Origin: Luteimonas rhizosphaerae
GTDB taxonomy: Bacteria > Pseudomonadota > Gammaproteobacteria > Xanthomonadales > Xanthomonadaceae
NCBI RefSeq assembly: GCF_002849595.1
Contig: NZ_NRQR01000028.1
Coordinates: forward strand, 62,001 to 126,000
Reading direction: 5' to 3'
DNA length: 64,000 bases
Below, piece by piece: positions 1 to 64,000 of the stretch (position 1 is the stretch's first letter; the number at the start of each line of letters is the position of its first letter). The translations under genes and the position numbers were made by a program. The notes below the pieces were generated by a model. The model was not told the origin of the DNA and searched no databases. It saw nothing but the letters and a program-made list of their open reading frames with translations.

Positions 1-42
1 TACACGCCGCCGGCCGGTGTGGATGTGGTCGGCGAAGAGTAA
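1..42 (+). CDS. lolA: 3' end of outer-membrane lipoprotein carrier LolA (partial)
   Basis: The first 13 codons form an open frame ending in TAA and reading YTPPAGVDVVGEE. The tail TPPAG-DV-G is what I recall of LolA C-termini, and lolA commonly lies directly upstream of rarA in gammaproteobacteria, as it would here. LolA ferries lipoproteins across the periplasm from LolCDE to LolB. Only the end is present, so the call rests on 13 residues plus gene order. Confidence 0.6.
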   Translation, partial: YTPPAGVDVVGEE

Positions 43-89
43 GCAGTCGCCTTCTGGGCGTCGCGGGACACGCGAGAACTCTCCATCGG

Positions 90-111
90 GCGGCCGCCTT
101 CGGGTGGCCGC
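90..111. terminator. hairpin between lolA and the ChaN-like gene
   Basis: GCGGCCGCC, a TTCG tetraloop and GGTGGCCGC form a nine-pair stem with one G-T wobble. It lies just after lolA and abuts the stop codon of the opposing ChaN-like gene. No long T run follows, so efficiency as a terminator is uncertain. Confidence 0.5.
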
Positions 112-984
112 TTACGTTGAAAGTGAGCGCTCCGGCGCGCCCACCTGCCGGATCGGCGTGAAGACCGGCAGCACGAGTCGATAGTCGAACGGCGCATCGT
201 CGGACTGCCGTCCACCCTCGCGTGGCAAGGTCTCCGCCGTCACTGCGCCGCAGGGCGCCTCGTCGACACAGGCCCAGAACGCACCGTGCGCCGCCGAGAT
301 CTCGATCGAGACGGGTGCGAGGTCACGCAGATGCGCGGCCATCGGCCGCTGCGGAAACAGGGCAGGGGCGTTGCGCGGACGCTGGCGCATGGCGTGCACG
401 TTGCCGGTGATCACCACGACGCGCCCACCTGCCAATGCGGCATGGGCGCGTCGGATGACGTGGGCCATCGCCGCGTCACAGTTGTCGAGTTCGACGCAGC
501 GCCGGTCGCGTGGATCGAACGGCAGGATCGCGACGTCGCGTCCGGCGCGACGCAGGGCGCCGACGCGTTGCACCAGCGCCAGCGCGTCTTCGCTGCGCCG
601 GCCATCGTTCTGTGCAGGCGCCAGCGCCCACCAGGCACGTCGTCGCAGACCGTCGATCAGCGCATCGGTAGCGCCACCCGCGACCGTGTCGCGCAGTGCC
701 GGATGCTCGCCCGCGGGAATCTCCAGCGCGAGCAGGACAGGCGACGCCGTGCTCCAGTGTTCCACCAGATCGCCAGCCAGCAGCGGCACCTCCCGCGTGC
801 CGTGCATTTCGCCGAGGATCACGAGACGATGATCGCCGCCTTCGCGGACCAAGGTGTGCAGCGCGTCGCTGCGCCAGTTCGCGGTCGCCGTCCACGACGC
901 AGCGAGCACGCACAGACCGCCTGCGAGCCGGGCCAGAGACCGCCGTGTGGTTGTGATCACGTCACTCTGGCGCAATATCGTCAT
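112..984 (-). CDS. ChaN-family (TIKI superfamily) exported protein
   Basis: The protein has 290 residues from the ATG at 984. A longer reading to 1014 would push the hydrophobic signal (residues about 18-32) too far inside. The mature part opens with VILGEMHGT, the G-E-x-H-G motif of the ChaN/erythromycin-esterase-like fold, and later has a conserved ITGNVHA segment. ChaN proteins are haem-binding lipoproteins or related hydrolase-like proteins on the outer membrane, but no clear lipobox is visible here, so a periplasmic location is more likely. It converges on lolA and is divergent from rarA. Substrate unknown. Confidence 0.65.
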   Translation of the reverse strand: MTILRQSDVITTTRRSLARLAGGLCVLAASWTATANWRSDALHTLVREGGDHRLVILGEMHGTREVPLLAGDLVEHWSTASPVLLALEIPAGEHPALRDTVAGGATDALIDGLRRRAWWALAPAQNDGRRSEDALALVQRVGALRRAGRDVAILPFDPRDRRCVELDNCDAAMAHVIRRAHAALAGGRVVVITGNVHAMRQRPRNAPALFPQRPMAAHLRDLAPVSIEISAAHGAFWACVDEAPCGAVTAETLPREGGRQSDDAPFDYRLVLPVFTPIRQVGAPERSLST

Positions 985-1025
985 ACCGGCATTCCGTTGC
1001 AGTCCACGGCCCACAGGTTAATCGC

Positions 1026-2381
1026 GTGCCCCGTTCCCGCCCATCCCGCGCCGACGGCGGCGACCTGCTGCAGGTCGACCGCAGTGCCATGCGACCGCTG
1101 GCCGAGCGCATGCGCCCGGCGACGCTCGACGAAATGGTCGGCCAGCGCCGCCTGCTGACCGAAGGCACGGCGCTGCGCACGGCCGTCGAGGCCGGCAAGA
1201 TCCATTCGATGGTGCTGTGGGGGCCGCCGGGCTGCGGCAAGACCACGTTGGCGCTGCTGCTGGCGCATTACGCGGACGCCGAATTCAAGGCGATCTCGGC
1301 GGTGCTGTCCGGCCTGCCGGAGGTGCGCCAGGTGCTGGCAGAAGCCGCGCACCGGTTCGATGGCGGTCGGCGCACCGTGCTGTTCGTCGACGAGGTACAC
1401 CGCTTCAACAAGACCCAGCAGGACGCGTTCCTGCCGCATATCGAACGCGGCACGATCGTCTTCGTCGGCGCGACCACCGAGAACCCGGCCTTCGAACTCA
1501 ACTCCGCATTCGTGATGGAATCGGTGTCGCCCGACGACATCCTCGAATCGTTGCAGCGCGCACTGGCCGATGCCGAGCGCGGTCTTGGCGATCGCGGCCT
1601 GCGGATTGCCGACGATCTGCTGCGGCTGATCGCGGTTGCCGCCGATGGCGACGTGCGCCGGGCGCTGACGCTTCTGGAGATCGCCGCCGAACTGGCGGGC
1701 GAGGGCGGGGAGGTCACGGCCACCACCATCGAGCAGGTGCTGGCCGACCGCACGCGCCGCTTCGACAAGGGCGGCGAGCAGTTCTACGACCAGATCTCGG
1801 CGCTGCACAAATGCGTGCGCAGCTCGAACCCCGATGCCGCGTTGTACTGGCTGACGCGGATGCTCGATGGTGGTTGCGATCCGGGTTATCTCGCTCGGCG
1901 CATGACACGCATGGCGGTGGAGGATGTCGGTCTGGCCGATCCGCGCGCCTTGCAGATGGCGATCGATGCCTGGGACACCTTCGATCGTCTCGGCAGTCCC
2001 GAAGGCGACCTGGCGCTGGCGCAGCTGGTGATTTATCTGGCCAGCACCGCCAAATCCAATGCCGCCTACATGGCCTTCAACCAGGCCAAGCGCGACGTGC
2101 GCGAATACGGCACGCAGGACGTGCCGCTGCACATCCGCAATGCGCCGACCAAGCTGATGAAGGAACTCGGGTACGGCACCGGTTACCAGTACGACCACGA
2201 AGTCGAAGGCGGTATTGCGCTCGACCAGACCGGCTTCCCGGATGCCATGGGCGAGCGCGTGTATTACGAACCCGTCGCGCGGGGCATGGAAATCAAGCTC
2301 AAGGACAAGCTCGACCGGATCCGCGCCGCACGCGCGGCGGCGATCCGGACTGCGGAAGACGACACGGGCGACCAGCACTGA
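1026..2381 (+). CDS. rarA: replication-associated recombination protein RarA (internal short deletion)
   Basis: AAA+ ATPase of the RarA/MgsA family, which acts at stalled replication forks. It starts at GTG 1026 and has 451 residues. Walker A GPPGCGKTT is at about residue 66 and Walker B VLFVDEVHR at about 117. The C-terminal tetramerisation region is complete through the KLKDKLDRIR segment. Directly after GATTENPAFELNSA (about residue 160) the text jumps to FVMESVSPDD. Family members carry roughly LLSRCRVH in between, which holds the arginine finger, so about seven residues (21 bases) seem to be missing in frame. Either an assembly gap or a real ATPase-impairing deletion. Confidence 0.9.
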   Translation: MPRSRPSRADGGDLLQVDRSAMRPLAERMRPATLDEMVGQRRLLTEGTALRTAVEAGKIHSMVLWGPPGCGKTTLALLLAHYADAEFKAISAVLSGLPEVRQVLAEAAHRFDGGRRTVLFVDEVHRFNKTQQDAFLPHIERGTIVFVGATTENPAFELNSAFVMESVSPDDILESLQRALADAERGLGDRGLRIADDLLRLIAVAADGDVRRALTLLEIAAELAGEGGEVTATTIEQVLADRTRRFDKGGEQFYDQISALHKCVRSSNPDAALYWLTRMLDGGCDPGYLARRMTRMAVEDVGLADPRALQMAIDAWDTFDRLGSPEGDLALAQLVIYLASTAKSNAAYMAFNQAKRDVREYGTQDVPLHIRNAPTKLMKELGYGTGYQYDHEVEGGIALDQTGFPDAMGERVYYEPVARGMEIKLKDKLDRIRAARAAAIRTAEDDTGDQH

Positions 2382-2505
2382 GCGGACGCCGGTTCCGCGC
2401 CAGATTCCATAGCAAAAACCCGATACCAGGCGACGCCCTGTCCCGATGGCGACGCGGACGCGCCCCCGGAATCCTGCATCGGTCTCTGGTGATCGGATTC
2501 CCGGT

Positions 2506-2928
2506 ATGCGCATCTGGCTCGCGGTCTTGTTGTTGTGCGGGCCGCCTGCGTTCGCGCAGCAGATCTACAAGTGCAGCCAGGCAACGGGTGGGCACGCCTA
2601 CCAGTCCCGACCGTGCGAGGCAGGCGACGCGCTGCAGGTCTGGGATGGCGAAGCGCTCGCCGGCCCGAGCGCGAATCCGGTGCCAACGGCGGCTGCCGAA
2701 CCGCCTGGCGGCACCCGCGCCACTCGTCCTCGTGCCCATCGTCAGGGCGCACACGCCGCATCGACCGTGCGTCAACGCGCCCGGACCCGGGCGCCGGACC
2801 GGCACGCAAGATGCGAGGCCGCACGCGACCGACGCGAGGCGGAACTCAGACGTCTGGGCCTCAAGCGCACCTACGACCAGCTGCGCGCGCTCAACGACCG
2901 GGTCTCGGCGGCGTGCAATCACCGGTAG
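2506..2928 (+). CDS. small secreted protein with DUF4124-like N-terminus
   Basis: The protein has 140 residues from ATG 2506. The upstream in-frame start would add a non-hydrophobic leader before the signal peptide MRIWLAVLLLCGPPAFAQ. After cleavage it begins QIYKC, followed by a YQSRPC motif about 15 residues later, the two-cysteine pattern of DUF4124 domains. A low-complexity Ala/Pro/Arg linker leads to a basic, coiled-coil-prone end with two more cysteines. Exported; function unknown. Confidence 0.65.
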   Translation: MRIWLAVLLLCGPPAFAQQIYKCSQATGGHAYQSRPCEAGDALQVWDGEALAGPSANPVPTAAAEPPGGTRATRPRAHRQGAHAASTVRQRARTRAPDRHARCEAARDRREAELRRLGLKRTYDQLRALNDRVSAACNHR

Positions 2929-3169
2929 CGGGTGCGAATTCGGTGCGCGCATCGATGCGTCTGCGATGTGCTGAACCGCTCGCGATGTGCCCAAAGCGCT
3001 GCATTGCAATCAGCTGCGCGCCGGGAGGACGGTATCGCGACCATCGAGTGCGGGCGGGGCTCGCGCCACGTGAGCATTGAACGTGCAGGACGAGATGCAC
3101 ACGGCGATTGCCACGCAAGGCCTGGGCACGACGCGATAAGAAACGCACCACGCGCCGCAACTGTCGTTC

Positions 3170-3201
3170 TTGGCAGCCCAATTAAAGATGTTATAACATC
3201 T
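3170..3201 (+). promoter_or_regulatory. promoter with Zur-like operator upstream of znuD
   Basis: A -35 TTGGCA (3170-3175) and -10 TATAAC (3192-3197) are 16 bases apart. The -10 lies inside AGATGTTATAACATCT (3186-3201), a perfect 16-base palindrome whose core ATGTTATAACAT resembles Zur boxes. The same -35 and a one-mismatch copy of the core precede the ABC operon at 11577. Repression by a Fur-family zinc sensor is inferred. The start codon is about 300 bases downstream, so the leader would be long. Confidence 0.6.
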
Positions 3202-3503
3202 CATTATTGCGGCGTTCGCGATTTGGCGTTCGGGTCGGCCCTGGCCGACGCGACTGCGTGTCCCTCCTTGTCACCACGGTTCGTCCGCTGCGGAGCGGAC
3301 ATCGGCACCGCGTGCGCGGCAGGAACGCAAGAACACGATGCGTCGCACCGAGGAGCTGCCGGCGGCGAACGCAGCGCCGTCTCCCTCCCTGAGAAGCGCC
3401 AAGCGGCCTGCGGGAGAGGCGGCAGCGTCGTCGCCGTCCTCCTGTAGTCCATGCCGATAAGAACCCTGCTCATCTAACTCCCGACAATTTCACGAGACCG
3501 AAA
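3202..3503 (+). other. long untranslated leader region of znuD
   Basis: About 300 bases without a convincing reading frame separate the promoter/operator from the znuD ATG. One clear hairpin is visible at 3283-3300: GTCCGCT, loop GCGG, AGCGGAC. I recognise no known riboswitch and no small ORF with a good ribosome-binding site. Confidence 0.3.
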
Positions 3504-5723
3504 ATGCAAACCCGTGTTCTTTCCGCCGCTATCGCTGGCCTGCTGCTCGCGCCGACCGCTTCGCTCGCCGAGGACGCCGTCCGCAGTCCGGTCGAGCTCG
3601 ACAGACTCGTCGTCACCGGGGCGCGCACCCCCGAGCCTGCGCGGCCCTTTCTGCCGATGCAGGTCCTCAGCGGCGCCGCGCTGGCCCATCGACGACAGGG
3701 CGGGCTGGGCGAAACGCTCGCAGGTCTGCCCGGCGTGCATCTGGACAACTTCGGCGGCGGTGCCTCGCGCCCGGTGATCCGCGGGCAGACGTTGCCGCGC
3801 ATCGAGATCCTGTCCGACGGCGCCAATGTCTTCGACGCTGCGTCGGTGTCGCCGGATCACGCGATCGCCACCGATCCGATGTTGCTGGACGCGATCGAGA
3901 TCATCCGGGGACCGGCCGCCGTCATCTACGGCGGCAATGCAATGAACGGCGCGGTGAATCTCATCGACAGTCGCGTGCCCAAACAGCTGCCCGAGCACGG
4001 CGTCAGCGGTGGCGCCGAGGTGCGCTTCGGTTCCGGCGACCAGAACAACACCGGCGTGGGGCGCGTCACGGCGGGTCTGGGGCAGGTCGCGCTTCACGCG
4101 GAAGTGGCCCGTCACCACAGCGACGACTATGACATTCCCGGCGGGCAGCTCCGGGATTCGTTCGCGGAAGGCACAACGGCGTCCTTCGGTGCCTCGTGGA
4201 TCACCGACAAGGGCTATATCGGCGCCGCGCACACGCGTCAGGAAAGCGAATACGGTCTGCCGGGGCATTCGCATGCCAACGGCGTTTGCCACACGCATGG
4301 CATCGATCTGCATTGCGAAGCGCATGGCGAGTACGAGGATCCATTCGGCTCATCCGATGACCACACGGCTTTCATCCGGCTGCGCAGCGAGCGCACTGAT
4401 GTACGTGGTGATTTCGACGATCCGCTGCCCGGTTTCGATCATATCCGCCTGCGTCTGTCGTCCACCGAGTATCACCACGACGAGATCGACGGGCCCGCGC
4501 TGTTCAACCGCTACACCAACGATGTCGAGGACGGCCGGATCGAACTGACGCACGCGCCGCTTCTGGGCTTCAGCGGCATCCTGGGCGTGCAGTACACCGA
4601 TGGCACGTTCAGCGGTCTCAACGTCAACAACCTGCATGTGCCGTTCGCCGAAAACGGCTACGGACTGGTGCCACCGTACTTCCACGAAACCCGGAATATC
4701 GGCGTCTTCCTGAGCGAGCGCCGCTCACTGGGCGCTGTCGACGTGGATATCGCCGTACGCAAGGACTGGCGCGAGATCAGCATCCCGACGCCTGCGTTCA
4801 AACACACCCTCGACGCGCAGTACCGGGAACTGTTCGAAGGCTGGTACGGACCCGACTGGGAACAGGTCATCGAGGAGGAGGTCGTGGGCAGCTTCGCGAC
4901 CCGCAACCCGGGATCCAGGGTGAACCCGCTGTCCGCATCGATCGGCGCGAACTGGAACCTCCGCGACGGCTACTCGGCCGCGCTGTCGCTCGGACGCACG
5001 CAACGCGCGCCGAGCGTTCGCGAGCTGTATGCCTACGGCAACAATCTCGCAGCCAACAGCTACGAGGTCGGACTGGCCCGCTCGCGTAGCGCGTCGCCGA
5101 CGTTTCCTGCGAGCCGCACAGATGTGCTCGAGACGACGCGTTCGGCGGATCTGACCTTCCGCAGGACCGGCGGTGCGGTCGAGTTCGAGCTGGGGCTGTT
5201 CCACCAGGATGTCGAGGACTACGTGTTCGCGCGTCTGGTCGAAACCGAACACGCGACCGGTGTGCCGCACAACTTCCTGCTGTATACCGCGGCCGACGCG
5301 ACCTTCAGCGGCGCCGACGGACAGGTCAGCGTCCAGCTCGACCCTGAGCACCGGCTGACGCTGTTCGGTGATTACGTGCGGGGCACACTGGAGAGCGAGG
5401 ACGACAACCTGCCGCGTATTCCGCCGGGCCGGCTGGGCGTGCGACACGCGTGGTCGAGCGGCCCGTTCTCGGCGGATGCCGAGTACTACCACACGTTCTC
5501 GCAGGCGCGCATCGCCACATATGAAACACGGACGGACGGTTACGACATGCTCAACGGCACCGTCGCGTACCGGCTGGACCTGACGCCGCGCCAGTCCGCC
5601 GAGTTCTATCTGCGCGGCACGAACCTGCTCAACGAAACGGCGTATGTGCATACCTCGTTCGTGAAGGACCAGTCGCCGCTGCGGGGACGCAGCATGGTGA
5701 TCGGCGTGCGCTACGCGTTCTGA
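3504..5723 (+). CDS. znuD: TonB-dependent zinc receptor, ZnuD-like
   Basis: Outer-membrane receptor of 739 residues. The signal peptide is cut near residue 22, a plug domain spans about residues 50-160 (LPGVHLDNFGGG, RPVIRGQ, IIRGPAAVIYGGNAMNGAVN), and a 22-strand-type barrel ends in the aromatic Phe typical of outer-membrane proteins. An extracellular-loop stretch at about residues 255-285 is rich in His and Cys (GHSHANGVCHTHGIDLHC), the hallmark of zinc receptors of the ZnuD type. The Zur-like operator upstream fits zinc-repressed expression. The gene is monocistronic and faces the second TonB-receptor operon. Copper or another metal cannot be excluded. Confidence 0.8.
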   Translation: MQTRVLSAAIAGLLLAPTASLAEDAVRSPVELDRLVVTGARTPEPARPFLPMQVLSGAALAHRRQGGLGETLAGLPGVHLDNFGGGASRPVIRGQTLPRIEILSDGANVFDAASVSPDHAIATDPMLLDAIEIIRGPAAVIYGGNAMNGAVNLIDSRVPKQLPEHGVSGGAEVRFGSGDQNNTGVGRVTAGLGQVALHAEVARHHSDDYDIPGGQLRDSFAEGTTASFGASWITDKGYIGAAHTRQESEYGLPGHSHANGVCHTHGIDLHCEAHGEYEDPFGSSDDHTAFIRLRSERTDVRGDFDDPLPGFDHIRLRLSSTEYHHDEIDGPALFNRYTNDVEDGRIELTHAPLLGFSGILGVQYTDGTFSGLNVNNLHVPFAENGYGLVPPYFHETRNIGVFLSERRSLGAVDVDIAVRKDWREISIPTPAFKHTLDAQYRELFEGWYGPDWEQVIEEEVVGSFATRNPGSRVNPLSASIGANWNLRDGYSAALSLGRTQRAPSVRELYAYGNNLAANSYEVGLARSRSASPTFPASRTDVLETTRSADLTFRRTGGAVEFELGLFHQDVEDYVFARLVETEHATGVPHNFLLYTAADATFSGADGQVSVQLDPEHRLTLFGDYVRGTLESEDDNLPRIPPGRLGVRHAWSSGPFSADAEYYHTFSQARIATYETRTDGYDMLNGTVAYRLDLTPRQSAEFYLRGTNLLNETAYVHTSFVKDQSPLRGRSMVIGVRYAF

Positions 5724-5751
5724 TCCTGCATCTGGTCTCCTGTACCGCGAG

Positions 5752-5779
5752 CGCGGAGGTCGGTTCGTCGACCTCCGCG
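5752..5779. terminator. strong hairpin after znuD
   Basis: CGCGGAGGTCG and CGACCTCCGCG form a perfect 11-pair stem around a six-base loop, 28 bases past the znuD stop. There is no T run, so it may act as a weak or factor-dependent terminator or as an mRNA end stabiliser. Confidence 0.55.
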
Positions 5780-6059
5780 GCGTGGGTGTCTCGCGTCCCG
5801 ATGCCGATACGCGGGTAGATGCGTGGTCTCGCGAGATCATGCGGCGCGGACGTTTGTCTCGCGCTGCCTGGCTGCGGAAGTCCGAACCGGCGGTGCACTG
5901 CAGGCGCGCCCCAGGCGCAACTGATCACGAACGGCAGACGGTATTCGCACCCGAGGGCGCGCCTACGACGGTGCATCGCGCGCGCAGTTGCACCTCGGTG
6001 GCTTGCGCCTCCTGCGTGTGCGAACACGGCGCGCCAGAGGCGCGCCGGACGCAGGGCGA
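5780..6059. repeat. convergent intergenic spacer with repeated GGCGCGCC octamers
   Basis: No credible gene is visible between the two convergent receptor genes. The self-complementary octamer GGCGCGCC occurs at 5903, 5956, 6028 and 6039. The last two are separated by AGA and form an eight-pair hairpin (6028-6046) just past the end of the minus-strand receptor, where it could terminate that operon. Confidence 0.35.
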
Positions 6060-8102
6060 TCAGAGCTTGAGGTTGAAGCTGACGTAGAACGCACGTCCCG
6101 CCGACGGCGAGAACATCGGTTGCGCGGTGTCCTGGAAGAAGCTGTCGTACCACGCGTACACGTACTCGCGGCCGGTCGCGTTCTTGACCTGCAGGTCCAC
6201 GCGCAGTCGCGGATTGATCGCGTACTTCGCGCTGAGATCCACGACCGCGAAATCACCGAACTTGCCGGTGAGGTTCTGCTCTTCGAGGTAGTAGTCGCCC
6301 TGCGCGCGCGCCTGCAGGCCGAACTCGAGGGCATCGGTCGCCCGGTAGTCCAGCCCGAGGTTGCTGATGGTGCGCGGCGTGGCGGCGACTTCGTTGCCTT
6401 CGATCGACAGGTCGGCAGTGCGGTCGTCGCGTTCGATCTTCGCATCCTGATACGCATGCGAGGCCCACACCGTCCACTTCTCTCCCAGTCGCGCGTCGAT
6501 CTGCGCATCCACGCCGCGGCGACGGGTCTCGCCCAGCACCACGGTTGTGCCGGTGGCCGGCATGTTGGAGACCTCGTTCTCCGCATCCTGCTGCCACACC
6601 GCGAGACGCGCCTGGGTTTTGGCGGACGGACTGAATCGCAGACCCGCTTCCATGCCGGTATTGGTGGACGGGCGGATCGCGGCCTGGCCCGCGGTGAGAT
6701 AGGCCGGCGCTGTGGAGCCGGTCAGTACCTGGAAGGTGCGTCCCCAGTTCGCGTAGACATTCGTGTCGGGCGACAGCGCATAGACCACGCTGAGCTTGGG
6801 CTGGCCGATGGTGCCGTAGTCCTGCAACGGCGCACGCACGCCGCCCGGTAGTCGCGTGGCGCCATCGAAGCGGTCCACGCGGTAGGCCGGCACGATCTTC
6901 AGCGCATCGTTCGGCTGGTAGATCGCCTGCACGTACGCACCGACGTTGTCGAAGGTGTGGAAGTCGTCGTTCTGCACGCGGGCCGGAGGCGCGTCGAAAT
7001 CGGTGGGCTCGACGTAGTTGAAACGCTCGCGGACATAGCCGTTGTGCTGCTGCTCGTAGTTGGCGCCGCTCTCGAGCGTGAGCGTGTCGCTGGCGACCCA
7101 GGTCAACGTGGCGAGCATGCCGGTCTGCTTCTCGTCCCAGATGCGGCGTTGACGGGGCGCGTTGCCGGTGGGCAGGTCGCTGAAGGTGACGCGGCGGTCG
7201 TCCTCGTAGCGGTTGTAGTAGAGCTTGGTCCCGAAAACGAGGCTGTCCGCGAGCTTGAGGTCCATGTGCACGCCGATCTGGCGCATGTCGCGGTCGTCGC
7301 CGTCGTTGGCGTTGCGACGCGCGGAGCTGCGCCGGTCCGTCGCGAGTTCCTCGGCGGTCATGAAGCCGGGCTCGTCGGCCTCGTGCCGATAGGCGCGGGC
7401 GGTCAGTCCGATCTGCATGCCATCGTCGAGCGCGCCGTAGAACCACTTGCCGCCGATCGATACCTTCCCAGAGGTGTCGTGGTCGCGATAGCCGTCCGAG
7501 GTCTGGACACCGACGAAGTAGTTCTGCGAGAACCCGCCCGATTCGCGGCCGATCGCCACCTGCGCCTGGCGCGTGTCGAAGCTGCCGTAGCCCAGGCGCG
7601 CGTCGGTGTACGTGCCGCCCTGGCGCGTGCCGAAATTGATGTTGCCGCCGATGTTGTGCAGGCCGTAACGCGGATCGTTGGTGCCGCGCACGACCTCGAT
7701 GTAGTCGATCTCCAGCGGGAACAGCATGTCGATGAAACGCTGGTTGCCGCTGTTGACGTTGCTGGGGATGCCGTCGATCAGCGTCTTGATGGCATTGAGA
7801 TAGCCCTCGCCGTTGAACGCGCGGAAGCTGACCTTGCCCGATTCGGCGCCCTGACGTGTTTCGGTGAGCTGGACGCCCGGCATCTGCCCGAGCAGTTCCC
7901 AGCTCTGGCCGACGTTCTGGTCCGCAATCTGCTCGGCGCCGAGCACGTCGACCGACGTAAGGACCTCGTGGGCGGTGAGTTGGCCACGGGCCTGGTGCAC
8001 GTGCACGGTCCCCATCGAGGTCGTGACGCCGGGCGGCTGAGCATTGACGTTGCCGGCGGAGAGAACAGTGAGCAGGGCGAGGCTGAGACGACGGGGTGTC
8101 AT
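6060..8102 (-). CDS. TonB-dependent receptor, last gene of the ABC-2 operon
   Basis: Outer-membrane receptor of 680 residues. It has a signal peptide ending near NVNA (residue 22), a plug domain (LGQMPGVQLTETRQG, FRAFNGEGYLNAIKTLIDG, IEVVRGTNDPRYGLHNIGGNINF) and a beta-barrel C-terminus. A VHVH pair follows the signal peptide, but there is no long His-rich loop like that of the facing ZnuD-like receptor, so the ligand probably differs. The gene lies 69 bases after the second permease gene and is probably co-transcribed from the Zur-like promoter at 11614-11648. Ligand unknown: metal chelate or metallophore is an inference from context. Confidence 0.75.
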   Translation of the reverse strand: MTPRRLSLALLTVLSAGNVNAQPPGVTTSMGTVHVHQARGQLTAHEVLTSVDVLGAEQIADQNVGQSWELLGQMPGVQLTETRQGAESGKVSFRAFNGEGYLNAIKTLIDGIPSNVNSGNQRFIDMLFPLEIDYIEVVRGTNDPRYGLHNIGGNINFGTRQGGTYTDARLGYGSFDTRQAQVAIGRESGGFSQNYFVGVQTSDGYRDHDTSGKVSIGGKWFYGALDDGMQIGLTARAYRHEADEPGFMTAEELATDRRSSARRNANDGDDRDMRQIGVHMDLKLADSLVFGTKLYYNRYEDDRRVTFSDLPTGNAPRQRRIWDEKQTGMLATLTWVASDTLTLESGANYEQQHNGYVRERFNYVEPTDFDAPPARVQNDDFHTFDNVGAYVQAIYQPNDALKIVPAYRVDRFDGATRLPGGVRAPLQDYGTIGQPKLSVVYALSPDTNVYANWGRTFQVLTGSTAPAYLTAGQAAIRPSTNTGMEAGLRFSPSAKTQARLAVWQQDAENEVSNMPATGTTVVLGETRRRGVDAQIDARLGEKWTVWASHAYQDAKIERDDRTADLSIEGNEVAATPRTISNLGLDYRATDALEFGLQARAQGDYYLEEQNLTGKFGDFAVVDLSAKYAINPRLRVDLQVKNATGREYVYAWYDSFFQDTAQPMFSPSAGRAFYVSFNLKL

Positions 8103-8171
8103 GGACGATCGAAGACCTGATGAATGCCGACGCCAGGCGCCGGTGTTGGTGAAGGAAGGGGCAGGGCACCC

Positions 8172-9422
8172 TTACGGCTGGAAATCGGGGGTATCCGCGT
8201 AGTCCGATGTGTGGAACGGGCGGTCCCGGAACAGGTAGCCGTAGTAGTGGCGACGCAGTGCCGCGTGGTAGTCGCGGATCCGGTCCTGGTAGGCGAGATG
8301 CGCCTGCATGTCGGTGTCTGCCAGACGCGTCAGCGCCGACTGCAGGCCAACAGGTGGCAGCAGCCAGCCGAGCGTCGAGGCCACGTGCGATCGCTGCTCG
8401 ATCCCATCGCGGTAGGCCTGCGACATGGCCGCGACATCGTCGTCACCGTTCTGGTGGAAGGCCAGATACCACTTGTAGTGGAAGGCCGTGCCGAGCGGCG
8501 CGGAATCGCTCCACTCGGGATAGCGCGTGTAGAAGCGGCGCATGGTGTCCTCACGCGGGATGTCCCATGCGCGGTTCACCGCTTCGCGCTGCGCGCGCGC
8601 GATCTCCGCGCCCTGGTCGACCGGAATCGCACGTTCGATGGCCACATGGGCGAGCGCGGGAAGCACCAGTGCGATCGTGACCCAGATCGTGGCGAGCGTC
8701 GCGGCGTTGGTCGTCGAGCCCCATCCGCGCCGCGCGAGTAGCAGAGAGACGCCGATCCAGAATGCAAGGTAAGCCGCGGCCAGTCCGATGACGCTGACGA
8801 AGTGCAGCGCAGGCACGCCCTGCCACCACGCGACCATGATGAATGGCAGACCGACCGCCGCCAGCAGGGCGAGGGCGCGGAGCAGGGAACGCCGGAGGTA
8901 GAGTCCGCCCATCCGCATCGGCAGACTGCGCAACACGCGTTCGCGACCGGATTCGGTCTCGCTCGACCGGAGATCGTGGAACAGCACGATGACGAACACG
9001 GGCAGCAGGAACGTCAGCAGGAAGGCGTAGTCGAAGCGGCCGGCCAGTGCCAGTTCCGGATTGAACGTGTCGCCATCGTGGATCTGGGCTTCAAGTCCCA
9101 ATGCCCGGATCCGCAGCACGAACGGCGCAACGTCGCGCATCCCCACGGCCGCGAACGCAAGCGGCGAGGGCGGATTCCAAGTGGGGTGAAACGTGTAGTA
9201 CGCCGCGCGGCCGGCGTCCGTGGAGTCACCATGACCGGCCGCGACTGCGGCCAGGTCGGTCGCCTGCAGGGATGCGATCCTCGCGATCGCATCGCGTTGA
9301 CTATCGATGCGCTGCGCCCCGGACAAGAGACTTGCAATCGCGAGTAGGGTCAGCAACGCCAATCCCACAACCGCAATAGGCGCACGTAGCAGCAGCCGCC
9401 ATTCGTATCGCCACGTGCTCAT
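8172..9422 (-). CDS. ABC-2 type permease, DUF3526-like (second of pair)
   Basis: The protein has 416 residues from the ATG at 9422, which overlaps the stop of the previous gene (ATGA). One membrane segment sits near the N-terminus (after WRYEWRLLLRAPI). A large extracytoplasmic domain follows (about residues 45-170), then a cluster of helices and a second soluble stretch. This is the layout of DUF3526 permeases that occur in pairs beside a NosF-like ATPase. Such subunits usually move substrates outward or drive periplasmic metallation. A longer upstream reading to 10286 is a frame shadow of the neighbouring gene. Confidence 0.7.
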   Translation of the reverse strand: MSTWRYEWRLLLRAPIAVVGLALLTLLAIASLLSGAQRIDSQRDAIARIASLQATDLAAVAAGHGDSTDAGRAAYYTFHPTWNPPSPLAFAAVGMRDVAPFVLRIRALGLEAQIHDGDTFNPELALAGRFDYAFLLTFLLPVFVIVLFHDLRSSETESGRERVLRSLPMRMGGLYLRRSLLRALALLAAVGLPFIMVAWWQGVPALHFVSVIGLAAAYLAFWIGVSLLLARRGWGSTTNAATLATIWVTIALVLPALAHVAIERAIPVDQGAEIARAQREAVNRAWDIPREDTMRRFYTRYPEWSDSAPLGTAFHYKWYLAFHQNGDDDVAAMSQAYRDGIEQRSHVASTLGWLLPPVGLQSALTRLADTDMQAHLAYQDRIRDYHAALRRHYYGYLFRDRPFHTSDYADTPDFQP

Positions 9423-10858
9423 CGCGCTGCTCCCAATCGGCGACCGGCCCACCCGAGCAACAACAGGGTTGCGATCAGCCAGCCAAGCAACACCCACACG
9501 CCGGGTGCCATAGCCACGAGCAACGTAGGTGAAGATGCCGGCTCGAACACGAAGGGCGGGATCTCCTGCCAGTGATGATGATCGACGCGCTTGCGCCGGT
9601 CGGCCCCGACGTCCTGCGCCGTGTCGTCGGCGAAGGACACGCCGTCCGCCTGCAGCTGGTTGAGTTGCTGCACCAGCCGGTAGCGATGCGCTTCCGCCTG
9701 CTCGAGAAAGCGCAGATGTGCGGCCAGATCGGTGGCCGAGGCGGCCATCGATACCTGACGCAACGCAATCGATGGGCTCAACACCGAGGCCCAGGCCACG
9801 AGCGTGTTCTGTTGGTGCTGGATCTGCGCGCTGCGGGCGGCGTACCGGTCGAACAGGCCCGACGTCAACCGTTCGCCTTCCACTGCGACCAGCCCTTTGT
9901 AGTTCACCGGCAGATCTTCGATACGCGCCACACCATAGCGGTCGAGCACGCTCTGTCGGAACTGGGCGAAGTAGGGATCGTTCGGATCGTGGCTGTCGCC
10001 GATCGCGCGGAGATCGCGTCCGATACCGACATCGGTCTGCAGACGATCGGGCAACGGATACGCCGCGTGTGCGAGGTCGGGCGCGATGCGTGGGACGAGG
10101 AGGGCGGACACGGCCCAGATGCCGACCAGGGCGAGCAGCGCATCCCGACGACGGGCGAGCAGCGCCGATATCGAGGCGATCAGCGCGCACCACAACGCCA
10201 TGTACAGTCCGTAGGCGAGCACGAGCAACAGCGTGACGCCGAGAGATGCGCCGGGCTTGGTTGCCATCATCGCCAGTCCCACCCACGCCGGCAGCATGAA
10301 CATTGCGGCCACCGCGAACAACGCGGCGAGCTTGCCGCCGAGGATCGAAGCGCGCGACGCGCCTTGCAGCATCAACTGCCGCAGCGTCCCGCGCTCCCGT
10401 TCGGCCGCCAGCAGACCATGTCCCAGGAAGACCAGGACGAGGGGGGCGAGTATCTGAAGGACGAACGCAGGTGTCAGTTGACCGAAGCGGGTGAGGATCG
10501 AGCCTTGCATGACATCGCCGAAGTTGGCGGTGTTCTGGCGGTGACCTTCGAGGAACATGCTGCTACCGGTGAACGGGTCGACGCCCGCGTCGAAAGCGGC
10601 CAATGCGCTTGGCAGGCGGTAGACAAAATGGCCGTAGTGCACGACGCGATGCGGGTGCCGGTCGGGCTGCGCGTTGAAGGCATCCTGTGCGGCTGCCTGC
10701 TGCCGCGCGCGGTGGTCCGCGGCGCTGTCCATGTGGTGCAGGGACACTACGGTCGCGACAAGCGACAGCATCGCAAGCAACGCGATGCCTGCCAGTGCGG
10801 TGCGGTTGCGCGCCATCGCGCGCAGTTCGTTGCGCATCACCGGAACGAATGCACTCAT
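9419..10858 (-). CDS. ABC-2 type permease, DUF3526-like (first of pair)
   Basis: The protein has 479 residues. An N-terminal helix follows MRNELRAMARNRTALAG, then come an extracytoplasmic domain (about residues 40-150), five or so helices in the middle and a final helix near VWVLLGWLIATLLLLGW. It shares topology with its downstream neighbour, suggesting a heterodimeric permease. Both junctions are four-base ATGA overlaps (with the ATPase at 10855-10858 and with the next permease at 9419-9422), so the three transporter genes are translationally coupled. Confidence 0.7.
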   Translation of the reverse strand: MSAFVPVMRNELRAMARNRTALAGIALLAMLSLVATVVSLHHMDSAADHRARQQAAAQDAFNAQPDRHPHRVVHYGHFVYRLPSALAAFDAGVDPFTGSSMFLEGHRQNTANFGDVMQGSILTRFGQLTPAFVLQILAPLVLVFLGHGLLAAERERGTLRQLMLQGASRASILGGKLAALFAVAAMFMLPAWVGLAMMATKPGASLGVTLLLVLAYGLYMALWCALIASISALLARRRDALLALVGIWAVSALLVPRIAPDLAHAAYPLPDRLQTDVGIGRDLRAIGDSHDPNDPYFAQFRQSVLDRYGVARIEDLPVNYKGLVAVEGERLTSGLFDRYAARSAQIQHQQNTLVAWASVLSPSIALRQVSMAASATDLAAHLRFLEQAEAHRYRLVQQLNQLQADGVSFADDTAQDVGADRRKRVDHHHWQEIPPFVFEPASSPTLLVAMAPGVWVLLGWLIATLLLLGWAGRRLGAAR

Positions 10859-11577
10859 GCCAGGCGCGTCCGGCCCGAGAAATGCGCGTGCAGTGACGCG
10901 AGATCGAAATCGGCGCGATCAGACTCATGCACGATCCGGCCGTGCTCGAGCACGCCGATCCGGTCGGCAACCTCCACGGCCCCCATGAGGTCGTGGGTCA
11001 CCATCAGCACGGACGTGCCTCGCGCGCGCACCGCTTCCAGCAGACCATGGAAATCCGCGCTCGCGCCCGGGTCCAGACCCGAGGTGGGCTCATCGAGCAG
11101 CAGCAGTGGGACGTCCCGCATCAGTGCGATCGCGATGGCGACCTTCTGCCGCATGCCTTTCGAAAACCCGCTCACGCGCTGACTCCACGCCGCTTCCTGC
11201 AGCCCGGCCGCACGCAGCGCCTCGTGGATCGATGTCGCGTCGTGGTCCCGGCCGGCCAGCGACAACAGATAGTCGACGTTCTCGAAGGCCGTCAGATGGT
11301 CGTAAAGCGCGACATTTTCCGGCAGGTAAGCCACCTGGGCGCGGGTGCGATCCGGTGTCTGCCAAGGCGTCATGCCGGCGACATGGACCTGGCCGCTATC
11401 CGGCTTCAGGAATCCGAGCACGACGTTGAGCGTTGATGACTTGCCGGCGCCATTGCCACCCAGCAGCGCATAGATCTGTCCGTTGTCGATCCGCAGATCG
11501 AGGCCGGAGAGCACGGGCTTGCCGGAGAACGCGACATGAAGTGCTCGGATATCGAGGACGGATCCAGCGTTTGGCAT
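10855..11577 (-). CDS. ABC transporter ATP-binding protein, NosF-like
   Basis: The protein has 240 residues from ATG 11577 (MPNAGSVLDI). Walker A is GGNGAGKSS, the signature is VSGFSKGM, Walker B is LLLLDEPTSGLDPGA and the switch is THD. The FSKGM-type signature and short length are typical of ABC-2 exporters such as NosF/CcmA rather than of ZnuC/FecE importers. It is the first gene of the operon, and its start is 36 bases from the palindromic operator. It would energise the two permeases encoded downstream. The substrate is not deducible from the sequence. Confidence 0.85.
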   Translation of the reverse strand: MPNAGSVLDIRALHVAFSGKPVLSGLDLRIDNGQIYALLGGNGAGKSSTLNVVLGFLKPDSGQVHVAGMTPWQTPDRTRAQVAYLPENVALYDHLTAFENVDYLLSLAGRDHDATSIHEALRAAGLQEAAWSQRVSGFSKGMRQKVAIAIALMRDVPLLLLDEPTSGLDPGASADFHGLLEAVRARGTSVLMVTHDLMGAVEVADRIGVLEHGRIVHESDRADFDLASLHAHFSGRTRLA

Positions 11578-11613
11578 CAGAAGCGGCCCTGAGAAATGGG
11601 CGCGCACTCTATC

Positions 11614-11648
11614 ATGTAATAACATTACATATAACGCTGAGCTGCCAA
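11614..11648 (-). promoter_or_regulatory. Zur-like operator and promoter of the ABC/TonB operon
   Basis: ATGTAAT-AAC-ATTACAT (11614-11630) is a perfect 7-3-7 inverted repeat. Read on the minus strand it contains ATGTTATTACAT, one base different from the core in front of znuD. A TTGGCA -35 (11648 down to 11643) precedes it, again as at znuD (TTGGCAGCYCA in both). No good -10 outside the palindrome is visible, so the repeat probably covers it. The prophage att core begins about 10 bases upstream of the -35. Confidence 0.6.
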
Positions 11649-11649
11649 T

Positions 11650-11680
11650 CTTAAATTACATAATGTACATTCGGCCCGAC
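11650..11680. other. attL (dif-like XerCD site, left)
   Basis: A XerD-type arm TTACATAA, the central TGTACA and a degenerate second arm TTCGGCCCGAC. Only the first arm resembles dif, so the poor XerC-side arm is presumably phage-derived. The core also encodes the last four residues and, with the host side, the stop of the minus-strand repressor-like gene. Confidence 0.75.
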
Positions 11681-12045
11681 TCCGCGCCCGCAAACTGCTG
11701 AATTTCAAGCGGTTTAGCTTCCGACGCTCGAGCGCTTAGGCCGACCGCCAGACAGCACACCCCGATCACCGTAGTGACCGGGGACAGTCTGTCCCACAGT
11801 GCGCCCCACGCCTTCCGTTCCGCCTTCGCCTCTGCGCCTTCCTGTCGCACAAGCACGATCAGAGCGGGGTCTGCCTGCGCCATGTCGATCACCTTTATCA
11901 GGTGTTCGTCCGTGATTCGGTTCACGCCTTTGCGCCACTGCATGACCGTCTGCCCGGTCACCTTCAACGCTTGAGCTAATGCCCTGTCGCTGTCGCGGTC
12001 GCACGTTTTTCGCGCCGTGTCAAGCAATTTATTTAGCGTCTGCAT
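11656..12045 (-). CDS. phage repressor-like HTH protein whose 3' end is formed by attL
   Basis: The protein has 129 residues from ATG 12045 (MQTLNKLLD), preceded by GGAAAG. A TTG twelve bases upstream is possible. Residues about 19-50 form a helix-turn-helix (ALAQALKVTGQTVMQWRKG), as in DUF3693-type proteins of filamentous phages, and one hydrophobic helix follows near residues 92-108. It is divergent from the lytic genes, as expected of an RstR-like regulator. The end MYIM-stop is read from the att core. In the excised circle the frame would continue 25 residues (LIVTRWLRR...), stopping inside the start of the next minus-strand gene. Confidence 0.65.
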   Translation of the reverse strand: MQTLNKLLDTARKTCDRDSDRALAQALKVTGQTVMQWRKGVNRITDEHLIKVIDMAQADPALIVLVRQEGAEAKAERKAWGALWDRLSPVTTVIGVCCLAVGLSARASEAKPLEIQQFAGAESGRMYIM

Positions 12046-12057
12046 ATCACTTTCCAA

Positions 12058-12088
12058 TTGACAGTGGTGTCATTCCTGAGTTTATATT
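12058..12088 (+). promoter_or_regulatory. prophage rightward promoter with overlapping operator
   Basis: A perfect -35 TTGACA (12058-12063) is followed by TTATAT/TATATT at 12082-12088 with 18-19-base spacing. The -35 is embedded in the inverted repeat TGACA-GTGG-TGTCA (12059-12072), a likely repressor site. It lies between the divergent repressor-like gene and the replication/structural genes. Confidence 0.6.
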
Positions 12089-12116
12089 GCCGCGCATCAT
12101 TCACGAAGTGATGCAC

Positions 12117-12145
12117 CCGCCGTCCGGCCTCCCCCGGACCGGCGG
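12117..12145. other. GC-rich hairpin ahead of the phage genes
   Basis: CCGCCGTCCGG and CCGGA-C-CGGCGG pair over 11 bases with one bulged C and a CCTCCC loop. It sits in the leader between the promoter and the first plus-strand ORF. In a single-stranded DNA phage such a hairpin could also be a replication-origin or packaging element; not decided by sequence alone. Confidence 0.4.
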
Positions 12146-12178
12146 CGGGGCTTCCGGGGCCGGGGAGGGGATACATCC

Positions 12179-12361
12179 ATGACCATGCAGCACGTCATCG
12201 AAGCTGCGGCCGACGCCGCCTTCGAACGGTACGTCGAGGCGCTCGCAGCGAGCGCCATCATTCCAGCCGCGCAGCACGATCTGTTCGAAGCTCGTCGCGA
12301 TGAAGCCATCGAGTGGCGCGGCATCTACATCGCATGCGAACTCGCGGCGGTGCGCGCGTGA
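12179..12361 (+). CDS. small phage protein, unknown
   Basis: 60 residues, acidic and Ala-rich (AAADAAFERYVEALAASA), predicted helical and soluble. A strong Shine-Dalgarno (GGGGAGGGG) lies 6-14 bases before ATG 12179. The stop overlaps the GTG start of the next ORF (GTGA). First gene of the plus-strand phage operon; no family recognised. Confidence 0.6.
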   Translation: MTMQHVIEAAADAAFERYVEALAASAIIPAAQHDLFEARRDEAIEWRGIYIACELAAVRA

Positions 12362-12522
12362 GCCGCGTCATTCTCTGGGTGGTCGTCTTGCAGCTTGCCG
12401 TGCTGCAGATGTTCGTTGCGACCGATGATCCGAGCCTCTACGTGTGGTCGGCATTCGTCGCGATCATCTCAGGGCTTAATTTCGTTCTCTCGGCTTCCCG
12501 CTACGCGCGGAGTCTCCGTTGA
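12358..12522 (+). CDS. small phage membrane protein
   Basis: 54 residues from GTG 12358, overlapping the previous stop by four bases. Two hydrophobic segments are separated by a short polar turn (ATDDPSLY): [16 protein letters not shown] and [16 protein letters not shown]. The end RYARSLR is basic. Start choice rests on the overlap. A two-helix inner-membrane protein of the phage; function unknown. Confidence 0.55.
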
Positions 12523-13376
12523 TCGGCGCACTTACCGCCGATGTCATGTGCGCGGCTCGCGCACGTCGCACTGCGGACGCTTCTGCGTCCCTGGCGACCT
12601 TCCTTCCGTTCGCGTCGAAGGCTGGCCGCGAAGCGGCCGGCCTTGGGCTTGTCCATTCTTCAACAAGTGACACGCGAAGCGCGTCGCGCATCTCAATCGA
12701 ACTCGACCAGAACCGCATCAGGGCCATGCGGTTGAAGAAGTCAATCATCACGGGCGCCAGACTCCATGACCAAGAAGCCACGAAGGGCAGCACGCGGGGC
12801 GCGTGGTACATGCTCACCACGACCTACGCAACAGATGGCAGTGCAAGCCCTCGCGACATTAGCGAGTTTCTTAAGCGAGTCCGGGGCTTCTTCGATCGCG
12901 CTGCAAGACTTAAATTCCGGGCTAACCGTCCGCGCTTCCGTTACCTCTGGGTCGGTGAACTCACCCAGCGACTGCGACCGCACTACCACGTCCTGATTTT
13001 CATCCCGCGCGGGATGTTCATTCCGAAGGCCGACCGCAAAGGCTGGTGGCCTCACGGCTCAACGAAGATCGAAAAGGCCCGCAACGCTGTGGGCTATCTC
13101 GCGAAGTACGCGAGCAAATTCACCGCTGCGTGTGCAGAGCATTTCCCCAAGGGATTTCGCACGCACGCCATCGGCGGATTGAGCGATGAAAGCAAGCGTG
13201 AACTTCGCTGGTGGAAGTCCCCCAGCGATGCGCGCGAAGCCCTCGGCCCGGATGCCGACATCCGCAAGGTTCAAGGCGGTTACGCCAACAAGCTCACTGG
13301 TGATTTCTGGCCCTCACCGTGGCGCGTTTTCTTCCTAAAGGGCCGGGTCATCGCATGGAAATTGGAGGCTCTATGA
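12519..13376 (+). CDS. phage rolling-circle replication initiator
   Basis: 285 residues if the TTG at 12519, overlapping the previous stop and preceded by GGAG, is used; the first ATG is 12546. Motif RPHYHVLIF at about residue 153 matches the metal-binding HUH-type motif. [11 protein letters not shown] at about 190-200 supplies the catalytic tyrosine(s), Y-x3-Y. This arrangement is that of Rep endonucleases that nick the viral plus strand and start rolling-circle replication (gene II role). The next gene overlaps by four bases (ATGA). Confidence 0.8.
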
Positions 13377-13711
13377 GCACCGTAGCCGCACCCGCATCAC
13401 CGTCCACCGCTGTCGCCAGCATCAACGCCGATATCCCGCATCTGGTCATCGTCAACGGTCGCGCAGCGCCGCGCACCGTCAAGAAGAAAGACGGTACTTC
13501 GATGATCTTCAACGAGCAGCGCGCAGCCATCGTCAAGCCGGATCGCGACTTCCCGGAGCCGTTCACCATCAACCTGCAGGAAGGCCAGGACCCCTTTCCG
13601 CCCGGCAAGTATCTGCTGTCCTGCGAAGCTCTCGACGTCGGCGATTTCGACAGCCTCCGCGTCGCGCGTCGTATTCGCTTGATCCCGTTCTCGCAGCTCG
13701 GGCTCAAGTAA
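13373..13711 (+). CDS. phage single-stranded DNA-binding protein (gpV role)
   Basis: 112 residues from ATG 13373 with GGAGG eight bases before; an upstream in-frame reading to 13319 lies inside rep. A flexible Ala/Ser/Pro N-terminus leads into a compact beta-rich domain ([42 protein letters not shown]). Size, position directly after Rep and coupling by ATGA overlap match the helix-destabilising protein that coats viral DNA and switches replication to packaging. Confidence 0.75.
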
Positions 13712-13715
13712 CGCC

Positions 13716-13835
13716 ATGCCGTACTGGCTCGCCATCGCGCATCCCGGAACGCTGCTCTGTATCGGCTTCGCGTTCGGCGTCCTCTGCTGCTCGGTCACCG
13801 CAGTGAGCGTCATTCGTAACTGTAGGAACCGCTGA
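13716..13835 (+). CDS. 39-residue phage membrane protein
   Basis: ATG 13716 to TGA 13835. A single hydrophobic segment (TLLCIGFAFGVLCCSVTAVSVI) with three cysteines and the basic end RNCRNR. It lies between the ssDNA-binding protein and the next small gene, one base before the following ATG, as minor-coat genes VII/IX do in Ff phages. Identity as a minor coat protein is inferred from position. Confidence 0.55.
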   Translation: MPYWLAIAHPGTLLCIGFAFGVLCCSVTAVSVIRNCRNR

Positions 13836-13836
13836 A

Positions 13837-14037
13837 ATGCCCCGCGTCCTGACCTGCATCGACCCGTCACCACAACCCGACGGCCAGTGCCTTCAAACGG
13901 CGTGGATCGAGCAGGGCGGACTAGCGGACATGCTGCCCACGATGGCCGAAGCGAACATCGTTGGTAGTGCGTTCTTCGGAACGTTGATCCTCATCGCTTT
14001 CGTCGCAAGAACCCTTAAACCTCCTCGCAACCTCTGA
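13837..14037 (+). CDS. 66-residue phage protein with C-terminal membrane helix
   Basis: Starts one base after the previous stop. An N-terminal polar part with two cysteines (VLTCIDPSPQPDGQC) is followed by a helix (NIVGSAFFGTLILIAFVA) and the basic end RTLKPPRNL. Position immediately before the major coat gene suggests a minor virion or assembly protein. No named family recognised. Confidence 0.55.
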   Translation: MPRVLTCIDPSPQPDGQCLQTAWIEQGGLADMLPTMAEANIVGSAFFGTLILIAFVARTLKPPRNL

Positions 14038-14051
14038 CTCAAGGAATCACC

Positions 14052-14300
14052 ATGAACGTCCGCAATGCACAGTCCGTCTCCCTCCGTGTCCGTGACAAGA
14101 CCGCGAGCCTCCGCAACCGCATCGGCGCCGGCGCACTCGTCGCCATGTCCTCGGTCCCGGCCTTCGCGCAGGCGCCGGATACGACCGACATCGAAGCCAA
14201 TTTCGTGCTCTACGGCGCGGCTGCGGTCGGTCTCATCATCGCGTTCTGTGCCGTGCTGTGGTCGATCCGCGGCGCCAGCCTGATGAAGCCCAAGCAGTAA
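14052..14300 (+). CDS. major coat protein precursor (pVIII role)
   Basis: 82 residues. A basic N-terminus and hydrophobic stretch end in SVPAFA with predicted signal-peptidase cleavage near residue 40. The mature 42 residues are the classic inovirus coat layout: acidic amphipathic start (QAPDTTDIEANF), one membrane helix (VLYGAAAVGLIIAFCAVLWSI) and basic end (RGASLMKPKQ). It is followed 15 bases later by a strong terminator, as usual for the most abundant virion protein. Confidence 0.85.
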   Translation: MNVRNAQSVSLRVRDKTASLRNRIGAGALVAMSSVPAFAQAPDTTDIEANFVLYGAAAVGLIIAFCAVLWSIRGASLMKPKQ

Positions 14301-14315
14301 TTCACCGGTAACAAG

Positions 14316-14339
14316 CGGGGACCATCCGGTCCCCGTTTT
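14316..14339 (+). terminator. rho-independent terminator after the coat gene
   Basis: CGGGGACC, loop ATCC, GGTCCCCG and then TTTTC. An eight-pair GC-rich stem between coat and adsorption-protein genes, the usual place of the central inovirus terminator. Confidence 0.85.
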
Positions 14340-14353
14340 CTTTGGGGAATGTC

Positions 14354-14440
14354 ATGTCCTTCGCCGAACACCTCCTACCGCTAATCACGCTCATCTGGTG
14401 GATGTGCGCCGGCGTTATTGCATCCACGGGGTGGGACTGA
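14354..14440 (+). CDS. 28-residue phage membrane peptide
   Basis: ATG 14354 preceded by GGGGAA. It reads MSFAEHLLPLITLIWWMCAG and ends at TGA 14440, whose last base is the A of the adsorption-protein ATG (TGATG coupling). One hydrophobic helix. It is probably a leader or minor coat peptide translated together with the next gene; no family recognised. Confidence 0.5.
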   Translation: MSFAEHLLPLITLIWWMCAGVIASTGWD

Positions 14441-15975
14441 TGAAGTGGTCAAGCTTCATCGCACGCACCGCTGTGCGTCGCGTGATCTGGATTCTGGTCG
14501 GTCTCGTCGTCTATGCGGCCATCGGCTGGGTGTCGCCTGCTCACGCGCAGGCGTGCCCTGCAGGTGTTGGTCCTGGCATCACCCGGTCTGGTACATATCC
14601 CACGCGACCGGAGGCCTACGCAGCATGCCAAGCCGATGCCGCTGCCAACGAAGGTAAGACCTTCTCCGGTGTCATTCGCCGCAATCTCACCTGCTCAGAC
14701 GAAGGTACTAGCTATCGCCTTCGCGCTGACAATTTTTCGAACACGCCGCCCTGTAATCAGACGAGTTCCGGCTTCGTCGGATCGACAGCGCAAGCGTTCC
14801 GCTGGACCGCGGATTGCCCTGCCAATGCGCCGTGGAATCCCACCACCGGCCAATGCACGCAGCAGTGCACCTCGAAGCCGGATATCACGACAACGAAGCC
14901 TCCCTTTGCGCCTGCAGGTATGGGCAGTCCGTCCAACTTCGGCCAGTGCTCGAATAGCTGCTACGTCCAGTTCGTCAACAACCAAGATGGCACCTACACC
15001 GGCGTGCACGTCAGCAACGCGCAATGCGACGGCGACGGCCTCCCTGATAGCGCAACCTGTGCGCTCACCGGCCGCGTGTCCGGGCCTTGGGGCTGCATGG
15101 ATCCACCGCAGGAATGCGCTGCAGGCCAGATCAAAGACCCCGTAACCGGTGAGTGCAAAGGCGGTGGTTGTCCTGCCGGAATGGTCGTCACCGATAACGG
15201 CAGCTGCAGCCCCGAAGGCGATACGTGCCCGCCTGGACAAATCAAATCACCCAACGGCGGATGCCTGCCCGGAGAAGGTCAGTGCGCTGCAGGCGAGGCC
15301 CGAGGCAAAGACGGCACATGCAAGCGCGACAGCGACGGCGATGGCGTCCCCGATAGCGAAGGCGAGGGCACTGACCCCGACGCTGACACCTTCGCCGGCG
15401 GCGACTCCTGCAGCGCGCCACCGTCTTGCAACGGTAACCCTATCCTTTGCGGTCAAGCGCGCATCCAGTGGCGAATCGACTGCAACACGCGTCGCCGCGT
15501 CAACATGACCGGTGGCAGCTGCGGTAACGAACCGCGATGCGTCGGCGAGAATTGCAACGCGATGGAGCAGTCGCAGCTCATCCAGCAGTTTCGCGCCACC
15601 TGTCACCTTGAAGCGATCGCACAGAGCCTAGGTGAAGGCGGAGGCGCTCCCGGCGGTGACGACACTGTCGATTGGCTGCAATCCGCACGCCAGTCCGACA
15701 CCGATGCAGCGAACGCCGTAGCGGCTCAGGGTGACGGCCTAGAAGGCGTCCAAGAGTCCGACGCATGGGCGCAGTCCGATCCCGATCAAGGTTCCATTAG
15801 CGAAACGCTGTTCGGTGGCTCCGTCACGCAATGCCCGCTCGTTCCTGCCGGGTTGAATCTCATGGGCATGCAGCTCATGGACCCGCCAGCATCCTTCTGG
15901 CAGCTCGCACATTGGATTGGCTGGTTGCTCGTCGCGTCCGCTTATCTCGCACTCGCTATCAGGCTCGGAGACTGA
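14440..15975 (+). CDS. phage adsorption protein (pIII role, TspB-like)
   Basis: 511 residues from ATG 14440. The signal peptide ends near SPAHAQA (residue about 38). The ectodomain is Cys- and Gly-rich with repeated C-x-A/P-G blocks. A calcium-loop-like acidic stretch (DSDGDGVPDSEGEGTDPDAD) lies at about residues 305-325, followed by a C-terminal domain with paired cysteines and a final membrane helix (WIGWLLVASAYLALAI). Layout and position between coat and pVI-like genes match the tip protein that binds the host receptor, in the group often annotated as TspB virulence factor. Confidence 0.75.
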   Translation: MKWSSFIARTAVRRVIWILVGLVVYAAIGWVSPAHAQACPAGVGPGITRSGTYPTRPEAYAACQADAAANEGKTFSGVIRRNLTCSDEGTSYRLRADNFSNTPPCNQTSSGFVGSTAQAFRWTADCPANAPWNPTTGQCTQQCTSKPDITTTKPPFAPAGMGSPSNFGQCSNSCYVQFVNNQDGTYTGVHVSNAQCDGDGLPDSATCALTGRVSGPWGCMDPPQECAAGQIKDPVTGECKGGGCPAGMVVTDNGSCSPEGDTCPPGQIKSPNGGCLPGEGQCAAGEARGKDGTCKRDSDGDGVPDSEGEGTDPDADTFAGGDSCSAPPSCNGNPILCGQARIQWRIDCNTRRRVNMTGGSCGNEPRCVGENCNAMEQSQLIQQFRATCHLEAIAQSLGEGGGAPGGDDTVDWLQSARQSDTDAANAVAAQGDGLEGVQESDAWAQSDPDQGSISETLFGGSVTQCPLVPAGLNLMGMQLMDPPASFWQLAHWIGWLLVASAYLALAIRLGD

Positions 15976-15979
15976 CCTC

Positions 15980-16273
15980 ATGCCCGCACTGCTCGCTGCA
16001 TTTTTCGCCGCCGTAGGTCCTTGGATCGCGCGTTTCATGATGGTCAAGGGTGTCTTGATCGTCGCCGGCTTTATGGCTCGGCTTGGTGTCGTTCTCGCGA
16101 CCAACGAGTTCGCCATGGAACCCTTGATCGAGCACGTCACCACGATGTGGATGACCATCCCCGCCGGCATGCAGTGCTGGCTCTCGCTTCTTGGCGTCAC
16201 CAAGGTCGCGTCGATCATGGTTACTGGCATGACGCTCATCGGCTTCAAACGCGTCTTTATCGCGAGGGCTTGA
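15980..16273 (+). CDS. phage minor coat protein, pVI-like (DUF2523)
   Basis: 97 residues from ATG 15980, four bases after the adsorption gene. Three hydrophobic segments: LLAAFFAAVGPWIA, VLIVAGFMARLGVVLA and VASIMVTGMTLIGF. Size, topology and position between the adsorption and Zot genes are those of DUF2523/pVI proteins, which anchor the tip protein and finish virion release. Confidence 0.7.
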   Translation: MPALLAAFFAAVGPWIARFMMVKGVLIVAGFMARLGVVLATNEFAMEPLIEHVTTMWMTIPAGMQCWLSLLGVTKVASIMVTGMTLIGFKRVFIARA

Positions 16274-16275
16274 CC

Positions 16276-17463
16276 ATGAGTGCCATTGCGAAAACCTCAT
16301 CGATCACCCTCATTACAGGCGTTCCCGGCAGCGGCAAGACGCTGCGCGCCGTGTGGTACGCAAAGCAAGCTGTCGACGCGGGCGAGACCGTGTTTCAGTG
16401 CAACGTCAACGGCATGGCCGTTGAAGGCGTGATCGAATTTCCGGACCCCACGAAGTGGGAGGACCTGCCCGCCGGCGCCGTGCTCATCGTCGACGAGTGT
16501 CAGCGTTTTTTCCGCGCCGGCATGGGCGCCGGCAAGTCGTTGCCGAGCTATATCGCGCAGATGGAGACGATCCGGCACATGGGCATCCGGCTCATCCTGC
16601 TGACTCAGCATCCCGCGCTGATCCACGGCAATATCCGTGCGCTGGTCGGCATGCATGAGCACATCGTGCGCGAGGATGGTAAGCAGTCCGTGACGGTCTA
16701 CACGCGGTCGCGTGTCATCGACAATGTGCGCAGCGATAGGGCGCTCGCGACGGAAGATCATCACACCTGGGCATACCCGAAGGAGGTTTTCGAACTCTAC
16801 AAAAGCGCGGAGGTGCACACCGTCAAGCGGGTGTTCAAAGCGAAGTACAAGCGGGCCATCATTCTTGCCGCTATCGCGCTGCTCATCTTCGGCGCCGTCG
16901 CGTTGTTCGTTTACAGAGACATTGCGTCCAAGAAGGAGGCGGGTGCCACTGCCAGCGGTGGCGCGCTAGCGGCGACTCAGCCGCCTAGCGCCACCGCTGG
17001 CAGTGGTCCCGCCGATTCCAAGGTCGAACCGCGCTGGGAAACGGCCACCGACTACGCCATCGATCACCTCCCGCGATTCGGCACCATGCCGTGGACGGCG
17101 CCGATTTTCGATCAGCGCGCCGTGACGGCCGACCCGCAGCTCTATTGCCTGTCCTCGTCCGGCGGCCTCAATGCGCTGGGCGACTACAAGGAACCGTCCT
17201 GCAGCTGCATGACGGAGCAGGGCACACGTTGGGACATCAGCGACGCTGAGTGCCGCACGGTCGCGCTGCACGGCGCCCCCTATAACCCCTACCGCCAGCA
17301 GCAACAGCAGCAGCCCCAGCAGCCACAGCAGGCCCCCACGCAGCCCGCCGGCGCCCAACCCGCGACCGTCGTGGGCGTCGGCCCCTCCTACGGTGCCACG
17401 GCCTCCTATGGCGACTACGGGATCGAGACAGGCCGCTACATCGGGCAGGGCGTCGGTCGCTGA
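16276..17463 (+). CDS. zot: Zot-family phage assembly ATPase (pI role)
   Basis: 395 residues from ATG 16276, two bases after the pVI-like gene; readings from 16021 overlap that gene. The cytoplasmic ATPase has Walker A GVPGSGKT (about residue 15) and Walker B VLIVDEC (about 70). One membrane helix lies at about residues 195-213 (AIILAAIALLIFGAVALFVY). The periplasmic part is Pro/Gln-rich near the end (YRQQQQQQPQQPQQ). Inovirus Zot/pI drives export of the virion through the inner membrane. Confidence 0.85.
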   Translation: MSAIAKTSSITLITGVPGSGKTLRAVWYAKQAVDAGETVFQCNVNGMAVEGVIEFPDPTKWEDLPAGAVLIVDECQRFFRAGMGAGKSLPSYIAQMETIRHMGIRLILLTQHPALIHGNIRALVGMHEHIVREDGKQSVTVYTRSRVIDNVRSDRALATEDHHTWAYPKEVFELYKSAEVHTVKRVFKAKYKRAIILAAIALLIFGAVALFVYRDIASKKEAGATASGGALAATQPPSATAGSGPADSKVEPRWETATDYAIDHLPRFGTMPWTAPIFDQRAVTADPQLYCLSSSGGLNALGDYKEPSCSCMTEQGTRWDISDAECRTVALHGAPYNPYRQQQQQQPQQPQQAPTQPAGAQPATVVGVGPSYGATASYGDYGIETGRYIGQGVGR

Positions 17464-17520
17464 ATTCCGCTCGAGCGGTGTTCCATTTCTGGAACTCGAA
17501 CTCCGCCTGTGTTCCTCGAA

Positions 17521-17573
17521 TTCCGACGTCTGGTCGGAAATAGAACAATCAGGGGTGCAGGGCATCGCCCTGC
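17521..17573. other. two adjacent hairpins downstream of zot
   Basis: TTCCGAC-GTCTG-GTCGGAA (17521-17539) and GCAGGGC-ATC-GCCCTGC (17557-17573) lie in the 126-base gap between the convergent zot and minus-strand regulator genes. They could end both transcripts. In filamentous phages this position often also holds packaging or origin hairpins. Confidence 0.5.
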
Positions 17574-17589
17574 GGATACGCTCCTGACG

Positions 17590-17907
17590 CTACACGCCGC
17601 CCCTGAGCGCCTTCTGCACGTTCTCGCGCAGCCCCGGCCCCGGCCCCGAGCCATCCACCCCGCAAACCCGCTTCTGCGCGTACCGGCGTCGCACGCCGTC
17701 CCGGAAGTGCACGATCTTGGCATCGAACCGGAACGGCCGCTGCTCGCGGTCCTCCTGCATCATGGCTCGCCATTCTTGCGCGATGCCCACCGTCAGTGCC
17801 AGGTATCCAAGGTCATCGGGTCCAAACTCGTGTCCCTCGGGCGACACCAGCTTGTCGCCGCGGAACGAAAAACCGGCCCAAGGGCCGGTCAGTTGTCGAT
17901 CACGCAT
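17590..17907 (-). CDS. phage accessory protein, DUF3653-like
   Basis: 105 residues. The N-terminal TGPWAGFSFRGDKLVSPEGHEF and LGYLALTVGIAQEWRAMM are, as I recall, shared by small proteins annotated DUF3653 in Xanthomonad filamentous phages; the C-terminus is basic. It is transcribed opposite to the virion genes. In the circular phage it lies directly downstream of the repressor-like gene, whose extended frame would end eight bases into this gene (ATGCGTGA). A regulatory role is inferred. Confidence 0.55.
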   Translation of the reverse strand: MRDRQLTGPWAGFSFRGDKLVSPEGHEFGPDDLGYLALTVGIAQEWRAMMQEDREQRPFRFDAKIVHFRDGVRRRYAQKRVCGVDGSGPGPGLRENVQKALRGGV

Positions 17908-17968
17908 GGGCCTGCCTCCACAGTACGGCCGGCCGACGCTGCCGAAGCCGTCGCAGCCACCGCGTGAC

Positions 17969-17996
17969 GATTAACATAATGTACATTATGCGAAGT
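17969..17996. other. attR (dif-like XerCD site, right)
   Basis: A XerD-type arm TTAACATAA (17971-17979), central TGTACA and XerC-type arm TTATGCGAAGT. Read on the minus strand it closely matches the E. coli dif pattern as I remember it (CGCATAA, six bases, TTATGTTAA). Joined with the left host arm it would regenerate the chromosomal dif. Confidence 0.75.
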
Positions 17997-18130
17997 CTTA
18001 TCTTATGAGCTACTAGGTTTGCTTCGCCTCGTTCCGCCTTGTGCCATCTCCCCTGGATCCTGATAACGCCTGTCACCACCGACTTTCCGAATCACACGTC
18101 CCGGATGTCGACGTGGCACGGACGCCTCGC

Positions 18131-18193
18131 GATTCCCGCATCTAGGGAGAACGACTGCCGATGGGCAGCTCTGTTCTCCGAGGATGCGGGATC
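18131..18193 (-). ncRNA. long structured hairpin downstream of the small peptide gene
   Basis: Nested complementarity: GATTCCCGCATC with GATGCGGGATC (one bulged T), then GGAGAAC with GTTCTCC, then CTGCC-GATG-GGCAG at the tip, separated by small internal loops. On the minus strand it begins 14 bases after the stop of the 28-residue peptide, so it may be a 3' stabiliser or terminator, or part of a separate RNA. There is no T run. Confidence 0.4.
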
Positions 18194-18207
18194 CACCGTC
18201 TGATCGA

Positions 18208-18294
18208 TCAGAAGATCAGCATCAGAAGACCGATCACCACGACCAGACCGATGAGAAAGATGATTCCGGCGGTTGTTCCGAGAAACTTGAGCAT
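18208..18294 (-). CDS. 28-residue hydrophobic peptide
   Basis: ATG 18294 is preceded by AGGTGA at good spacing, and the stop is at 18208. The peptide begins MLKFLGTTAGIIFLIGLVVV and is nearly all hydrophobic, forming one membrane helix with a single Lys at the start. The stop lies inside the 14-base palindrome TCTGATCGATCAGA (18199-18212). Size and composition recall type I toxin peptides or regulatory small membrane proteins; neither can be shown. A longer in-frame reading to 18483 is not protein-like. Confidence 0.45.
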   Translation of the reverse strand: MLKFLGTTAGIIFLIGLVVVIGLLMLIF

Positions 18295-18932
18295 TGCAGT
18301 CACCTGATAACGAATGAGCGACCAGCCTAGTGGTCGCCAAAGCGCGTTTCGATGGCCTTGCGCATACGTTCGGCGTACGCGGGCATGACGCAGCACGAGC
18401 GCCGTCCAGTGAAGCCGAGGTGCGGCGACGGACGGGATCTCTCGCGTCGTCGTCCGTTCCGATGGCGCCACGCACGCGGGCAAGCTCGAACTTCGCCCGC
18501 TGCCCGATGCAGTGCGTGCGCCGACGTGCCGGGCGACGTGCTCGCCACTCTGTTTTTTCAGCGAACGCGGATGGTATCGACCCGGAAGATTGATGCCGTG
18601 ATCCCGACGATCGATCCAGTGATCTCGACGCCCCGACCCGCGAACAGCACTGGATGCAGTTCGACGTTCGAATCGGCGTCAGAGCTGGAGCACGCAGGCC
18701 TGACGCCAGGTTGCACGACCGCGAAGCCCGTCTGCAGCGTTGCGCCCTCGCCCTCGCCTGCAGGACGCTCTGGAACTTCGACGAGATCTCTACGTTCGAA
18801 ATCCTCGGAACGCCGTAATGCGTGCGGCACCCCCAGCCGCAGCCGTAGGCCCTGTCGCGCCGCGTCGTCGCGTTCGCGGATGCAGCGAGATGCACTTCGA
18901 ACCCGTCCATCGAAAAAATCATGAAAGAGTTG
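18295..18932. other. long region without a confident gene
   Basis: About 640 bases between the small peptide and the tRNA promoter. Open frames exist on both strands (for example 18558-18830, minus, 90 codons) but none has a good start, recognisable motif or neighbour support. The stretch may be a degraded gene next to the dif site. Confidence 0.3.
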
Positions 18933-18961
18933 TTGACGGTCTGCGTTTCACTTCATACAAT
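18933..18961 (+). promoter_or_regulatory. sigma-70 promoter for the tRNA pair
   Basis: TTGACG (18933-18938), 17 bases, TACAAT (18956-18961): close to consensus at ideal spacing, ending 17 bases before the first tRNA. Confidence 0.8.
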
Positions 18962-18978
18962 TTCGCGCTCCCAACAAC

Positions 18979-19054
18979 GGGGCCATAGCTCAGCTGGGAG
19001 AGCGCCTGCATGGCATGCAGGAGGTCGGCGGTTCGATCCCGCCTGGCTCCACCA
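18979..19054 (+). tRNA. tRNA-Ala (GGC)
   Basis: 76 bases including an encoded CCA end. Acceptor GGGGCCA/TGGCTCC (one G-T pair), anticodon stem CCTGC/GCAGG with loop ATGGCAT giving anticodon GGC, and a T-loop GTTCGATCC region. First of two tRNAs in one unit. Confidence 0.95.
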
Positions 19055-19099
19055 CATTTCCGGGTCACAGGCCGATCCGGTGATGGTTCAAGAAACTGC

Positions 19100-19175
19100 G
19101 TCCCCATCGTCTAGAGGCCTAGGACACCACCCTTTCACGGTGGACACCGGGGTTCGAATCCCCGTGGGGACGCCA
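19100..19175 (+). tRNA. tRNA-Glu (TTC)
   Basis: 76 bases with encoded CCA. Acceptor GTCCCCA/TGGGGAC, anticodon stem CCACC/GGTGG with loop CTTTCAC giving anticodon TTC, T arm CGGGG-TTCGAAT-CCCCG. It follows tRNA-Ala by 45 bases. Confidence 0.95.
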
Positions 19176-19186
19176 CTTCTTCGAGG

Positions 19187-19211
19187 AAAGCCCGCTCACG
19201 CGGGCTTTTTT
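19187..19211 (+). terminator. rho-independent terminator of the tRNA operon
   Basis: AAAGCCCGC, loop TCAC, GCGGGCTTT followed by more T (six in all). It lies 11 bases after tRNA-Glu. Confidence 0.9.
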
Positions 19212-19269
19212 CGTTGTGCGGTTCGGTGACGGCTGCGCCTGCGGCGGTCCCGTTCCTGATGGGGGAGGA

Positions 19270-19773
19270 CTAGCGCTGCGTCACCGCCGGCATCGATCCG
19301 ACTTCCTCATCGCTCGCGGGTCGCAAGGTCGCGACGCCGTGTCCCTGTTCGACCAGGTACTGCAGCCACTTGCCGAGGAAGGTGTTCATCCGCATCCGGT
19401 GATCGACGACTTCCGACGGTGGCGGGAACATGCCGATGACGTCCTGCCAGCGCCGGCCCACGTAACAGTGCGTGGCCTCGACCTGGCGCGCATCCCGGTA
19501 GACCCGCAGATACGCCGACGGATCGAGTTCGCCGGTGCTCGGATCGATCATCGTGTAGCTCAGGCGCAACTCGGTCGTGTACGGATGCTGGGCGATGATG
19601 TCCAGCCGCACCGGAAGCGTGCCCGGCGCGTCCGACAGATAGAGGCCGGGCGCGAGGTCGCCGGGATGGAACAGGCGCGTGAGACGCGTGTGGTTCTCCG
19701 CGTACAGCGCCATCAGCCAGCCGAAACGCCCCAGAGCGGGGACGCGTGGCCGTCGGGTCAGGACATTCGACAT
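19270..19773 (-). CDS. DUF1249 family protein (YqiB-like)
   Basis: 167 residues from ATG 19773 (MSNVL); a GTG one codon earlier is possible. Conserved blocks include the N-terminal ALYAENHTRLTRLF, HPYTTELRLSYTM, the YRDARQVEA strand and MRMNTFLGKWLQYLVEQGH. These match the DUF1249/YqiB family of small cytoplasmic proteins, which has no assigned biochemical function. It stands alone between the tRNAs and ppsR. Confidence 0.75.
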   Translation of the reverse strand: MSNVLTRRPRVPALGRFGWLMALYAENHTRLTRLFHPGDLAPGLYLSDAPGTLPVRLDIIAQHPYTTELRLSYTMIDPSTGELDPSAYLRVYRDARQVEATHCYVGRRWQDVIGMFPPPSEVVDHRMRMNTFLGKWLQYLVEQGHGVATLRPASDEEVGSMPAVTQR

Positions 19774-19890
19774 CACCCGATGCTACACGCTGGCCAATGA
19801 ATCGAGCAGCGTCGCCGTAGGCCCGTTCCGGTTCCAGTTGCGAGGGCGCATCGCCGTGCCCTGCCCCCGCCTTGTGACTCGCCGCAAAGG

Positions 19891-20712
19891 TCAATACATC
19901 ACGCGTTCGATGCCGAGCGTGGCCAGCACCTTGCTGGAAATCTCCTCGATCGAGGTGTGCGTGGTGCTCAGCGACGGCACGCGTTCGGCGCGGAACAGTG
20001 CCTCCGCCGCGCTGACTTCGTGCTTGCAGGTTTCGAGTTTCGCGTAGCGCGAGTTCGGCCGGCGCTCCTGGCGGATCTGCGCAAGCCTGACCGGATCGAT
20101 GGTCAGCCCGAACAGCTTGCTGCGATGCGCGCGCAGGCGCGGCGGCAGGCGGTCGTGCTCGAGATCCTCGTCGGTCAGCGGGTAGTTCGCCGCGCGCACG
20201 CCGTGATGCAGCGCCAGGTAGACGCAGGTCGGCGTCTTGCCTGCGCGGGAGACGGCGACGAGGATCACGTCGGCCTCGTCGTAGTTGATCGACATGCCGT
20301 CGTCGTGCGTCAGCGCGAAGTTCATCGCATTGATGCGGCGGTGGTAAGCCTCGAAATCCACCATGCCGTGCGCGCGTCCGACCCGCGATTCGCGGTTCTC
20401 GAGCAGCTCGCGCTCGAGCGGCTCGATGAACGGGGCGAAGACATCGAGCACCAGCGCCCCGCTCTCGCCGAGCACCAGGGCCAGGCCGGTATCGACGCAG
20501 GAACTGATGACGATCGGACGCGTGCCCATCGCCTCGCCGCGCGCGCGGATCAGGCCGGCGACCTCACGCGCGCGCGTCTCGTTGTCGACGAACGGAATGC
20601 GGTTGGTGCTGAACTGGGTGCCACTGAACTGGGTCAGCAGGCTGTGGCCGATGGTTTCGGCAGTGATACCGGTGCCATCGGAAACATAGAACACGGGACG
20701 GGGACTGGACAT
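19891..20712 (-). CDS. ppsR: PEP synthase regulatory kinase/pyrophosphorylase PpsR
   Basis: 273 residues from ATG 20712. It begins [21 protein letters not shown] and carries the nucleotide-binding loop [11 protein letters not shown] at about residue 150, both typical of the DUF299 bifunctional ADP-dependent kinase and phosphorylase. It inactivates PEP synthase by threonine phosphorylation and reactivates it by phosphorolysis. Divergent from ppsA across 115 bases, which fits the role. An in-frame extension to 21135 crosses ppsA and is not credible. Confidence 0.9.
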
Positions 20713-20827
20713 GCGCGCTCCGCGGTGCGGACGAGCGTCTCGACGCCCGGGAAGGCTAAAATACCCGTTCCGTACCGGGACCGCCCGCCCGGTGACCTCC
20801 TTGATCACGCGTTTCGGAGTCTGTCCC

Positions 20828-23200
20828 TTGAGTGCCAACATCCTGTGGTTGCACGACCTGCGCCTCACCGACCTGGCCCAGGTCGGCGGCAAGAATTCAT
20901 CGCTCGGCGAAATGATCGGCAACCTCGCCAACCTCGGCGTTTCGGTGCCGGGCGGTTTCGCCACCACGGCCGATGCGTTCAAGGCATTCATCGCGCACAA
21001 CGATCTGCACCAGCGCATCTTCGACCGGCTCGCGCCGCTGGACGTCGAGGACGTCGCGGCGCTGACCGCCGCCGGCAAGGAGATCCGCGACTGGGTCATC
21101 GGTGCGCCGCTGCAGCCGGATCTCGATGCCGACATCCGCAGCGCCTACGAGACGCTGGCGGCCGACAACGGTGGTGGCGAGATCGCGGTCGCGGTGCGTT
21201 CGTCGGCCACGGCCGAGGATCTGCCCGATGCGTCGTTCGCGGGCCAGCAGGAAACCTTCCTCAACGTGACCGGCGCCGACGATGTCGTCGTCAAGGTCAA
21301 GGAAGTCTTCGCCAGCCTCTACAACGACCGCGCGATCGCCTACCGCGTGCATCACGGCTTCAAGCACGAAGACGTGTTCCTGTCGGCCGGCGTGCAGCTG
21401 ATGGTGCGCTCCGACGTCGGCTCGTCGGGCGTGCTGTTCACGCTCGACACCGAATCCGGCTTCCGCGACGTCGTCTTCATCACCTCGAGCTTCGGCCTCG
21501 GCGAGATGGTCGTCCAGGGCGCGGTCAATCCCGACGAGTTCTACGTCTACAAGCCCACGCTCGCCAAGGGCAAGCCGGCGATCCTGCGGCGTTCGATCGG
21601 CAGCAAGCAGTTGCGCATGGTGTATTCCGACACGCCCGGCGAGCGGGTGCGCACCGAGGACACGCCGGCCGAGCTGCGCCACACCTTCTCCATCAGCGAC
21701 GAGGACGTGCATGAGCTCGCGCGCCAGGCGCTGACGATCGAGAAGCACTACGAGCGCCCGATGGACATCGAGTGGGCGAAGGACGGCGTCAGCGGCAAGC
21801 TGTTCATCGTGCAGGCGCGGCCGGAGACGGTGAAGTCGCGCGCGAAGGCGACGCAGATCGAGCGCTTCCATCTCGGCGCCCGCGGCGACGTGGTGGCCGA
21901 AGGCCGTGCGATCGGCCAGAAGATCGGGGCCGGCGTCGCGCGCGTCGTGCGGTCGCTCGACGACATGAGCCGCGTGCAGCCGGGCGACGTGCTGGTCGCC
22001 GACATGACCGATCCCGACTGGGAGCCGGTGATGAAGCGTGCGTCCGCGATCGTCACCAACCGCGGCGGCCGTACCTGCCACGCCGCGATCATCGCGCGCG
22101 AGCTCGGTGTGCCGGCCGTCGTCGGCACCGGCAACGCGCTGGACCTGATCGAGGATGGCAGCGAAGTCACGATCAGCTGCGCCGAGGGCGATACCGGCTA
22201 CATCTACGACGGCATTCTCGAGTTCGAGCGCATCACCACCGACCTGACGTCGATGCCCGAAGCGCCGCTCAAGATCATGATGAACGTCGCCAACCCCGAG
22301 CGCGCCTTCGATTTCGGCCAGCTGCCGAACGCCGGCATCGGCCTGGCGCGCCTGGAGATGATCATCGCCGCGCACATCGGCGTGCATCCGAACGCGCTGC
22401 TGGAGTACGACAAGCAGGAAGGCGACATCAAGAAGAAGATCGACGAGAAGGCGCGCGGCTACGCCGATCCGGTCAGCTTCTACGTCGATCGCCTGGCCGA
22501 AGGCATCGCGACGCTGACTGCGTCGGTTGCGCCCCACCCGGTCATCGTGCGCCTGTCGGACTTCAAGTCGAACGAGTACGCGAATCTCATCGGCGGCACG
22601 CGCTACGAGCCGGAAGAAGAAAACCCGATGATCGGCTTCCGCGGCGCCAGCCGCTACGTCGATCCGTCGTTCTCCGCAGCGTTCGCACTCGAGTGCAAGG
22701 CCGTGCTCAAGGTCCGCAACGACATGGGCCTCGACAATCTGTGGGTCATGATCCCGTTCGTCCGCACGCTGGACGAAGGCCGCAAGGTCATCGAGGTGCT
22801 GGAGCAGAACGGCCTCAAGCAGGGGGAAGCGGGCCTCAAGATCATCATGATGTGCGAAGTGCCGTCGAACGCGCTGATGGCCGATGAATTCCTCGACATC
22901 TTCGACGGCTTCTCGATCGGTTCCAACGACCTCACCCAGCTGACGCTGGGCCTGGACCGCGATTCGGCCGTCGTCGCGCACCTGTTCGACGAACGCGACC
23001 CGGCGGTCAAGAAGCTGCTGTCGATGGCGATCAAGTCGGCGCGCGCCAAGGGCAAGTACGTCGGCATCTGCGGCCAGGGCCCGTCCGATCATCCCGACCT
23101 GGCGCAGTGGCTGATGGAAGAAGGCATCGATTCGGTGTCGCTGAATCCCGATACCGTGGTCGATACCTGGCTCAAGCTCGCCAAGGCGCGCAAGGCTTAA
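20828..23200 (+). CDS. ppsA: phosphoenolpyruvate synthase
   Basis: 790 residues from TTG 20828, chosen because the product then begins [16 protein letters not shown] as in related PpsA proteins, with GGAG upstream. The ATP-binding N-terminal domain contains [10 protein letters not shown], the phosphohistidine domain has [15 protein letters not shown] (catalytic His), and the C-terminal PEP/pyruvate domain includes [11 protein letters not shown] and a CGQGPSDHP loop with the catalytic Cys. It makes PEP from pyruvate and ATP for gluconeogenesis. Upstream TAAAAT (20757-20762) may be the -10. Confidence 0.95.
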
Positions 23201-23233
23201 CCGACGCCTCACGCGGTAGTTCGTACGCTGGAT

Positions 23234-23265
23234 GCCGCCCCGCTCACCCGGGGCGGCTTTTTTTT
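23234..23265 (+). terminator. rho-independent terminator of ppsA
   Basis: GCCGCCCCG, a six-base loop, CGGGGCGGC and eight T. Textbook form, 34 bases past the ppsA stop. Confidence 0.95.
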
Positions 23266-23327
23266 GGGCCGTGCCGCCGCTGGTGCGGCACCCGCAACCG
23301 CGGCGGTCGCCGCGACGGAGACGAACG

Positions 23328-24221
23328 ATGGAGAACATGTGGAGTGGCCTGCGCACGGCCGGCTGGACCGAAATGGCACTGGCCGTCGGCATACGCGTGA
23401 TCGGCGCGTTGCTGGTGTTCGCGATCGGCATGCGGATCGCCAAATGGGTGGCGGGGCTCGCCGAGACCGGTCTGACCCGCGCCCATGTCGAGCCGACCGC
23501 GACCCAGTTCCTGCGCAAGGTCGCCTACGTGCTGCTGATGGTGGTGCTGGTGCTCGCGTCGCTGCAGGTCATCGGCGTACCGATGACGTCGATGATCGCG
23601 GTGCTCGGCGCGGCCGGCCTGGCGATCGGCCTCGCGTTGAAGGATTCGCTGTCCAACATCGCGTCCGGCGTGATGCTGGTGACGCTCAAGCCCTTTCGCG
23701 TCGGCAATCTCGTGACGATCAACGGCGTCACCGGCACCGTCGAGGACGTCAGCATCTTCCAGACTCGCGTGCGCGGCGCCGACAACCAGGTCATCGTGCT
23801 GCCCAACAGCCTGATCACCACCGATTCGATCATCAACCTGACGCCCGACACGCGCCGTCGCATCGAGCTGATCATCGGTATCGGCTACGAAGACGACATC
23901 GATACGGCGCGCGAGGTCGCGATGCGGATCATGCACAACGAACCGCGCCTGCTCCCGGAGCCGGCGCCGGATGTGCTGGTCTATTCGCTGGGCGACAACA
24001 GCGTCAACCTCGGCATCCGCTGCCACGTCGCCAACGCCGACTTCTTCGCGACAAAGTGCGCGCTGACCGAACGCATCAAGAAGGGCTTCGACGCCGCGGA
24101 CATCGGCATTCCATACCCGCAGCGTGACGTGCATCTCTATCACCACGACGGTCGCGACCCCGCCCTGCCCGCGCCGGATGGCGAGCGCAGCCTCCCGGCG
24201 ACGGGTCCCGCGCGCGGCTAG
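23328..24221 (+). CDS. mscS: small-conductance mechanosensitive channel (MscS)
   Basis: 297 residues from ATG 23328, with GGAG before it. Three N-terminal membrane helices end in the pore helix [21 protein letters not shown] (about residues 100-120), followed by the beta domain ([27 protein letters not shown]) and the C-terminal alpha/beta domain ending [11 protein letters not shown]. It releases solutes on hypo-osmotic shock from the inner membrane. The stop overlaps that of convergent orn by four bases. Confidence 0.9.
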
Positions 24222-24799
24222 GCGTCGACGCCCGGCACCGCGAAGCGTCCGAGGTGCGGCCGGTAGTGCCGCAGCTCGTCGATCGAGTCGTGCACATCGC
24301 TGAGCGCGGTGTGCGCGGCCGACTTGCGCAGCCCCGCGAGCACATCCGGGGCCCAGCGCCGCGCCAGCTCCTTGATCGTGCTGACGTCCAGATTCCGGTA
24401 ATGAAAGAACCGTTCCAGCGTCGGCATCTGCCGGTGCAGGAAGCGCCGGTCCTGGCAGATCGAGTTGCCGCACATCGGCGACTTGCCGGGCGCGAGCCAG
24501 CGGCCGAGGAAGTCGAGCGTCTGCGCTTCGGCGTCGGCTAGGCTGACACCGGACTCGATCGAACGCTGCCACAAGCCGGAGCGCCGGTGCTGGGTCCGGT
24601 TCCAGTCGTCCATCGCCTCGAGCGTCGCGAGCGTGTGGGTGATCGCCAGCGACGGGCCTTCCGCCAGGACCTGCAACTGCGCGTCGGTGACGACGGTCGC
24701 GATCTCCAGGATCTGGTCGTTGTCGGTGTCGAGACCGGTCATCTCGAGGTCGATCCAGATCAGTCGTCCGTCGGTGGCGGGGTCTGCGCTCGGCGTCAT
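24218..24799 (-). CDS. orn: oligoribonuclease
   Basis: 193 residues, normal length. DEDDh exonuclease motifs: [10 protein letters not shown] (Exo I, D and E), [17 protein letters not shown] (Exo II) and [14 protein letters not shown] (Exo III with His and Asp). It degrades two- to five-base RNA remnants and the pGpG product of cyclic-di-GMP breakdown, and is essential in many gammaproteobacteria. Single gene between two plus-strand neighbours. Confidence 0.95.
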
Positions 24800-24862
24800 G
24801 GGTCGCGTTCGATGAAGTGACGGCGCATCATATCGCAGCCTGTTTCTCTACCGCGCCCGCCC

Positions 24863-25357
24863 ATGCCCACGAACGCTGCCCTGTCCCACTACGCGATTCT
24901 CGCGGCGATGCTCGCGCCGGCATTCTTCCTGACGGCGACCGCGTCGCTGCTCGGCACCGCCAATGCACGCCTGGCGCGCGTCATCGACCGCACGCGCGCG
25001 CTGTTGCGCGAACTCGCCGACGACGACCACAACAATCCCGACGACCGCCAGATCCTCGAAGAGCGCATCGCCCTGCAGCGCACGCGGAGCCGCATCATCC
25101 TGCGCGGCAGCCAGTTGCTGTACGTGGCGATCAGCTGCTTCGTCGGCACCAGCCTCAGCGTCGCCGGCGACTCGTTCCTCGACCACCGCTACGCCGCATT
25201 GCCGACCATCCTGGCCGCCCTCGGCGTGCTGGCGATGTTCGCCGCGAGCCTGCTGCTGGCACGCGAAGCGTCGATGGCGGTGCGCGCGGTCAACGACGAG
25301 ATGGACGACGCGCATCGCCGCGCCAACCGGCGACTGCCGGCGCCGCCGGCGGCCTGA
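24863..25357 (+). CDS. DUF2721 membrane protein
   Basis: 164 residues. The first helix (ILAAMLAPAFFLTATASLLG) is followed by a charged segment with NARLARVIDRTRALLREL, then two helices (LLYVAISCFVGTSL and ALGVLAMFAASLLLA) and a charged tail. The pattern is that of DUF2721 proteins, small inner-membrane proteins of unknown role. It ends four bases before the convergent tadA. Confidence 0.75.
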   Translation: MPTNAALSHYAILAAMLAPAFFLTATASLLGTANARLARVIDRTRALLRELADDDHNNPDDRQILEERIALQRTRSRIILRGSQLLYVAISCFVGTSLSVAGDSFLDHRYAALPTILAALGVLAMFAASLLLAREASMAVRAVNDEMDDAHRRANRRLPAPPAA

Positions 25358-25361
25358 GCGC

Positions 25362-25862
25362 TCAGCGCGGCGGCAGGCCGCGCTTGCGGCGGAAATAGTT
25401 CGTCAGCATCGGTCCCGCCACCTCGGCCATGACGCCGCCGGTGACCTCGACCCGATGGTTGTGGCGCGCGTCGCCGAGCACATCGAACACGCTGCCGGCC
25501 GCGCCGGTTTTCGGATCAAAGGCGCCGAACACGACGCGGGCGACGCGGGCATGGATCATCGCCATCGCACACATCGCGCAGGGCTCGAGCGTCACATAGA
25601 CGGTGCAGCCCACCAGCCGGTGATTGGCCAGCGCACGCCCGGCATGGCGCATCGCGATGATTTCCGCATGCGCGCTGGGATCGTGCTCGGCGATGTTGCG
25701 GTTCCAGCCCTCGCCGATCGCCTGGCCGGCCGCGTCGACGACCAGCGCGCCGACCGGGATCTCGTCGTCGTCGTGCATCGCGCGCTCGGCGAGTGCCAGG
25801 GCCCGCGCCATCCAGGTGGCGTCGACCTCGTCGACCTGCGGTGGGATCGGCGGCAAGGACAC
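25362..25862 (-). CDS. tadA: tRNA-specific adenosine deaminase TadA
   Basis: 166 residues from GTG 25862, six bases after the preceding reductase gene. Zinc-deaminase motifs HAE (SAHAEIIAMR) and PCAMC (VTLEPCAMCAMAMIHAR) are intact, with the FGAFDPKTGAAGS substrate loop. TadA converts the wobble adenosine of tRNA-Arg(ACG) to inosine. Probably co-transcribed with the FMN reductase. Confidence 0.9.
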   Translation of the reverse strand: MSLPPIPPQVDEVDATWMARALALAERAMHDDDEIPVGALVVDAAGQAIGEGWNRNIAEHDPSAHAEIIAMRHAGRALANHRLVGCTVYVTLEPCAMCAMAMIHARVARVVFGAFDPKTGAAGSVFDVLGDARHNHRVEVTGGVMAEVAGPMLTNYFRRKRGLPPR

Positions 25863-25868
25863 GAAGGC

Positions 25869-26426
25869 TCAGCGTGCAGCGCGGAGGTGCGCGGCGAAAC
25901 CTTCGACGAACGCGTCGAGCTGCGCGCGGACCTTGTCGTCCCGCAGCGATCCCTCTGCATCGAAGACCTGGCCGGCGCGCGATACCAGCAGGCGGCCACC
26001 GGCCCAGTGCGCGGCGCCCAGCGTGCGCAGTACCGGCAGCCATGCGTTCTGCGCCAGGATCGTGCCGAAGCCGCCGGGGGATGCGCCGATGACAGCGACG
26101 GGCCGGTCGCCGAACAGCGCGGGAATTCCACTGCCGGGACGCGACAGCCAGTCGATCGCGTTCTTGAACACGCCCGGGATGCCGTTGTTGTATTCGGGCG
26201 TGACCAGCAGCAGGCCGTCGCTGCCGAGGATCCGCTCTTTCAGGGACTCGACGGCGTCCGGAATACCGTCGCGGGCTTCGACATCGCCGTCGTAGAGCGG
26301 AATACCGTGCAGCGTCGCGGCATCGATCGCCATCGCGTCGTTCGAGAATGCCTGCGCCGCGCGCAGCAGGCCGGTGTTATACGAGCCCGCACGCAGGCTG
26401 CCGGAAATGCCGAGGATCCTGATCAT
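25869..26426 (-). CDS. NADPH-dependent FMN reductase family protein
   Basis: 185 residues from ATG 26426; readings extending to 26756 lie inside the photolyase gene. Flavodoxin-like fold: FMN phosphate loop ISGSLRAGSYN at the start and TPEYNNGIPGVFKNAIDWLSRPG in the middle, as in chromate/quinone reductases (ChrR/YieF) and azoreductase-like proteins. Substrate not determinable. Located between the photolyase and tadA on the same strand. Confidence 0.85.
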   Translation of the reverse strand: MIRILGISGSLRAGSYNTGLLRAAQAFSNDAMAIDAATLHGIPLYDGDVEARDGIPDAVESLKERILGSDGLLLVTPEYNNGIPGVFKNAIDWLSRPGSGIPALFGDRPVAVIGASPGGFGTILAQNAWLPVLRTLGAAHWAGGRLLVSRAGQVFDAEGSLRDDKVRAQLDAFVEGFAAHLRAAR

Positions 26427-26529
26427 GTCGCGACCTGCGCGCTGGGGCTGGCGGTACCGCACCGCAGCTCGGCGGCGACTGTACCGCAGGCGTGCCGCGG
26501 TGCGCAGACGCGGCGCACGCGGGCGACGC

Positions 26530-28080
26530 TCAGACCGAATCCCGGCGCCACTGCGCGGCTTCGTCGCGGATGATCGTGCGCTCCGCGTCGTCCAGCCGTT
26601 CGAGGCTGCGGAGCTGCGGGCGCATCCGTGGATTGTCCGCCAGCAAGGCCTCGTGCCGCAGCATGAAGTCCCAGTAGAGCCGCGTGTACGGGCACGCCCG
26701 TGGCCCGGTGCGCTGCCCGGGATCGAACCGGCATTGCCGGCAGAAGGCGCCCGCACTCATGCGTTCGATGTAGCGACCGCTGGCGATGTAGGGCTTGCTC
26801 GACATCAATCCGCCATCGGCGAACTGGCTCATGCCCAGCACGTTGGGCATTTCCACCCACTCCACCGCATCGACGTAGACGGCGAGAAACCAGCGATGCA
26901 CCTGCGCCGGTTCCACGCCCAGCAGCTGCGCGTAAAGGCCGATGACCATCAGGCGCTGGATGTGGTGCGCGTAGCCCAGCGACAGGGTCTGCCGCAGCGC
27001 ATCGGCCAGACACGGCATCGGCGCGTCGCCGGTCCAGTAGAAGCCGGGCAGATCGCCGTTCGCCTGCAGCACGTTGGTGTCCGCGTAGCGTGGCATCTGC
27101 GTCCAGTAGACCCCGCGCACATACTCGCGCCAGCCGAGGATCTGGCGGATGTAACCCTCCGCGGCCGCCAGCGGCGCCCTGCCCGCCCGCCAGGCCGCTT
27201 CGACGGCCCCGACCACCTCGCGCGGATTTAGCAGCTTCAGATTCAACGCCGACGCGATCTGCGAATGCCACAGCCACGGCGCATCGGGCCACAGCGCGTC
27301 CTGCCAGCGGCCGAACGCCGGCAGGCGCTCGTCGATGAAGTGGTCGAGCACGTGCAGGGCCTCGGCGCGTGTCACCGGCCAGGCGAATGGCTCGAGTTCG
27401 CCGGGATGATCCGCGAACCGCGTGCGGACCAGGTCGAGCACGTCACGCGTGATCGCGTCCGGTTCGACGCGCGGCGGTGGCGGCACGACGCCGGGTCCCT
27501 GGCGGTCGAACGGTGCGCGGTTCTCCGGATCGAAGTTCCAGCGTCCGCCTGCGGGCGCGTCGCCGTCCATCAGCACGCCATGTCGACGGCGCAGATGCCG
27601 GTAGAACGACTCCAGCCGCAGTTCCCGCTGCTCGCGCGCCCAGTCCGCGAACGCGCGCACGTCGCAGTAGAAATGCCGGTCCGGCGCGATGACCAGCGGC
27701 ACGTCCGCGGCCGCTGTCGCCGCGCGGATCAGCTGCAGGACGCGCCAGTCACCGGGCGCGGTCAGCCGGACGGTCCGCGGGCGCAGGCGTGCGATCGCGG
27801 ATGCCAGTTCGGCGCCGAGGTTGCCAGAATTGTCCGCGTCGTCCAGCGCCCGGTACTGCACGTTCCAGCCCTCGGCACGCCGGTCCTGCGCGAAATGCCG
27901 CATCGCGCTCAGGAACAGGGCGGTGCGCGCCTTGGCCGACCACACATGCGTCGACTCCTCGGCGACTTCCGCCATCCAGATGACGTCGTGCGCGGGTTCG
28001 GCGCCATCGAAAGCGGACGCCGACGCGTCGAGCTGGTCGCCCAGCACGACGATGAGGTGGCGGACCGGTCGGTCAGACAT
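26530..28080 (-). CDS. iron-sulfur photolyase/cryptochrome (PhrB-type)
   Basis: 516 residues from ATG 28080. The N-terminal alpha/beta domain (HLIVVLGDQLD) is followed by a helical FAD domain with SKPYIASGRYIERMS and ILGWREYVRGVYW. Four cysteines fit the 4Fe-4S ligands of this family: one in DAPMPCLADAL and three in FCRQCRFDPGQRTGPRACPYT. The family (DPRP, FeS-BCP) includes Agrobacterium PhrB, a (6-4) photolyase with DMRL chromophore. Here it would repair or sense UV or blue light. Confidence 0.85.
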   Translation of the reverse strand: MSDRPVRHLIVVLGDQLDASASAFDGAEPAHDVIWMAEVAEESTHVWSAKARTALFLSAMRHFAQDRRAEGWNVQYRALDDADNSGNLGAELASAIARLRPRTVRLTAPGDWRVLQLIRAATAAADVPLVIAPDRHFYCDVRAFADWAREQRELRLESFYRHLRRRHGVLMDGDAPAGGRWNFDPENRAPFDRQGPGVVPPPPRVEPDAITRDVLDLVRTRFADHPGELEPFAWPVTRAEALHVLDHFIDERLPAFGRWQDALWPDAPWLWHSQIASALNLKLLNPREVVGAVEAAWRAGRAPLAAAEGYIRQILGWREYVRGVYWTQMPRYADTNVLQANGDLPGFYWTGDAPMPCLADALRQTLSLGYAHHIQRLMVIGLYAQLLGVEPAQVHRWFLAVYVDAVEWVEMPNVLGMSQFADGGLMSSKPYIASGRYIERMSAGAFCRQCRFDPGQRTGPRACPYTRLYWDFMLRHEALLADNPRMRPQLRSLERLDDAERTIIRDEAAQWRRDSV

Positions 28081-28555
28081 CACGCGACACGCCGGTCATT
28101 CCGCGCTGTCCTGCTGTATTCGGTGCCGTCATGCGCCGCTCGGCAGGCAGGCGTCCGGGCACGCCGAATGATCCGCGTGCCATCGCAGACCGCGCATGAC
28201 CTGTTTGGCAGCGTGGACGTGCTGCCCGAGGCTTCGCAGTTGTGTTCATGTGCTATCGGCGGGCAGGCTCGGGTCGGGAACGCCGTCATGATGCCCAACG
28301 CGACCGTGCGCGCGTCGTGCAGCGTGGTGTCGGGCGCGTCCTGCGCCTTCGAACCGTTCGGATCCGAATGGTGCTCCGCGCACCAGGCCGTCGTCGTACC
28401 GACGTCCAGATGAGGAGCGCGATCGACCATCGCATCGTCGCGGAGGCGGGCCGGCACGACATCCCGGTACCATTCCCCCACCCGACGCCGGGCAGCGCCG
28501 CGCACGATGTCACGCGCCCTGCCCTGTCACGCCCTCCATATCCGAGCCGCGCCGC
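28081..28555. other. intergenic region without a gene
   Basis: 475 bases between the divergent photolyase and ilvE. The open frames present are arginine-rich shadows without starts or motifs. The region must hold both promoters, but I cannot place them with confidence. Confidence 0.3.
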
Positions 28556-29653
28556 ATGACCATCGAGCCGATCCACACCTTCCGCATCGTCCCGTCGCAG
28601 CAGGTCCGCCAGCAGGCCGACCGCGAGGCGATCCTCGCCGACCCCGGCTTCGGCGCGCACTTCACCGACCACATGGTCGCGATCGACTGGACGGTCGACG
28701 CCGGCTGGCACGACGCGCACGTGCGGCCCTTCGGTCCGCTAACGTTCTCGCCGGCCGCCGCGGTGCTGCATTACGGCCAGGAAATCTTCGAAGGCATGAA
28801 GGCGTTCCGCCATGCCGACGGTTCGATCTGGACCTTCCGACCCGACGCCAACGGCCGCCGTCTGCAGCATTCCGCGCGCCGCATGGCGCTGCCCGACCTG
28901 CCGGTGGATCTGTTCGTCGAATCGATCCGCCAGCTGGTCCGCACCGACCAGGCCTGGGTGCCGGACGGCGGCGAATCCAGCCTGTACATCCGGCCCTTCA
29001 TGATCGCCAACGAGGACTTCCTCGGCGTGCGCCCGGCCCGTCGCGTGGCCTATTACGTCATCGCCAGCCCAGCCGGCGCCTACTTCAAGGGCGGCATCAA
29101 GCCGGTCTCGATCTGGCTGTCACGCGATTACGCGCGCGCCGGACGCGGCGGCACCGGCTCGGCCAAGTGCGGCGGCAACTACGCTGCGTCCCTGCTTCCG
29201 CAGCGCGAAGCGGTCGCCAACGACTGCGCCCAGGTGCTGTTCCTCGATGCGGAAACCGGCCGGTACGTCGAAGAGCTCGGCGGCATGAATGTGTTCCTCG
29301 TCCAGAAAGACGGCAGCGTGATCACGCCCGCACTGACCGGCAGCATCCTCGAGGGCATCACCCGCGACAGCGTGATCCAGCTGCTGCGCGACCGCGGCCA
29401 CACCGTGACCGAGCGCCGCGTCGAGATCACCGAATGGATCGACGGCGTGCGTTCCGGTGAGATCGCCGAGGTCTTCGCCTGCGGCACCGCCGCCAGCATC
29501 TCCCCGATCGGCGTCCTCAAGGGAGCCGACTTCAGCGTCGGCGATGCCGATGCACAGCCGGGCGAGGTCACGATGGCGATCCGCAAAGACCTGCTCGACA
29601 TCCAGTACGGCCGAGTGCCGGATCGGCATGGTTGGTTGACGCAGTTGGTGTGA
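28556..29653 (+). CDS. ilvE: branched-chain amino acid aminotransferase
   Basis: 365 residues, the long (class II-like) form. The PLP lysine is in GTGSAKCGGNYAASL (about residue 205). FEGMKAFRHADGSIWTFRPDANGRRLQHSARRM and EELGGMNVFLV are standard blocks. It catalyses the last step of Val, Leu and Ile synthesis and the first of their breakdown, with 2-oxoglutarate/glutamate. Monocistronic, ending at its own terminator. Confidence 0.95.
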   Translation: MTIEPIHTFRIVPSQQVRQQADREAILADPGFGAHFTDHMVAIDWTVDAGWHDAHVRPFGPLTFSPAAAVLHYGQEIFEGMKAFRHADGSIWTFRPDANGRRLQHSARRMALPDLPVDLFVESIRQLVRTDQAWVPDGGESSLYIRPFMIANEDFLGVRPARRVAYYVIASPAGAYFKGGIKPVSIWLSRDYARAGRGGTGSAKCGGNYAASLLPQREAVANDCAQVLFLDAETGRYVEELGGMNVFLVQKDGSVITPALTGSILEGITRDSVIQLLRDRGHTVTERRVEITEWIDGVRSGEIAEVFACGTAASISPIGVLKGADFSVGDADAQPGEVTMAIRKDLLDIQYGRVPDRHGWLTQLV

Positions 29654-29676
29654 GCCGCCGCCACAGGGAATACGGG

Positions 29677-29701
29677 AACGGCCCGCACAGCGGGCCGTTT
29701 T
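29677..29701 (+). terminator. terminator of ilvE
   Basis: AACGGCCCGC, loop ACA, GCGGGCCGTT and TTT. Ten-pair stem 24 bases after the stop. Confidence 0.9.
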
Positions 29702-29949
29702 CGTTTCGTCACCTCGTGGCCCCAACAAGAAGAGCGTAAACGGCGCAGCTCTTGATGCGTGCCCTCGGCCGCAAGCAGACCGATGGTCGCGCAAGTTGGT
29801 CATTTCCGACGAGCGGCTCTGCATCAGACACGGAAGTCCGCATTCGACAGCCGGACGAAGTCTGCCCCTCGCCAAAAAAAAAGGACATGACCGGTGGGGT
29901 GATTCGTCTGCACTCCGTTAAACAAAGCTCTGGACATTGAGAGCCGGTC

Positions 29950-29983
29950 GAAGAAAAGCCCGCATCAGGGCGGGCCTTCTTCG
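29950..29983 (-). terminator. terminator of the guaB-guaA unit
   Basis: CGAAGAA-AAGCCCGC and GCGGGC-CTTCTTCG pair around a short loop. On the minus strand GCGGGC is followed by TTTTCTTCG. It lies 28 bases past the guaA stop. The 29702-29949 stretch before it shows no credible gene. Confidence 0.8.
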
Positions 29984-30010
29984 ATAGCGGCTAGGCAGAC
30001 AAGGACCCGC

Positions 30011-31522
<1,512 letters not shown>

Positions 31523-31642
31523 CGGCTTGGCTTTTGAAGTGGTGACAGCGCGTGCGGTGCGCTGGGAAGGAGGAGGTCGAAGGCCGGATACGAAACGGGA
31601 TCCGCTTTCGCGAATCCCGGTTGCAGTGCCCTGTGTCGTGCC

Positions 31643-34226
<2,584 letters not shown>

Positions 34227-34344
34227 GCGGAGGTCGTGGAATGCGGGCGGCCCATTGTCCCCGATTCCGGCCCGGCCTTGCAGGCAGACGTGGCCGACGC
34301 GATGCTGGCGCGCCTGTTGTCGCGATGCCGCCTAGGAGTTCCGC

Positions 34345-34686
34345 ATGTCTTCCCCCGTTCCGTTCGACCCGGCCACCCTGCCCGCGCAGATCCGCACCGA
34401 GATCGAGGCCGCCGCGTTCCGGCGCCTGCTGTCGCACCTCAACGAGGCGCGCCCGGACGTGCAGAACATCGACCTGATGATCCTCGCCGGCTTCTGCCGC
34501 AACTGTCTCGGCGACTGGTATCGCGACGCCGCGCAGGCGCAAGGCGTGGCGCTCGACAAGGAGGCGGCGCGCACGGCGGTCTACGGCATGCCGTTCGCGG
34601 GGTGGAAGGCGCAGCACCAGCGTGACGCCACCCCCGAGCAGCTGGCCGCCTTCGAGGCCGTGCAGCGCGCCCATCCGCGCGGCTGA
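34345..34686 (+). CDS. DUF1244 family protein
   Basis: 113 residues. The block DVQNIDLMILAGFCRNCLGDWYRDAA with its Cys-x2-Cys and the segment KEAARTAVYGMPFAGWKAQHQ are characteristic of DUF1244, a small all-helical family of unknown function. Followed after five bases by a hydrolase gene. Confidence 0.85.
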   Translation: MSSPVPFDPATLPAQIRTEIEAAAFRRLLSHLNEARPDVQNIDLMILAGFCRNCLGDWYRDAAQAQGVALDKEAARTAVYGMPFAGWKAQHQRDATPEQLAAFEAVQRAHPRG

Positions 34687-34691
34687 CGCGC

Positions 34692-35459
34692 ATGCGTGCG
34701 CTCGGCCTGCTGACCGCGCTGGCGGTGCTCGCCTACGCGGGCGTCTGCGTCGCGATGTTCCTCATGCAGCGCAGCCTGCTGTATTTCCCGGCGGCGACGC
34801 GGGTGGATCCGGCGACGACGACGTTCGAGGTCGCCCGCGGCGACGTCACGCTGCGCGGCTGGGCCATCGGTCCGGAGGCCGGCGCGCCGGTGCTGTACTT
34901 CGGCGGCAACAGCGAGCGCGTCGAGCAGAACCGGGACGACTTCGCCCGCTGGCTGCCGCAGCGGCGCGTCTACCTGCTGGCGTATCGCGGCTACGGCGCG
35001 AGCGACGGCGATCCGGACGGCGCCGCGATGCGCGCGGATGCGCTCGCGTTTCACGACGCGGTGCGACGTCACCATCCCGGGCAGGCCGTGGACGTCATCG
35101 GCCGCTCGCTGGGCGGCGGGATCGCCAGCCATGTCGCCGCACAGCGCGACGTGCGGCGGCTCGCGCTGATCACGCCGTTCGACCGGCTGGCGCACGTGGC
35201 ACAGGGGCATTACCCGTGGCTGCCGGTGCGCTGGCTGCTGCGCGACGACCACGACGTCGCGGCGGACCTGGCGACATTCGACGGCCGCGTGCTGGTGCTG
35301 CGCGCCGGACGCGATGCGGTGGTGCCGCCTCGGCACACGGACCGCCTCCTCGCGCACTTGCCCGGCACGCCGGACGTCGCGTCGTTCGCGGACGCCGGAC
35401 ACAACGACATCCAGGCACAGCCCGGCTACGCCGATACGCTGTCCGCGTTCCTCGACTGA
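34692..35459 (+). CDS. membrane-anchored alpha/beta hydrolase
   Basis: 255 residues. An N-terminal hydrophobic anchor (residues about 4-24), then YFPAATRVDP as in the YfhR/BEM46-like family. The nucleophile elbow is GRSLGGGIA (Ser), an acid is likely in LRAGRDAVVPPRHTDRL and the His is in FADAGHNDI. Probably a serine esterase facing the periplasm; substrate unknown. Likely co-transcribed with the DUF1244 gene. Confidence 0.8.
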   Translation: MRALGLLTALAVLAYAGVCVAMFLMQRSLLYFPAATRVDPATTTFEVARGDVTLRGWAIGPEAGAPVLYFGGNSERVEQNRDDFARWLPQRRVYLLAYRGYGASDGDPDGAAMRADALAFHDAVRRHHPGQAVDVIGRSLGGGIASHVAAQRDVRRLALITPFDRLAHVAQGHYPWLPVRWLLRDDHDVAADLATFDGRVLVLRAGRDAVVPPRHTDRLLAHLPGTPDVASFADAGHNDIQAQPGYADTLSAFLD

Positions 35460-35466
35460 GTGCGGC

Positions 35467-36522
35467 TCAGCGCGACGGCGGGACCGGGCAGCGCGGCAGG
35501 CCGTCGCCGACGGTGCACTCGACGCAGCACATCGGCGCGGGCGCGGTGCCCGGCGTCGTCGGTGTCGGCGCCGGCAGCACGGGAACGCCGCCCATCGGCG
35601 GTGCCGGCAGCAGCGTGGCCAGTTCAGCCGCGGGCCGCAGCTGCAGCAGCACGGCCCAGTCCTGGCGGTTCGCGTTGCAGCCCGCCGGCGTGTCCGGGCT
35701 GCAGGGCGGATCGGTGAGCGTGCGCACCGCGAGCCGGTCGAACTGGCCGCCGGCAGTCAACGGCATCAGCCGCATGGTCACGCCATCGAGCACGTTGCCG
35801 CCGACCAGATAGGCGCGCCCGTCACCCTGCTCCGCCGCGGCGACGACGATGTCGCAATGCATACCCAGACCGCTCTCGTCGCTGCTCAGCAGCGTGGCCA
35901 GGCCGGCGAAACCGAACACCCGGTTCGCCGCGCGCACGTAGCACAGCATGTCGCCACGCGCCGGACGTGCGGCCTGCGGATCGACCACGCGGTAGGGACT
36001 GGTCGCCGGATTGCGGTAGGCGTCGCGGACGTAATCGACATGGCTCGGCGACCCGTTGAACCCCGGCAACCTCGCGCGGCGTGCGGCCCAGGACACGAAG
36101 GCCGCCGACCACGGCACATCGACGACGAAGGCCCGGCAGGCCGCGGACGGCATCGTCGCCAGGCCGGCGTACAGGCAATCGCTGGCGCCGGGCCGGCCCT
36201 GCATGCGCGCGAGCAGATCCGCGCCGCGCCAGTAGCCGGCGACGCGACGCCAGGCCTGCTCGCCGTTGGTCAGCAACGCCGCCTCGGCCTCGCGCACGGT
36301 CGAGCCCGCATAACGGCCTTCGGCATCGATGAAGGGGCGATGCCAGAGCTGGTGCTCTTCGCACGCGGCGGCCGCGAGTCGGGTCGCCGGATCCGCATTG
36401 TCGACCTGCCCGCGCGCGATCGGACAGGGATCGGCCGCGACCGCATCGCGTGGCAGGCCCAGGGCCAGGCCCAGCACCAGCAGTGTCGCCAGCCACAGGC
36501 GCGGGAACATCGTGTGCGTCAT
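35467..36522 (-). CDS. exported DUF2272 protein
   Basis: 351 residues with a signal peptide ending near DAVAA (residue about 29). The core VPWSAAFVSWAARRA, SPSHVDYVRDA, ARPARGDMLCYVRA and HCDIVVAA is the DUF2272 pattern, resembling NlpC/CHAP-type folds. The C-terminus is a Pro-rich tail with paired cysteines. A cell-wall or secreted enzyme role is plausible but unproven. Convergent with the hydrolase gene. Confidence 0.7.
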   Translation of the reverse strand: MTHTMFPRLWLATLLVLGLALGLPRDAVAADPCPIARGQVDNADPATRLAAAACEEHQLWHRPFIDAEGRYAGSTVREAEAALLTNGEQAWRRVAGYWRGADLLARMQGRPGASDCLYAGLATMPSAACRAFVVDVPWSAAFVSWAARRARLPGFNGSPSHVDYVRDAYRNPATSPYRVVDPQAARPARGDMLCYVRAANRVFGFAGLATLLSSDESGLGMHCDIVVAAAEQGDGRAYLVGGNVLDGVTMRLMPLTAGGQFDRLAVRTLTDPPCSPDTPAGCNANRQDWAVLLQLRPAAELATLLPAPPMGGVPVLPAPTPTTPGTAPAPMCCVECTVGDGLPRCPVPPSR

Positions 36523-36607
36523 CGCGTCGGTCCGGAGTTGCGCTGGAAGCAGCGCGCTGCCGGCATCGTGCCCGATCCAGGCGTGAAGGTGCGGTCCGCG
36601 CGCGTGC

Positions 36608-37741
36608 TCAGCCGGCCGCGCAGAACGCGGCGTAATCGATATAGCCCGGAAACCCGCGTCCCGGCGCGCAGACCGCGCACTCCGGATCCGCGCCCAGACG
36701 CGTCTCGCGGAAGCGCAGGCCGAGCGCGTCGAACTGCAGCAGGCGGCCCGACAGTGGCGTGCCGATGCCGAGCAGCAGCTTCAGCACTTCGGTCGCCTGC
36801 AGCAGGCCGATGACACCCGGCAGCACGCCGAGCACGCCGACCTCGGCACAGTTGGGCGCGGCCTCGGGCGGTGGCGGCTCCGGAAACAGGCAGCGATAGC
36901 AGGGCTGCGCACCGCGGTGGCGACCGGCGTCGAACACGCTGACCTGGCCTTCGAAGCGGTGCACGGCACCGTAGACCAGCGGCGTGGCGTGCTGCACGCA
37001 GGCATCGTTGAGCAGATAGCGCACCGGGAAATTGTCGGCGCCGTCGAGCACGACATCGACGCCCGCCAGCAGCCGGTCGATGTTGGCCGCGGTCACCCGT
37101 TCGGCCACCGGCTCGATCCGCGTGCGCGGATTGAGCGCGGCCAGCGTCGTCGCGGCCGAGCCGACCTTGGGCTGGCCGATGCGGTCTTCCGCGTGCAGGA
37201 TCTGCCGCTGCAGGTTGCTGCGGTCGACGACGTCGTCGTCGGCGATACGCAAGGTGCCGACACCGGCGGCGGCCAGGTAATACGCGGCCGGTGATCCGAG
37301 ACCGCCGGCGCCGACCACCAGCACCGTCGCTTCGGCGAGCCGCTGCTGGCCGGTCAGGCCGATCTCCGGCAGCTTCAGGTGCCGCGAATAGCGCTCGTGG
37401 AAATCGAGATCGACATCGCCGTCGGGGAGCACGGTCGGCAGCCCGTCGGCCTGCCACGCACGGGTGCCTCCGGCGACCGAGGCGACGTCGCTGTATCCGA
37501 GTGCGGCCAGGGTGTCGGCCGCCTGCAGGGAGCGCTGGCCGCTCTGGCAGATCAGCAGCACGGGCGTGTCGCGATCGGGCAGATGGGTCTGCGGCGCGGC
37601 TTCGAGCGCTGCGCGGTCGATGCCGTCCGCGCCCTCGGCCATGCCGGTGACCCGCTCGTGCGCATCGCGCACATCGATCAGGCGTACGCCCTGCTGCTGG
37701 CGTTGCCGGGCCTGCGCCGGCGTGAGTTGGAGAACGGACAT
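36608..37741 (-). CDS. moeB: rhodanese-MoeB/ThiF fusion, molybdopterin synthase adenylyltransferase
   Basis: 377 residues from ATG 37741 (MSVLQLTPAQ). The N-terminal rhodanese domain has active-site CQSGQRS (about residue 70). It is followed by an E1-like domain: RYSRHLKLPEIGLTGQ, nucleotide site VVGAGGLGSPAAYYLAAAGVG, DNFPVRYLLND and zinc cysteine pairs (CYRC and ECAVC). It adenylates the C-terminus of MoaD- or ThiS-type proteins. The fused rhodanese suggests it also supplies sulfur. Near moeA and mobA on the same strand. Confidence 0.85.
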   Translation of the reverse strand: MSVLQLTPAQARQRQQQGVRLIDVRDAHERVTGMAEGADGIDRAALEAAPQTHLPDRDTPVLLICQSGQRSLQAADTLAALGYSDVASVAGGTRAWQADGLPTVLPDGDVDLDFHERYSRHLKLPEIGLTGQQRLAEATVLVVGAGGLGSPAAYYLAAAGVGTLRIADDDVVDRSNLQRQILHAEDRIGQPKVGSAATTLAALNPRTRIEPVAERVTAANIDRLLAGVDVVLDGADNFPVRYLLNDACVQHATPLVYGAVHRFEGQVSVFDAGRHRGAQPCYRCLFPEPPPPEAAPNCAEVGVLGVLPGVIGLLQATEVLKLLLGIGTPLSGRLLQFDALGLRFRETRLGADPECAVCAPGRGFPGYIDYAAFCAAG

Positions 37742-37961
37742 GGGCCGATTATCGCGCGGAATGCAGAGGCCGCGCCTCGCGTCCTCCTGTGAGCGCGCTC
37801 GCGCGCGAGGCAATACCAGGACAGCCGGCCGTGCGTGAACTCGCTCTTATGGAAGGCAGCACGTCCGGCGTGCCCCTGTGGCGTTGGGGTGCGCTCGCGG
37901 GTGTGGCCCCGGCGCCGCAGCGCGATGCGGCACACGCGGCTGCTGCCCCATCACTCGAACA

Positions 37962-38036
37962 CCCTGTGGGAGCGCGCCTGCCCGCGAAGGCATTGCCGGC
38001 GCAGCCTCATCGCCCGCGAGCGCGCGCCTCCAACGA
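37962..38036. repeat. REP-like element pair
   Basis: CCCTGTGGGAGCGCGCCTGC (from 37962) followed by CCGCGAAGGC is very close to the extragenic palindrome family known from pseudomonads and xanthomonads. A related inverted unit (CGCCCGCGAGCGCGCGCC then TCCAACG) follows at about 38011-38035. The pair fills part of the 299-base gap between moeB and moeA, which otherwise shows nothing. Confidence 0.6.
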
Positions 38037-38040
38037 GGCG

Positions 38041-39273
38041 TCAATACGGCAGGACGTCCACCGGCGTGCCGCTCGCGTAATCGCGCGGGCCCGCGTCGAG
38101 CACGATCAGCGCGTCCGAATCCGCGGCCGCCTGCATGCGGTGCGAACCGTCCGCCGGATTCGGCTCGACCCACGAGATGCCGTCGTCGTCGATCCACCAG
38201 CGGCCGCGCAGCAGCTCGAGGCGCTCGTGCGTCTTGGTCCAGTCCGAGGCCAGACGCGCACGTCGCACCGCACGCGGTGCCCTGCCCTGCAGCCCGTCGA
38301 CGAGACGACGCCCGAGCGCGAGCCAGGTCGCGAGCACCGACACCGGATTGCCCGGCAGGCACAGGAACAGTGCCGGACCGAGCGTGTCGCCTTCGGCGAG
38401 CAACAGCGGCATGCCGGGTTTCATCATGACCTTCCAGACCCGCACGCGGCCGCGGCGCTGCAGCAGCTCGGGCAGCAGGTCCTTCTCGCCGGCCGACACG
38501 CTGCCGCAGGTCAGCACCAGGTCGAAGGCTTCGCCGGCATGGCGCAGCGCGGAGGTCACCTGCGCGGCGTCGTCGGGCAGGGTCGGAAACGCGACCGGCT
38601 CGAGACCTTCGGCGCGCAGCAGCGCCATCAGCTGGTCGCGGTTGGAGTTGTAGATCTGCCCGGGGCCGAGCGACATGCCGGGCTCGACGAGCTCGTCACC
38701 GGTCGCGAATACCGCGACCGTCGGCCTGCGCACGACGTCGAGTTGCGCGAGCCCCTGCGAGGCTGCGAGACCGATGCGCGCTGGCGTCAGCGTGTCGCCG
38801 GCCTGCAGCAGCAGATCGCCGACGTTCGAATCCTCACCGGCGCGGCGCACGTGCTGGCCGAGACGCGGCGCGACCCGCACGATGACGTCATCACCGTTGA
38901 GCGCTGTGTTCTCCTTCATCACGACGGTGTCGGCGCCGGCCGGCAGCGGCGCGCCGGTGGTGATGCGCACGCAGGTGCCCGCCTCCACGGTCAGCGCCGC
39001 ATCGAGGCCAGCGAACTGCTCGCCGGTCAGACGCAAACGGGTCGGTGCGTCATCAGTCGCGAGATCGGCATGACGCAGCGCGAAGCCGTCCATCGCCGAG
39101 TTGTCGAACGGGGGCTGCGGCAGCGTCGCGACGACGTCGCGCGCCAGCACGTGGCCATGCGCGCGCGACAGCGAGACGGTCTGCGGCTGCAGACGACGCT
39201 CGGCAGCGACGGCATCGACGATCGCGCAGGCCTCGTCGAACGGCACACGGAACGGAAACGAGGGCTCAGTCAT
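38041..39273 (-). CDS. moeA: molybdopterin molybdenumtransferase MoeA
   Basis: 410 residues. PPFDNSAMDGFALRHAD, ITTGAPLPAGADTVVMKE, FATGDELVEPGMSLGPGQIYNSN, TCGSVSAGEKD and LPGNPVSVLATWL are all conserved MoeA blocks. It inserts molybdate into adenylated molybdopterin. The start overlaps the end of mobA by eight bases. Confidence 0.95.
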   Translation of the reverse strand: MTEPSFPFRVPFDEACAIVDAVAAERRLQPQTVSLSRAHGHVLARDVVATLPQPPFDNSAMDGFALRHADLATDDAPTRLRLTGEQFAGLDAALTVEAGTCVRITTGAPLPAGADTVVMKENTALNGDDVIVRVAPRLGQHVRRAGEDSNVGDLLLQAGDTLTPARIGLAASQGLAQLDVVRRPTVAVFATGDELVEPGMSLGPGQIYNSNRDQLMALLRAEGLEPVAFPTLPDDAAQVTSALRHAGEAFDLVLTCGSVSAGEKDLLPELLQRRGRVRVWKVMMKPGMPLLLAEGDTLGPALFLCLPGNPVSVLATWLALGRRLVDGLQGRAPRAVRRARLASDWTKTHERLELLRGRWWIDDDGISWVEPNPADGSHRMQAAADSDALIVLDAGPRDYASGTPVDVLPY

Positions 39274-39856
39274 GGATGACTCCGGCCCGGACCAGATCGT
39301 CGGGCGTGTTGAGGTTGCCGAGGCGGACCTGCGCGAAGCGCACCGTCCGCATGCCGAGTGCGCGCTGCAGGCCGCGCACGGAGAAGTCGTTGCCGGTCAA
39401 CGCAGCGGCAGCGGCCACGCGCAATGCCGCCACCGGCCACAACGCGACCAGCGGCTGCAGGCCGTCGTCGTCTTCGGCGCTGGCCCCGGTGGTGTCGCCA
39501 GCGGCATCGACCAGTCGGGACAGCACGTCCGCCTCGACATGCAACGCGTCCACCGGCAGCGTGAACAGCCACGGCGTCATGGTCGCCGCCGCGAGCGCGT
39601 CGAGACCCGACAGCGGACCGGTATCCGGATGACGATCGGGAATCGCGTCGATGCCAGCGGCGGCATAACGCGGCAGGTCGCGATTCGCGCTGACCAGCAT
39701 GCGCGACGCGTGTGCAGCGAAACTTTCGCGGAGTCGTTCGACCTGTGGCACGCCATCGCGCATCAGCCAGGCCTTGTCCAGACCGCCGAGCCGCGTCGCA
39801 CGCCCGCCGGCCAGCAGGCCGACGGTCAGCGTGTCGCGGGATGGCGGCGGGATCAC
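39266..39856 (-). CDS. mobA: molybdenum cofactor guanylyltransferase MobA
   Basis: 196 residues from GTG 39856, which overlaps the der stop (GTGA). [19 protein letters not shown] is the nucleotidyltransferase GTP-binding motif, and [14 protein letters not shown] and LPVDALHV match the metal and substrate sites (Asp). It converts Mo-molybdopterin to the guanine dinucleotide form. Operon der-mobA-moeA. Confidence 0.85.
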
Positions 39857-41265
39857 TTGCGCTTGACGTGCCGGATCAGCCGCTTCTTCTTCGCCAGCTG
39901 GCGATCGTTGAGCACGTTCTTCTTGTCCTTGTAGGGGTTGTCGCCCTCGCGGAACAGGAAGCGCACCGGCGTGCCGACCAGCTTGAAACGCTTGCGGAAG
40001 AAGTTCTCCAGATAGCGCTTGTAGCTGTCGGGCAGCGTCCGCAGACGGTTGCCGTGGACGATGATCGTCGGCGGATTCTCGCCGCCCGGATGCGCGTAAC
40101 GCAGCTTCGGCGCGTGGCCGCGCACGACCGGCGGCGGATTGGTCTCGTAGGCGATCTCGAGCGCCTTGGTGACCTCCGAGGTGCCGAACTTGTAGTTGGC
40201 CGACGCGTGGGCGCGATGGATCGCCTGGAACAGTTCGCGCAGACCCGAGCCGTGCTTGGCGCTGATGCGCACCGCTTCGGCCCACGGCACGAACGCCAGT
40301 TTGCGCGACAGCAGCGCTTCGGTCTGCTCGCGCTGGTAGTCGGTGAGGCCGTCCCACTTGTTGACCGCGACGACGAGCGCGCGGCCCGAATCGAGCACCG
40401 CGCCGAGCACGCTGGCGTCCTGGTCGGTCACGCCTTCGCTGGCGTCGATCATCACGACCGACACCTGCGAATGCTCGATCGCCTGCAGCGTCTTGATGAT
40501 CGAGAACGTCTCGACCGCTTCGTCCACCTTCGACTTGCGGCGGATGCCGGCGGTGTCGACCAGACGGTACTTGCGCCCGTCGCGTTCGAGATCGACCTCG
40601 ATCGAATCGCGCGTGGTGCCGGCGACTTCGGAGGCGATCATCCGCTCCTCGCCGAGGATGCGGTTGACCAGCGTCGACTTGCCCACGTTCGGGCGGCCGA
40701 CGAAGGTCACGCGGACGCGGTCGGGATCGCTGTCGAGCTGCTCGGACTGGCCCACTTCCGGCAGCTTCTCGAGGATCTCGTCGACCAGCTCGTCGATGCC
40801 GTGGCGATGCGCCGACGAGATCGCGTGCGTGTCGGAGAAGCCGTAGCGCGAGAAGTCGGCCTCGGCCGCGCGCGCATCGAGCCCGTCGGTCTTGTTGATG
40901 ACCAGGAACGTGGGTTTGTCGATCTTGCGCAGCCAGCGCAGGATCTCGTCGTCGAGCGCAGACGCGCCTTCGCGGCCATCGACGACGAACAGCACGAGAT
41001 CGGCTTCGGCCGCGGCGGCGCGCGACTGCTTCGCGGTCGGACCGGCCAGGCCGGTGCCTTCCAGGTGCACGTTCTCGCCTGCGATGCCGCCGGTATCGAC
41101 CAGGGCGAACGGCACGTCGGGATTGAGCCGGCACACGCCGTAGTGGCGGTCACGGGTGACGCCCGGCTCGTCGTGGACGAGCGCGTCGCGGGTGCGGGTC
41201 AGCGCGTTGAACAGCGTCGACTTTCCGACATTGGGGCGGCCCACGAGGGCGACGAGCGGAAGCAT
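39853..41265 (-). CDS. der: ribosome-assembly GTPase Der (EngA)
   Basis: 470 residues with tandem GTPase domains. First: [20 protein letters not shown]. Second: [22 protein letters not shown]-terminal KH-like domain ends in a basic tail ([16 protein letters not shown]). It is required for 50S subunit maturation. Directly downstream of bamB in the common bamB-der order. Confidence 0.95.
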
Positions 41266-41318
41266 ACGGAAGACACCGGAAAGGGAATCGGGAATTACAG
41301 CCGCGCCAAGACGCGAGA

Positions 41319-41343
41319 CCCCGGGCAGCAGGACTGCCCGGGG
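41319..41343. terminator. hairpin between bamB and der
   Basis: CCCCGGGCAG, loop CAGGA, CTGCCCGGGG form a perfect ten-pair stem. It has no T run in either direction, so it may attenuate rather than end read-through from bamB into der. Confidence 0.5.
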
Positions 41344-41370
41344 CCGTATTGTCGCACCAGCGGGCCGGGC

Positions 41371-42594
41371 TTACTGCCCGATACGCCACGCGCTGACGTT
41401 GCCGTCGACGTTCTGGACGACGAGGATGTCGTCGGCGACGACCAGCGCACCACGCAGGGCATCCCGGCCGGCGCGCTCGCGGGCGGCGAATTCGCCGTCG
41501 TCGAGGCGCAGCCAGTGCAGGTAGCCGTCGAAATCGCCGACGACCGCGTAGTCGCCCTGGATCGCCGCGCCGGTCAGGTTGCGACGGGCCAGCTGGTTCT
41601 GCTGCCAGGCCGCCGTGCCGCTGTACTTGTCGAGCGCCCAGACGGTGCCGTCGCGATCGGTGACGACCACGCGCTGCGGCGACAGGCCCGGCCGGTTCGC
41701 GCCGCCGTGCTCGCTGGTCCACAGCGGACGACCGCTCGGGCCTTCGATGGCGACGGTCTGCTTGCGGTAGCTGCTGGCGAACAGCACGGCCTCGTCGAGC
41801 ACCGGGGTGCCGTCGACATCGGCCATGCGCTCGAGCTCGGTACGGCCGTCGGGCTGGGCGACGGTCTGCTCCCACATGACGCGACCGTCCGCCAGGGACA
41901 GGGCCGCCACGGTGCCGTCGTCGTTGCCCACGAAGCCGAAGCCTGGGCCGAGGACCGGCGCATCGTTGCCACGCACGGTCAGCGGCGGCATTTCGCGGAT
42001 CCAGAACCAGCGGCGGCCGCCGTTGCTGGCGTCGAACGCGGTCACGCGGCCGTCGTTGGAGCGCACCAGCACAACGCCCTGGCCGATGGCCGGCGCGGAA
42101 ATCACTTCGTTGCCGACCTTGGCTTCCCAGCGTGGGGTGCCGGTGGCGGCGTCGAGTGCGATCACGTCGCCGTCCAGGCTGCCGACGACGACCAGGCCGT
42201 CACCGACGCCCGGGCCGCCACTGAGGCGCAGGTCCGATTCGTATTCCCACGCGGTGTCGCCGGTCTGCAGGTCGAGCGCACGCACCCCGCCTTCGATCGC
42301 GGCGACGTAGACGCGTCCGTCCGCGATCGTGGGGCTCTGGCGCACGCCCAGCCGGCCCTCGCCCTTGCCGGCGTTCGCCGACCAGATGCGGGACACGGTG
42401 ATCGACGGCGTGATGTCGATCAGCGGCGCCGGTTCCGACAACGCTTTCTGCTGGGCCTTTTCGCTGTCGCCGCCGAACCAGCCGCGGACGGTGCTGCAGC
42501 CGCTGACCGCGACCACGCACAGGGCGACGGCCACGAGGCGCACGGCGCGGGACGAAGAACGCGGAACGGCGGCGCACGCCATCTGCTGGGTCAT
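41371..42594 (-). CDS. bamB: outer membrane assembly lipoprotein BamB
   Basis: 407 residues. Signal with lipobox VSGC (Cys at about residue 33), then an eight-bladed PQQ-type beta-propeller with recurring GDVIALDAATGTPRWE and DGTVWALDKYSGTAAWQ repeats. Part of the BAM complex that folds outer-membrane proteins. Its ATG shares one base with the yfgM stop. Confidence 0.95.
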   Translation of the reverse strand: MTQQMACAAVPRSSSRAVRLVAVALCVVAVSGCSTVRGWFGGDSEKAQQKALSEPAPLIDITPSITVSRIWSANAGKGEGRLGVRQSPTIADGRVYVAAIEGGVRALDLQTGDTAWEYESDLRLSGGPGVGDGLVVVGSLDGDVIALDAATGTPRWEAKVGNEVISAPAIGQGVVLVRSNDGRVTAFDASNGGRRWFWIREMPPLTVRGNDAPVLGPGFGFVGNDDGTVAALSLADGRVMWEQTVAQPDGRTELERMADVDGTPVLDEAVLFASSYRKQTVAIEGPSGRPLWTSEHGGANRPGLSPQRVVVTDRDGTVWALDKYSGTAAWQQNQLARRNLTGAAIQGDYAVVGDFDGYLHWLRLDDGEFAARERAGRDALRGALVVADDILVVQNVDGNVSAWRIGQ

Positions 42595-43226
42595 CAGGAT
42601 TCAACCTCGGGTGCGTCGGGAGTGCCGCCGACTTCGGAAAGCTTCAGTTCCAGCAGGCCGCGCTGCGGCGCGGCGCTGTCGAGCTTGCGCAGCGCTTCGG
42701 CGTAGTCGTCGCGCGCCCGGTCGGTCTGCTGGAGTGCGAAATGGGCATCGCCACGCGCTTCGAGCGCGACGGCATTGTCGGCCTCGGCCAGCAGGGTCAC
42801 GGCTTCTTCGCCGCGCCCCGCATCGGTCAACAGGCGCGCCAACCGCTGGTGGACAACCGCGGACACGCCGGCATCGGCGCCGCGGACGGCCTGCAGGGTC
42901 GTGATCGCGGCATCGCGATCGCCCGCGTCGAGCTGCGCCTTCGCGAGCTGCAACGCCATCAGTTCGCCGTAGGCGGTATCGGGCAGATCGTCGATCCGGG
43001 TCGCGGCCTGGTCGAGGTCGCCGGCGGCGATGTCCGCGCTGACATCCTGGTAGGTCGCGTGCTCGGCAACCCGCTGGTCGTAGGTGTGCTGCTTCCACCA
43101 GGTCCAGCCGAAGATCAGGCCCAGCCCGACGACGACACCGACGATGAGTCCCACGCTGTTGTCGCGAAGCCAGGACTTGACCCGCTCTCCCTGCTCGCGC
43201 TCGTCCGGCAAATCGTCGATGGCCAT
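42594..43226 (-). CDS. yfgM: YfgM-type tetratricopeptide protein
   Basis: 210 residues. A cytoplasmic start (DDLPDEREQGERVKSWLRDN), one membrane helix (VGLIVGVVVGLGLIFGWTWW) and periplasmic TPR repeats. YfgM is a periplasmic chaperone-like partner of the SecYEG translocon and PpiD. Located before bamB as in many gammaproteobacteria. Confidence 0.85.
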   Translation of the reverse strand: MAIDDLPDEREQGERVKSWLRDNSVGLIVGVVVGLGLIFGWTWWKQHTYDQRVAEHATYQDVSADIAAGDLDQAATRIDDLPDTAYGELMALQLAKAQLDAGDRDAAITTLQAVRGADAGVSAVVHQRLARLLTDAGRGEEAVTLLAEADNAVALEARGDAHFALQQTDRARDDYAEALRKLDSAAPQRGLLELKLSEVGGTPDAPEVES

Positions 43227-43324
43227 AAATTCTCTACGCCCGCATACGTCGGCGGGTCACTGCGAAAAAGGAAAGTCCGGTCCGCGCACGCGGTGTGCCG
43301 GAGCGGAATCGCATCGCGTCGCGA

Positions 43325-44161
43325 TTACTCGGCGACGGGGGCGAGGACGCCGTCAGAGGATACCGTAAAGCGCGCCACGTCCGCCCGCTTGAACCGGGAC
43401 AGATCCTGAACAACGCCATCGCGGAGCAGCTCCACCGCACCCGCGTTGCCGAGCACCATGCGGCCGACGTCGTCGGCTTCAAAGCGGCGCTGTTCGCCCG
43501 CCTGCATGAGGGCCTGTTCGACCTGCGCACCATCGGGCGCGCTGATGTTGATCCAGCTCTGCCCGGAGAAGCGCAGCTCCAGCATCGTCGTTTCCGGCAC
43601 CGCGGCAGGTGCGGCCGCCGGCGTGCGCTTGGGCAGGTTCGCGAGCGACGCGGTCAGTGCGGTCGGTCCACGCGGTTCGGCGTCCGCGGGTGTCGCGGCG
43701 GTGGCGTCGTCGCCATCGGCGATGCCCAGCGATGCGACCTCGGTCACGGTCGGCATGCCCAGATGCGGGCGCGCCGCCATCCAGACCGGCACCGCGATCA
43801 GCGCGGTGATCACGACGTACACCGCGCGTCCCATCGCCTTGTCGAGCATGCGCTGCATCGGCGGGGTGTAGGTGCGTGGGGTCAGCGTCGGTGGGCTGAC
43901 CTGGGTCGCATCGGAGACAGTGTCGGCCAGCGATTCCGGCAGTTTCAGCAGTCGCAGGTAGCTGCGCAGTTGGCCGCGCACGAAGACCGGTGCGCCCAGA
44001 CGGGCCCAGTTCTCACGCTCCAGCGCTTCGACGACGCGGATCTGCATGCGCAGGCGCGATGCGACTTCGGCCACGCTCCAGTCCGCACGCTCGCGTGCAT
44101 GACGCAGCTGCTCCCCGACCCCAGACGGTGTGGCAGATGCGGTCTGGTTCGAAGCGCTCAT
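43325..44161 (-). CDS. rodZ: RodZ-like cell-shape protein
   Basis: 278 residues from ATG 44161. The N-terminal Xre-type helix-turn-helix (GEQLRHARERADWSVAEVASRLRM) is followed by one membrane helix (AVYVVITALIAVPVWMA, about residues 110-127), an Ala/Pro/Thr linker and a C-terminal DUF4115 domain (LELRFSGQSWINISAPDG). RodZ links MreB to the elongasome. ispG and hisS, which follow rodZ in E. coli, are absent here. Confidence 0.85.
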   Translation of the reverse strand: MSASNQTASATPSGVGEQLRHARERADWSVAEVASRLRMQIRVVEALERENWARLGAPVFVRGQLRSYLRLLKLPESLADTVSDATQVSPPTLTPRTYTPPMQRMLDKAMGRAVYVVITALIAVPVWMAARPHLGMPTVTEVASLGIADGDDATAATPADAEPRGPTALTASLANLPKRTPAAAPAAVPETTMLELRFSGQSWINISAPDGAQVEQALMQAGEQRRFEADDVGRMVLGNAGAVELLRDGVVQDLSRFKRADVARFTVSSDGVLAPVAE

Positions 44162-44976
44162 GGTGAACTGGCATCCCTTGGCTGAAGAGTCGCGGCCTGC
44201 GGAAACTCGGTCTGCAGGCGTCGGAGGTAGCGATCGGCGGCGCGGGCGTCCCCAAGCTTCTGCTCGATCTCCGCGGCCGATTGCAATGCTGCCGCAGTTA
44301 TGGGGGCAACAGCAAGCCGTCGGCTCGAAAAAGCGCGCGCATCGAAATACCGGCCGTGCCCGAGCAGGTACGAGGTCATCGATTCGAGAGCGACGATGTT
44401 CTCCGGATCGAGCTCGAGCGCGGCGCGCAGATTCGGCTCGACCCGCAACAGATCGCCGCTGCGCATCGCGCATGCGCCGGCATTGGCCAGCGCCGAGGCG
44501 CGGTCGCCGTATTGCGGATCGGCCAGGGCCTGCTCGAAATACGCCAGCGATTCGGCGGCGCGCCCGTTGCCGCACAACCAGGTGCCGTAGTTGTTGAGGC
44601 CGGCGCCCTGCCCCGGCGCGAGCTCCGCCGCTTTCTGATAGGCCGCGCCCGCCTCGGCCTGCTTGCCCTGACGCGCGCTGATGACCGCGAGCAGCGTGTA
44701 GGCATCGGCGGATGCGGGGTCGAGGCGGAGGGCGGCCCGTGCGGCACGTTCGGCGGCCGCATCGTCGCCCGCCTGCAGGTCACGGGTCGCGATCCCGATC
44801 TGGTCGCGCGCTTCGCTGCGGCGGCGGACTTCCGGCGGATCGCGGAAGTCGTACTCGCGGGCTTCGGGGCGGTAATTGTTCTTGCCGCTGGGTTTGATGA
44901 AGTCGAGACGGGAGCAGCCGGCGACCGCCAGCAGCAGGAACAGGCAGAGCCAGCCCTTACGCAGCGGCATCGACAT
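44158..44976 (-). CDS. pilF: type IV pilus biogenesis lipoprotein PilF/PilW
   Basis: 272 residues. Signal with lipobox VAGC (Cys 21), then about six TPR repeats (for example [25 protein letters not shown]). PilF is the pilotin that inserts the PilQ secretin in the outer membrane. It overlaps rodZ by four bases and rlmN by 20. Confidence 0.85.
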
Positions 44977-46129
44977 CCCCGCCGTCGCCGCTTTCCAGGC
45001 GCTTGCGATGTTCGGCCTGGCGGCGGGTACGGTCCGCGACCTGGCCCTTCAGCTGGCCGCAGGCCGCGTCGATGTCGTCGCCGCGGGTGCGCCGCACCAT
45101 CGTCAGCACCTGGGCATCGAGCAGCAGCTTCTGGAACGCGCGGATGTCGGCTTCGTCGGACCGCTCGAAGCGCGTGCCCGGGAAGGGGTTGAAGGGGATC
45201 AGATTGACCTTGCCCGCGTCCTTCATCTGGACGGCGTTGTCGAACTGGCGCATCAGCCGCGCGAGCTGCCGGGCGTGGACGGGCTGGTCGTTGACGCCCT
45301 TCATCAGCGTGTATTCGAACGTGATCGACGAGCGCGGCTTGCGCAGCACGTAGCGCTGGCAGGCGGCCATCAGCGCTTCGATCGGATATTTCTTGTTCAA
45401 GGGCACCAGCTCGGTGCGCAGGGCATCGTTCGCGGCGTGCAGCGACACCGCCAGCGACACGTCGCTGACCTCGCCGAGCTTGTCGATCATCGGCACCATG
45501 CCGGCGGTCGAGAGGGTCACGCGCTTGTTGGCGAGGCCGTATCCCAAATCGTCGCGCATGACGCTCATCGCGCGCACGACGTTGTCGAAATTCATCAGCG
45601 GCTCGCCCATGCCCATCATCACGACATTGGTGAGCTTGCGCTGCTTGTGCGGCACGTTGCCGAGATGGCGCGCGGCGACCCAGACCTGGCCGATGATCTC
45701 GGCGGTCGACAGATTGCGGTTGAAGCCCTGCGTCGCGGTCGAACAGAACTGGCAGTTCAACGCGCAGCCGACCTGGGACGACACGCACAGCGTGCCGCGG
45801 CCCTTGTCGGGGATGAAGACGGTTTCGATCGCGTTGAGGCCGTCCATCGCCAGCAACCACTTGTGAGTGCCGTCGGTGGAGGGCTTCTCGAACTGGATCT
45901 GCGGCACCCGGACTTCGGCATGCGCCTCGAGCTTGGCGCGGAGCGCCTTGCCCAGATCGGTCATCTCGTTGAAGTCGGTGACGTGCCGGTGGTGGATCCA
46001 CTTCATGACCTGGTGGGCACGGAATCGCTTCTCGCCGAGGGTCTCGGCGAAGAAGCGCTCCAGTCCCTCGCGATCGAGGTCGAGCAGGTTCTGCTTGGCG
46101 GCAGTCATGTCGGCGGCGACCTCGGTCAC
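44957..46129 (-). CDS. rlmN: dual-specificity RNA methyltransferase RlmN
   Basis: 390 residues. The radical-SAM cluster motif is C-x3-C-x2-C in [38 protein letters not shown] and [11 protein letters not shown] are standard. Catalytic Cys residues appear near [11 protein letters not shown] and in the C-terminal AACGQLKGQ. It methylates A2503 of 23S rRNA and A37 of some tRNAs. Eleven bases after ndk. Confidence 0.95.
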
Positions 46130-46140
46130 GGGCTGATCAC

Positions 46141-46566
46141 TCAGCGGGAAACGACTTCGTCGTTCTTGAAGAAGTACGCGATCTCGGTCTGCGCGTTCTC
46201 GACCGAATCCGAGCCGTGGGCGGCGTTGGCGTCGATGGAATCGGCGAAATCGGCGCGGATCGTGCCCGGCGCGGCGTCCTTCGGGTTGGTCGCACCCAGC
46301 AGGTCACGGTGCGCGGCAACGGCATTCTCGCCTTCCAGCGCCTGGATCATCACCGGGCCCGAGGTCATGAACTCGACCAGCGCGCCGAAAAAGGGACGCT
46401 CGCGGTGCACGGCGTAGAAGCCTTCGGCTTCCTCGCGGGTCAGCTGCTTGTACTTGGCCGCGACGATCTTGAGGCCGGCCTTTTCGAAGCGGGAATAGAT
46501 TTCGCCGATGACGTTCTTGGCGACGGCGTCGGGCTTGACGATGGACAGGGTGCGCTCGAGCGCCAT
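46141..46566 (-). CDS. ndk: nucleoside diphosphate kinase
   Basis: 141 residues from ATG 46566; frames extending to 46755 are unlike protein. The active-site block is [31 protein letters not shown] with the phospho-His in NAAHGSDS. First gene of the ndk-rlmN-pilF-rodZ run. Confidence 0.97.
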
Positions 46567-46624
46567 TGAAGTTCTCCGGTTCTGGGGTGAGGCCGTCCAC
46601 TCCGGAACGGCCGAGTCTACATGG

Positions 46625-46650
46625 AAAAACCCGCGACGGGACGCGGGTTT
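46625..46650 (-). terminator. terminator-like hairpin in the ndk leader
   Basis: On the minus strand AAACCCGCG, loop TCCCGT, CGCGGGTTT run into TTTTT in all, a full intrinsic terminator about 60 bases before the ndk start. No gene lies upstream on that strand, so it either attenuates ndk or blocks antisense transcription from the TetR region. Confidence 0.6.
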
Positions 46651-46719
46651 AGCCAACATGGCTGCGGTAATTCTAACGTATCCGGTGCCCGGCTTGCAGC
46701 CACCCGGCGTGGTCCGGCG

Positions 46720-46764
46720 TTGACGGGGTTCATCCTGGCGTCTAGCATCAAACAAGCGTTTGAT
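46720..46764 (+). promoter_or_regulatory. promoter and TetR-type operator for tetR-fadB-fadA
   Basis: -35 TTGACG (46720-46725), 17 bases, -10 TAGCAT (46743-46748). The perfect inverted repeat ATCAAAC-AAGC-GTTTGAT (46747-46764) starts inside the -10. Its core CAAAC-N4-GTTTG is the type bound by PsrA/FadR-like TetR regulators of fatty-acid oxidation. Autoregulation is inferred. Confidence 0.65.
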
Positions 46765-46786
46765 TCAGCACATGCCGGGACTACGG

Positions 46787-47404
46787 ATGAACATCGGTCA
46801 ATTCTCGACCAAGGACAAGATTCTGGGCGCCGCCGAGGAACTCTTCGCGGCCCACGGCTTCGCCGGAACGTCGCTGCGCCAGGTCACCAGCCGCGCGGAC
46901 GTCAACATCGCCGCGGTCAACTACCACTTCGGCAGCAAGGAGAACCTCGTCAACGAGGTGTTCCGCCGGCGCATGGACCAGATGAGCGCGCAGCGTCTGG
47001 CGCAGTTGCGAACGGCCGTCGCCGAGCATCCGGGCGAGATCGAGCCGATCATCGCCGCGTTCGTCCAGCCCGCGCTGGACATGGCCAGCGGACGGTGCAG
47101 CAGTGGCGCGTTCGTGCGCGTCATCGCACGCGCCTACGTCGAGAAGAACGACGCCCTGCGCAAGTTCCTCTCCGACCAGTACGGCCACGTGCCGCGTGAA
47201 TTCGCCAGCGCGCTCGCGGTCTGCGTGCCGGCGTTGGACAAGGGCCAGCTGTACGGGCGTCTCGATTTCCTCGCGGGTGCACTGACTTACGCGATGGCCG
47301 ATTTCGGCCTGATCAAGCGGCCGCCCGGGGTCACGGAGCCGCAGCATCGGACTGCGATCGCCAACGAACTCATCCGCTTCTCGGCAGCCGGCTTCAAGGC
47401 CTGA
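46787..47404 (+). CDS. TetR-family regulator of fatty-acid oxidation (PsrA-like)
   Basis: 205 residues from ATG 46787 (MNIGQFSTKDKILGAAEELF); ATG 46772 and TTG 46760 are alternatives. The N-terminal helix-turn-helix is GTSLRQVTSRADVNIAAVNYHFGSKENLV. The C-terminal ligand domain resembles regulators that sense long-chain acyl-CoA. Its own promoter carries a CAAAC-N4-GTTTG operator, and fadB/fadA follow after 41 bases, supporting a repressor of beta-oxidation released by fatty acyl-CoA. Confidence 0.75.
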   Translation: MNIGQFSTKDKILGAAEELFAAHGFAGTSLRQVTSRADVNIAAVNYHFGSKENLVNEVFRRRMDQMSAQRLAQLRTAVAEHPGEIEPIIAAFVQPALDMASGRCSSGAFVRVIARAYVEKNDALRKFLSDQYGHVPREFASALAVCVPALDKGQLYGRLDFLAGALTYAMADFGLIKRPPGVTEPQHRTAIANELIRFSAAGFKA

Positions 47405-47445
47405 GCGAGCGGCATAAATCTTCAAATTTCAACGGGATGGAATAC

Positions 47446-49818
47446 ATGTCTGAGAAACTACTCGTAAGACGCGCCGCGGTGCTCGGCGCCGGCGTCATGG
47501 GGGCGCAGATCGCGGCGCATCTGACCAATGCCGGCGTCGATACGGTCCTGTTCGACCTGCCGGCCAAGGACGGCAATGCGGACGGCGTGGTGCAGAAGGC
47601 TATCGCCAACCTCGCCAAGCTGAGCCCCGCACCGCTTGCGAGCAAGGCGCTCGCCGCTGCGATCACGCCGGCGAATTACGAGACCGGCCTGGCGGAACTC
47701 GAGACCTGCGATCTCATCATCGAGGCCATCGCCGAGCGGATGGACTGGAAACAGGACCTCTACCGCAAGATCGCGCCGCACGTGCCGGCGCATGCGGTAC
47801 TGGCCAGCAACACGTCGGGCCTCGGGATCAACGCGCTGGCCGACGTGCTGCCCGAAGAACTGCGGCACCGGTTCTGCGGCGTGCATTTCTTCAATCCGCC
47901 GCGCTACATGCATCTGGCGGAGCTGATTCCCGCCAAGGGCACCGACGCCTCGGTGCTCGAAGGTCTCGAAACCTTCCTCACGACCCAGCTGGGCAAGGGC
48001 GTCGTCTACGCCAAGGACACGCCGAACTTCATCGGCAACCGGATCGGCGTCTTCTCGATCCTGTCGACGATCCACCACACGCAGGAGTCCGGACTGGGCT
48101 TCGACGAGGTCGATGCCTTGACCGGCCCCCTGCTCGGCCGCCCTAAATCCGCGACCTACCGAACGTCCGATGTGGTCGGCCTCGATACGATGTCCCACGT
48201 CATCAAGACGATGGCTGATACCCTGCCCGACGATCCGTGGCACGAATACTTCGCGTCGCCCGCGTGGTTGAAGGCGCTGATCGACAAGGGCGCGCTGGGC
48301 CAGAAGGCCGGCGCCGGCATCTTCCGCAAGGTCGGCAAGGACATCCATGTTCTCGACCTCGAGACGCAGGACTACCGCCCCGCGGACCGCGGCGCGGCGC
48401 CGGACGTGGTCGAGATCCTGAAGATCAAGGATCCCGCCGACAAGTTCGCCAAGCTGCGCGCCAGCCCGCATCCGCAGGCGCAGTTCGTCTGGGCGCTGTT
48501 CCGCGACCTGTTCCATTACAGCGCGGTGCACCTGGAAGACATCGCCGAGACCGCGCGCGACGTGGATCTGGCGATCCGATGGGGCTACGGCTGGTCGATG
48601 GGTCCGTTCGAGACCTGGCAGGCCGCCGGCTGGAAGCAGGTTGCCGACTGGATCGCCGAGGACATCGTCGCCGGCAAGACCATGAGCAGCGCGCCCCTGC
48701 CCGACTGGGTGTTCGACGGTCGCGACGGCGTGCATGGCGCCGAGGGCAGCTACAGCCCGGGACGCGACGCGAAGCTCCCTCGTTCTTCGCTGCCGGTCTA
48801 CCGGCGCCAGCGCTTTCCGGACGCGTTGCTCGGCGAGAACTTCGCCTCGGGCGATACCGTCTACGAGAACAACGGCATCCGCCTGTGGACGGACGGCGAC
48901 GACATCGGCGTGATCAGCTTCAAGACCAAGATGCACACGGTGTCCGACCAAGTGCTCGACGGGATCCAGGAAGCGATCGGCCTCGCCGAGAGGAGCTTCA
49001 AGGGCGTCGTGATCTGGCAGCCGAAGGAGCCGTTCTCCGCAGGCGCCGACCTGTCCGGCGCGCTCGGCCTGCTGCAGGCCGGCAAGCTCGACGCCTTCGA
49101 GGCGATGGTCGCGAACTTCCAGGCGACCAGCCAGCGCATCAAGTATTCACTGGTGCCGGTCGTCGCGGCGGTCCGCGGCCTCGCCCTCGGGGGCGGCTGC
49201 GAGTTCCAGATGCACAGCGCCCGCACCGTCGCGTCGCTGGAGAGCTACATCGGCCTGGTCGAGGCCGGGGTCGGCCTGCTGCCGGCCGGTGGCGGACTGA
49301 AGGAACTGGCGTTGCGTGCGTCGGAAGCCGCGGGCGACAACGGCGACGTGTTCGCCGAGCTGAAGAAGACGTTCGAGACCGTGGCGATGGCCAAGGTCTC
49401 GGCATCCGCGGTCGACGCCAAGCAGCTCGGCCTGTTGCGCGCCGATGATCTGGTCGCGTTCAACGCCTATGAGCTGCTGCACATCGCACGTCAGCAGGCG
49501 TCGGCCTTGGCCGAGTCCGGTTACCGGCCGCCGCTCCCGGCGCGCCGCATCCGGGTCGCCGGCGACGTCGGCATCGCCACGTTCAAGATGCTGCTGGTCA
49601 ACATGCTCGAAGGTCGCTTCGTCAGCGAATACGACTACGAGATCGCGTCGCGGATCGCGACCGTGCTGTGCGGCGGCGAGATCGACCGCGGCGCGCTGGT
49701 CGACGAAGCGTGGTTGCTCAAGCTCGAACGCCAGCACTTCGTCGAACTCGCCCAGCAGGAGAAGACCCAGGCGCGCATCGGCCACATGCTCAAGACCGGC
49801 AAGCCGCTGCGCAACTGA
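47446..49818 (+). CDS. fadB: 3-hydroxyacyl-CoA dehydrogenase/enoyl-CoA hydratase fusion
   Basis: 790 residues from ATG 47446 (GGA spacing better than the ATG nine bases upstream). The dehydrogenase domain comes first: VLGAGVMGAQIAAHLTNAG, SNTSGLGIN, HFFNPPRYMHLAELI. The hydratase/isomerase domain follows at about residue 490 onwards (FSAGADLSGALG, RGLALGGGCEFQMHSAR, GLVEAGVGLLPAGGG). This order (dehydrogenase then hydratase) is that of FadN-like proteins rather than E. coli FadB. It carries out the middle steps of beta-oxidation. Confidence 0.9.
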   Translation: MSEKLLVRRAAVLGAGVMGAQIAAHLTNAGVDTVLFDLPAKDGNADGVVQKAIANLAKLSPAPLASKALAAAITPANYETGLAELETCDLIIEAIAERMDWKQDLYRKIAPHVPAHAVLASNTSGLGINALADVLPEELRHRFCGVHFFNPPRYMHLAELIPAKGTDASVLEGLETFLTTQLGKGVVYAKDTPNFIGNRIGVFSILSTIHHTQESGLGFDEVDALTGPLLGRPKSATYRTSDVVGLDTMSHVIKTMADTLPDDPWHEYFASPAWLKALIDKGALGQKAGAGIFRKVGKDIHVLDLETQDYRPADRGAAPDVVEILKIKDPADKFAKLRASPHPQAQFVWALFRDLFHYSAVHLEDIAETARDVDLAIRWGYGWSMGPFETWQAAGWKQVADWIAEDIVAGKTMSSAPLPDWVFDGRDGVHGAEGSYSPGRDAKLPRSSLPVYRRQRFPDALLGENFASGDTVYENNGIRLWTDGDDIGVISFKTKMHTVSDQVLDGIQEAIGLAERSFKGVVIWQPKEPFSAGADLSGALGLLQAGKLDAFEAMVANFQATSQRIKYSLVPVVAAVRGLALGGGCEFQMHSARTVASLESYIGLVEAGVGLLPAGGGLKELALRASEAAGDNGDVFAELKKTFETVAMAKVSASAVDAKQLGLLRADDLVAFNAYELLHIARQQASALAESGYRPPLPARRIRVAGDVGIATFKMLLVNMLEGRFVSEYDYEIASRIATVLCGGEIDRGALVDEAWLLKLERQHFVELAQQEKTQARIGHMLKTGKPLRN

Positions 49819-49966
49819 GTCCACCGATCCAGGTCCGGCCGCCGCATCGAGCGGCGCCCGGATCCCCCGACATCCCAATTGCCCTCGGCGGCGGGACGTC
49901 CACGCGAGCGCGGATCCGACCCCGTCGGACGCCTCCCGGACACCCGCCCCGGCTTCGGAGAACACC

Positions 49967-51172
49967 ATGAGCAGACAAGTCCAGGACGCCTATATCGTCG
50001 CCGCCACCCGCACACCGGTCGGCAAGGCGCCGAAGGGTGTGTTCCGCAACACCCGCCCCGACGACATGCTCGCCCACGTGCTCAAGGCCGTGGTCGCGCA
50101 GGCGCCGGGCATCGACCTGTCGCGCATCGACGACGCCGTCATCGGCTGCGCGATGCCGGAAGGCGAGCAAGGCATGAACGTCGGTCGCATCGCGGTGCTG
50201 CTGGCCGGGCTGCCCGACACCGTCGCGGCGCAGACCATCAACCGCTTCTGTTCCTCCGGCCTGCAGGCCGTGGCCCTCGCGGCCGACCAGATCCGGCTCG
50301 GCAATGCCGACCTGATGCTGGCCGGTGGCACCGAGAGCATGAGCATGGTCCCGATGATGGGCAACAAGGTTGCGCTGAGCCCGAGCGTGTTCAAGAACGA
50401 CCACGTCGCGATCGCCTATGGCATGGGCATCACGGCCGAGAAGGTCGCCGAGGAATGGAAGGTGTCGCGTGACGACCAGGACGCCTTCGCCCTCGCCTCG
50501 CACCAGAAGGCGATCGCGGCGATCGCGGCGGGCGAATTCCGTGACGAGATCACGCCCTACGAGATCCACTCCCACCAGCCCGACCTCGCCGGCAATACCG
50601 TGCAGTTGCGCAAGCTGCTAGTCGAGCACGACGAAGGCCCGCGCCAGGATTCGAGCCTGGAAGGACTCGCCAAGCTGCGCCCGGTGTTCCGCAACGGCCA
50701 GTTCGGCGGCAGCGTGACCGCCGGCAACAGCTCGCAGATGAGCGACGGCGCAGCGGCGGTGCTGCTGGCCTCGGAGCAGGCGATCAAGGACTACGGTCTG
50801 ACGCCGATCGCACGCCTCGTCAGCTTCTCCGTCGCGGGCGTGCGCCCGGAGGTCATGGGCATCGGGCCGATCGCCGCGATCCCGAAGGCGCTGAAGCAGG
50901 CGGGCCTGACACTCGACCAGATCGACTGGATCGAACTCAACGAGGCATTCGCAGCGCAGGCGCTCGCCGTGATCCGCGACAGCGGCCTCGACCCGTCGAA
51001 GGTCAATCCGCTGGGCGGCGCGATCGCACTGGGCCATCCGCTCGGCGCGACGGGCGCGATCCGCACTGCGACGATCGTGCACGGAATGCGGCGTCGCCAG
51101 CAGAAGTACGGCCTGGTGACGATGTGCATCGGAACAGGCATGGGCGCGGCGGGCATTATCGAAGCGCTGTGA
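49967..51172 (+). CDS. fadA: acetyl-CoA acyltransferase (3-ketoacyl-CoA thiolase)
   Basis: 401 residues from ATG 49967 with GGAG upstream. The catalytic Cys is in [19 protein letters not shown] (about residue 91), with His in [18 protein letters not shown] and a second Cys in [12 protein letters not shown]. It cleaves 3-ketoacyl-CoA to acetyl-CoA. Separated from fadB by 148 bases without a gene and followed by a strong terminator. Confidence 0.95.
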
Positions 51173-51201
51173 CGCGGCCGTAAGTGAACCTGCGTGCAAC
51201 G

Positions 51202-51229
51202 AAAAAGGCGGCCATCCGGCCGCCTTTTT
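51202..51229. terminator. bidirectional terminator between fadA and galU
   Basis: AAAAAGGCGGCC, loop ATCC, GGCCGCCTTTTT: T runs on both strands, serving convergent fadA and galU. Confidence 0.92.
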
Positions 51230-51262
51230 CGTCTGTCCCGACCCTGTGGCACGGACGGGTCG

Positions 51263-52165
51263 TCAGTCGAGATCGCGCACGCCCAGCTCGTCCAGCGCGC
51301 TCTGCATCATCGCCGCCGCAGGCTCGCTGAGCTTTTCGTTGTCGAGTGCGTACCGGATCGTGGCTTCGATCAGGCCGATGTGCGTACCGCAGTCGAAGCG
51401 CGTGCCCTTGAAGCGGAACGCATGGACCGGCTTGCGTGCCAGCAGCGTCTCGATCGCGTCGGTCAACTGGATCTCGCCACCGGCCCCGGGCGTCGTCTGC
51501 TCGAGCAGGTCGAAGATGCTGCCGTCGAGCACGTAGCGACCGACGACTGCCAGATTGCTGGGTGCGTCCTCGGGCTTCGGCTTTTCGACCATCCGGTTGA
51601 TCCGGCCGTGTCGTCCGTCGAAGGCATCCGTCGCGACGATGCCGTAGCTCGCCGTCCTCTCCGGCGCGACGTCCTGCACGGCGATCATGCTGGCGCCCGT
51701 CGCCTGGGCGGCGTCCGCCATCTGCTTCAGCGCGCCGTCGCCATTGCGGTTCCAGATCAGATCGTCCGGCAGCATGACCGCGAACGGTTCGTCACCGACG
51801 ATGGGCTTGGCGCAGAGCACGGCGTGGCCGAGTCCGAGCGCCTCGTGCTGGGTGACGAAGATCGCGCGCACGCCTTTCGGAAGCGGATTGCGCACCTTGT
51901 CGAGCAGTTCGAGCTTGCCCGCCGCTTCGAGCCTGTCTTCCAGCTCGTAGGCCTTGTCGAAATAGTCCGCCACCGCGTGCTTGTAGCGGTTGGTCACGAA
52001 GATCAGCGTGTCGCACCCCGCTTCGATCGCTTCGTCGACGGCGTACTGGATCAGGGGCCGATCGATGATCGGCAGCATTTCCTTGGGAACGGTCTTGGTC
52101 GCCGGCAGGAAGCGTGTCCCGAGGCCTGCGACGGGAAACACTGCCTTTCGGATGCGTTGCGTCAT
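51263..52165 (-). CDS. galU: UTP-glucose-1-phosphate uridylyltransferase
   Basis: 300 residues. VFPVAGLGTRFLPATKTVPKEMLPI is the nucleotide-binding motif, VEKPKPEDAPSNLAVVGRYVL the substrate loop and GTRFDCGTHIGLIEATI the end. It makes UDP-glucose for LPS and exopolysaccharide. The start overlaps the dehydratase stop by four bases, so it is in the surface-polysaccharide operon. Confidence 0.95.
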   Translation of the reverse strand: MTQRIRKAVFPVAGLGTRFLPATKTVPKEMLPIIDRPLIQYAVDEAIEAGCDTLIFVTNRYKHAVADYFDKAYELEDRLEAAGKLELLDKVRNPLPKGVRAIFVTQHEALGLGHAVLCAKPIVGDEPFAVMLPDDLIWNRNGDGALKQMADAAQATGASMIAVQDVAPERTASYGIVATDAFDGRHGRINRMVEKPKPEDAPSNLAVVGRYVLDGSIFDLLEQTTPGAGGEIQLTDAIETLLARKPVHAFRFKGTRFDCGTHIGLIEATIRYALDNEKLSEPAAAMMQSALDELGVRDLD

Positions 52166-54072
52166 GGTTGTCTCGCGTGTCGTGGAGGAAACGCGACGAT
52201 CGTGGCACCCGACCTGTGCACGGCAGGCGAATCCTGCGGGGCGAACTCGGGAACGGCGTCGCGCAACGTGAGGCCGAGCAGCTCGAGGTCGTAGCGCGCG
52301 ACCCCTTCGCGCAGGCGCACCATTTCGGTCGCCAGACGCTCGGCATGCACGCTGCGCGCTTCGGCCTGCAGGATCTTGGGATGCTGGGTAGGCCGGTAAC
52401 GCTCGTCCGCGTGGAACAGCGTCTCGTGCAGCTTTTCGCCCGGGCGCAGGCCCGAATAGATGATCGAAATGTCACGACCGGGCTGTTTGCCGGCCAGACG
52501 GATCATCTGTTCGGCGAGCAGCCGGATCGAGACGGGCTCGCCCATGTCGAGCGTGTAGATCGCCTGCGGCGAGCCGATCGCGACCGACTGCATGATCAGC
52601 TGGCAGGCCTCGGGGATCGTCATGAAGTAGCGCGTGACGTCGGGATCGGTGACCGTGACCGGCCCGCCCCGACGGATCTGTTCGCGGAACAGCGGTACCA
52701 CGCTGCCGGCGGAATCGAGCACGTTGCCGAAGCGCACGGTGACGAAGTGGGTGGTCTTCGAGCTCGCGAGATCCTGGCAGACCATCTCGGCCAGCCGTTT
52801 CGTCGCACCGAGCACGTTGACCGGATCGACCGCCTTGTCGGTGGAGATCAGCACGAAGGTGCCCACCCGGTGCGCGATCGCGGCGGACGCGACGGTGTGG
52901 GTCGCCAGCACGTTGTTGCGCACGCCCTCGCGCAGCTGACGCTCCAGTACCGGGACCTGCTTGTACGCCGCGGCGTGGAATGCGGCGTCGGGCGCGGACA
53001 GCGTCATCGCATGATGGATGACCGCCGCATCGCCGCAGTCGCCGAGGACCGGGATGACCTCGATATGCGGGTAATCGCGCTGCAGCTCCGCCTCGATGCG
53101 GGTCAGCGCGAGTTCGTCGACCTCCACCAGCGTGATGCGCGCCGCGCCATGACGGGCGCACTGGCGGCACAGCTCGGAGCCGATGGAACCGCCCGCCCCC
53201 GTGACCAGCACGCTGCGCTCGCGCAGCCAGGCGCGGATGGCCTTCCAGTCGGGCATGACGGGCTTGCGACCGAGCAGGTCCTCGATCGCGACCTCCTTCA
53301 GCTCACCGGGCAATGACCGCCCTTCGAGCAGGTCGTCGAGCTTGGGGACCGTGCGGAACGGCAGGCCGGTGCGCTCGCATGCGGCGACCACATCCCGCAT
53401 CTGCGACGCGTCGGCGGAGGGCATCGCGATGACCAGCAGCTTGGCCGCGGTCTCGGGCGCGATCCGGTCGACATCGGCGACGCGACCGAGCACCGGCACG
53501 CCCTGCAACTGGCTGCCGCGCAATTTCGGCGCATCGTCGAGGAAGCCGACCGGATCGTAGGCGCCGGTCCGGCGCAGGTCGCGGACCAGCGTTTCACCGG
53601 CCTGCCCTGCGCCCAGGATCAGCACGCGGATCGCGGTGTGGCTGGTGCGTGCGCTGCCGTGATCTTTCCAGGTGCGGTACAGCAGCCGCGGCATGCCCAG
53701 CATGGCGGCGAGCATCAGCGGGTACAGCACCAGCACCGAGCGCGGCACCTGGTCGAGGCGGTTGTAGAGGAACAGCACGAGCACGATCGCCAACAGACCG
53801 AGGACGGCCGCCTTGACGATGTTCAGGAGGTCGGGAACGCTGGCGAAGCGCCAGACACCGCGGTAGAGCCCGACCCTCCAGAAGATCAAGCCCTGCGAGA
53901 TCAGGATCAGCGCGATTTCGATCGACCAGCCCTGCAGGGCCGGCGAGTTGGGCATCACCGAATGGCGGAACTGGTGCAGGCCGATCCAGCAGAGCCAGAC
54001 CATCGCCAGATCGTGCAGCACCACCGCGGTCCGCGGGGCCGCCACACTGAGGCGGTCACTCCAACTGGTCAT
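52162..54072 (-). CDS. membrane nucleotide-sugar 4,6-dehydratase (WbpM/CapD family)
   Basis: 636 residues. Four N-terminal membrane helices, a first nucleotide-binding fold (VLILGAGQAGETLVRDLRRTG) and the SDR dehydratase domain: VTGAGGSIGSELCRQ at about 290, the SSTDK-type segment LISTDKAVDPVNVLGATKR (catalytic Thr-Asp-Lys) and RFGNVLDSAGSVVPLF. The YxxxK tyrosine is replaced as usual in this large subfamily. It produces 4-keto-6-deoxy sugar nucleotides for O-antigen or glycan synthesis. Confidence 0.85.
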   Translation of the reverse strand: MTSWSDRLSVAAPRTAVVLHDLAMVWLCWIGLHQFRHSVMPNSPALQGWSIEIALILISQGLIFWRVGLYRGVWRFASVPDLLNIVKAAVLGLLAIVLVLFLYNRLDQVPRSVLVLYPLMLAAMLGMPRLLYRTWKDHGSARTSHTAIRVLILGAGQAGETLVRDLRRTGAYDPVGFLDDAPKLRGSQLQGVPVLGRVADVDRIAPETAAKLLVIAMPSADASQMRDVVAACERTGLPFRTVPKLDDLLEGRSLPGELKEVAIEDLLGRKPVMPDWKAIRAWLRERSVLVTGAGGSIGSELCRQCARHGAARITLVEVDELALTRIEAELQRDYPHIEVIPVLGDCGDAAVIHHAMTLSAPDAAFHAAAYKQVPVLERQLREGVRNNVLATHTVASAAIAHRVGTFVLISTDKAVDPVNVLGATKRLAEMVCQDLASSKTTHFVTVRFGNVLDSAGSVVPLFREQIRRGGPVTVTDPDVTRYFMTIPEACQLIMQSVAIGSPQAIYTLDMGEPVSIRLLAEQMIRLAGKQPGRDISIIYSGLRPGEKLHETLFHADERYRPTQHPKILQAEARSVHAERLATEMVRLREGVARYDLELLGLTLRDAVPEFAPQDSPAVHRSGATIVAFPPRHARQP

Positions 54073-55049
54073 CGGGCATCATCCTTTGCGTTTATCGCCA
54101 CCCAGCGTCGATGCCGGCGACGCAGCCAGAACCAGCATGCAACGGCGAACGCATACCACGTGACTGTCGTGACCATGATAAACGCTGGCGGCTGGTCCGA
54201 GGTCATCGTCATCAGCAGGATCGCGGAGACAGTCCAAGCCAGATACGCACCCGCCACCCGCAGATGCGGATGGTGCCGTTGCACGCACTGCTGATAGACA
54301 TGCTGGACATGCGGTTTCCACCACTGCTCGCCGCGGAGCATGCGTGAAGCCAGTGTCAACGCGGCGTCAACCAGGAAGGCGGACAACGGCAAGGCCAGCA
54401 GCACGCCGGTCCGGGCCTCCTCGATCAGCACGAGTGCGGCCAGCAACGCGATCAGATAGCCGAGCGCCCCGCTGCCGACGTCACCCAGAAAGATCCGAGC
54501 GCGCGGCGCATTGAATGGCAGGAATCCGAGGCACGCGGCGATCAGGGCGATTGCCAGGAACGCCGTCGCCGACGATACGGCGTGGCTCGTCGCCAGCCCG
54601 TTGATCCCGTCCATGAAATTCCAGACATTGACGAGACCCAGGGCGAGCATCGCGACGACCGCAGCGATCCAGATCGGAGCGCCGACGAGCGCGACGCCAG
54701 CGCCGAGCCAGCCGGCCGCCAGCACATGGACGCCGAGGCGTGACCACGGCGACAGGGGGCGGTGGTCGTCGATCCAGCCGATGCCCGCGACGCAGACCAA
54801 TCCGATGGCCGCGAGCCACAGCAGCGGTGCGAGACCCGGCCATCCCAGCGCCGCGGCGCTCAACGCGAGCAGGATCGCGACCACGATCGCGATGCCGCCG
54901 CCGCGCGGCGTCGCCACGGCGTGGCTGCGCCGCGCGCCGGGCTGGTCGACCAGCTGACGATGCAACGCGTAGCGACGTGCCAGCCAGGTACCACTGCAGG
55001 CGATCAGGAACACGGCGATGACGAGCGCCGGCATTGGAACCTGCGCCAC
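54069..55049 (-). CDS. undecaprenyl-phosphate glycosylphosphotransferase (WecA/WbpL-like)
   Basis: 326 residues with about ten membrane helices. NVWNFMDGINGLA is the Asp-rich NxxNFxDGxDGLA-type active-site motif. FLGDVGSGALGYL, RGEQWWKPHVQHVYQQ and the HxH site (RHHPHLRV) fit the MraY/WecA superfamily. It transfers a sugar-1-phosphate to the lipid carrier and starts glycan assembly. The segment after DGINGLA is somewhat short. It overlaps the dehydratase gene by four bases. Confidence 0.8.
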   Translation of the reverse strand: MAQVPMPALVIAVFLIACSGTWLARRYALHRQLVDQPGARRSHAVATPRGGGIAIVVAILLALSAAALGWPGLAPLLWLAAIGLVCVAGIGWIDDHRPLSPWSRLGVHVLAAGWLGAGVALVGAPIWIAAVVAMLALGLVNVWNFMDGINGLATSHAVSSATAFLAIALIAACLGFLPFNAPRARIFLGDVGSGALGYLIALLAALVLIEEARTGVLLALPLSAFLVDAALTLASRMLRGEQWWKPHVQHVYQQCVQRHHPHLRVAGAYLAWTVSAILLMTMTSDQPPAFIMVTTVTWYAFAVACWFWLRRRHRRWVAINAKDDAR

Positions 55050-55050
55050 G

Positions 55051-56229
55051 TCAGACGACGGCGTAGTTCAGCAGCGGCTTGATGGTGCCCCACTCCTTGC
55101 AGCTTGGGCATTGCCAGTGATGGCTGCGGGCACCGAATCCGCACTGCTTGCAGCGATAGCTCGGGTTGCGCACCAGCAGCTGCTCGGTGATCAGCCGCAG
55201 CTCCTGCAGCGTGCCGACGTGGTCGACGCCGTCGGCCAATGTGAGGTCGATGAGGGCTGCCTCGCCGCGGACCGAAGGGCGGTCCTTGAGCTGCCGCGCC
55301 AGGTAGGTCCGCGCGGCGCGCACGCCCTCGTCCTGTTCGACGAGTCGGGTCAGGGCCAGCACCGGCGCGACACCGGCGTAGTGCTCGGTCATTTGCGACA
55401 GGAAGTTGCGGGCGCCCGGGGTATCGCCGACCCGCTCGTAGGCCGCGAGCAGCGGGCCGAGGATTTCCGGGAGGAAATCGGGATCGTGGCGCGCAGCGCG
55501 TTCGAACGCCCGGATCGCAGCGGGATCATTGCCGGCATCGATCTCGATGCGGCCTTCGAGGATGCCGGCACGCACCGATCCCGAATCGGCCGCGTAGGCG
55601 CGCGTCACCGCAGCGCGCGCGGCGTCGGCGTCTCCGGCGGAACGCAGGCGGTCGGCCAGCTCGCATTCGAACTGCGCGATCAGCTTGCCCATCGGCTCGC
55701 CGGTCACGGTCTCGTAGCGCATCGCGTTCTCGATCGCCTTTTGCCAGTCCCGTTCGGCCTGGTAGATGCCGATCAGGTGCCGGAGCGCCTGCGGCGCGCG
55801 CTGGTCGATCTGCGCCAGATCGGTGAACACCGTCTCGGCGCGGTCCAGGAGTCCGGACTTCATGTAGTCCTCGCCGAGTGCGAGCAGTGCCTGCACCTTC
55901 TGCGGATCGGTCAGATCGGTGCGCTGCACCAGCCCCTGGTGCAGCCGGATCGCGCGATCCACCTCACCGCGGCGACGGAACAGATGACCCAGGGCGACCT
56001 GGGTCTCGAAGGTGTCCTTGTCGAGTTCGGCGATGTGCAGGAACAGCTCGATCGCCTTGTCCGGCTGCTCGTTGAGCAGGTAGTTCAGGCCCCGGAAATA
56101 GGTCGTCGACAGGCGACTGACCTGGGTATCGCTGTGGCGCTCGCCCCCCCGCCGCCCGATCACCCAGCCGGTCAGGGCCGCGACGGGAAGCAGCAGGAAG
56201 AACCAGAACCATTCGGTCACAAACGCCAT
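55051..56229 (-). CDS. lapB: lipopolysaccharide assembly protein LapB
   Basis: 392 residues. An N-terminal membrane anchor (WFWFFLLLPVAALTGWVIG), many TPR repeats beginning YFRGLNYLLNEQPDKAIELFL, and a C-terminal rubredoxin-like zinc ribbon (CKQCGFGARSHHWQCPSCKEWGTI positions with four Cys). LapB directs FtsH proteolysis of LpxC and so tunes LPS synthesis. The usual upstream partner lapA is not present between ihfB and lapB. Confidence 0.9.
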   Translation of the reverse strand: MAFVTEWFWFFLLLPVAALTGWVIGRRGGERHSDTQVSRLSTTYFRGLNYLLNEQPDKAIELFLHIAELDKDTFETQVALGHLFRRRGEVDRAIRLHQGLVQRTDLTDPQKVQALLALGEDYMKSGLLDRAETVFTDLAQIDQRAPQALRHLIGIYQAERDWQKAIENAMRYETVTGEPMGKLIAQFECELADRLRSAGDADAARAAVTRAYAADSGSVRAGILEGRIEIDAGNDPAAIRAFERAARHDPDFLPEILGPLLAAYERVGDTPGARNFLSQMTEHYAGVAPVLALTRLVEQDEGVRAARTYLARQLKDRPSVRGEAALIDLTLADGVDHVGTLQELRLITEQLLVRNPSYRCKQCGFGARSHHWQCPSCKEWGTIKPLLNYAVV

Positions 56230-56405
56230 GCATCACGCTCCATCAAGAAAGCGGCCTGGCCACGTTCGCAGGCACCCGGGGATGCATGCGGCAGGCGCCT
56301 TTGTAGCGGCGACCGCGGCAGCTGTCGGATCAAGGGCGATCCTAAACCGTTCGGAGTTGCGGCGCGCCGGATCTCGGGCGCGACGACAGAATAGGGTGGG
56401 ATCTC

Positions 56406-56424
56406 ATCCGGCAATGCGCCGGAT
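56406..56424. terminator. hairpin at the end of ihfB
   Basis: ATCCGGC, loop AATGC, GCCGGAT touches the ihfB stop. Seven-pair stem without a T run; partial terminator or processing site between ihfB and lapB. The 56230-56405 spacer holds no gene. Confidence 0.4.
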
Positions 56425-56726
56425 CAGTCCTCGGCAGGAAGCGGCTGGACATTGCTGACGCGATCGCGCAGCTCCTTGCCCGGCTTGAAGTGCGGCACAT
56501 GCTTGCCCGGCAACGCGACGGCATCGCCCGTCTTGGGATTGCGGCCGGTCCGCGGCGGACGAAAATGCAGCGAGAAGCTGCCGAACCCCCGGACTTCGAT
56601 GCGGTCGCCACCTGCCAGCGCGCCGCCCATCATTTCGAGCATGGCCTTCACCGCCAGGTCCACATCCTCGCCTTTGAGGTGCGCCTGACGCTGGGTCAGC
56701 AGTTCGATGAGTTCCGACTTCGTCAT
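56424..56726 (-). CDS. ihfB: integration host factor subunit beta
   Basis: 100 residues. [14 protein letters not shown] start, [31 protein letters not shown] arm region with the intercalating proline (GRNPKTG) and [10 protein letters not shown]. It binds and sharply bends DNA with IhfA. Downstream of rpsA as in most gammaproteobacteria. Confidence 0.97.
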
Positions 56727-56788
56727 GTGTCAATCGTGCAGACGCGAAGCGCCGACCCGGGACAGTCCCGGGCCGGCGCCGATCGCAA

Positions 56789-58486
56789 TTACTCGGACTT
56801 GTTGCCCAGCTGCTCGCGCAGCAGCGCGCCCAGCTTGGTGGTGCCGCTCGACGCTTCCGAAGCCGCCGACGCCGCCTTGTTGTACTCGGCCAGGCTCTCG
56901 GCCGTCTCGGCCTCGTCCTTCGCCTTGATCGACAACTGCAGCGAACGGGTCTTGCGGTCCATGCCGAAGTACTTGGCCTCGATCTCCTGGCCGACCTTCA
57001 GATGCTGGCTGGCGTCGTCGATGCGCTCGTCGCTGATGTCACGCGCCTGCACATAGCCTTCCACGCCGTCACCCAGATCGATCAGGGCGCCCTTGGCATC
57101 GACTTCCTTGACCGTACCGCTGACCTTGGAGCCGCGCGGATTGCCGGCCATGAACTGGCCGAGCGGATCCTGCTCGAGCTGCTTGACGCCGAGCGAGATG
57201 CGCTCGCGCTCCGGATCGACGGCCAGCACGATGGCTTCCAGCGTGTCGCCCTTCTTGAAGTTGCGGGCCACGTCTTCGCCGGTCGAGTTCCAGGTGATGT
57301 CCGACAGATGGATCAGGCCGTCGATACCGCCGTCCAGGCCGATGAAGATGCCGAAGTCGGTGATCGACTTGATCTGGCCGTCGACCTTGTCGCCCTTCTT
57401 GTAGATGGCGGCGAAGGTTTCCCACGGATTCGACGTGACCTGCTTGATGCCGAGCGAGATGCGGCGACGCTCCTCGTCGACGTCCAGCACCCTCACTTCG
57501 ACGTCGGCACCGACCTGCACGACCTTGGACGGGTTGACGTTCTTGTTGGTCCAGTCCATCTCGGACACGTGCACCAGGCCTTCGACGCCCGGCTCGATTT
57601 CGACGAACGCGCCGTAATCGGTGACGTTGGAGACCTTGCCGAACACGCGCGTGTTGGACGGGTAACGGCGGGCGATGTTGTCCCACGGATCCTCGCCAAG
57701 CTGCTTCAGGCCGAGCGACACGCGGTTGCGCTCGCGGTCGTACTTCAGCACGCGGACGTCGAGCTCTGCGCCCACTTCCACGACTTCGGACGGATGGCGC
57801 ACGCGCTTCCAAGCCATGTCGGTGATGTGCAGCAGGCCGTCGATGCCGCCGAGGTCCACGAACGCGCCGTAATCGGTCAGGTTCTTGACGACGCCCTTCA
57901 GCACCGCGCCCTCGACCAGCTTCTCCATCAGCTGCTCGCGCTCTTCCGAGTGCTCGCTCTCGACGACTGCGCGGCGCGAGACGACGACGTTGTTGCGCTT
58001 GCGGTCCAGCTTGATCAGCTTGAACTCGAGTTCCTTGCCCTCGAGGTACACCGGGTCGCGGACCGGACGCACGTCGACCAGCGAGCCCGGCAGGAAGGCG
58101 CGGACGTCCTTGATGTCGACGGTGAAGCCGCCCTTGACCTTGCCGCTGATGCGACCGGTGATCGTTTCGTTCTTCTCGAGCGCTTCCTCGAGCTCGTCCC
58201 ACACCATGGCGCGCTTGGCCTTCTCGCGCGACAGCACGGTTTCGCCGAAGCCGTTCTCGAGCGAGTCCAGCGCCACCTTGACGGTGTCGCCTTCCGCGAC
58301 GTCGATCTCGCCGGCGTCGTTACGGAACTGTTCGATCGGCACGATGCCTTCGGACTTCAAGCCGGCGTTGATCACGACGACGTCGGTGCGGACCTGCACG
58401 ACGACACCGGTGACGATCGCGCCCGGCTTCAGCTTCGCCAGATTGGTCTGACTGGCTTCGAACAGCTCTGCAAATGATTCGGTCAT
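56789..58486 (-). CDS. rpsA: 30S ribosomal protein S1
   Basis: 565 residues from ATG 58486 ([13 protein letters not shown]); the open frame extending to 58831 is not S1-like. Six S1 (OB-fold) repeats, for example [41 protein letters not shown] and [18 protein letters not shown]. It binds mRNA and delivers it to the 30S subunit. Confidence 0.97.
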
Positions 58487-58740
58487 TGGTTGATTACCTG
58501 GTTGACTCAGACTGTCGGCAGCGGAACGTCCGCGAAGCCTGCAGTCCACCCGTTGATCGGCCGTCGCGGGATTGCATGGGCCGTGAGTGTTGAGGTGGAT
58601 GAACCCGGACGGGAACGCCTGCGCGCCCACGGACGGGGATGGAGAACGAGCGATACGACTTGACGCACTACGACATGCAACGTCTGCCACAACGTGGCGC
58701 CCCACCCCCGCAGGCCGCCGGGACCGGAAGGCCGGTCGCG

Positions 58741-59375
58741 TCAGTCCCGCGCGGGCAGCAATGCCAGCACCTGCGCCACGACGGCCTGGATGCCCAGCCC
58801 GGTGGTATCGATTTGGCATCACGGGCGTCACGCGCGAGGATCTCGCGCAGCAGACCGTCCATTGTGACCGAAACCCCCTTGTCCTTCAACTGCTTATAGC
58901 GCCTCTCGGCACGCTCCTCGGCACTGGCCGTCAGGAACACCTTCCACCCGGCATCCGGGAAGATCACGGTACCCATGTCGCGTCCGTCGGCCACCAGGCC
59001 CGGCGCCTGGCGGAAGGCGCGCTGACGTTCCTTGAGCGCGGCCCGGACTTCCGGGATCGCGGCGATCGCCGAGGCGGCAGCGCCGGCGGTCTCGGTCCGC
59101 AGCTCGTCGGTCGCGTCGTTGCCGTTGACCAGTACCCGCAGTTCGCCGCTGTCGCTGTCCCGGAACCCGATCGTCGTGTCGAACGTGCAGCGCACCAGCG
59201 CGCCCGGATCGTCGAGGTCCAGGTCCGCCCAGCCCGCGGCCACGCCGACCGCGCGGTAGAGCGCGCCCGAATCGAGGTAGTGCCAGCCCAGATGCGTGGC
59301 GACCATGCGGCTGATCGTGCCTTTGCCGGACCCGGACGGGCCGTCGATCGTCAAAACGGGCACTTCGGCCGCCAT
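58741..59375 (-). pseudogene. cmk: cytidylate kinase with internal deletion and frameshift (or assembly error)
   Basis: From ATG 59375 the frame is normal: [16 protein letters not shown]-loop, [40 protein letters not shown] and ARDARDA near residue 187. It then shifts at about 58814 into [11 protein letters not shown] nonsense that runs on to 58668. The neighbouring frame holds the true end, [20 protein letters not shown] then ARD and a stop at 58741. The intervening conserved segment (roughly RAVAPL...DAV) is missing, about 45-50 bases. Cmk phosphorylates CMP/dCMP and is rarely dispensable, and it precedes rpsA in the normal order. Confidence 0.8.
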
Positions 59376-59423
59376 TCCCAACCTCCGGGTTGCGCGCCGG
59401 TTTCCGGTTCGGAACCCAAGCGC

Positions 59424-59453
59424 TTGAATCGAGAAGAATTTACCCGCTAGAAT
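59424..59453 (+). promoter_or_regulatory. promoter of rpmJ
   Basis: TTGAAT (59424-59429), 18 bases, TAGAAT (59448-59453), then 39 bases to the rpmJ ATG. Divergent from cmk. Confidence 0.65.
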
Positions 59454-59492
59454 AGCCGGCTTGATCGTTTTATCCCATCCCAGAGGTTTGTC

Positions 59493-59618
59493 ATGAAGGT
59501 CCTGTCCTCCCTGAAGTCGGCGAAGACCCGCCACCGCGATTGCAAGGTCGTGCGTCGTCGCGGCAAGGTCTTCGTGATCTGCAAGACCAATCCGCGTTTC
59601 AAGGCGCGTCAGCGCTGA
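59493..59618 (+). CDS. rpmJ: 50S ribosomal protein L36 (41-residue form)
   Basis: ATG 59493 to TGA 59618. [20 protein letters not shown] start and a Lys/Arg-rich end (NPRFKARQR) match the longer L36 paralogue seen in many proteobacteria. Only two cysteines remain of the zinc ribbon, so it is the zinc-free type, which commonly replaces the zinc form under zinc limitation. AGAGG lies eight bases before the start. Confidence 0.93.
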
Positions 59619-59665
59619 GCATCGCCGGACCGCCGCCGCGGCAACGTGGCGCGGGTGTTGAAGCG

Positions 59666-59689
59666 AAGGCCGCAGCGATGCGGCCTTTT
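59666..59689 (+). terminator. terminator of rpmJ
   Basis: AAGGCCGCA, loop GCGA, TGCGGCCTT and two more T. Nine-pair stem, 48 bases past the stop. Confidence 0.85.
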
Positions 59690-59823
59690 GCTTTGGCCGG
59701 GCGCAGGTGCCGGTGCGGTGGATCGGCGTGCGCCGTCGACGCACGCGTTTTCTGTTAAATAATGCCCGGCGGGCGTGCTGCCCGCGCAGCCGCCTTTCCC
59801 TATCCTCTGCCAGGAGCTTCGAC

Positions 59824-60168
59824 ATGCCGCGTTCCTTCGCCACGGCCTTCATCGGCACCGTTCTCACGGGCGCCCTGCTCGCCTGCGCCGCGCCGGCATC
59901 CGCCGACACGCTGCTGGTCGATCGCAGCCGCCAGACCGCACACGTCGCCGCGCCGGCACGTGGCATGAGCATGGCCCAGGTGGAGGCGACCTACGGCGCG
60001 CCGACCCAGCGCCTGGATCCGCGTGGCGGCCAGAAGCGCCAATGGCCGACGATCCACCGTTGGGTCTATCCGACGTTCACCGTGTACTTCGAGAAGAGCA
60101 AGGTGATCGATACCGTCGTCAACCAGGCTGCCGTGTCCGAAGTCGGACCCAAGCCCGCCATTCGCTGA
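59824..60168 (+). CDS. small exported protein, conserved in the family
   Basis: 114 residues from ATG 59824 with AGGAG upstream. Signal peptide ends near APASA (residue about 27). The mature part has [22 protein letters not shown] and [22 protein letters not shown], reminiscent of the SmpA/OmlA-like (BamE) fold in which a helix pair precedes a GxPxxR turn. I recall close relatives in Xanthomonads without a function. Five bases before aguA. Confidence 0.6.
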
Positions 60169-60172
60169 GTCC

Positions 60173-61210
60173 ATGACGAATACCGCTTTGCGCTTCCCCG
60201 CGGAATGGGAACCCCAGTCCGCGATCCTGCTCGCGTGGCCGACCGAAGACACCGACTGGGCCGCGCGCCTGGGCGAGGTCGAGGACACCTACATCGCGCT
60301 CGTCGCGGCGATCACCCGGTTCCAGACGGTCGTCATCTGCGTGCCGGACGAGGACGTGCAGAGCTATGCCTTCGTGCGCCTGGCGTCGAACCGCATCGAC
60401 ATGGCGCGCGTGCGCTTCGTCGAGGCGGCGTACGACGACACCTGGCTGCGCGATTCCGGACCGATCTCGCTGCGCCGCGACGCCGGCTTCCTGCTCAACG
60501 ATTTCCGGTTCACCGGCTGGGGCGGCAAGTTCGACGCGAGCCGTGACGACCGCCTCGTCGGGCGCCTGCACGGCGACGGCCTGTTCGTCGCCTCGGCCGA
60601 GCGGCGCGAGATCGACTTCGCACTCGAGGGTGGCGCGATCGAGACCGACGGCGCCGGCACGCTGTTGACCACGTGGCGCTGCCTGCACGAGCGGCACCCG
60701 GAAGCCACCCGCGACGCGCTGACGACGAAGCTCTCGGACTGGCTGGCGCAGGATCGCGTGCTGTGGCTCGATCACGGCTATCTCGAGGGCGACGACACCG
60801 ACGCCCATATCGACACCCTCGCCCGGTTTGCACCGGACGACGCGATCGTGTTCCAGGCCTGCGACGACTCCGGCGATCCGCACCACGCCGAACTGCAGGC
60901 GATGGCCGGCGAGATCGCCGCGCTGCGCACACGCGACGGGCAGCCCTACCGGTTGTTCCCGCTGCCCTGGCCGCAGCCGATACTCGACGACGGCCGCCGT
61001 CTCGCCGCGAGCTACGCGAATTACCTGATCGTCAACGGCGCCGTGCTGATGCCGGCCTATGGCGACCCGGCCGACGACGCGGCCGCGGCCGTGCTCGCCC
61101 GGGCGCACCCCGGCCGCGAGATCGTGCAGGTGCCCTGCCGTCCCCTGATCTGGCAGAACGGCAGCCTGCATTGCCTGACGATGCAACTGCCGGACGGCCT
61201 GCTGGTCTGA
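60173..61210 (+). CDS. aguA: agmatine deiminase
   Basis: 345 residues. FPAEWEPQSAILLAWP start, TWLRDSGPI and NDFRFTGWGGKF (substrate Asp/Glu region), DHGYLEGDDTDAHIDTLARF (catalytic His) and IWQNGSLHCLTMQLP with the catalytic Cys near residue 337. It converts agmatine to N-carbamoylputrescine. aguB follows after 114 bases, completing the route to putrescine. Confidence 0.93.
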   Translation: MTNTALRFPAEWEPQSAILLAWPTEDTDWAARLGEVEDTYIALVAAITRFQTVVICVPDEDVQSYAFVRLASNRIDMARVRFVEAAYDDTWLRDSGPISLRRDAGFLLNDFRFTGWGGKFDASRDDRLVGRLHGDGLFVASAERREIDFALEGGAIETDGAGTLLTTWRCLHERHPEATRDALTTKLSDWLAQDRVLWLDHGYLEGDDTDAHIDTLARFAPDDAIVFQACDDSGDPHHAELQAMAGEIAALRTRDGQPYRLFPLPWPQPILDDGRRLAASYANYLIVNGAVLMPAYGDPADDAAAAVLARAHPGREIVQVPCRPLIWQNGSLHCLTMQLPDGLLV

Positions 61211-61324
61211 GAGCGGGCACGCGTGTGGCGCGTCGCGCAGCGTCGCAGGCGCGATTCCCTGCACCGTGACGCGGCCCGCATCCCCGTCCCGGGGCATACA
61301 TCCTGCGTGGATTAGACTTTCCGC

Positions 61325-62224
61325 ATGAAGACCAAGACCTTGCCCGTCGCGCTCGTCCAGGAGCGCGCCATCATCGACCAGGGCGCCGGCAACGCCGATG
61401 CCAACCTGTCGATCATCGAATCGCGTGTCGCCGAGGCCGCGGCACGCGGCGCGAAGCTGGTGCTGTTGCAGGAACTGCACAACGGCGCGTACTTCTGCCA
61501 GCACGAATCGGTCGACGAGTTCGATCTTGCCGAGCCGATTCCCGGCCCGAGCACCGAGCGCCTGGCCGCCCTCGCGAAGCAGCACAGGATCGTCGTGGTC
61601 AGTTCGCTGTTCGAACGCCGCGCCGCGGGGCTGTACCACAACACCGGCGTCGTCTTCGATGCCGACGGCAGCATCGCGGGCAAGTACCGCAAGATGCACA
61701 TTCCCGACGACCCGGGGTTCTACGAGAAGTTCTACTTCACGCCGGGCGACATCGGCTTCAAGCCCATCGATACCTCGGTCGGCCGGCTCGGCCTGCTGGT
61801 GTGCTGGGACCAGTGGTATCCGGAAGCCGCGCGCCTGATGGCGCTGGCCGGCGCCGACGTGCTGTTGTACCCGACGGCGATCGGCTGGGATCCCGACGAC
61901 GACGCCGCGGAAAAGCAGCGCCAGCGTGATGCGTGGATTCTGAGCCATCGCGGCCACGCGGTCGCCAACGGCCTGCCGGTGCTCTCGTGCAACCGCGTCG
62001 GCCACGAACCGTCGCCGGTCGGCGCTTCGGGCATCGATTTCTGGGGCAACAGCCACGTGCTGGGGCCGCAGGGCGAATTCCTGGCCGAAGCCGCGGGGGA
62101 TCCGACGATCCTCAGCTGCGAGATCGACCTTGGCAGGAGCGAACAGGTGCGCCGGATCTGGCCGTTCCTGCGCGACCGCCGCATCGACGCCTATGGCGAC
62201 CTGCTCAAGCGCTACATCGACTGA
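61325..62224 (+). CDS. aguB: N-carbamoylputrescine amidase
   Basis: 299 residues, nitrilase fold. The triad is Glu in LVLLQELHNGAYF, Lys in GKYRKMHIPDDPGFYEKFYFTPGD and Cys in GLLVCWDQWYPEAARLMAL. It produces putrescine, CO2 and ammonia. Together with aguA it makes the plant-type polyamine route typical of Xanthomonads and pseudomonads. Confidence 0.93.
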   Translation: MKTKTLPVALVQERAIIDQGAGNADANLSIIESRVAEAAARGAKLVLLQELHNGAYFCQHESVDEFDLAEPIPGPSTERLAALAKQHRIVVVSSLFERRAAGLYHNTGVVFDADGSIAGKYRKMHIPDDPGFYEKFYFTPGDIGFKPIDTSVGRLGLLVCWDQWYPEAARLMALAGADVLLYPTAIGWDPDDDAAEKQRQRDAWILSHRGHAVANGLPVLSCNRVGHEPSPVGASGIDFWGNSHVLGPQGEFLAEAAGDPTILSCEIDLGRSEQVRRIWPFLRDRRIDAYGDLLKRYID

Positions 62225-62228
62225 GGCG

Positions 62229-62759
62229 ATGGACGTCCGACTCCGCGACGCCGTCGAAGGCGACTTCGACGCGATCACCGCGCTCTACGCCCGCGAGGTC
62301 CGCGACGGCGTGGCGACCTACGAATACGACGCGCCCGATCGCGACGAGATGCAGCGGCGCTGGCGCGCCCTGCGCGACGCCGGCTATCCGTATCTGGTCG
62401 CCGAGGTCGACGGCCAGTTCGGCGGCTACGCCTATGCCGGTGGCTATCGCACGCGGATCGGCTATCGCTGGACCGTCGAGAGCACCGTCTACGTCGCGCA
62501 CCCGCTGCACGGACGCGGCATCGGTCGCCTGCTCATGGAGCGCCTGATCGACGACTGCACGCGGCTGGGGTTCCGGCAGATGGTGTCGGTGATCGGCGAA
62601 CCCGCGAACGGCCCCTCGGTGCGCCTGCACGAGCGCCTCGGCTTCCGCACCATCGGCGTGTTTCCCGGACTCGGCCGCAAGCACGGCCGCTGGCTGGACA
62701 CGCTGCAGATGCAACGCCCGCTCGGCCACGGCGCCGACACCTCTCCCGATGACGAATGA
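62229..62759 (+). CDS. GNAT N-acetyltransferase (phosphinothricin/amino-acid acetyltransferase-like)
   Basis: 176 residues from ATG 62229, four bases after aguB. The start MDVRLRDAVEGDFDAITALYAREV, the beta4 ESTVYVAHPLHGRGIGRLLM with acetyl-CoA loop HGRGIG, and SVRLHERLGFRTIGVFPGLGRKHGRWLDTLQM are those of PAT/YncA-type acetyltransferases. Its place after aguAB raises the possibility of a polyamine or related amine substrate, but the subfamily usually acts on amino-acid analogues. Confidence 0.75.
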   Translation: MDVRLRDAVEGDFDAITALYAREVRDGVATYEYDAPDRDEMQRRWRALRDAGYPYLVAEVDGQFGGYAYAGGYRTRIGYRWTVESTVYVAHPLHGRGIGRLLMERLIDDCTRLGFRQMVSVIGEPANGPSVRLHERLGFRTIGVFPGLGRKHGRWLDTLQMQRPLGHGADTSPDDE

Positions 62760-63972
62760 CCTGATGACCGAGACCGCTTCCTCCCTGTGGCAGACCCAGC
62801 CCCACGTGATCGTGGAGCGCGACGGGGTCCGCTACACCCTGCTCGGCACGGCGCACGTCTCGAAGATCAGCGTCGACGCGGTCGAGGATGCGATCGACAG
62901 CGGCGCGTTCGACGCCGTCGCCGTCGAGCTCGATGCGCAGCGGCTGCAGGCCATCAGCGATCCCGATGCGCTCGCCAAGCTCAACCTGGTCGACGTGATC
63001 CGCAAGGGCCGGGTCGCACTGTTCGCCGCGAACCTGGCGCTGGCCGCCTACCAGCGCCGCCTCGCCGAGCAGCTCGGCATCGAGCCGGGCGCCGAACTCA
63101 AGCGCGCGGTCACCCTGGCGAACGAACGCGGACTGCCGGTCGCGCTGATCGACCGCGATGTCGGGCTGACGTTCAAGCGCGCGTCGCGCCAGCTGGGTTT
63201 CTTCGGGCGCATGAAACTGATGGGCAGCCTGCTCGGCGGTCTGCTCGCGTCCGACGAGCTCGGCGAGGACGAGATCGAGAATCTCAAGCAGGGCGACATG
63301 CTGGAGTCGAGCTTCGGCGAATTCGCCAAGTCCAGCCCGCAGCTCTATGCCACCGTCATCACCGAGCGCGACCGCTACATGGCCGCGCGCCTGCGCGAAA
63401 CCTCAGGCGCGGCGCGCGAGGTGCTGGCCGTGGTCGGCGCGGGTCATCTCGCCGGGCTCGCCCGGCATCTCGCCGAGGACACGCAGGCACCCGAGCGCAC
63501 GCGGACCGACCTCGAACACGCGCCTGCCGGCAGAAGCCTGAAATGGGTCATGAGCCTGATCACGCTGGCGATCCTGGCGATGATCGTGTGGGGGTATTAC
63601 CAGGGCGGCGCGGAACTCGGACGCCAGCTGGTCACCGAATGGGTGGTCATCACCGCAGGCTTTGCCGCGCTGGGTGCGCTGCTCGCGCTGGCCCATCCGC
63701 TCGGCATCCTCGCGGCGGCGATCGCGGCGCCGCTGAAGCCGATCCGCCCGCCCGGCATTTCGCCCGGCCTGTTCAGTGCACTGGTCGAAGCGCACGTCCG
63801 CCAGCCCGCCTACGGCGATTTCCTCGCGCTGCGCGACGACGCCGGCACGCTGCGCGGCTGGTACCGCAACCGGGTGTCGCGAACCATCCTCAACTTCATG
63901 CTGACCAATGTCGGTTCGAGTGTCGGCGTGTGGGTCGCCGGGCTACGGATCGCGGGACGCGTGTTCGGCTGA
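62749..63972 (+). CDS. TraB-family membrane protein (TIKI/TraB/PrgY)
   Basis: 407 residues from ATG 62749, overlapping the acetyltransferase by 11 bases (ATG 62764 is an alternative). The N-terminal domain holds TLLGTAHVSKISVDAVEDAI and FDAVAVELDAQRL, with the conserved GxxH and E residues of the TIKI/TraB fold, plus VLAVVGAGHLAGL. Several C-terminal membrane helices follow (SLITLAILAMIVWGYY, VVITAGFAALGALLALA and the GSSVGVWVAGL end). Related proteins degrade or bind signalling peptides; the bacterial chromosomal role is unknown. Confidence 0.8.
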   Translation: MTNDLMTETASSLWQTQPHVIVERDGVRYTLLGTAHVSKISVDAVEDAIDSGAFDAVAVELDAQRLQAISDPDALAKLNLVDVIRKGRVALFAANLALAAYQRRLAEQLGIEPGAELKRAVTLANERGLPVALIDRDVGLTFKRASRQLGFFGRMKLMGSLLGGLLASDELGEDEIENLKQGDMLESSFGEFAKSSPQLYATVITERDRYMAARLRETSGAAREVLAVVGAGHLAGLARHLAEDTQAPERTRTDLEHAPAGRSLKWVMSLITLAILAMIVWGYYQGGAELGRQLVTEWVVITAGFAALGALLALAHPLGILAAAIAAPLKPIRPPGISPGLFSALVEAHVRQPAYGDFLALRDDAGTLRGWYRNRVSRTILNFMLTNVGSSVGVWVAGLRIAGRVFG

Positions 63973-64000
63973 GGCAATGGCGGCAAGGTCGTTGCCGCCC

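Follow-up and report, generated by a model that had tools for sequence, protein, structure and literature searches.

Integration at dif exchanges the predicted C-terminus of an inovirus regulator in Luteimonas and separates its gene from a DUF3653 gene

Results

An inovirus prophage at the host dif site

The window, a stretch of 64,000 nucleotides from a Luteimonas rhizosphaerae contig (NZ_NRQR01000028.1), carries a filamentous-phage gene set with a G2P-like Rep, Zot/pI and a single-strand DNA-binding protein (Table 1). A 14-bp core, ACATAATGTACATT, is the longest repeat common to both prophage end regions. One prophage end has a dif site with XerC and XerD arms and the other a repeat of the core; a genome search for dif-like sites, by a pattern allowing up to 3 mismatches, found only the core copy at the DUF3653 end together with the sequence on either side. 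The element is an inovirus prophage at the host dif site, presumably integrated by host XerC/XerD: a Pfam scan of eight phage proteins gave no match to a phage integrase. A 2020 paper in Virology reportedly describes integration of the related phage Cf2 by XerD. Scans of both prophage ends yielded no sigma-70 promoters, and the window regulator, used as protein query against genome-contig and viral-contig collections, returned no relatives.

Table 1. Positions of the prophage features discussed (window coordinates)
Feature	Coordinates	Strand	Remarks
Regulator, lysogen form, 129 aa, ends MYIM	11656..12045	-	DUF3693-type HTH, one hydrophobic segment; Pfam DUF3693 E 2.2e-07; PHROG 638 transcriptional regulator E 2.2e-25
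Att core copy, regulator end	11658..11671	.	host XerD-side arm to its left
Phage replication initiation protein (REP_ORF2-G2P)	12519..13376	+	Pfam E 2.9e-30
Phage single-strand DNA-binding protein (Phage_DNA_bind)	13376..13711	+	Pfam E 8.1e-15; coordinates are those of the searched stretch plus stop codon
Zot/pI-like assembly protein	16276..17463	+	Pfam Zot E 1.5e-24
DUF3653 protein, 105 aa	17590..17907	-	start overlaps native regulator stop by 8 nt (ATGCGTGA); Pfam DUF3653 E 7.4e-09
Terminator-like hairpin, ACCGGCC CTTG GGCCGGT then T-run	17861..17890	-	inside DUF3653 codons for LTGPWAGF
Detached last 24 codons of native regulator (LIVTRWLRRLRQRRPAVLWRQAHA)	17903..17974	-	stop TGA 17902-17900
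Att core copy, DUF3653 end	17974..17987	.	repeat of core

The regulator gene has two possible ends

In the prophage, the minus-strand regulator frame runs from ATG 12045 to ...AESGRMYIM and stops at a TAA (11658-11656) whose final two bases are host-derived, as the earlier note had read it. The circular junction of the window phage was inferred by joining the prophage ends, and relatives were used as a check. When the ends are joined at the core, MYIM-stop becomes ...MYIM LIVTRWLRRLRQRRPAVLWRQAHA stop, so that the frame gains a tail ending in QAHA; this continuation had been anticipated, at a length of 25 residues, and comes to 24. The predicted overlap of the TGA with the ATG of the DUF3653 gene (17907) was recovered exactly. 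Lysogen and circular phage thus encode different regulator C-termini, the long form being joined to the DUF3653 start.

Is the joined frame the native one? In phage records the att core lies within the regulator ORF in Cf2, phiXv2, XacF1, Cf1c, phiSHP2 and VGJ, and also in SMA6 and phiLf. The attP site is annotated inside the regulator CDS in Cf2 and phiXv2, and Cf2, a free-phage record in which the long form was to be sought, was deposited with the same 8-nt overlap. Vibrio VGJ has attP annotated inside ORF154, a DUF3693 protein (E 1.2e-20), and the gene after it matches DUF3653 below the Pfam cut-off (20.3 of 22.4 bits). The location of att within the 3' portion of a DUF3693 regulator, with a regulator-like gene following, is shared by Vibrio VGJ and xanthomonad phages. 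The predicted junction type, on which the earlier note had made its reading depend, is physically present in some tandem prophages of relatives (L061, L065, L117/L179), and in one further contig (L129) the actual regulator end is the phage tail, as in an uncut circle or tandem. Related phages ending the gene before att had been named as evidence against this reading. Two counter-examples were found: in the Vibrio phage VEJ an in-frame stop precedes att, and in XaF13 the upstream ORF11 stops before att while the overlapping ORF10 carries attP. In fSU1 the core lies in the regulator, but no DUF3653 is annotated next. Judged from sequence, the joined reading of the regulator is the native one, as had been proposed, and the att-in-regulator layout is common to many related phages, having already been reported for one (XacF1).

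The stop stays in register across joins

A survey for the regulator gave 168 hits (114 in public contigs, 45 in further genomes, 8 in phage records, and the window). We left out 16 hits lacking a core near the end and 73 lacking a matching core with DUF3653 upstream in the fetched stretch, which left 79 end-joins (61 from public contigs, 17 from further genomes, none from phage records, and the window). Since duplicates occur among the retrieved contigs (e.g., L050/L090), distinct counts are used, with 62 distinct junctions. Taking the DUF3653 start as the nearest ATG, GTG or TTG at or upstream of the profile match, we found the regulator stop within -5 to +10 nt of that start in 77/79 joins, with overlaps of 4 nt in 41, -2 in 18, 8 in 16, -3 in 1 and 10 in 1. 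The two exceptions are L122 (-61), an apparent mis-pairing in a tandem array that was excluded from later distinct-tail counts, and L071 (-43), which was retained in them.

This register is kept although the reading frame of the core differs among joins, with all three represented. One tail family follows different core frames: class C tails, in a classification by our own pattern on the tail end, stand behind frames 1, 2 and 0 in 11, 5 and 5 cases, and other classes also occur with two or three frames. A single tail family behind several core frames requires compensating changes. Tandem junctions of unlike prophages provide a contrast. Twelve distinct regulators had both a neighbouring DUF3653 and their own tail (1 alike, 11 unlike; tandem junctions without an own tail were not counted), and among the 11 unlike ones the stop was in register in 1 with the unlike tail and in 10 with the regulator's own tail.

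We rejected the open frame alone as proof of the joined reading, since GC-rich tail DNA is open in other frames too (+2 in 56/61 distinct cases, +1 in 27/61); our argument therefore relies on the end-point, frame compensation and the heterologous junctions. Frame compensation over about 60 distinct junctions, together with a hairpin fixed in coding sequence (see below), points to long-term selection on the junction and suggests that prophage annotations easily get the ends of such regulators wrong.

A hairpin in the first DUF3653 codons moves away on integration

The earlier note had proposed a coupling of the regulator to the DUF3653 gene, and had missed both a hairpin in that gene and the prior publication of attP inside the XacF1 regulator. 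The long form is indeed joined to the DUF3653 start, but coupling is unlikely to be simple, because a conserved terminator-like hairpin occupies the first DUF3653 codons, beginning in the window about 10 nt past the native regulator stop. Integration separates the regulator from the DUF3653 gene and from the hairpin, both of which are moved to the other prophage end.

The hairpin stem is intact in 80/81 genes of the LTGPWAGF clade (27/28 cluster representatives) and missing from 10 TGPWAGW genes, which retain the DUF3653 gene. Codon conservation in the DUF3653 alignment averages 0.96 over the 6 hairpin columns and 0.68 over the 16 others; for resampling, the codon usage applied was a rough one, compiled from every long open frame of the sequences retrieved. 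Four non-hairpin columns, counted in the 0.68 mean, are equally codon-conserved (0.95-0.99); they lie at a median of about 29, 19, 8 and 2 residues from the end, are held by 67-74/81 sequences, and weigh against the hairpin being special. The hairpin could also be a packaging signal; a 2024 paper in Virology reportedly deals with the packaging signal in integrative filamentous phages of Xanthomonas.

Tails and host-encoded ends vary

The basic tail that the earlier note had stressed does not hold up as a general functional element: the tails form four or more families, including a hydrophobic one. Within a family, tails retain clear amino-acid similarity. We considered Nei-Gojobori ratios as proof of selection on the tail peptide (0.65, 0.79 and 0.56 in classes A, B and C) and rejected them, because column shuffles match the observed ratio in 11, 36 and 21 of 100, respectively, and one alternative frame gives a lower ratio than the tail frame in classes A and B. 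Relative to controls, dN/dS in these three classes is not clearly reduced, and the tail peptide could not be shown to be under purifying selection.

At host junctions the phage tail is replaced. In the window the host dif gives a stop, and elsewhere mostly foreign codons follow. Where no DUF3653 was recognised beyond the junction (53 distinct cases), the frame extends past the 9-nt core by 0 codons or fewer in 6 cases, by 1-10 in 11, by 11-40 in 20 and by over 40 in 16, some of these frames running into other phage DNA. Because lysogen ends are this heterogeneous, no defined short regulator form is conserved among lysogens. A stop codon determined by the phage was rejected, since the TAA comes from a dif common in the host genus: TTATGTAA was present in 25/35 among the matches listed, with a search pattern that favoured A or T at that place and 17/52 genomes giving no match.

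Discussion

The position of attP inside XacF1 ORF12 and the splitting of this gene were published in 2014 and 2017 (PMC4076744 and PMC5666396). When the 5' part of ORF12 was deleted with attP kept, titre was equal or higher, integration was delayed and the prophage was unstable; the authors regarded ORF12 as the equivalent of phage Cf's primary immunity determinant (PMC5666396). XacF1, Cf1c and Cf2 (ORF12 in XacF1, cp8 in Cf1c) share with the window phage an attP in the 3' end of an HTH regulator that integration splits, and a DUF3653-like gene next to it; XacF1 also shares the XerCD/dif type of integration. In XacF1 and Cf1c, however, the arm that is read through is the XerC-side one, in the window phage the XerD-side one. 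The C-terminal change, the unlinking of DUF3653, frame compensation and the hairpin are undiscussed in the main text of PMC5666396 and the accessible part of PMC4076744. The VGJ-type phages of Vibrio (ORF154/ORF136) similarly have a functional attP annotated in a DUF3693 ORF that overlaps the next regulator-like gene, but their tail and downstream gene have diverged, ORF136 lacks the LTGPWAGF motif and VEJ has its internal stop.

A further parallel is the integration-dependent immunity of mycobacteriophage BPs and its relatives, in which attP also lies in the repressor ORF and integration truncates the C-terminus (PMC4557955, in the portion available), and a host base adjoining the core creates the stop (PMC9262239, likewise in part). 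The likeness is one of sequence layout. In contrast to BPs, relatives of the window phage often gain foreign codons instead of a clean truncation; an integrase co-transcribed with the repressor typifies BPs and has no counterpart among the eight window-phage proteins scanned; and the inovirus, a single-strand DNA phage, uses dif instead of a tRNA gene and has no uniform ssrA-like tag. Among the matches listed from the open-access literature, no title or abstract opening dealt with integration-dependent immunity in inoviruses.

What could integration do to the regulator? With somewhat better than even confidence, we propose that integration is a state-dependent switch acting through the regulator end and the unlinking of DUF3653. 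The attP site lies within the 3'-terminal part of the HTH regulator gene, with DUF3653 directly behind it. As sequence and phage records show, the regulator of the circular phage is read through attP into a phage-coded tail, and its ribosomes finish on the DUF3653 start. Integration swaps the tail for an end encoded by host dif (in the window, an immediate stop) and transfers DUF3653 with the adjacent hairpin to the opposite prophage end. Only the integrated copy would then yield a regulator free of tail and coupled DUF3653, which may maintain lysogeny and immunity, while the circular replicating form would make a long, DUF3653-coupled regulator that is weaker, unstable or counteracted. Selection may act on the delivery of ribosomes to DUF3653 no less than on the tail peptide.

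More tentatively, dif-integrating inoviruses of Xanthomonadaceae and Vibrio may have evolved such a switch independently of mycobacteriophages, with host XerCD rewriting the regulator end, unplugging an attenuator-guarded DUF3653 and switching the phage from chronic production to silent lysogeny or back. If so, the host chromosome-resolution machinery itself would toggle the phage state. How dif-integrating filamentous phages sense their own integration is not settled in the literature covered, and a regulator whose protein end and operon depend on integration would provide a specific sensor, open to experiment and independent of any phage integrase.

Alternatively, and a little less plausibly still, the tail could be a translational bridge only: integration would silence DUF3653, whose entry hairpin would need an arriving ribosome to be read through, and leave the regulator protein unaffected. 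This idea overlaps with the switch, so their likelihoods are not exclusive. It agrees with the conservation of overlaps of 4, 8 or -2 nt without that of tail sequences, and with the near-invariant stem just past the regulator stop; it sits less well with the amino-acid similarity of tails within families and with the hairpin-free TGPWAGW genes, and in lysogens DUF3653 could be expressed independently.

It is unlikely that the layout is an accident of a compact genome, with attP in a dispensable regulator 3' end, both forms alike and no switch. The differing tail families, the arbitrary, foreign-coded lysogen ends, the weak selection on tail peptides and the absence of a readthrough regulator in VEJ and XaF13 would all suit an accident, but neither the att position kept from VGJ to xanthomonad phages nor a stop held at the DUF3653 start despite three core frames, against 1/11 at heterologous junctions, would be expected from it.

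A special case of the switch, in which the tail targets the regulator to host proteases as in BPs until integration removes it, is improbable: 40/59 distinct tails end in alanine (3 in EIAA) and host bases adjoining the core make the stop in the window, as in the accessible part of the BPs account (PMC9262239), but ATGCGTGA forces the final alanine codon in the 8-nt overlap families and the 19 class C tails, those without a final alanine, end in TGQ, RTG, TRQ or QCS. The ssrA tags end in LAA or similar, the window tail in QAHA. A general ssrA-like tag on the viral form was thus rejected, as no degradation tag is common to the tails and class C is unlike ssrA.

The first part of PHROG family 34897 matches the regulator and its last part matches DUF3653, a lead for a possible joint action of the two proteins.

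Integration splits a regulator that relatives read through the att core

Integration of the window phage splits its regulator gene, which related phages read through natively to a conserved end-point, and the next gene, DUF3653, carries a hairpin. The genes of this inovirus encode replication (G2P-like), single-strand DNA-binding and Zot/pI proteins, along with the DUF3653 protein and an HTH regulator of the DUF3693 type, and the repeat ACATAATGTACATT is common to both prophage ends. The right att copy sits within TTCGCATAATGTACATTATGTTAATC, the sole dif-pattern match in the host genome with up to three mismatches allowed; the left copy runs on into host bases, giving TTATGTAATTT, the usual form of that dif arm in the genus. 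By our own count, TTATGTAA was read in 25 of 35 dif matches listed for the genus, using a search pattern biased to A or T at those positions.

Coordinates of the features discussed, with the contigs that carry paired hairpins
Feature	Sequence	Position	Strand
Inovirus prophage	window	11658-17987	
Integrated regulator	window	11659-12045	minus
Stop (TGA) of the joined regulator	window	17902-17900	minus
Terminator-like hairpin within the first DUF3653 codons	window	17861-17890	minus
Possible run-on of the lysogen regulator transcript, into a host gene ending at 10855	window	10855-11656	minus
VEJ regulator frame	L181	642-1103	
Two inverted hairpin copies	L187, L189, L191, L195, L198, L199, L213, L220, L225, L233, L248, L253		

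In the lysogen, the regulator terminates as MYIM-TAA on the minus strand. When the prophage ends are joined, its frame continues past MYIM until its stop overlaps the DUF3653 ATG as ATGCGTGA. The earlier note had placed this junction correctly and was off by one in its length, 24 rather than 25 added residues. Its proposal that the circular reading is the native one is borne out by relatives: in the Cf2, phiXv2, Cf1c, XacF1, phiSHP2 and (unannotated) phiLf records, and likewise in the SMA6 proviral record, the att core sits inside the regulator's reading frame, which terminates at the start of DUF3653. Cf2 has the identical 8-nt overlap, with attP annotated within the CDS. In fSU1 the core lies within the regulator but the next gene is different. 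In Vibrio VGJ, functional attP is annotated within ORF154, a DUF3693 protein followed by a DUF3653 match under Pfam's cut-off. Tandem prophages (L061, L065, L117/L179) show the joined junction physically. There are two counter-examples: the regulator frame of Vibrio phage VEJ has an internal stop ahead of att, near the hydrophobic segment, giving a 98-aa form in the phage record, and in XaF13 attP is carried by a second, overlapping ORF.

The regulator was present in 59 of 395 genomes of the family, an even draw from a larger group (E 1e-5 or better). Pooling 40 genome stretches, public contigs, eight phage records and the window gave 168 hits, with the core near the regulator end in 152. For 79 of them, a tail and DUF3653 lying upstream allowed the ends to be joined, and in 77 of these joins the stop lay from -5 to +10 nt relative to the start of DUF3653. 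All three frames are used to read the core (YIM, HYAK/VYYV and TLCE), and tails of the LHRKRTGQ type were found behind all three, those of the HGA family behind two. At tandem junctions, the stop fell in register in 10 of 11 cases with the regulator's own tail vs 1 of 11 with an unlike tail. Because keeping regulator and tail in a single frame despite a fixed, frame-shifting core needs compensating changes, readthrough has probably been under selection.

The DUF3653 hairpin

The TGPWAGF codons of DUF3653 encode ACCGGCC-NNTG-GGCCGGT followed by a T-run, a hairpin with the shape of an intrinsic terminator on the regulator's strand; a terminator is annotated at this position in the XaF13 record. 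The stem was intact in 80 of 81 LTGPWAGF genes (27 of 28 cluster representatives) and in none of the 10 TGPWAGW-clade genes. Of 62 distinct motif sequences, 54 used GGT (22% usage) for glycine, and the mean folding energy was -13.3 vs -7.6 (sd 0.35) in 200 synonymous resamplings. The commonest codon had a mean share of 0.96 in six hairpin columns vs 0.68 in 16 conserved columns elsewhere; four of the latter, close to the DUF3653 end, equalled the hairpin (0.95–0.99). Wobble positions of the hairpin are fixed across divergent phages, and the stem is retained even with an altered loop residue.

Public viral contigs yielded at least 142 matches, counted in the 117 stretches examined out of 120. 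Among the matches listed, 122 of 142 were in frame as LTGPWAGF; by eye, 17 of the other 20 looked like variant forms of that gene, including several that keep the stem and have a different loop residue, and three (L206, L234, L293) were terminator-like at other places. The host genome has one additional match, on another contig. The hairpin may have a packaging role.

Changes on integration

What does integration change? At the host junction the phage tail of the regulator is replaced. A TAA directly follows YIM or HIM in seven regulators (the window, L056, L058, L059, one in L073, L081 and L087), and at other junctions the regulator gains foreign codons, as many as 163. DUF3653, with the hairpin inside it, is shifted to the opposite prophage end. 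The lysogeny-maintaining state would be the integrated regulator, untailed and DUF3653-free. Rival readings are that the tail peptide acts as a tag, that it serves as a ribosome bridge to DUF3653, or that att is neutrally placed in the regulator.

The location of attP inside XacF1 ORF12 and a possible split are already stated in a passage of PMC4076744. PMC5666396 describes the splitting of the gene when the phage integrates and reports unstable prophages when ORF12 lacks its 5' part; its authors equate ORF12 with the Cf immunity determinant. The anatomy is close to the integration-dependent immunity of mycobacteriophage BPs, host-supplied stop included, as set out in parts of PMC4557955 and PMC9262239, but the window phage differs from the BPs type in that no integrase match turned up among the eight phage proteins scanned with Pfam. 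As to an ssrA-like degradation tag, the window tail ends in QAHA, and of 59 distinct tails three end in EIAA and 19 have no final alanine.

A single hydrophobic segment was present in all five regulators computed (best 19-residue mean hydropathy 1.8–2.2), and the window regulator may be membrane-bound. By eye, a signal-peptidase-like AxA follows the segment in several regulators. Since no terminator-like site was found 3' of the lysogen regulator in a scan of 11500-12350, its transcript may run on into the host gene, which by eye resembles an ABC-transporter ATPase. Among the matches listed, 12 of 80 viral contigs carry two inverted hairpin copies, 242–332 bases apart.
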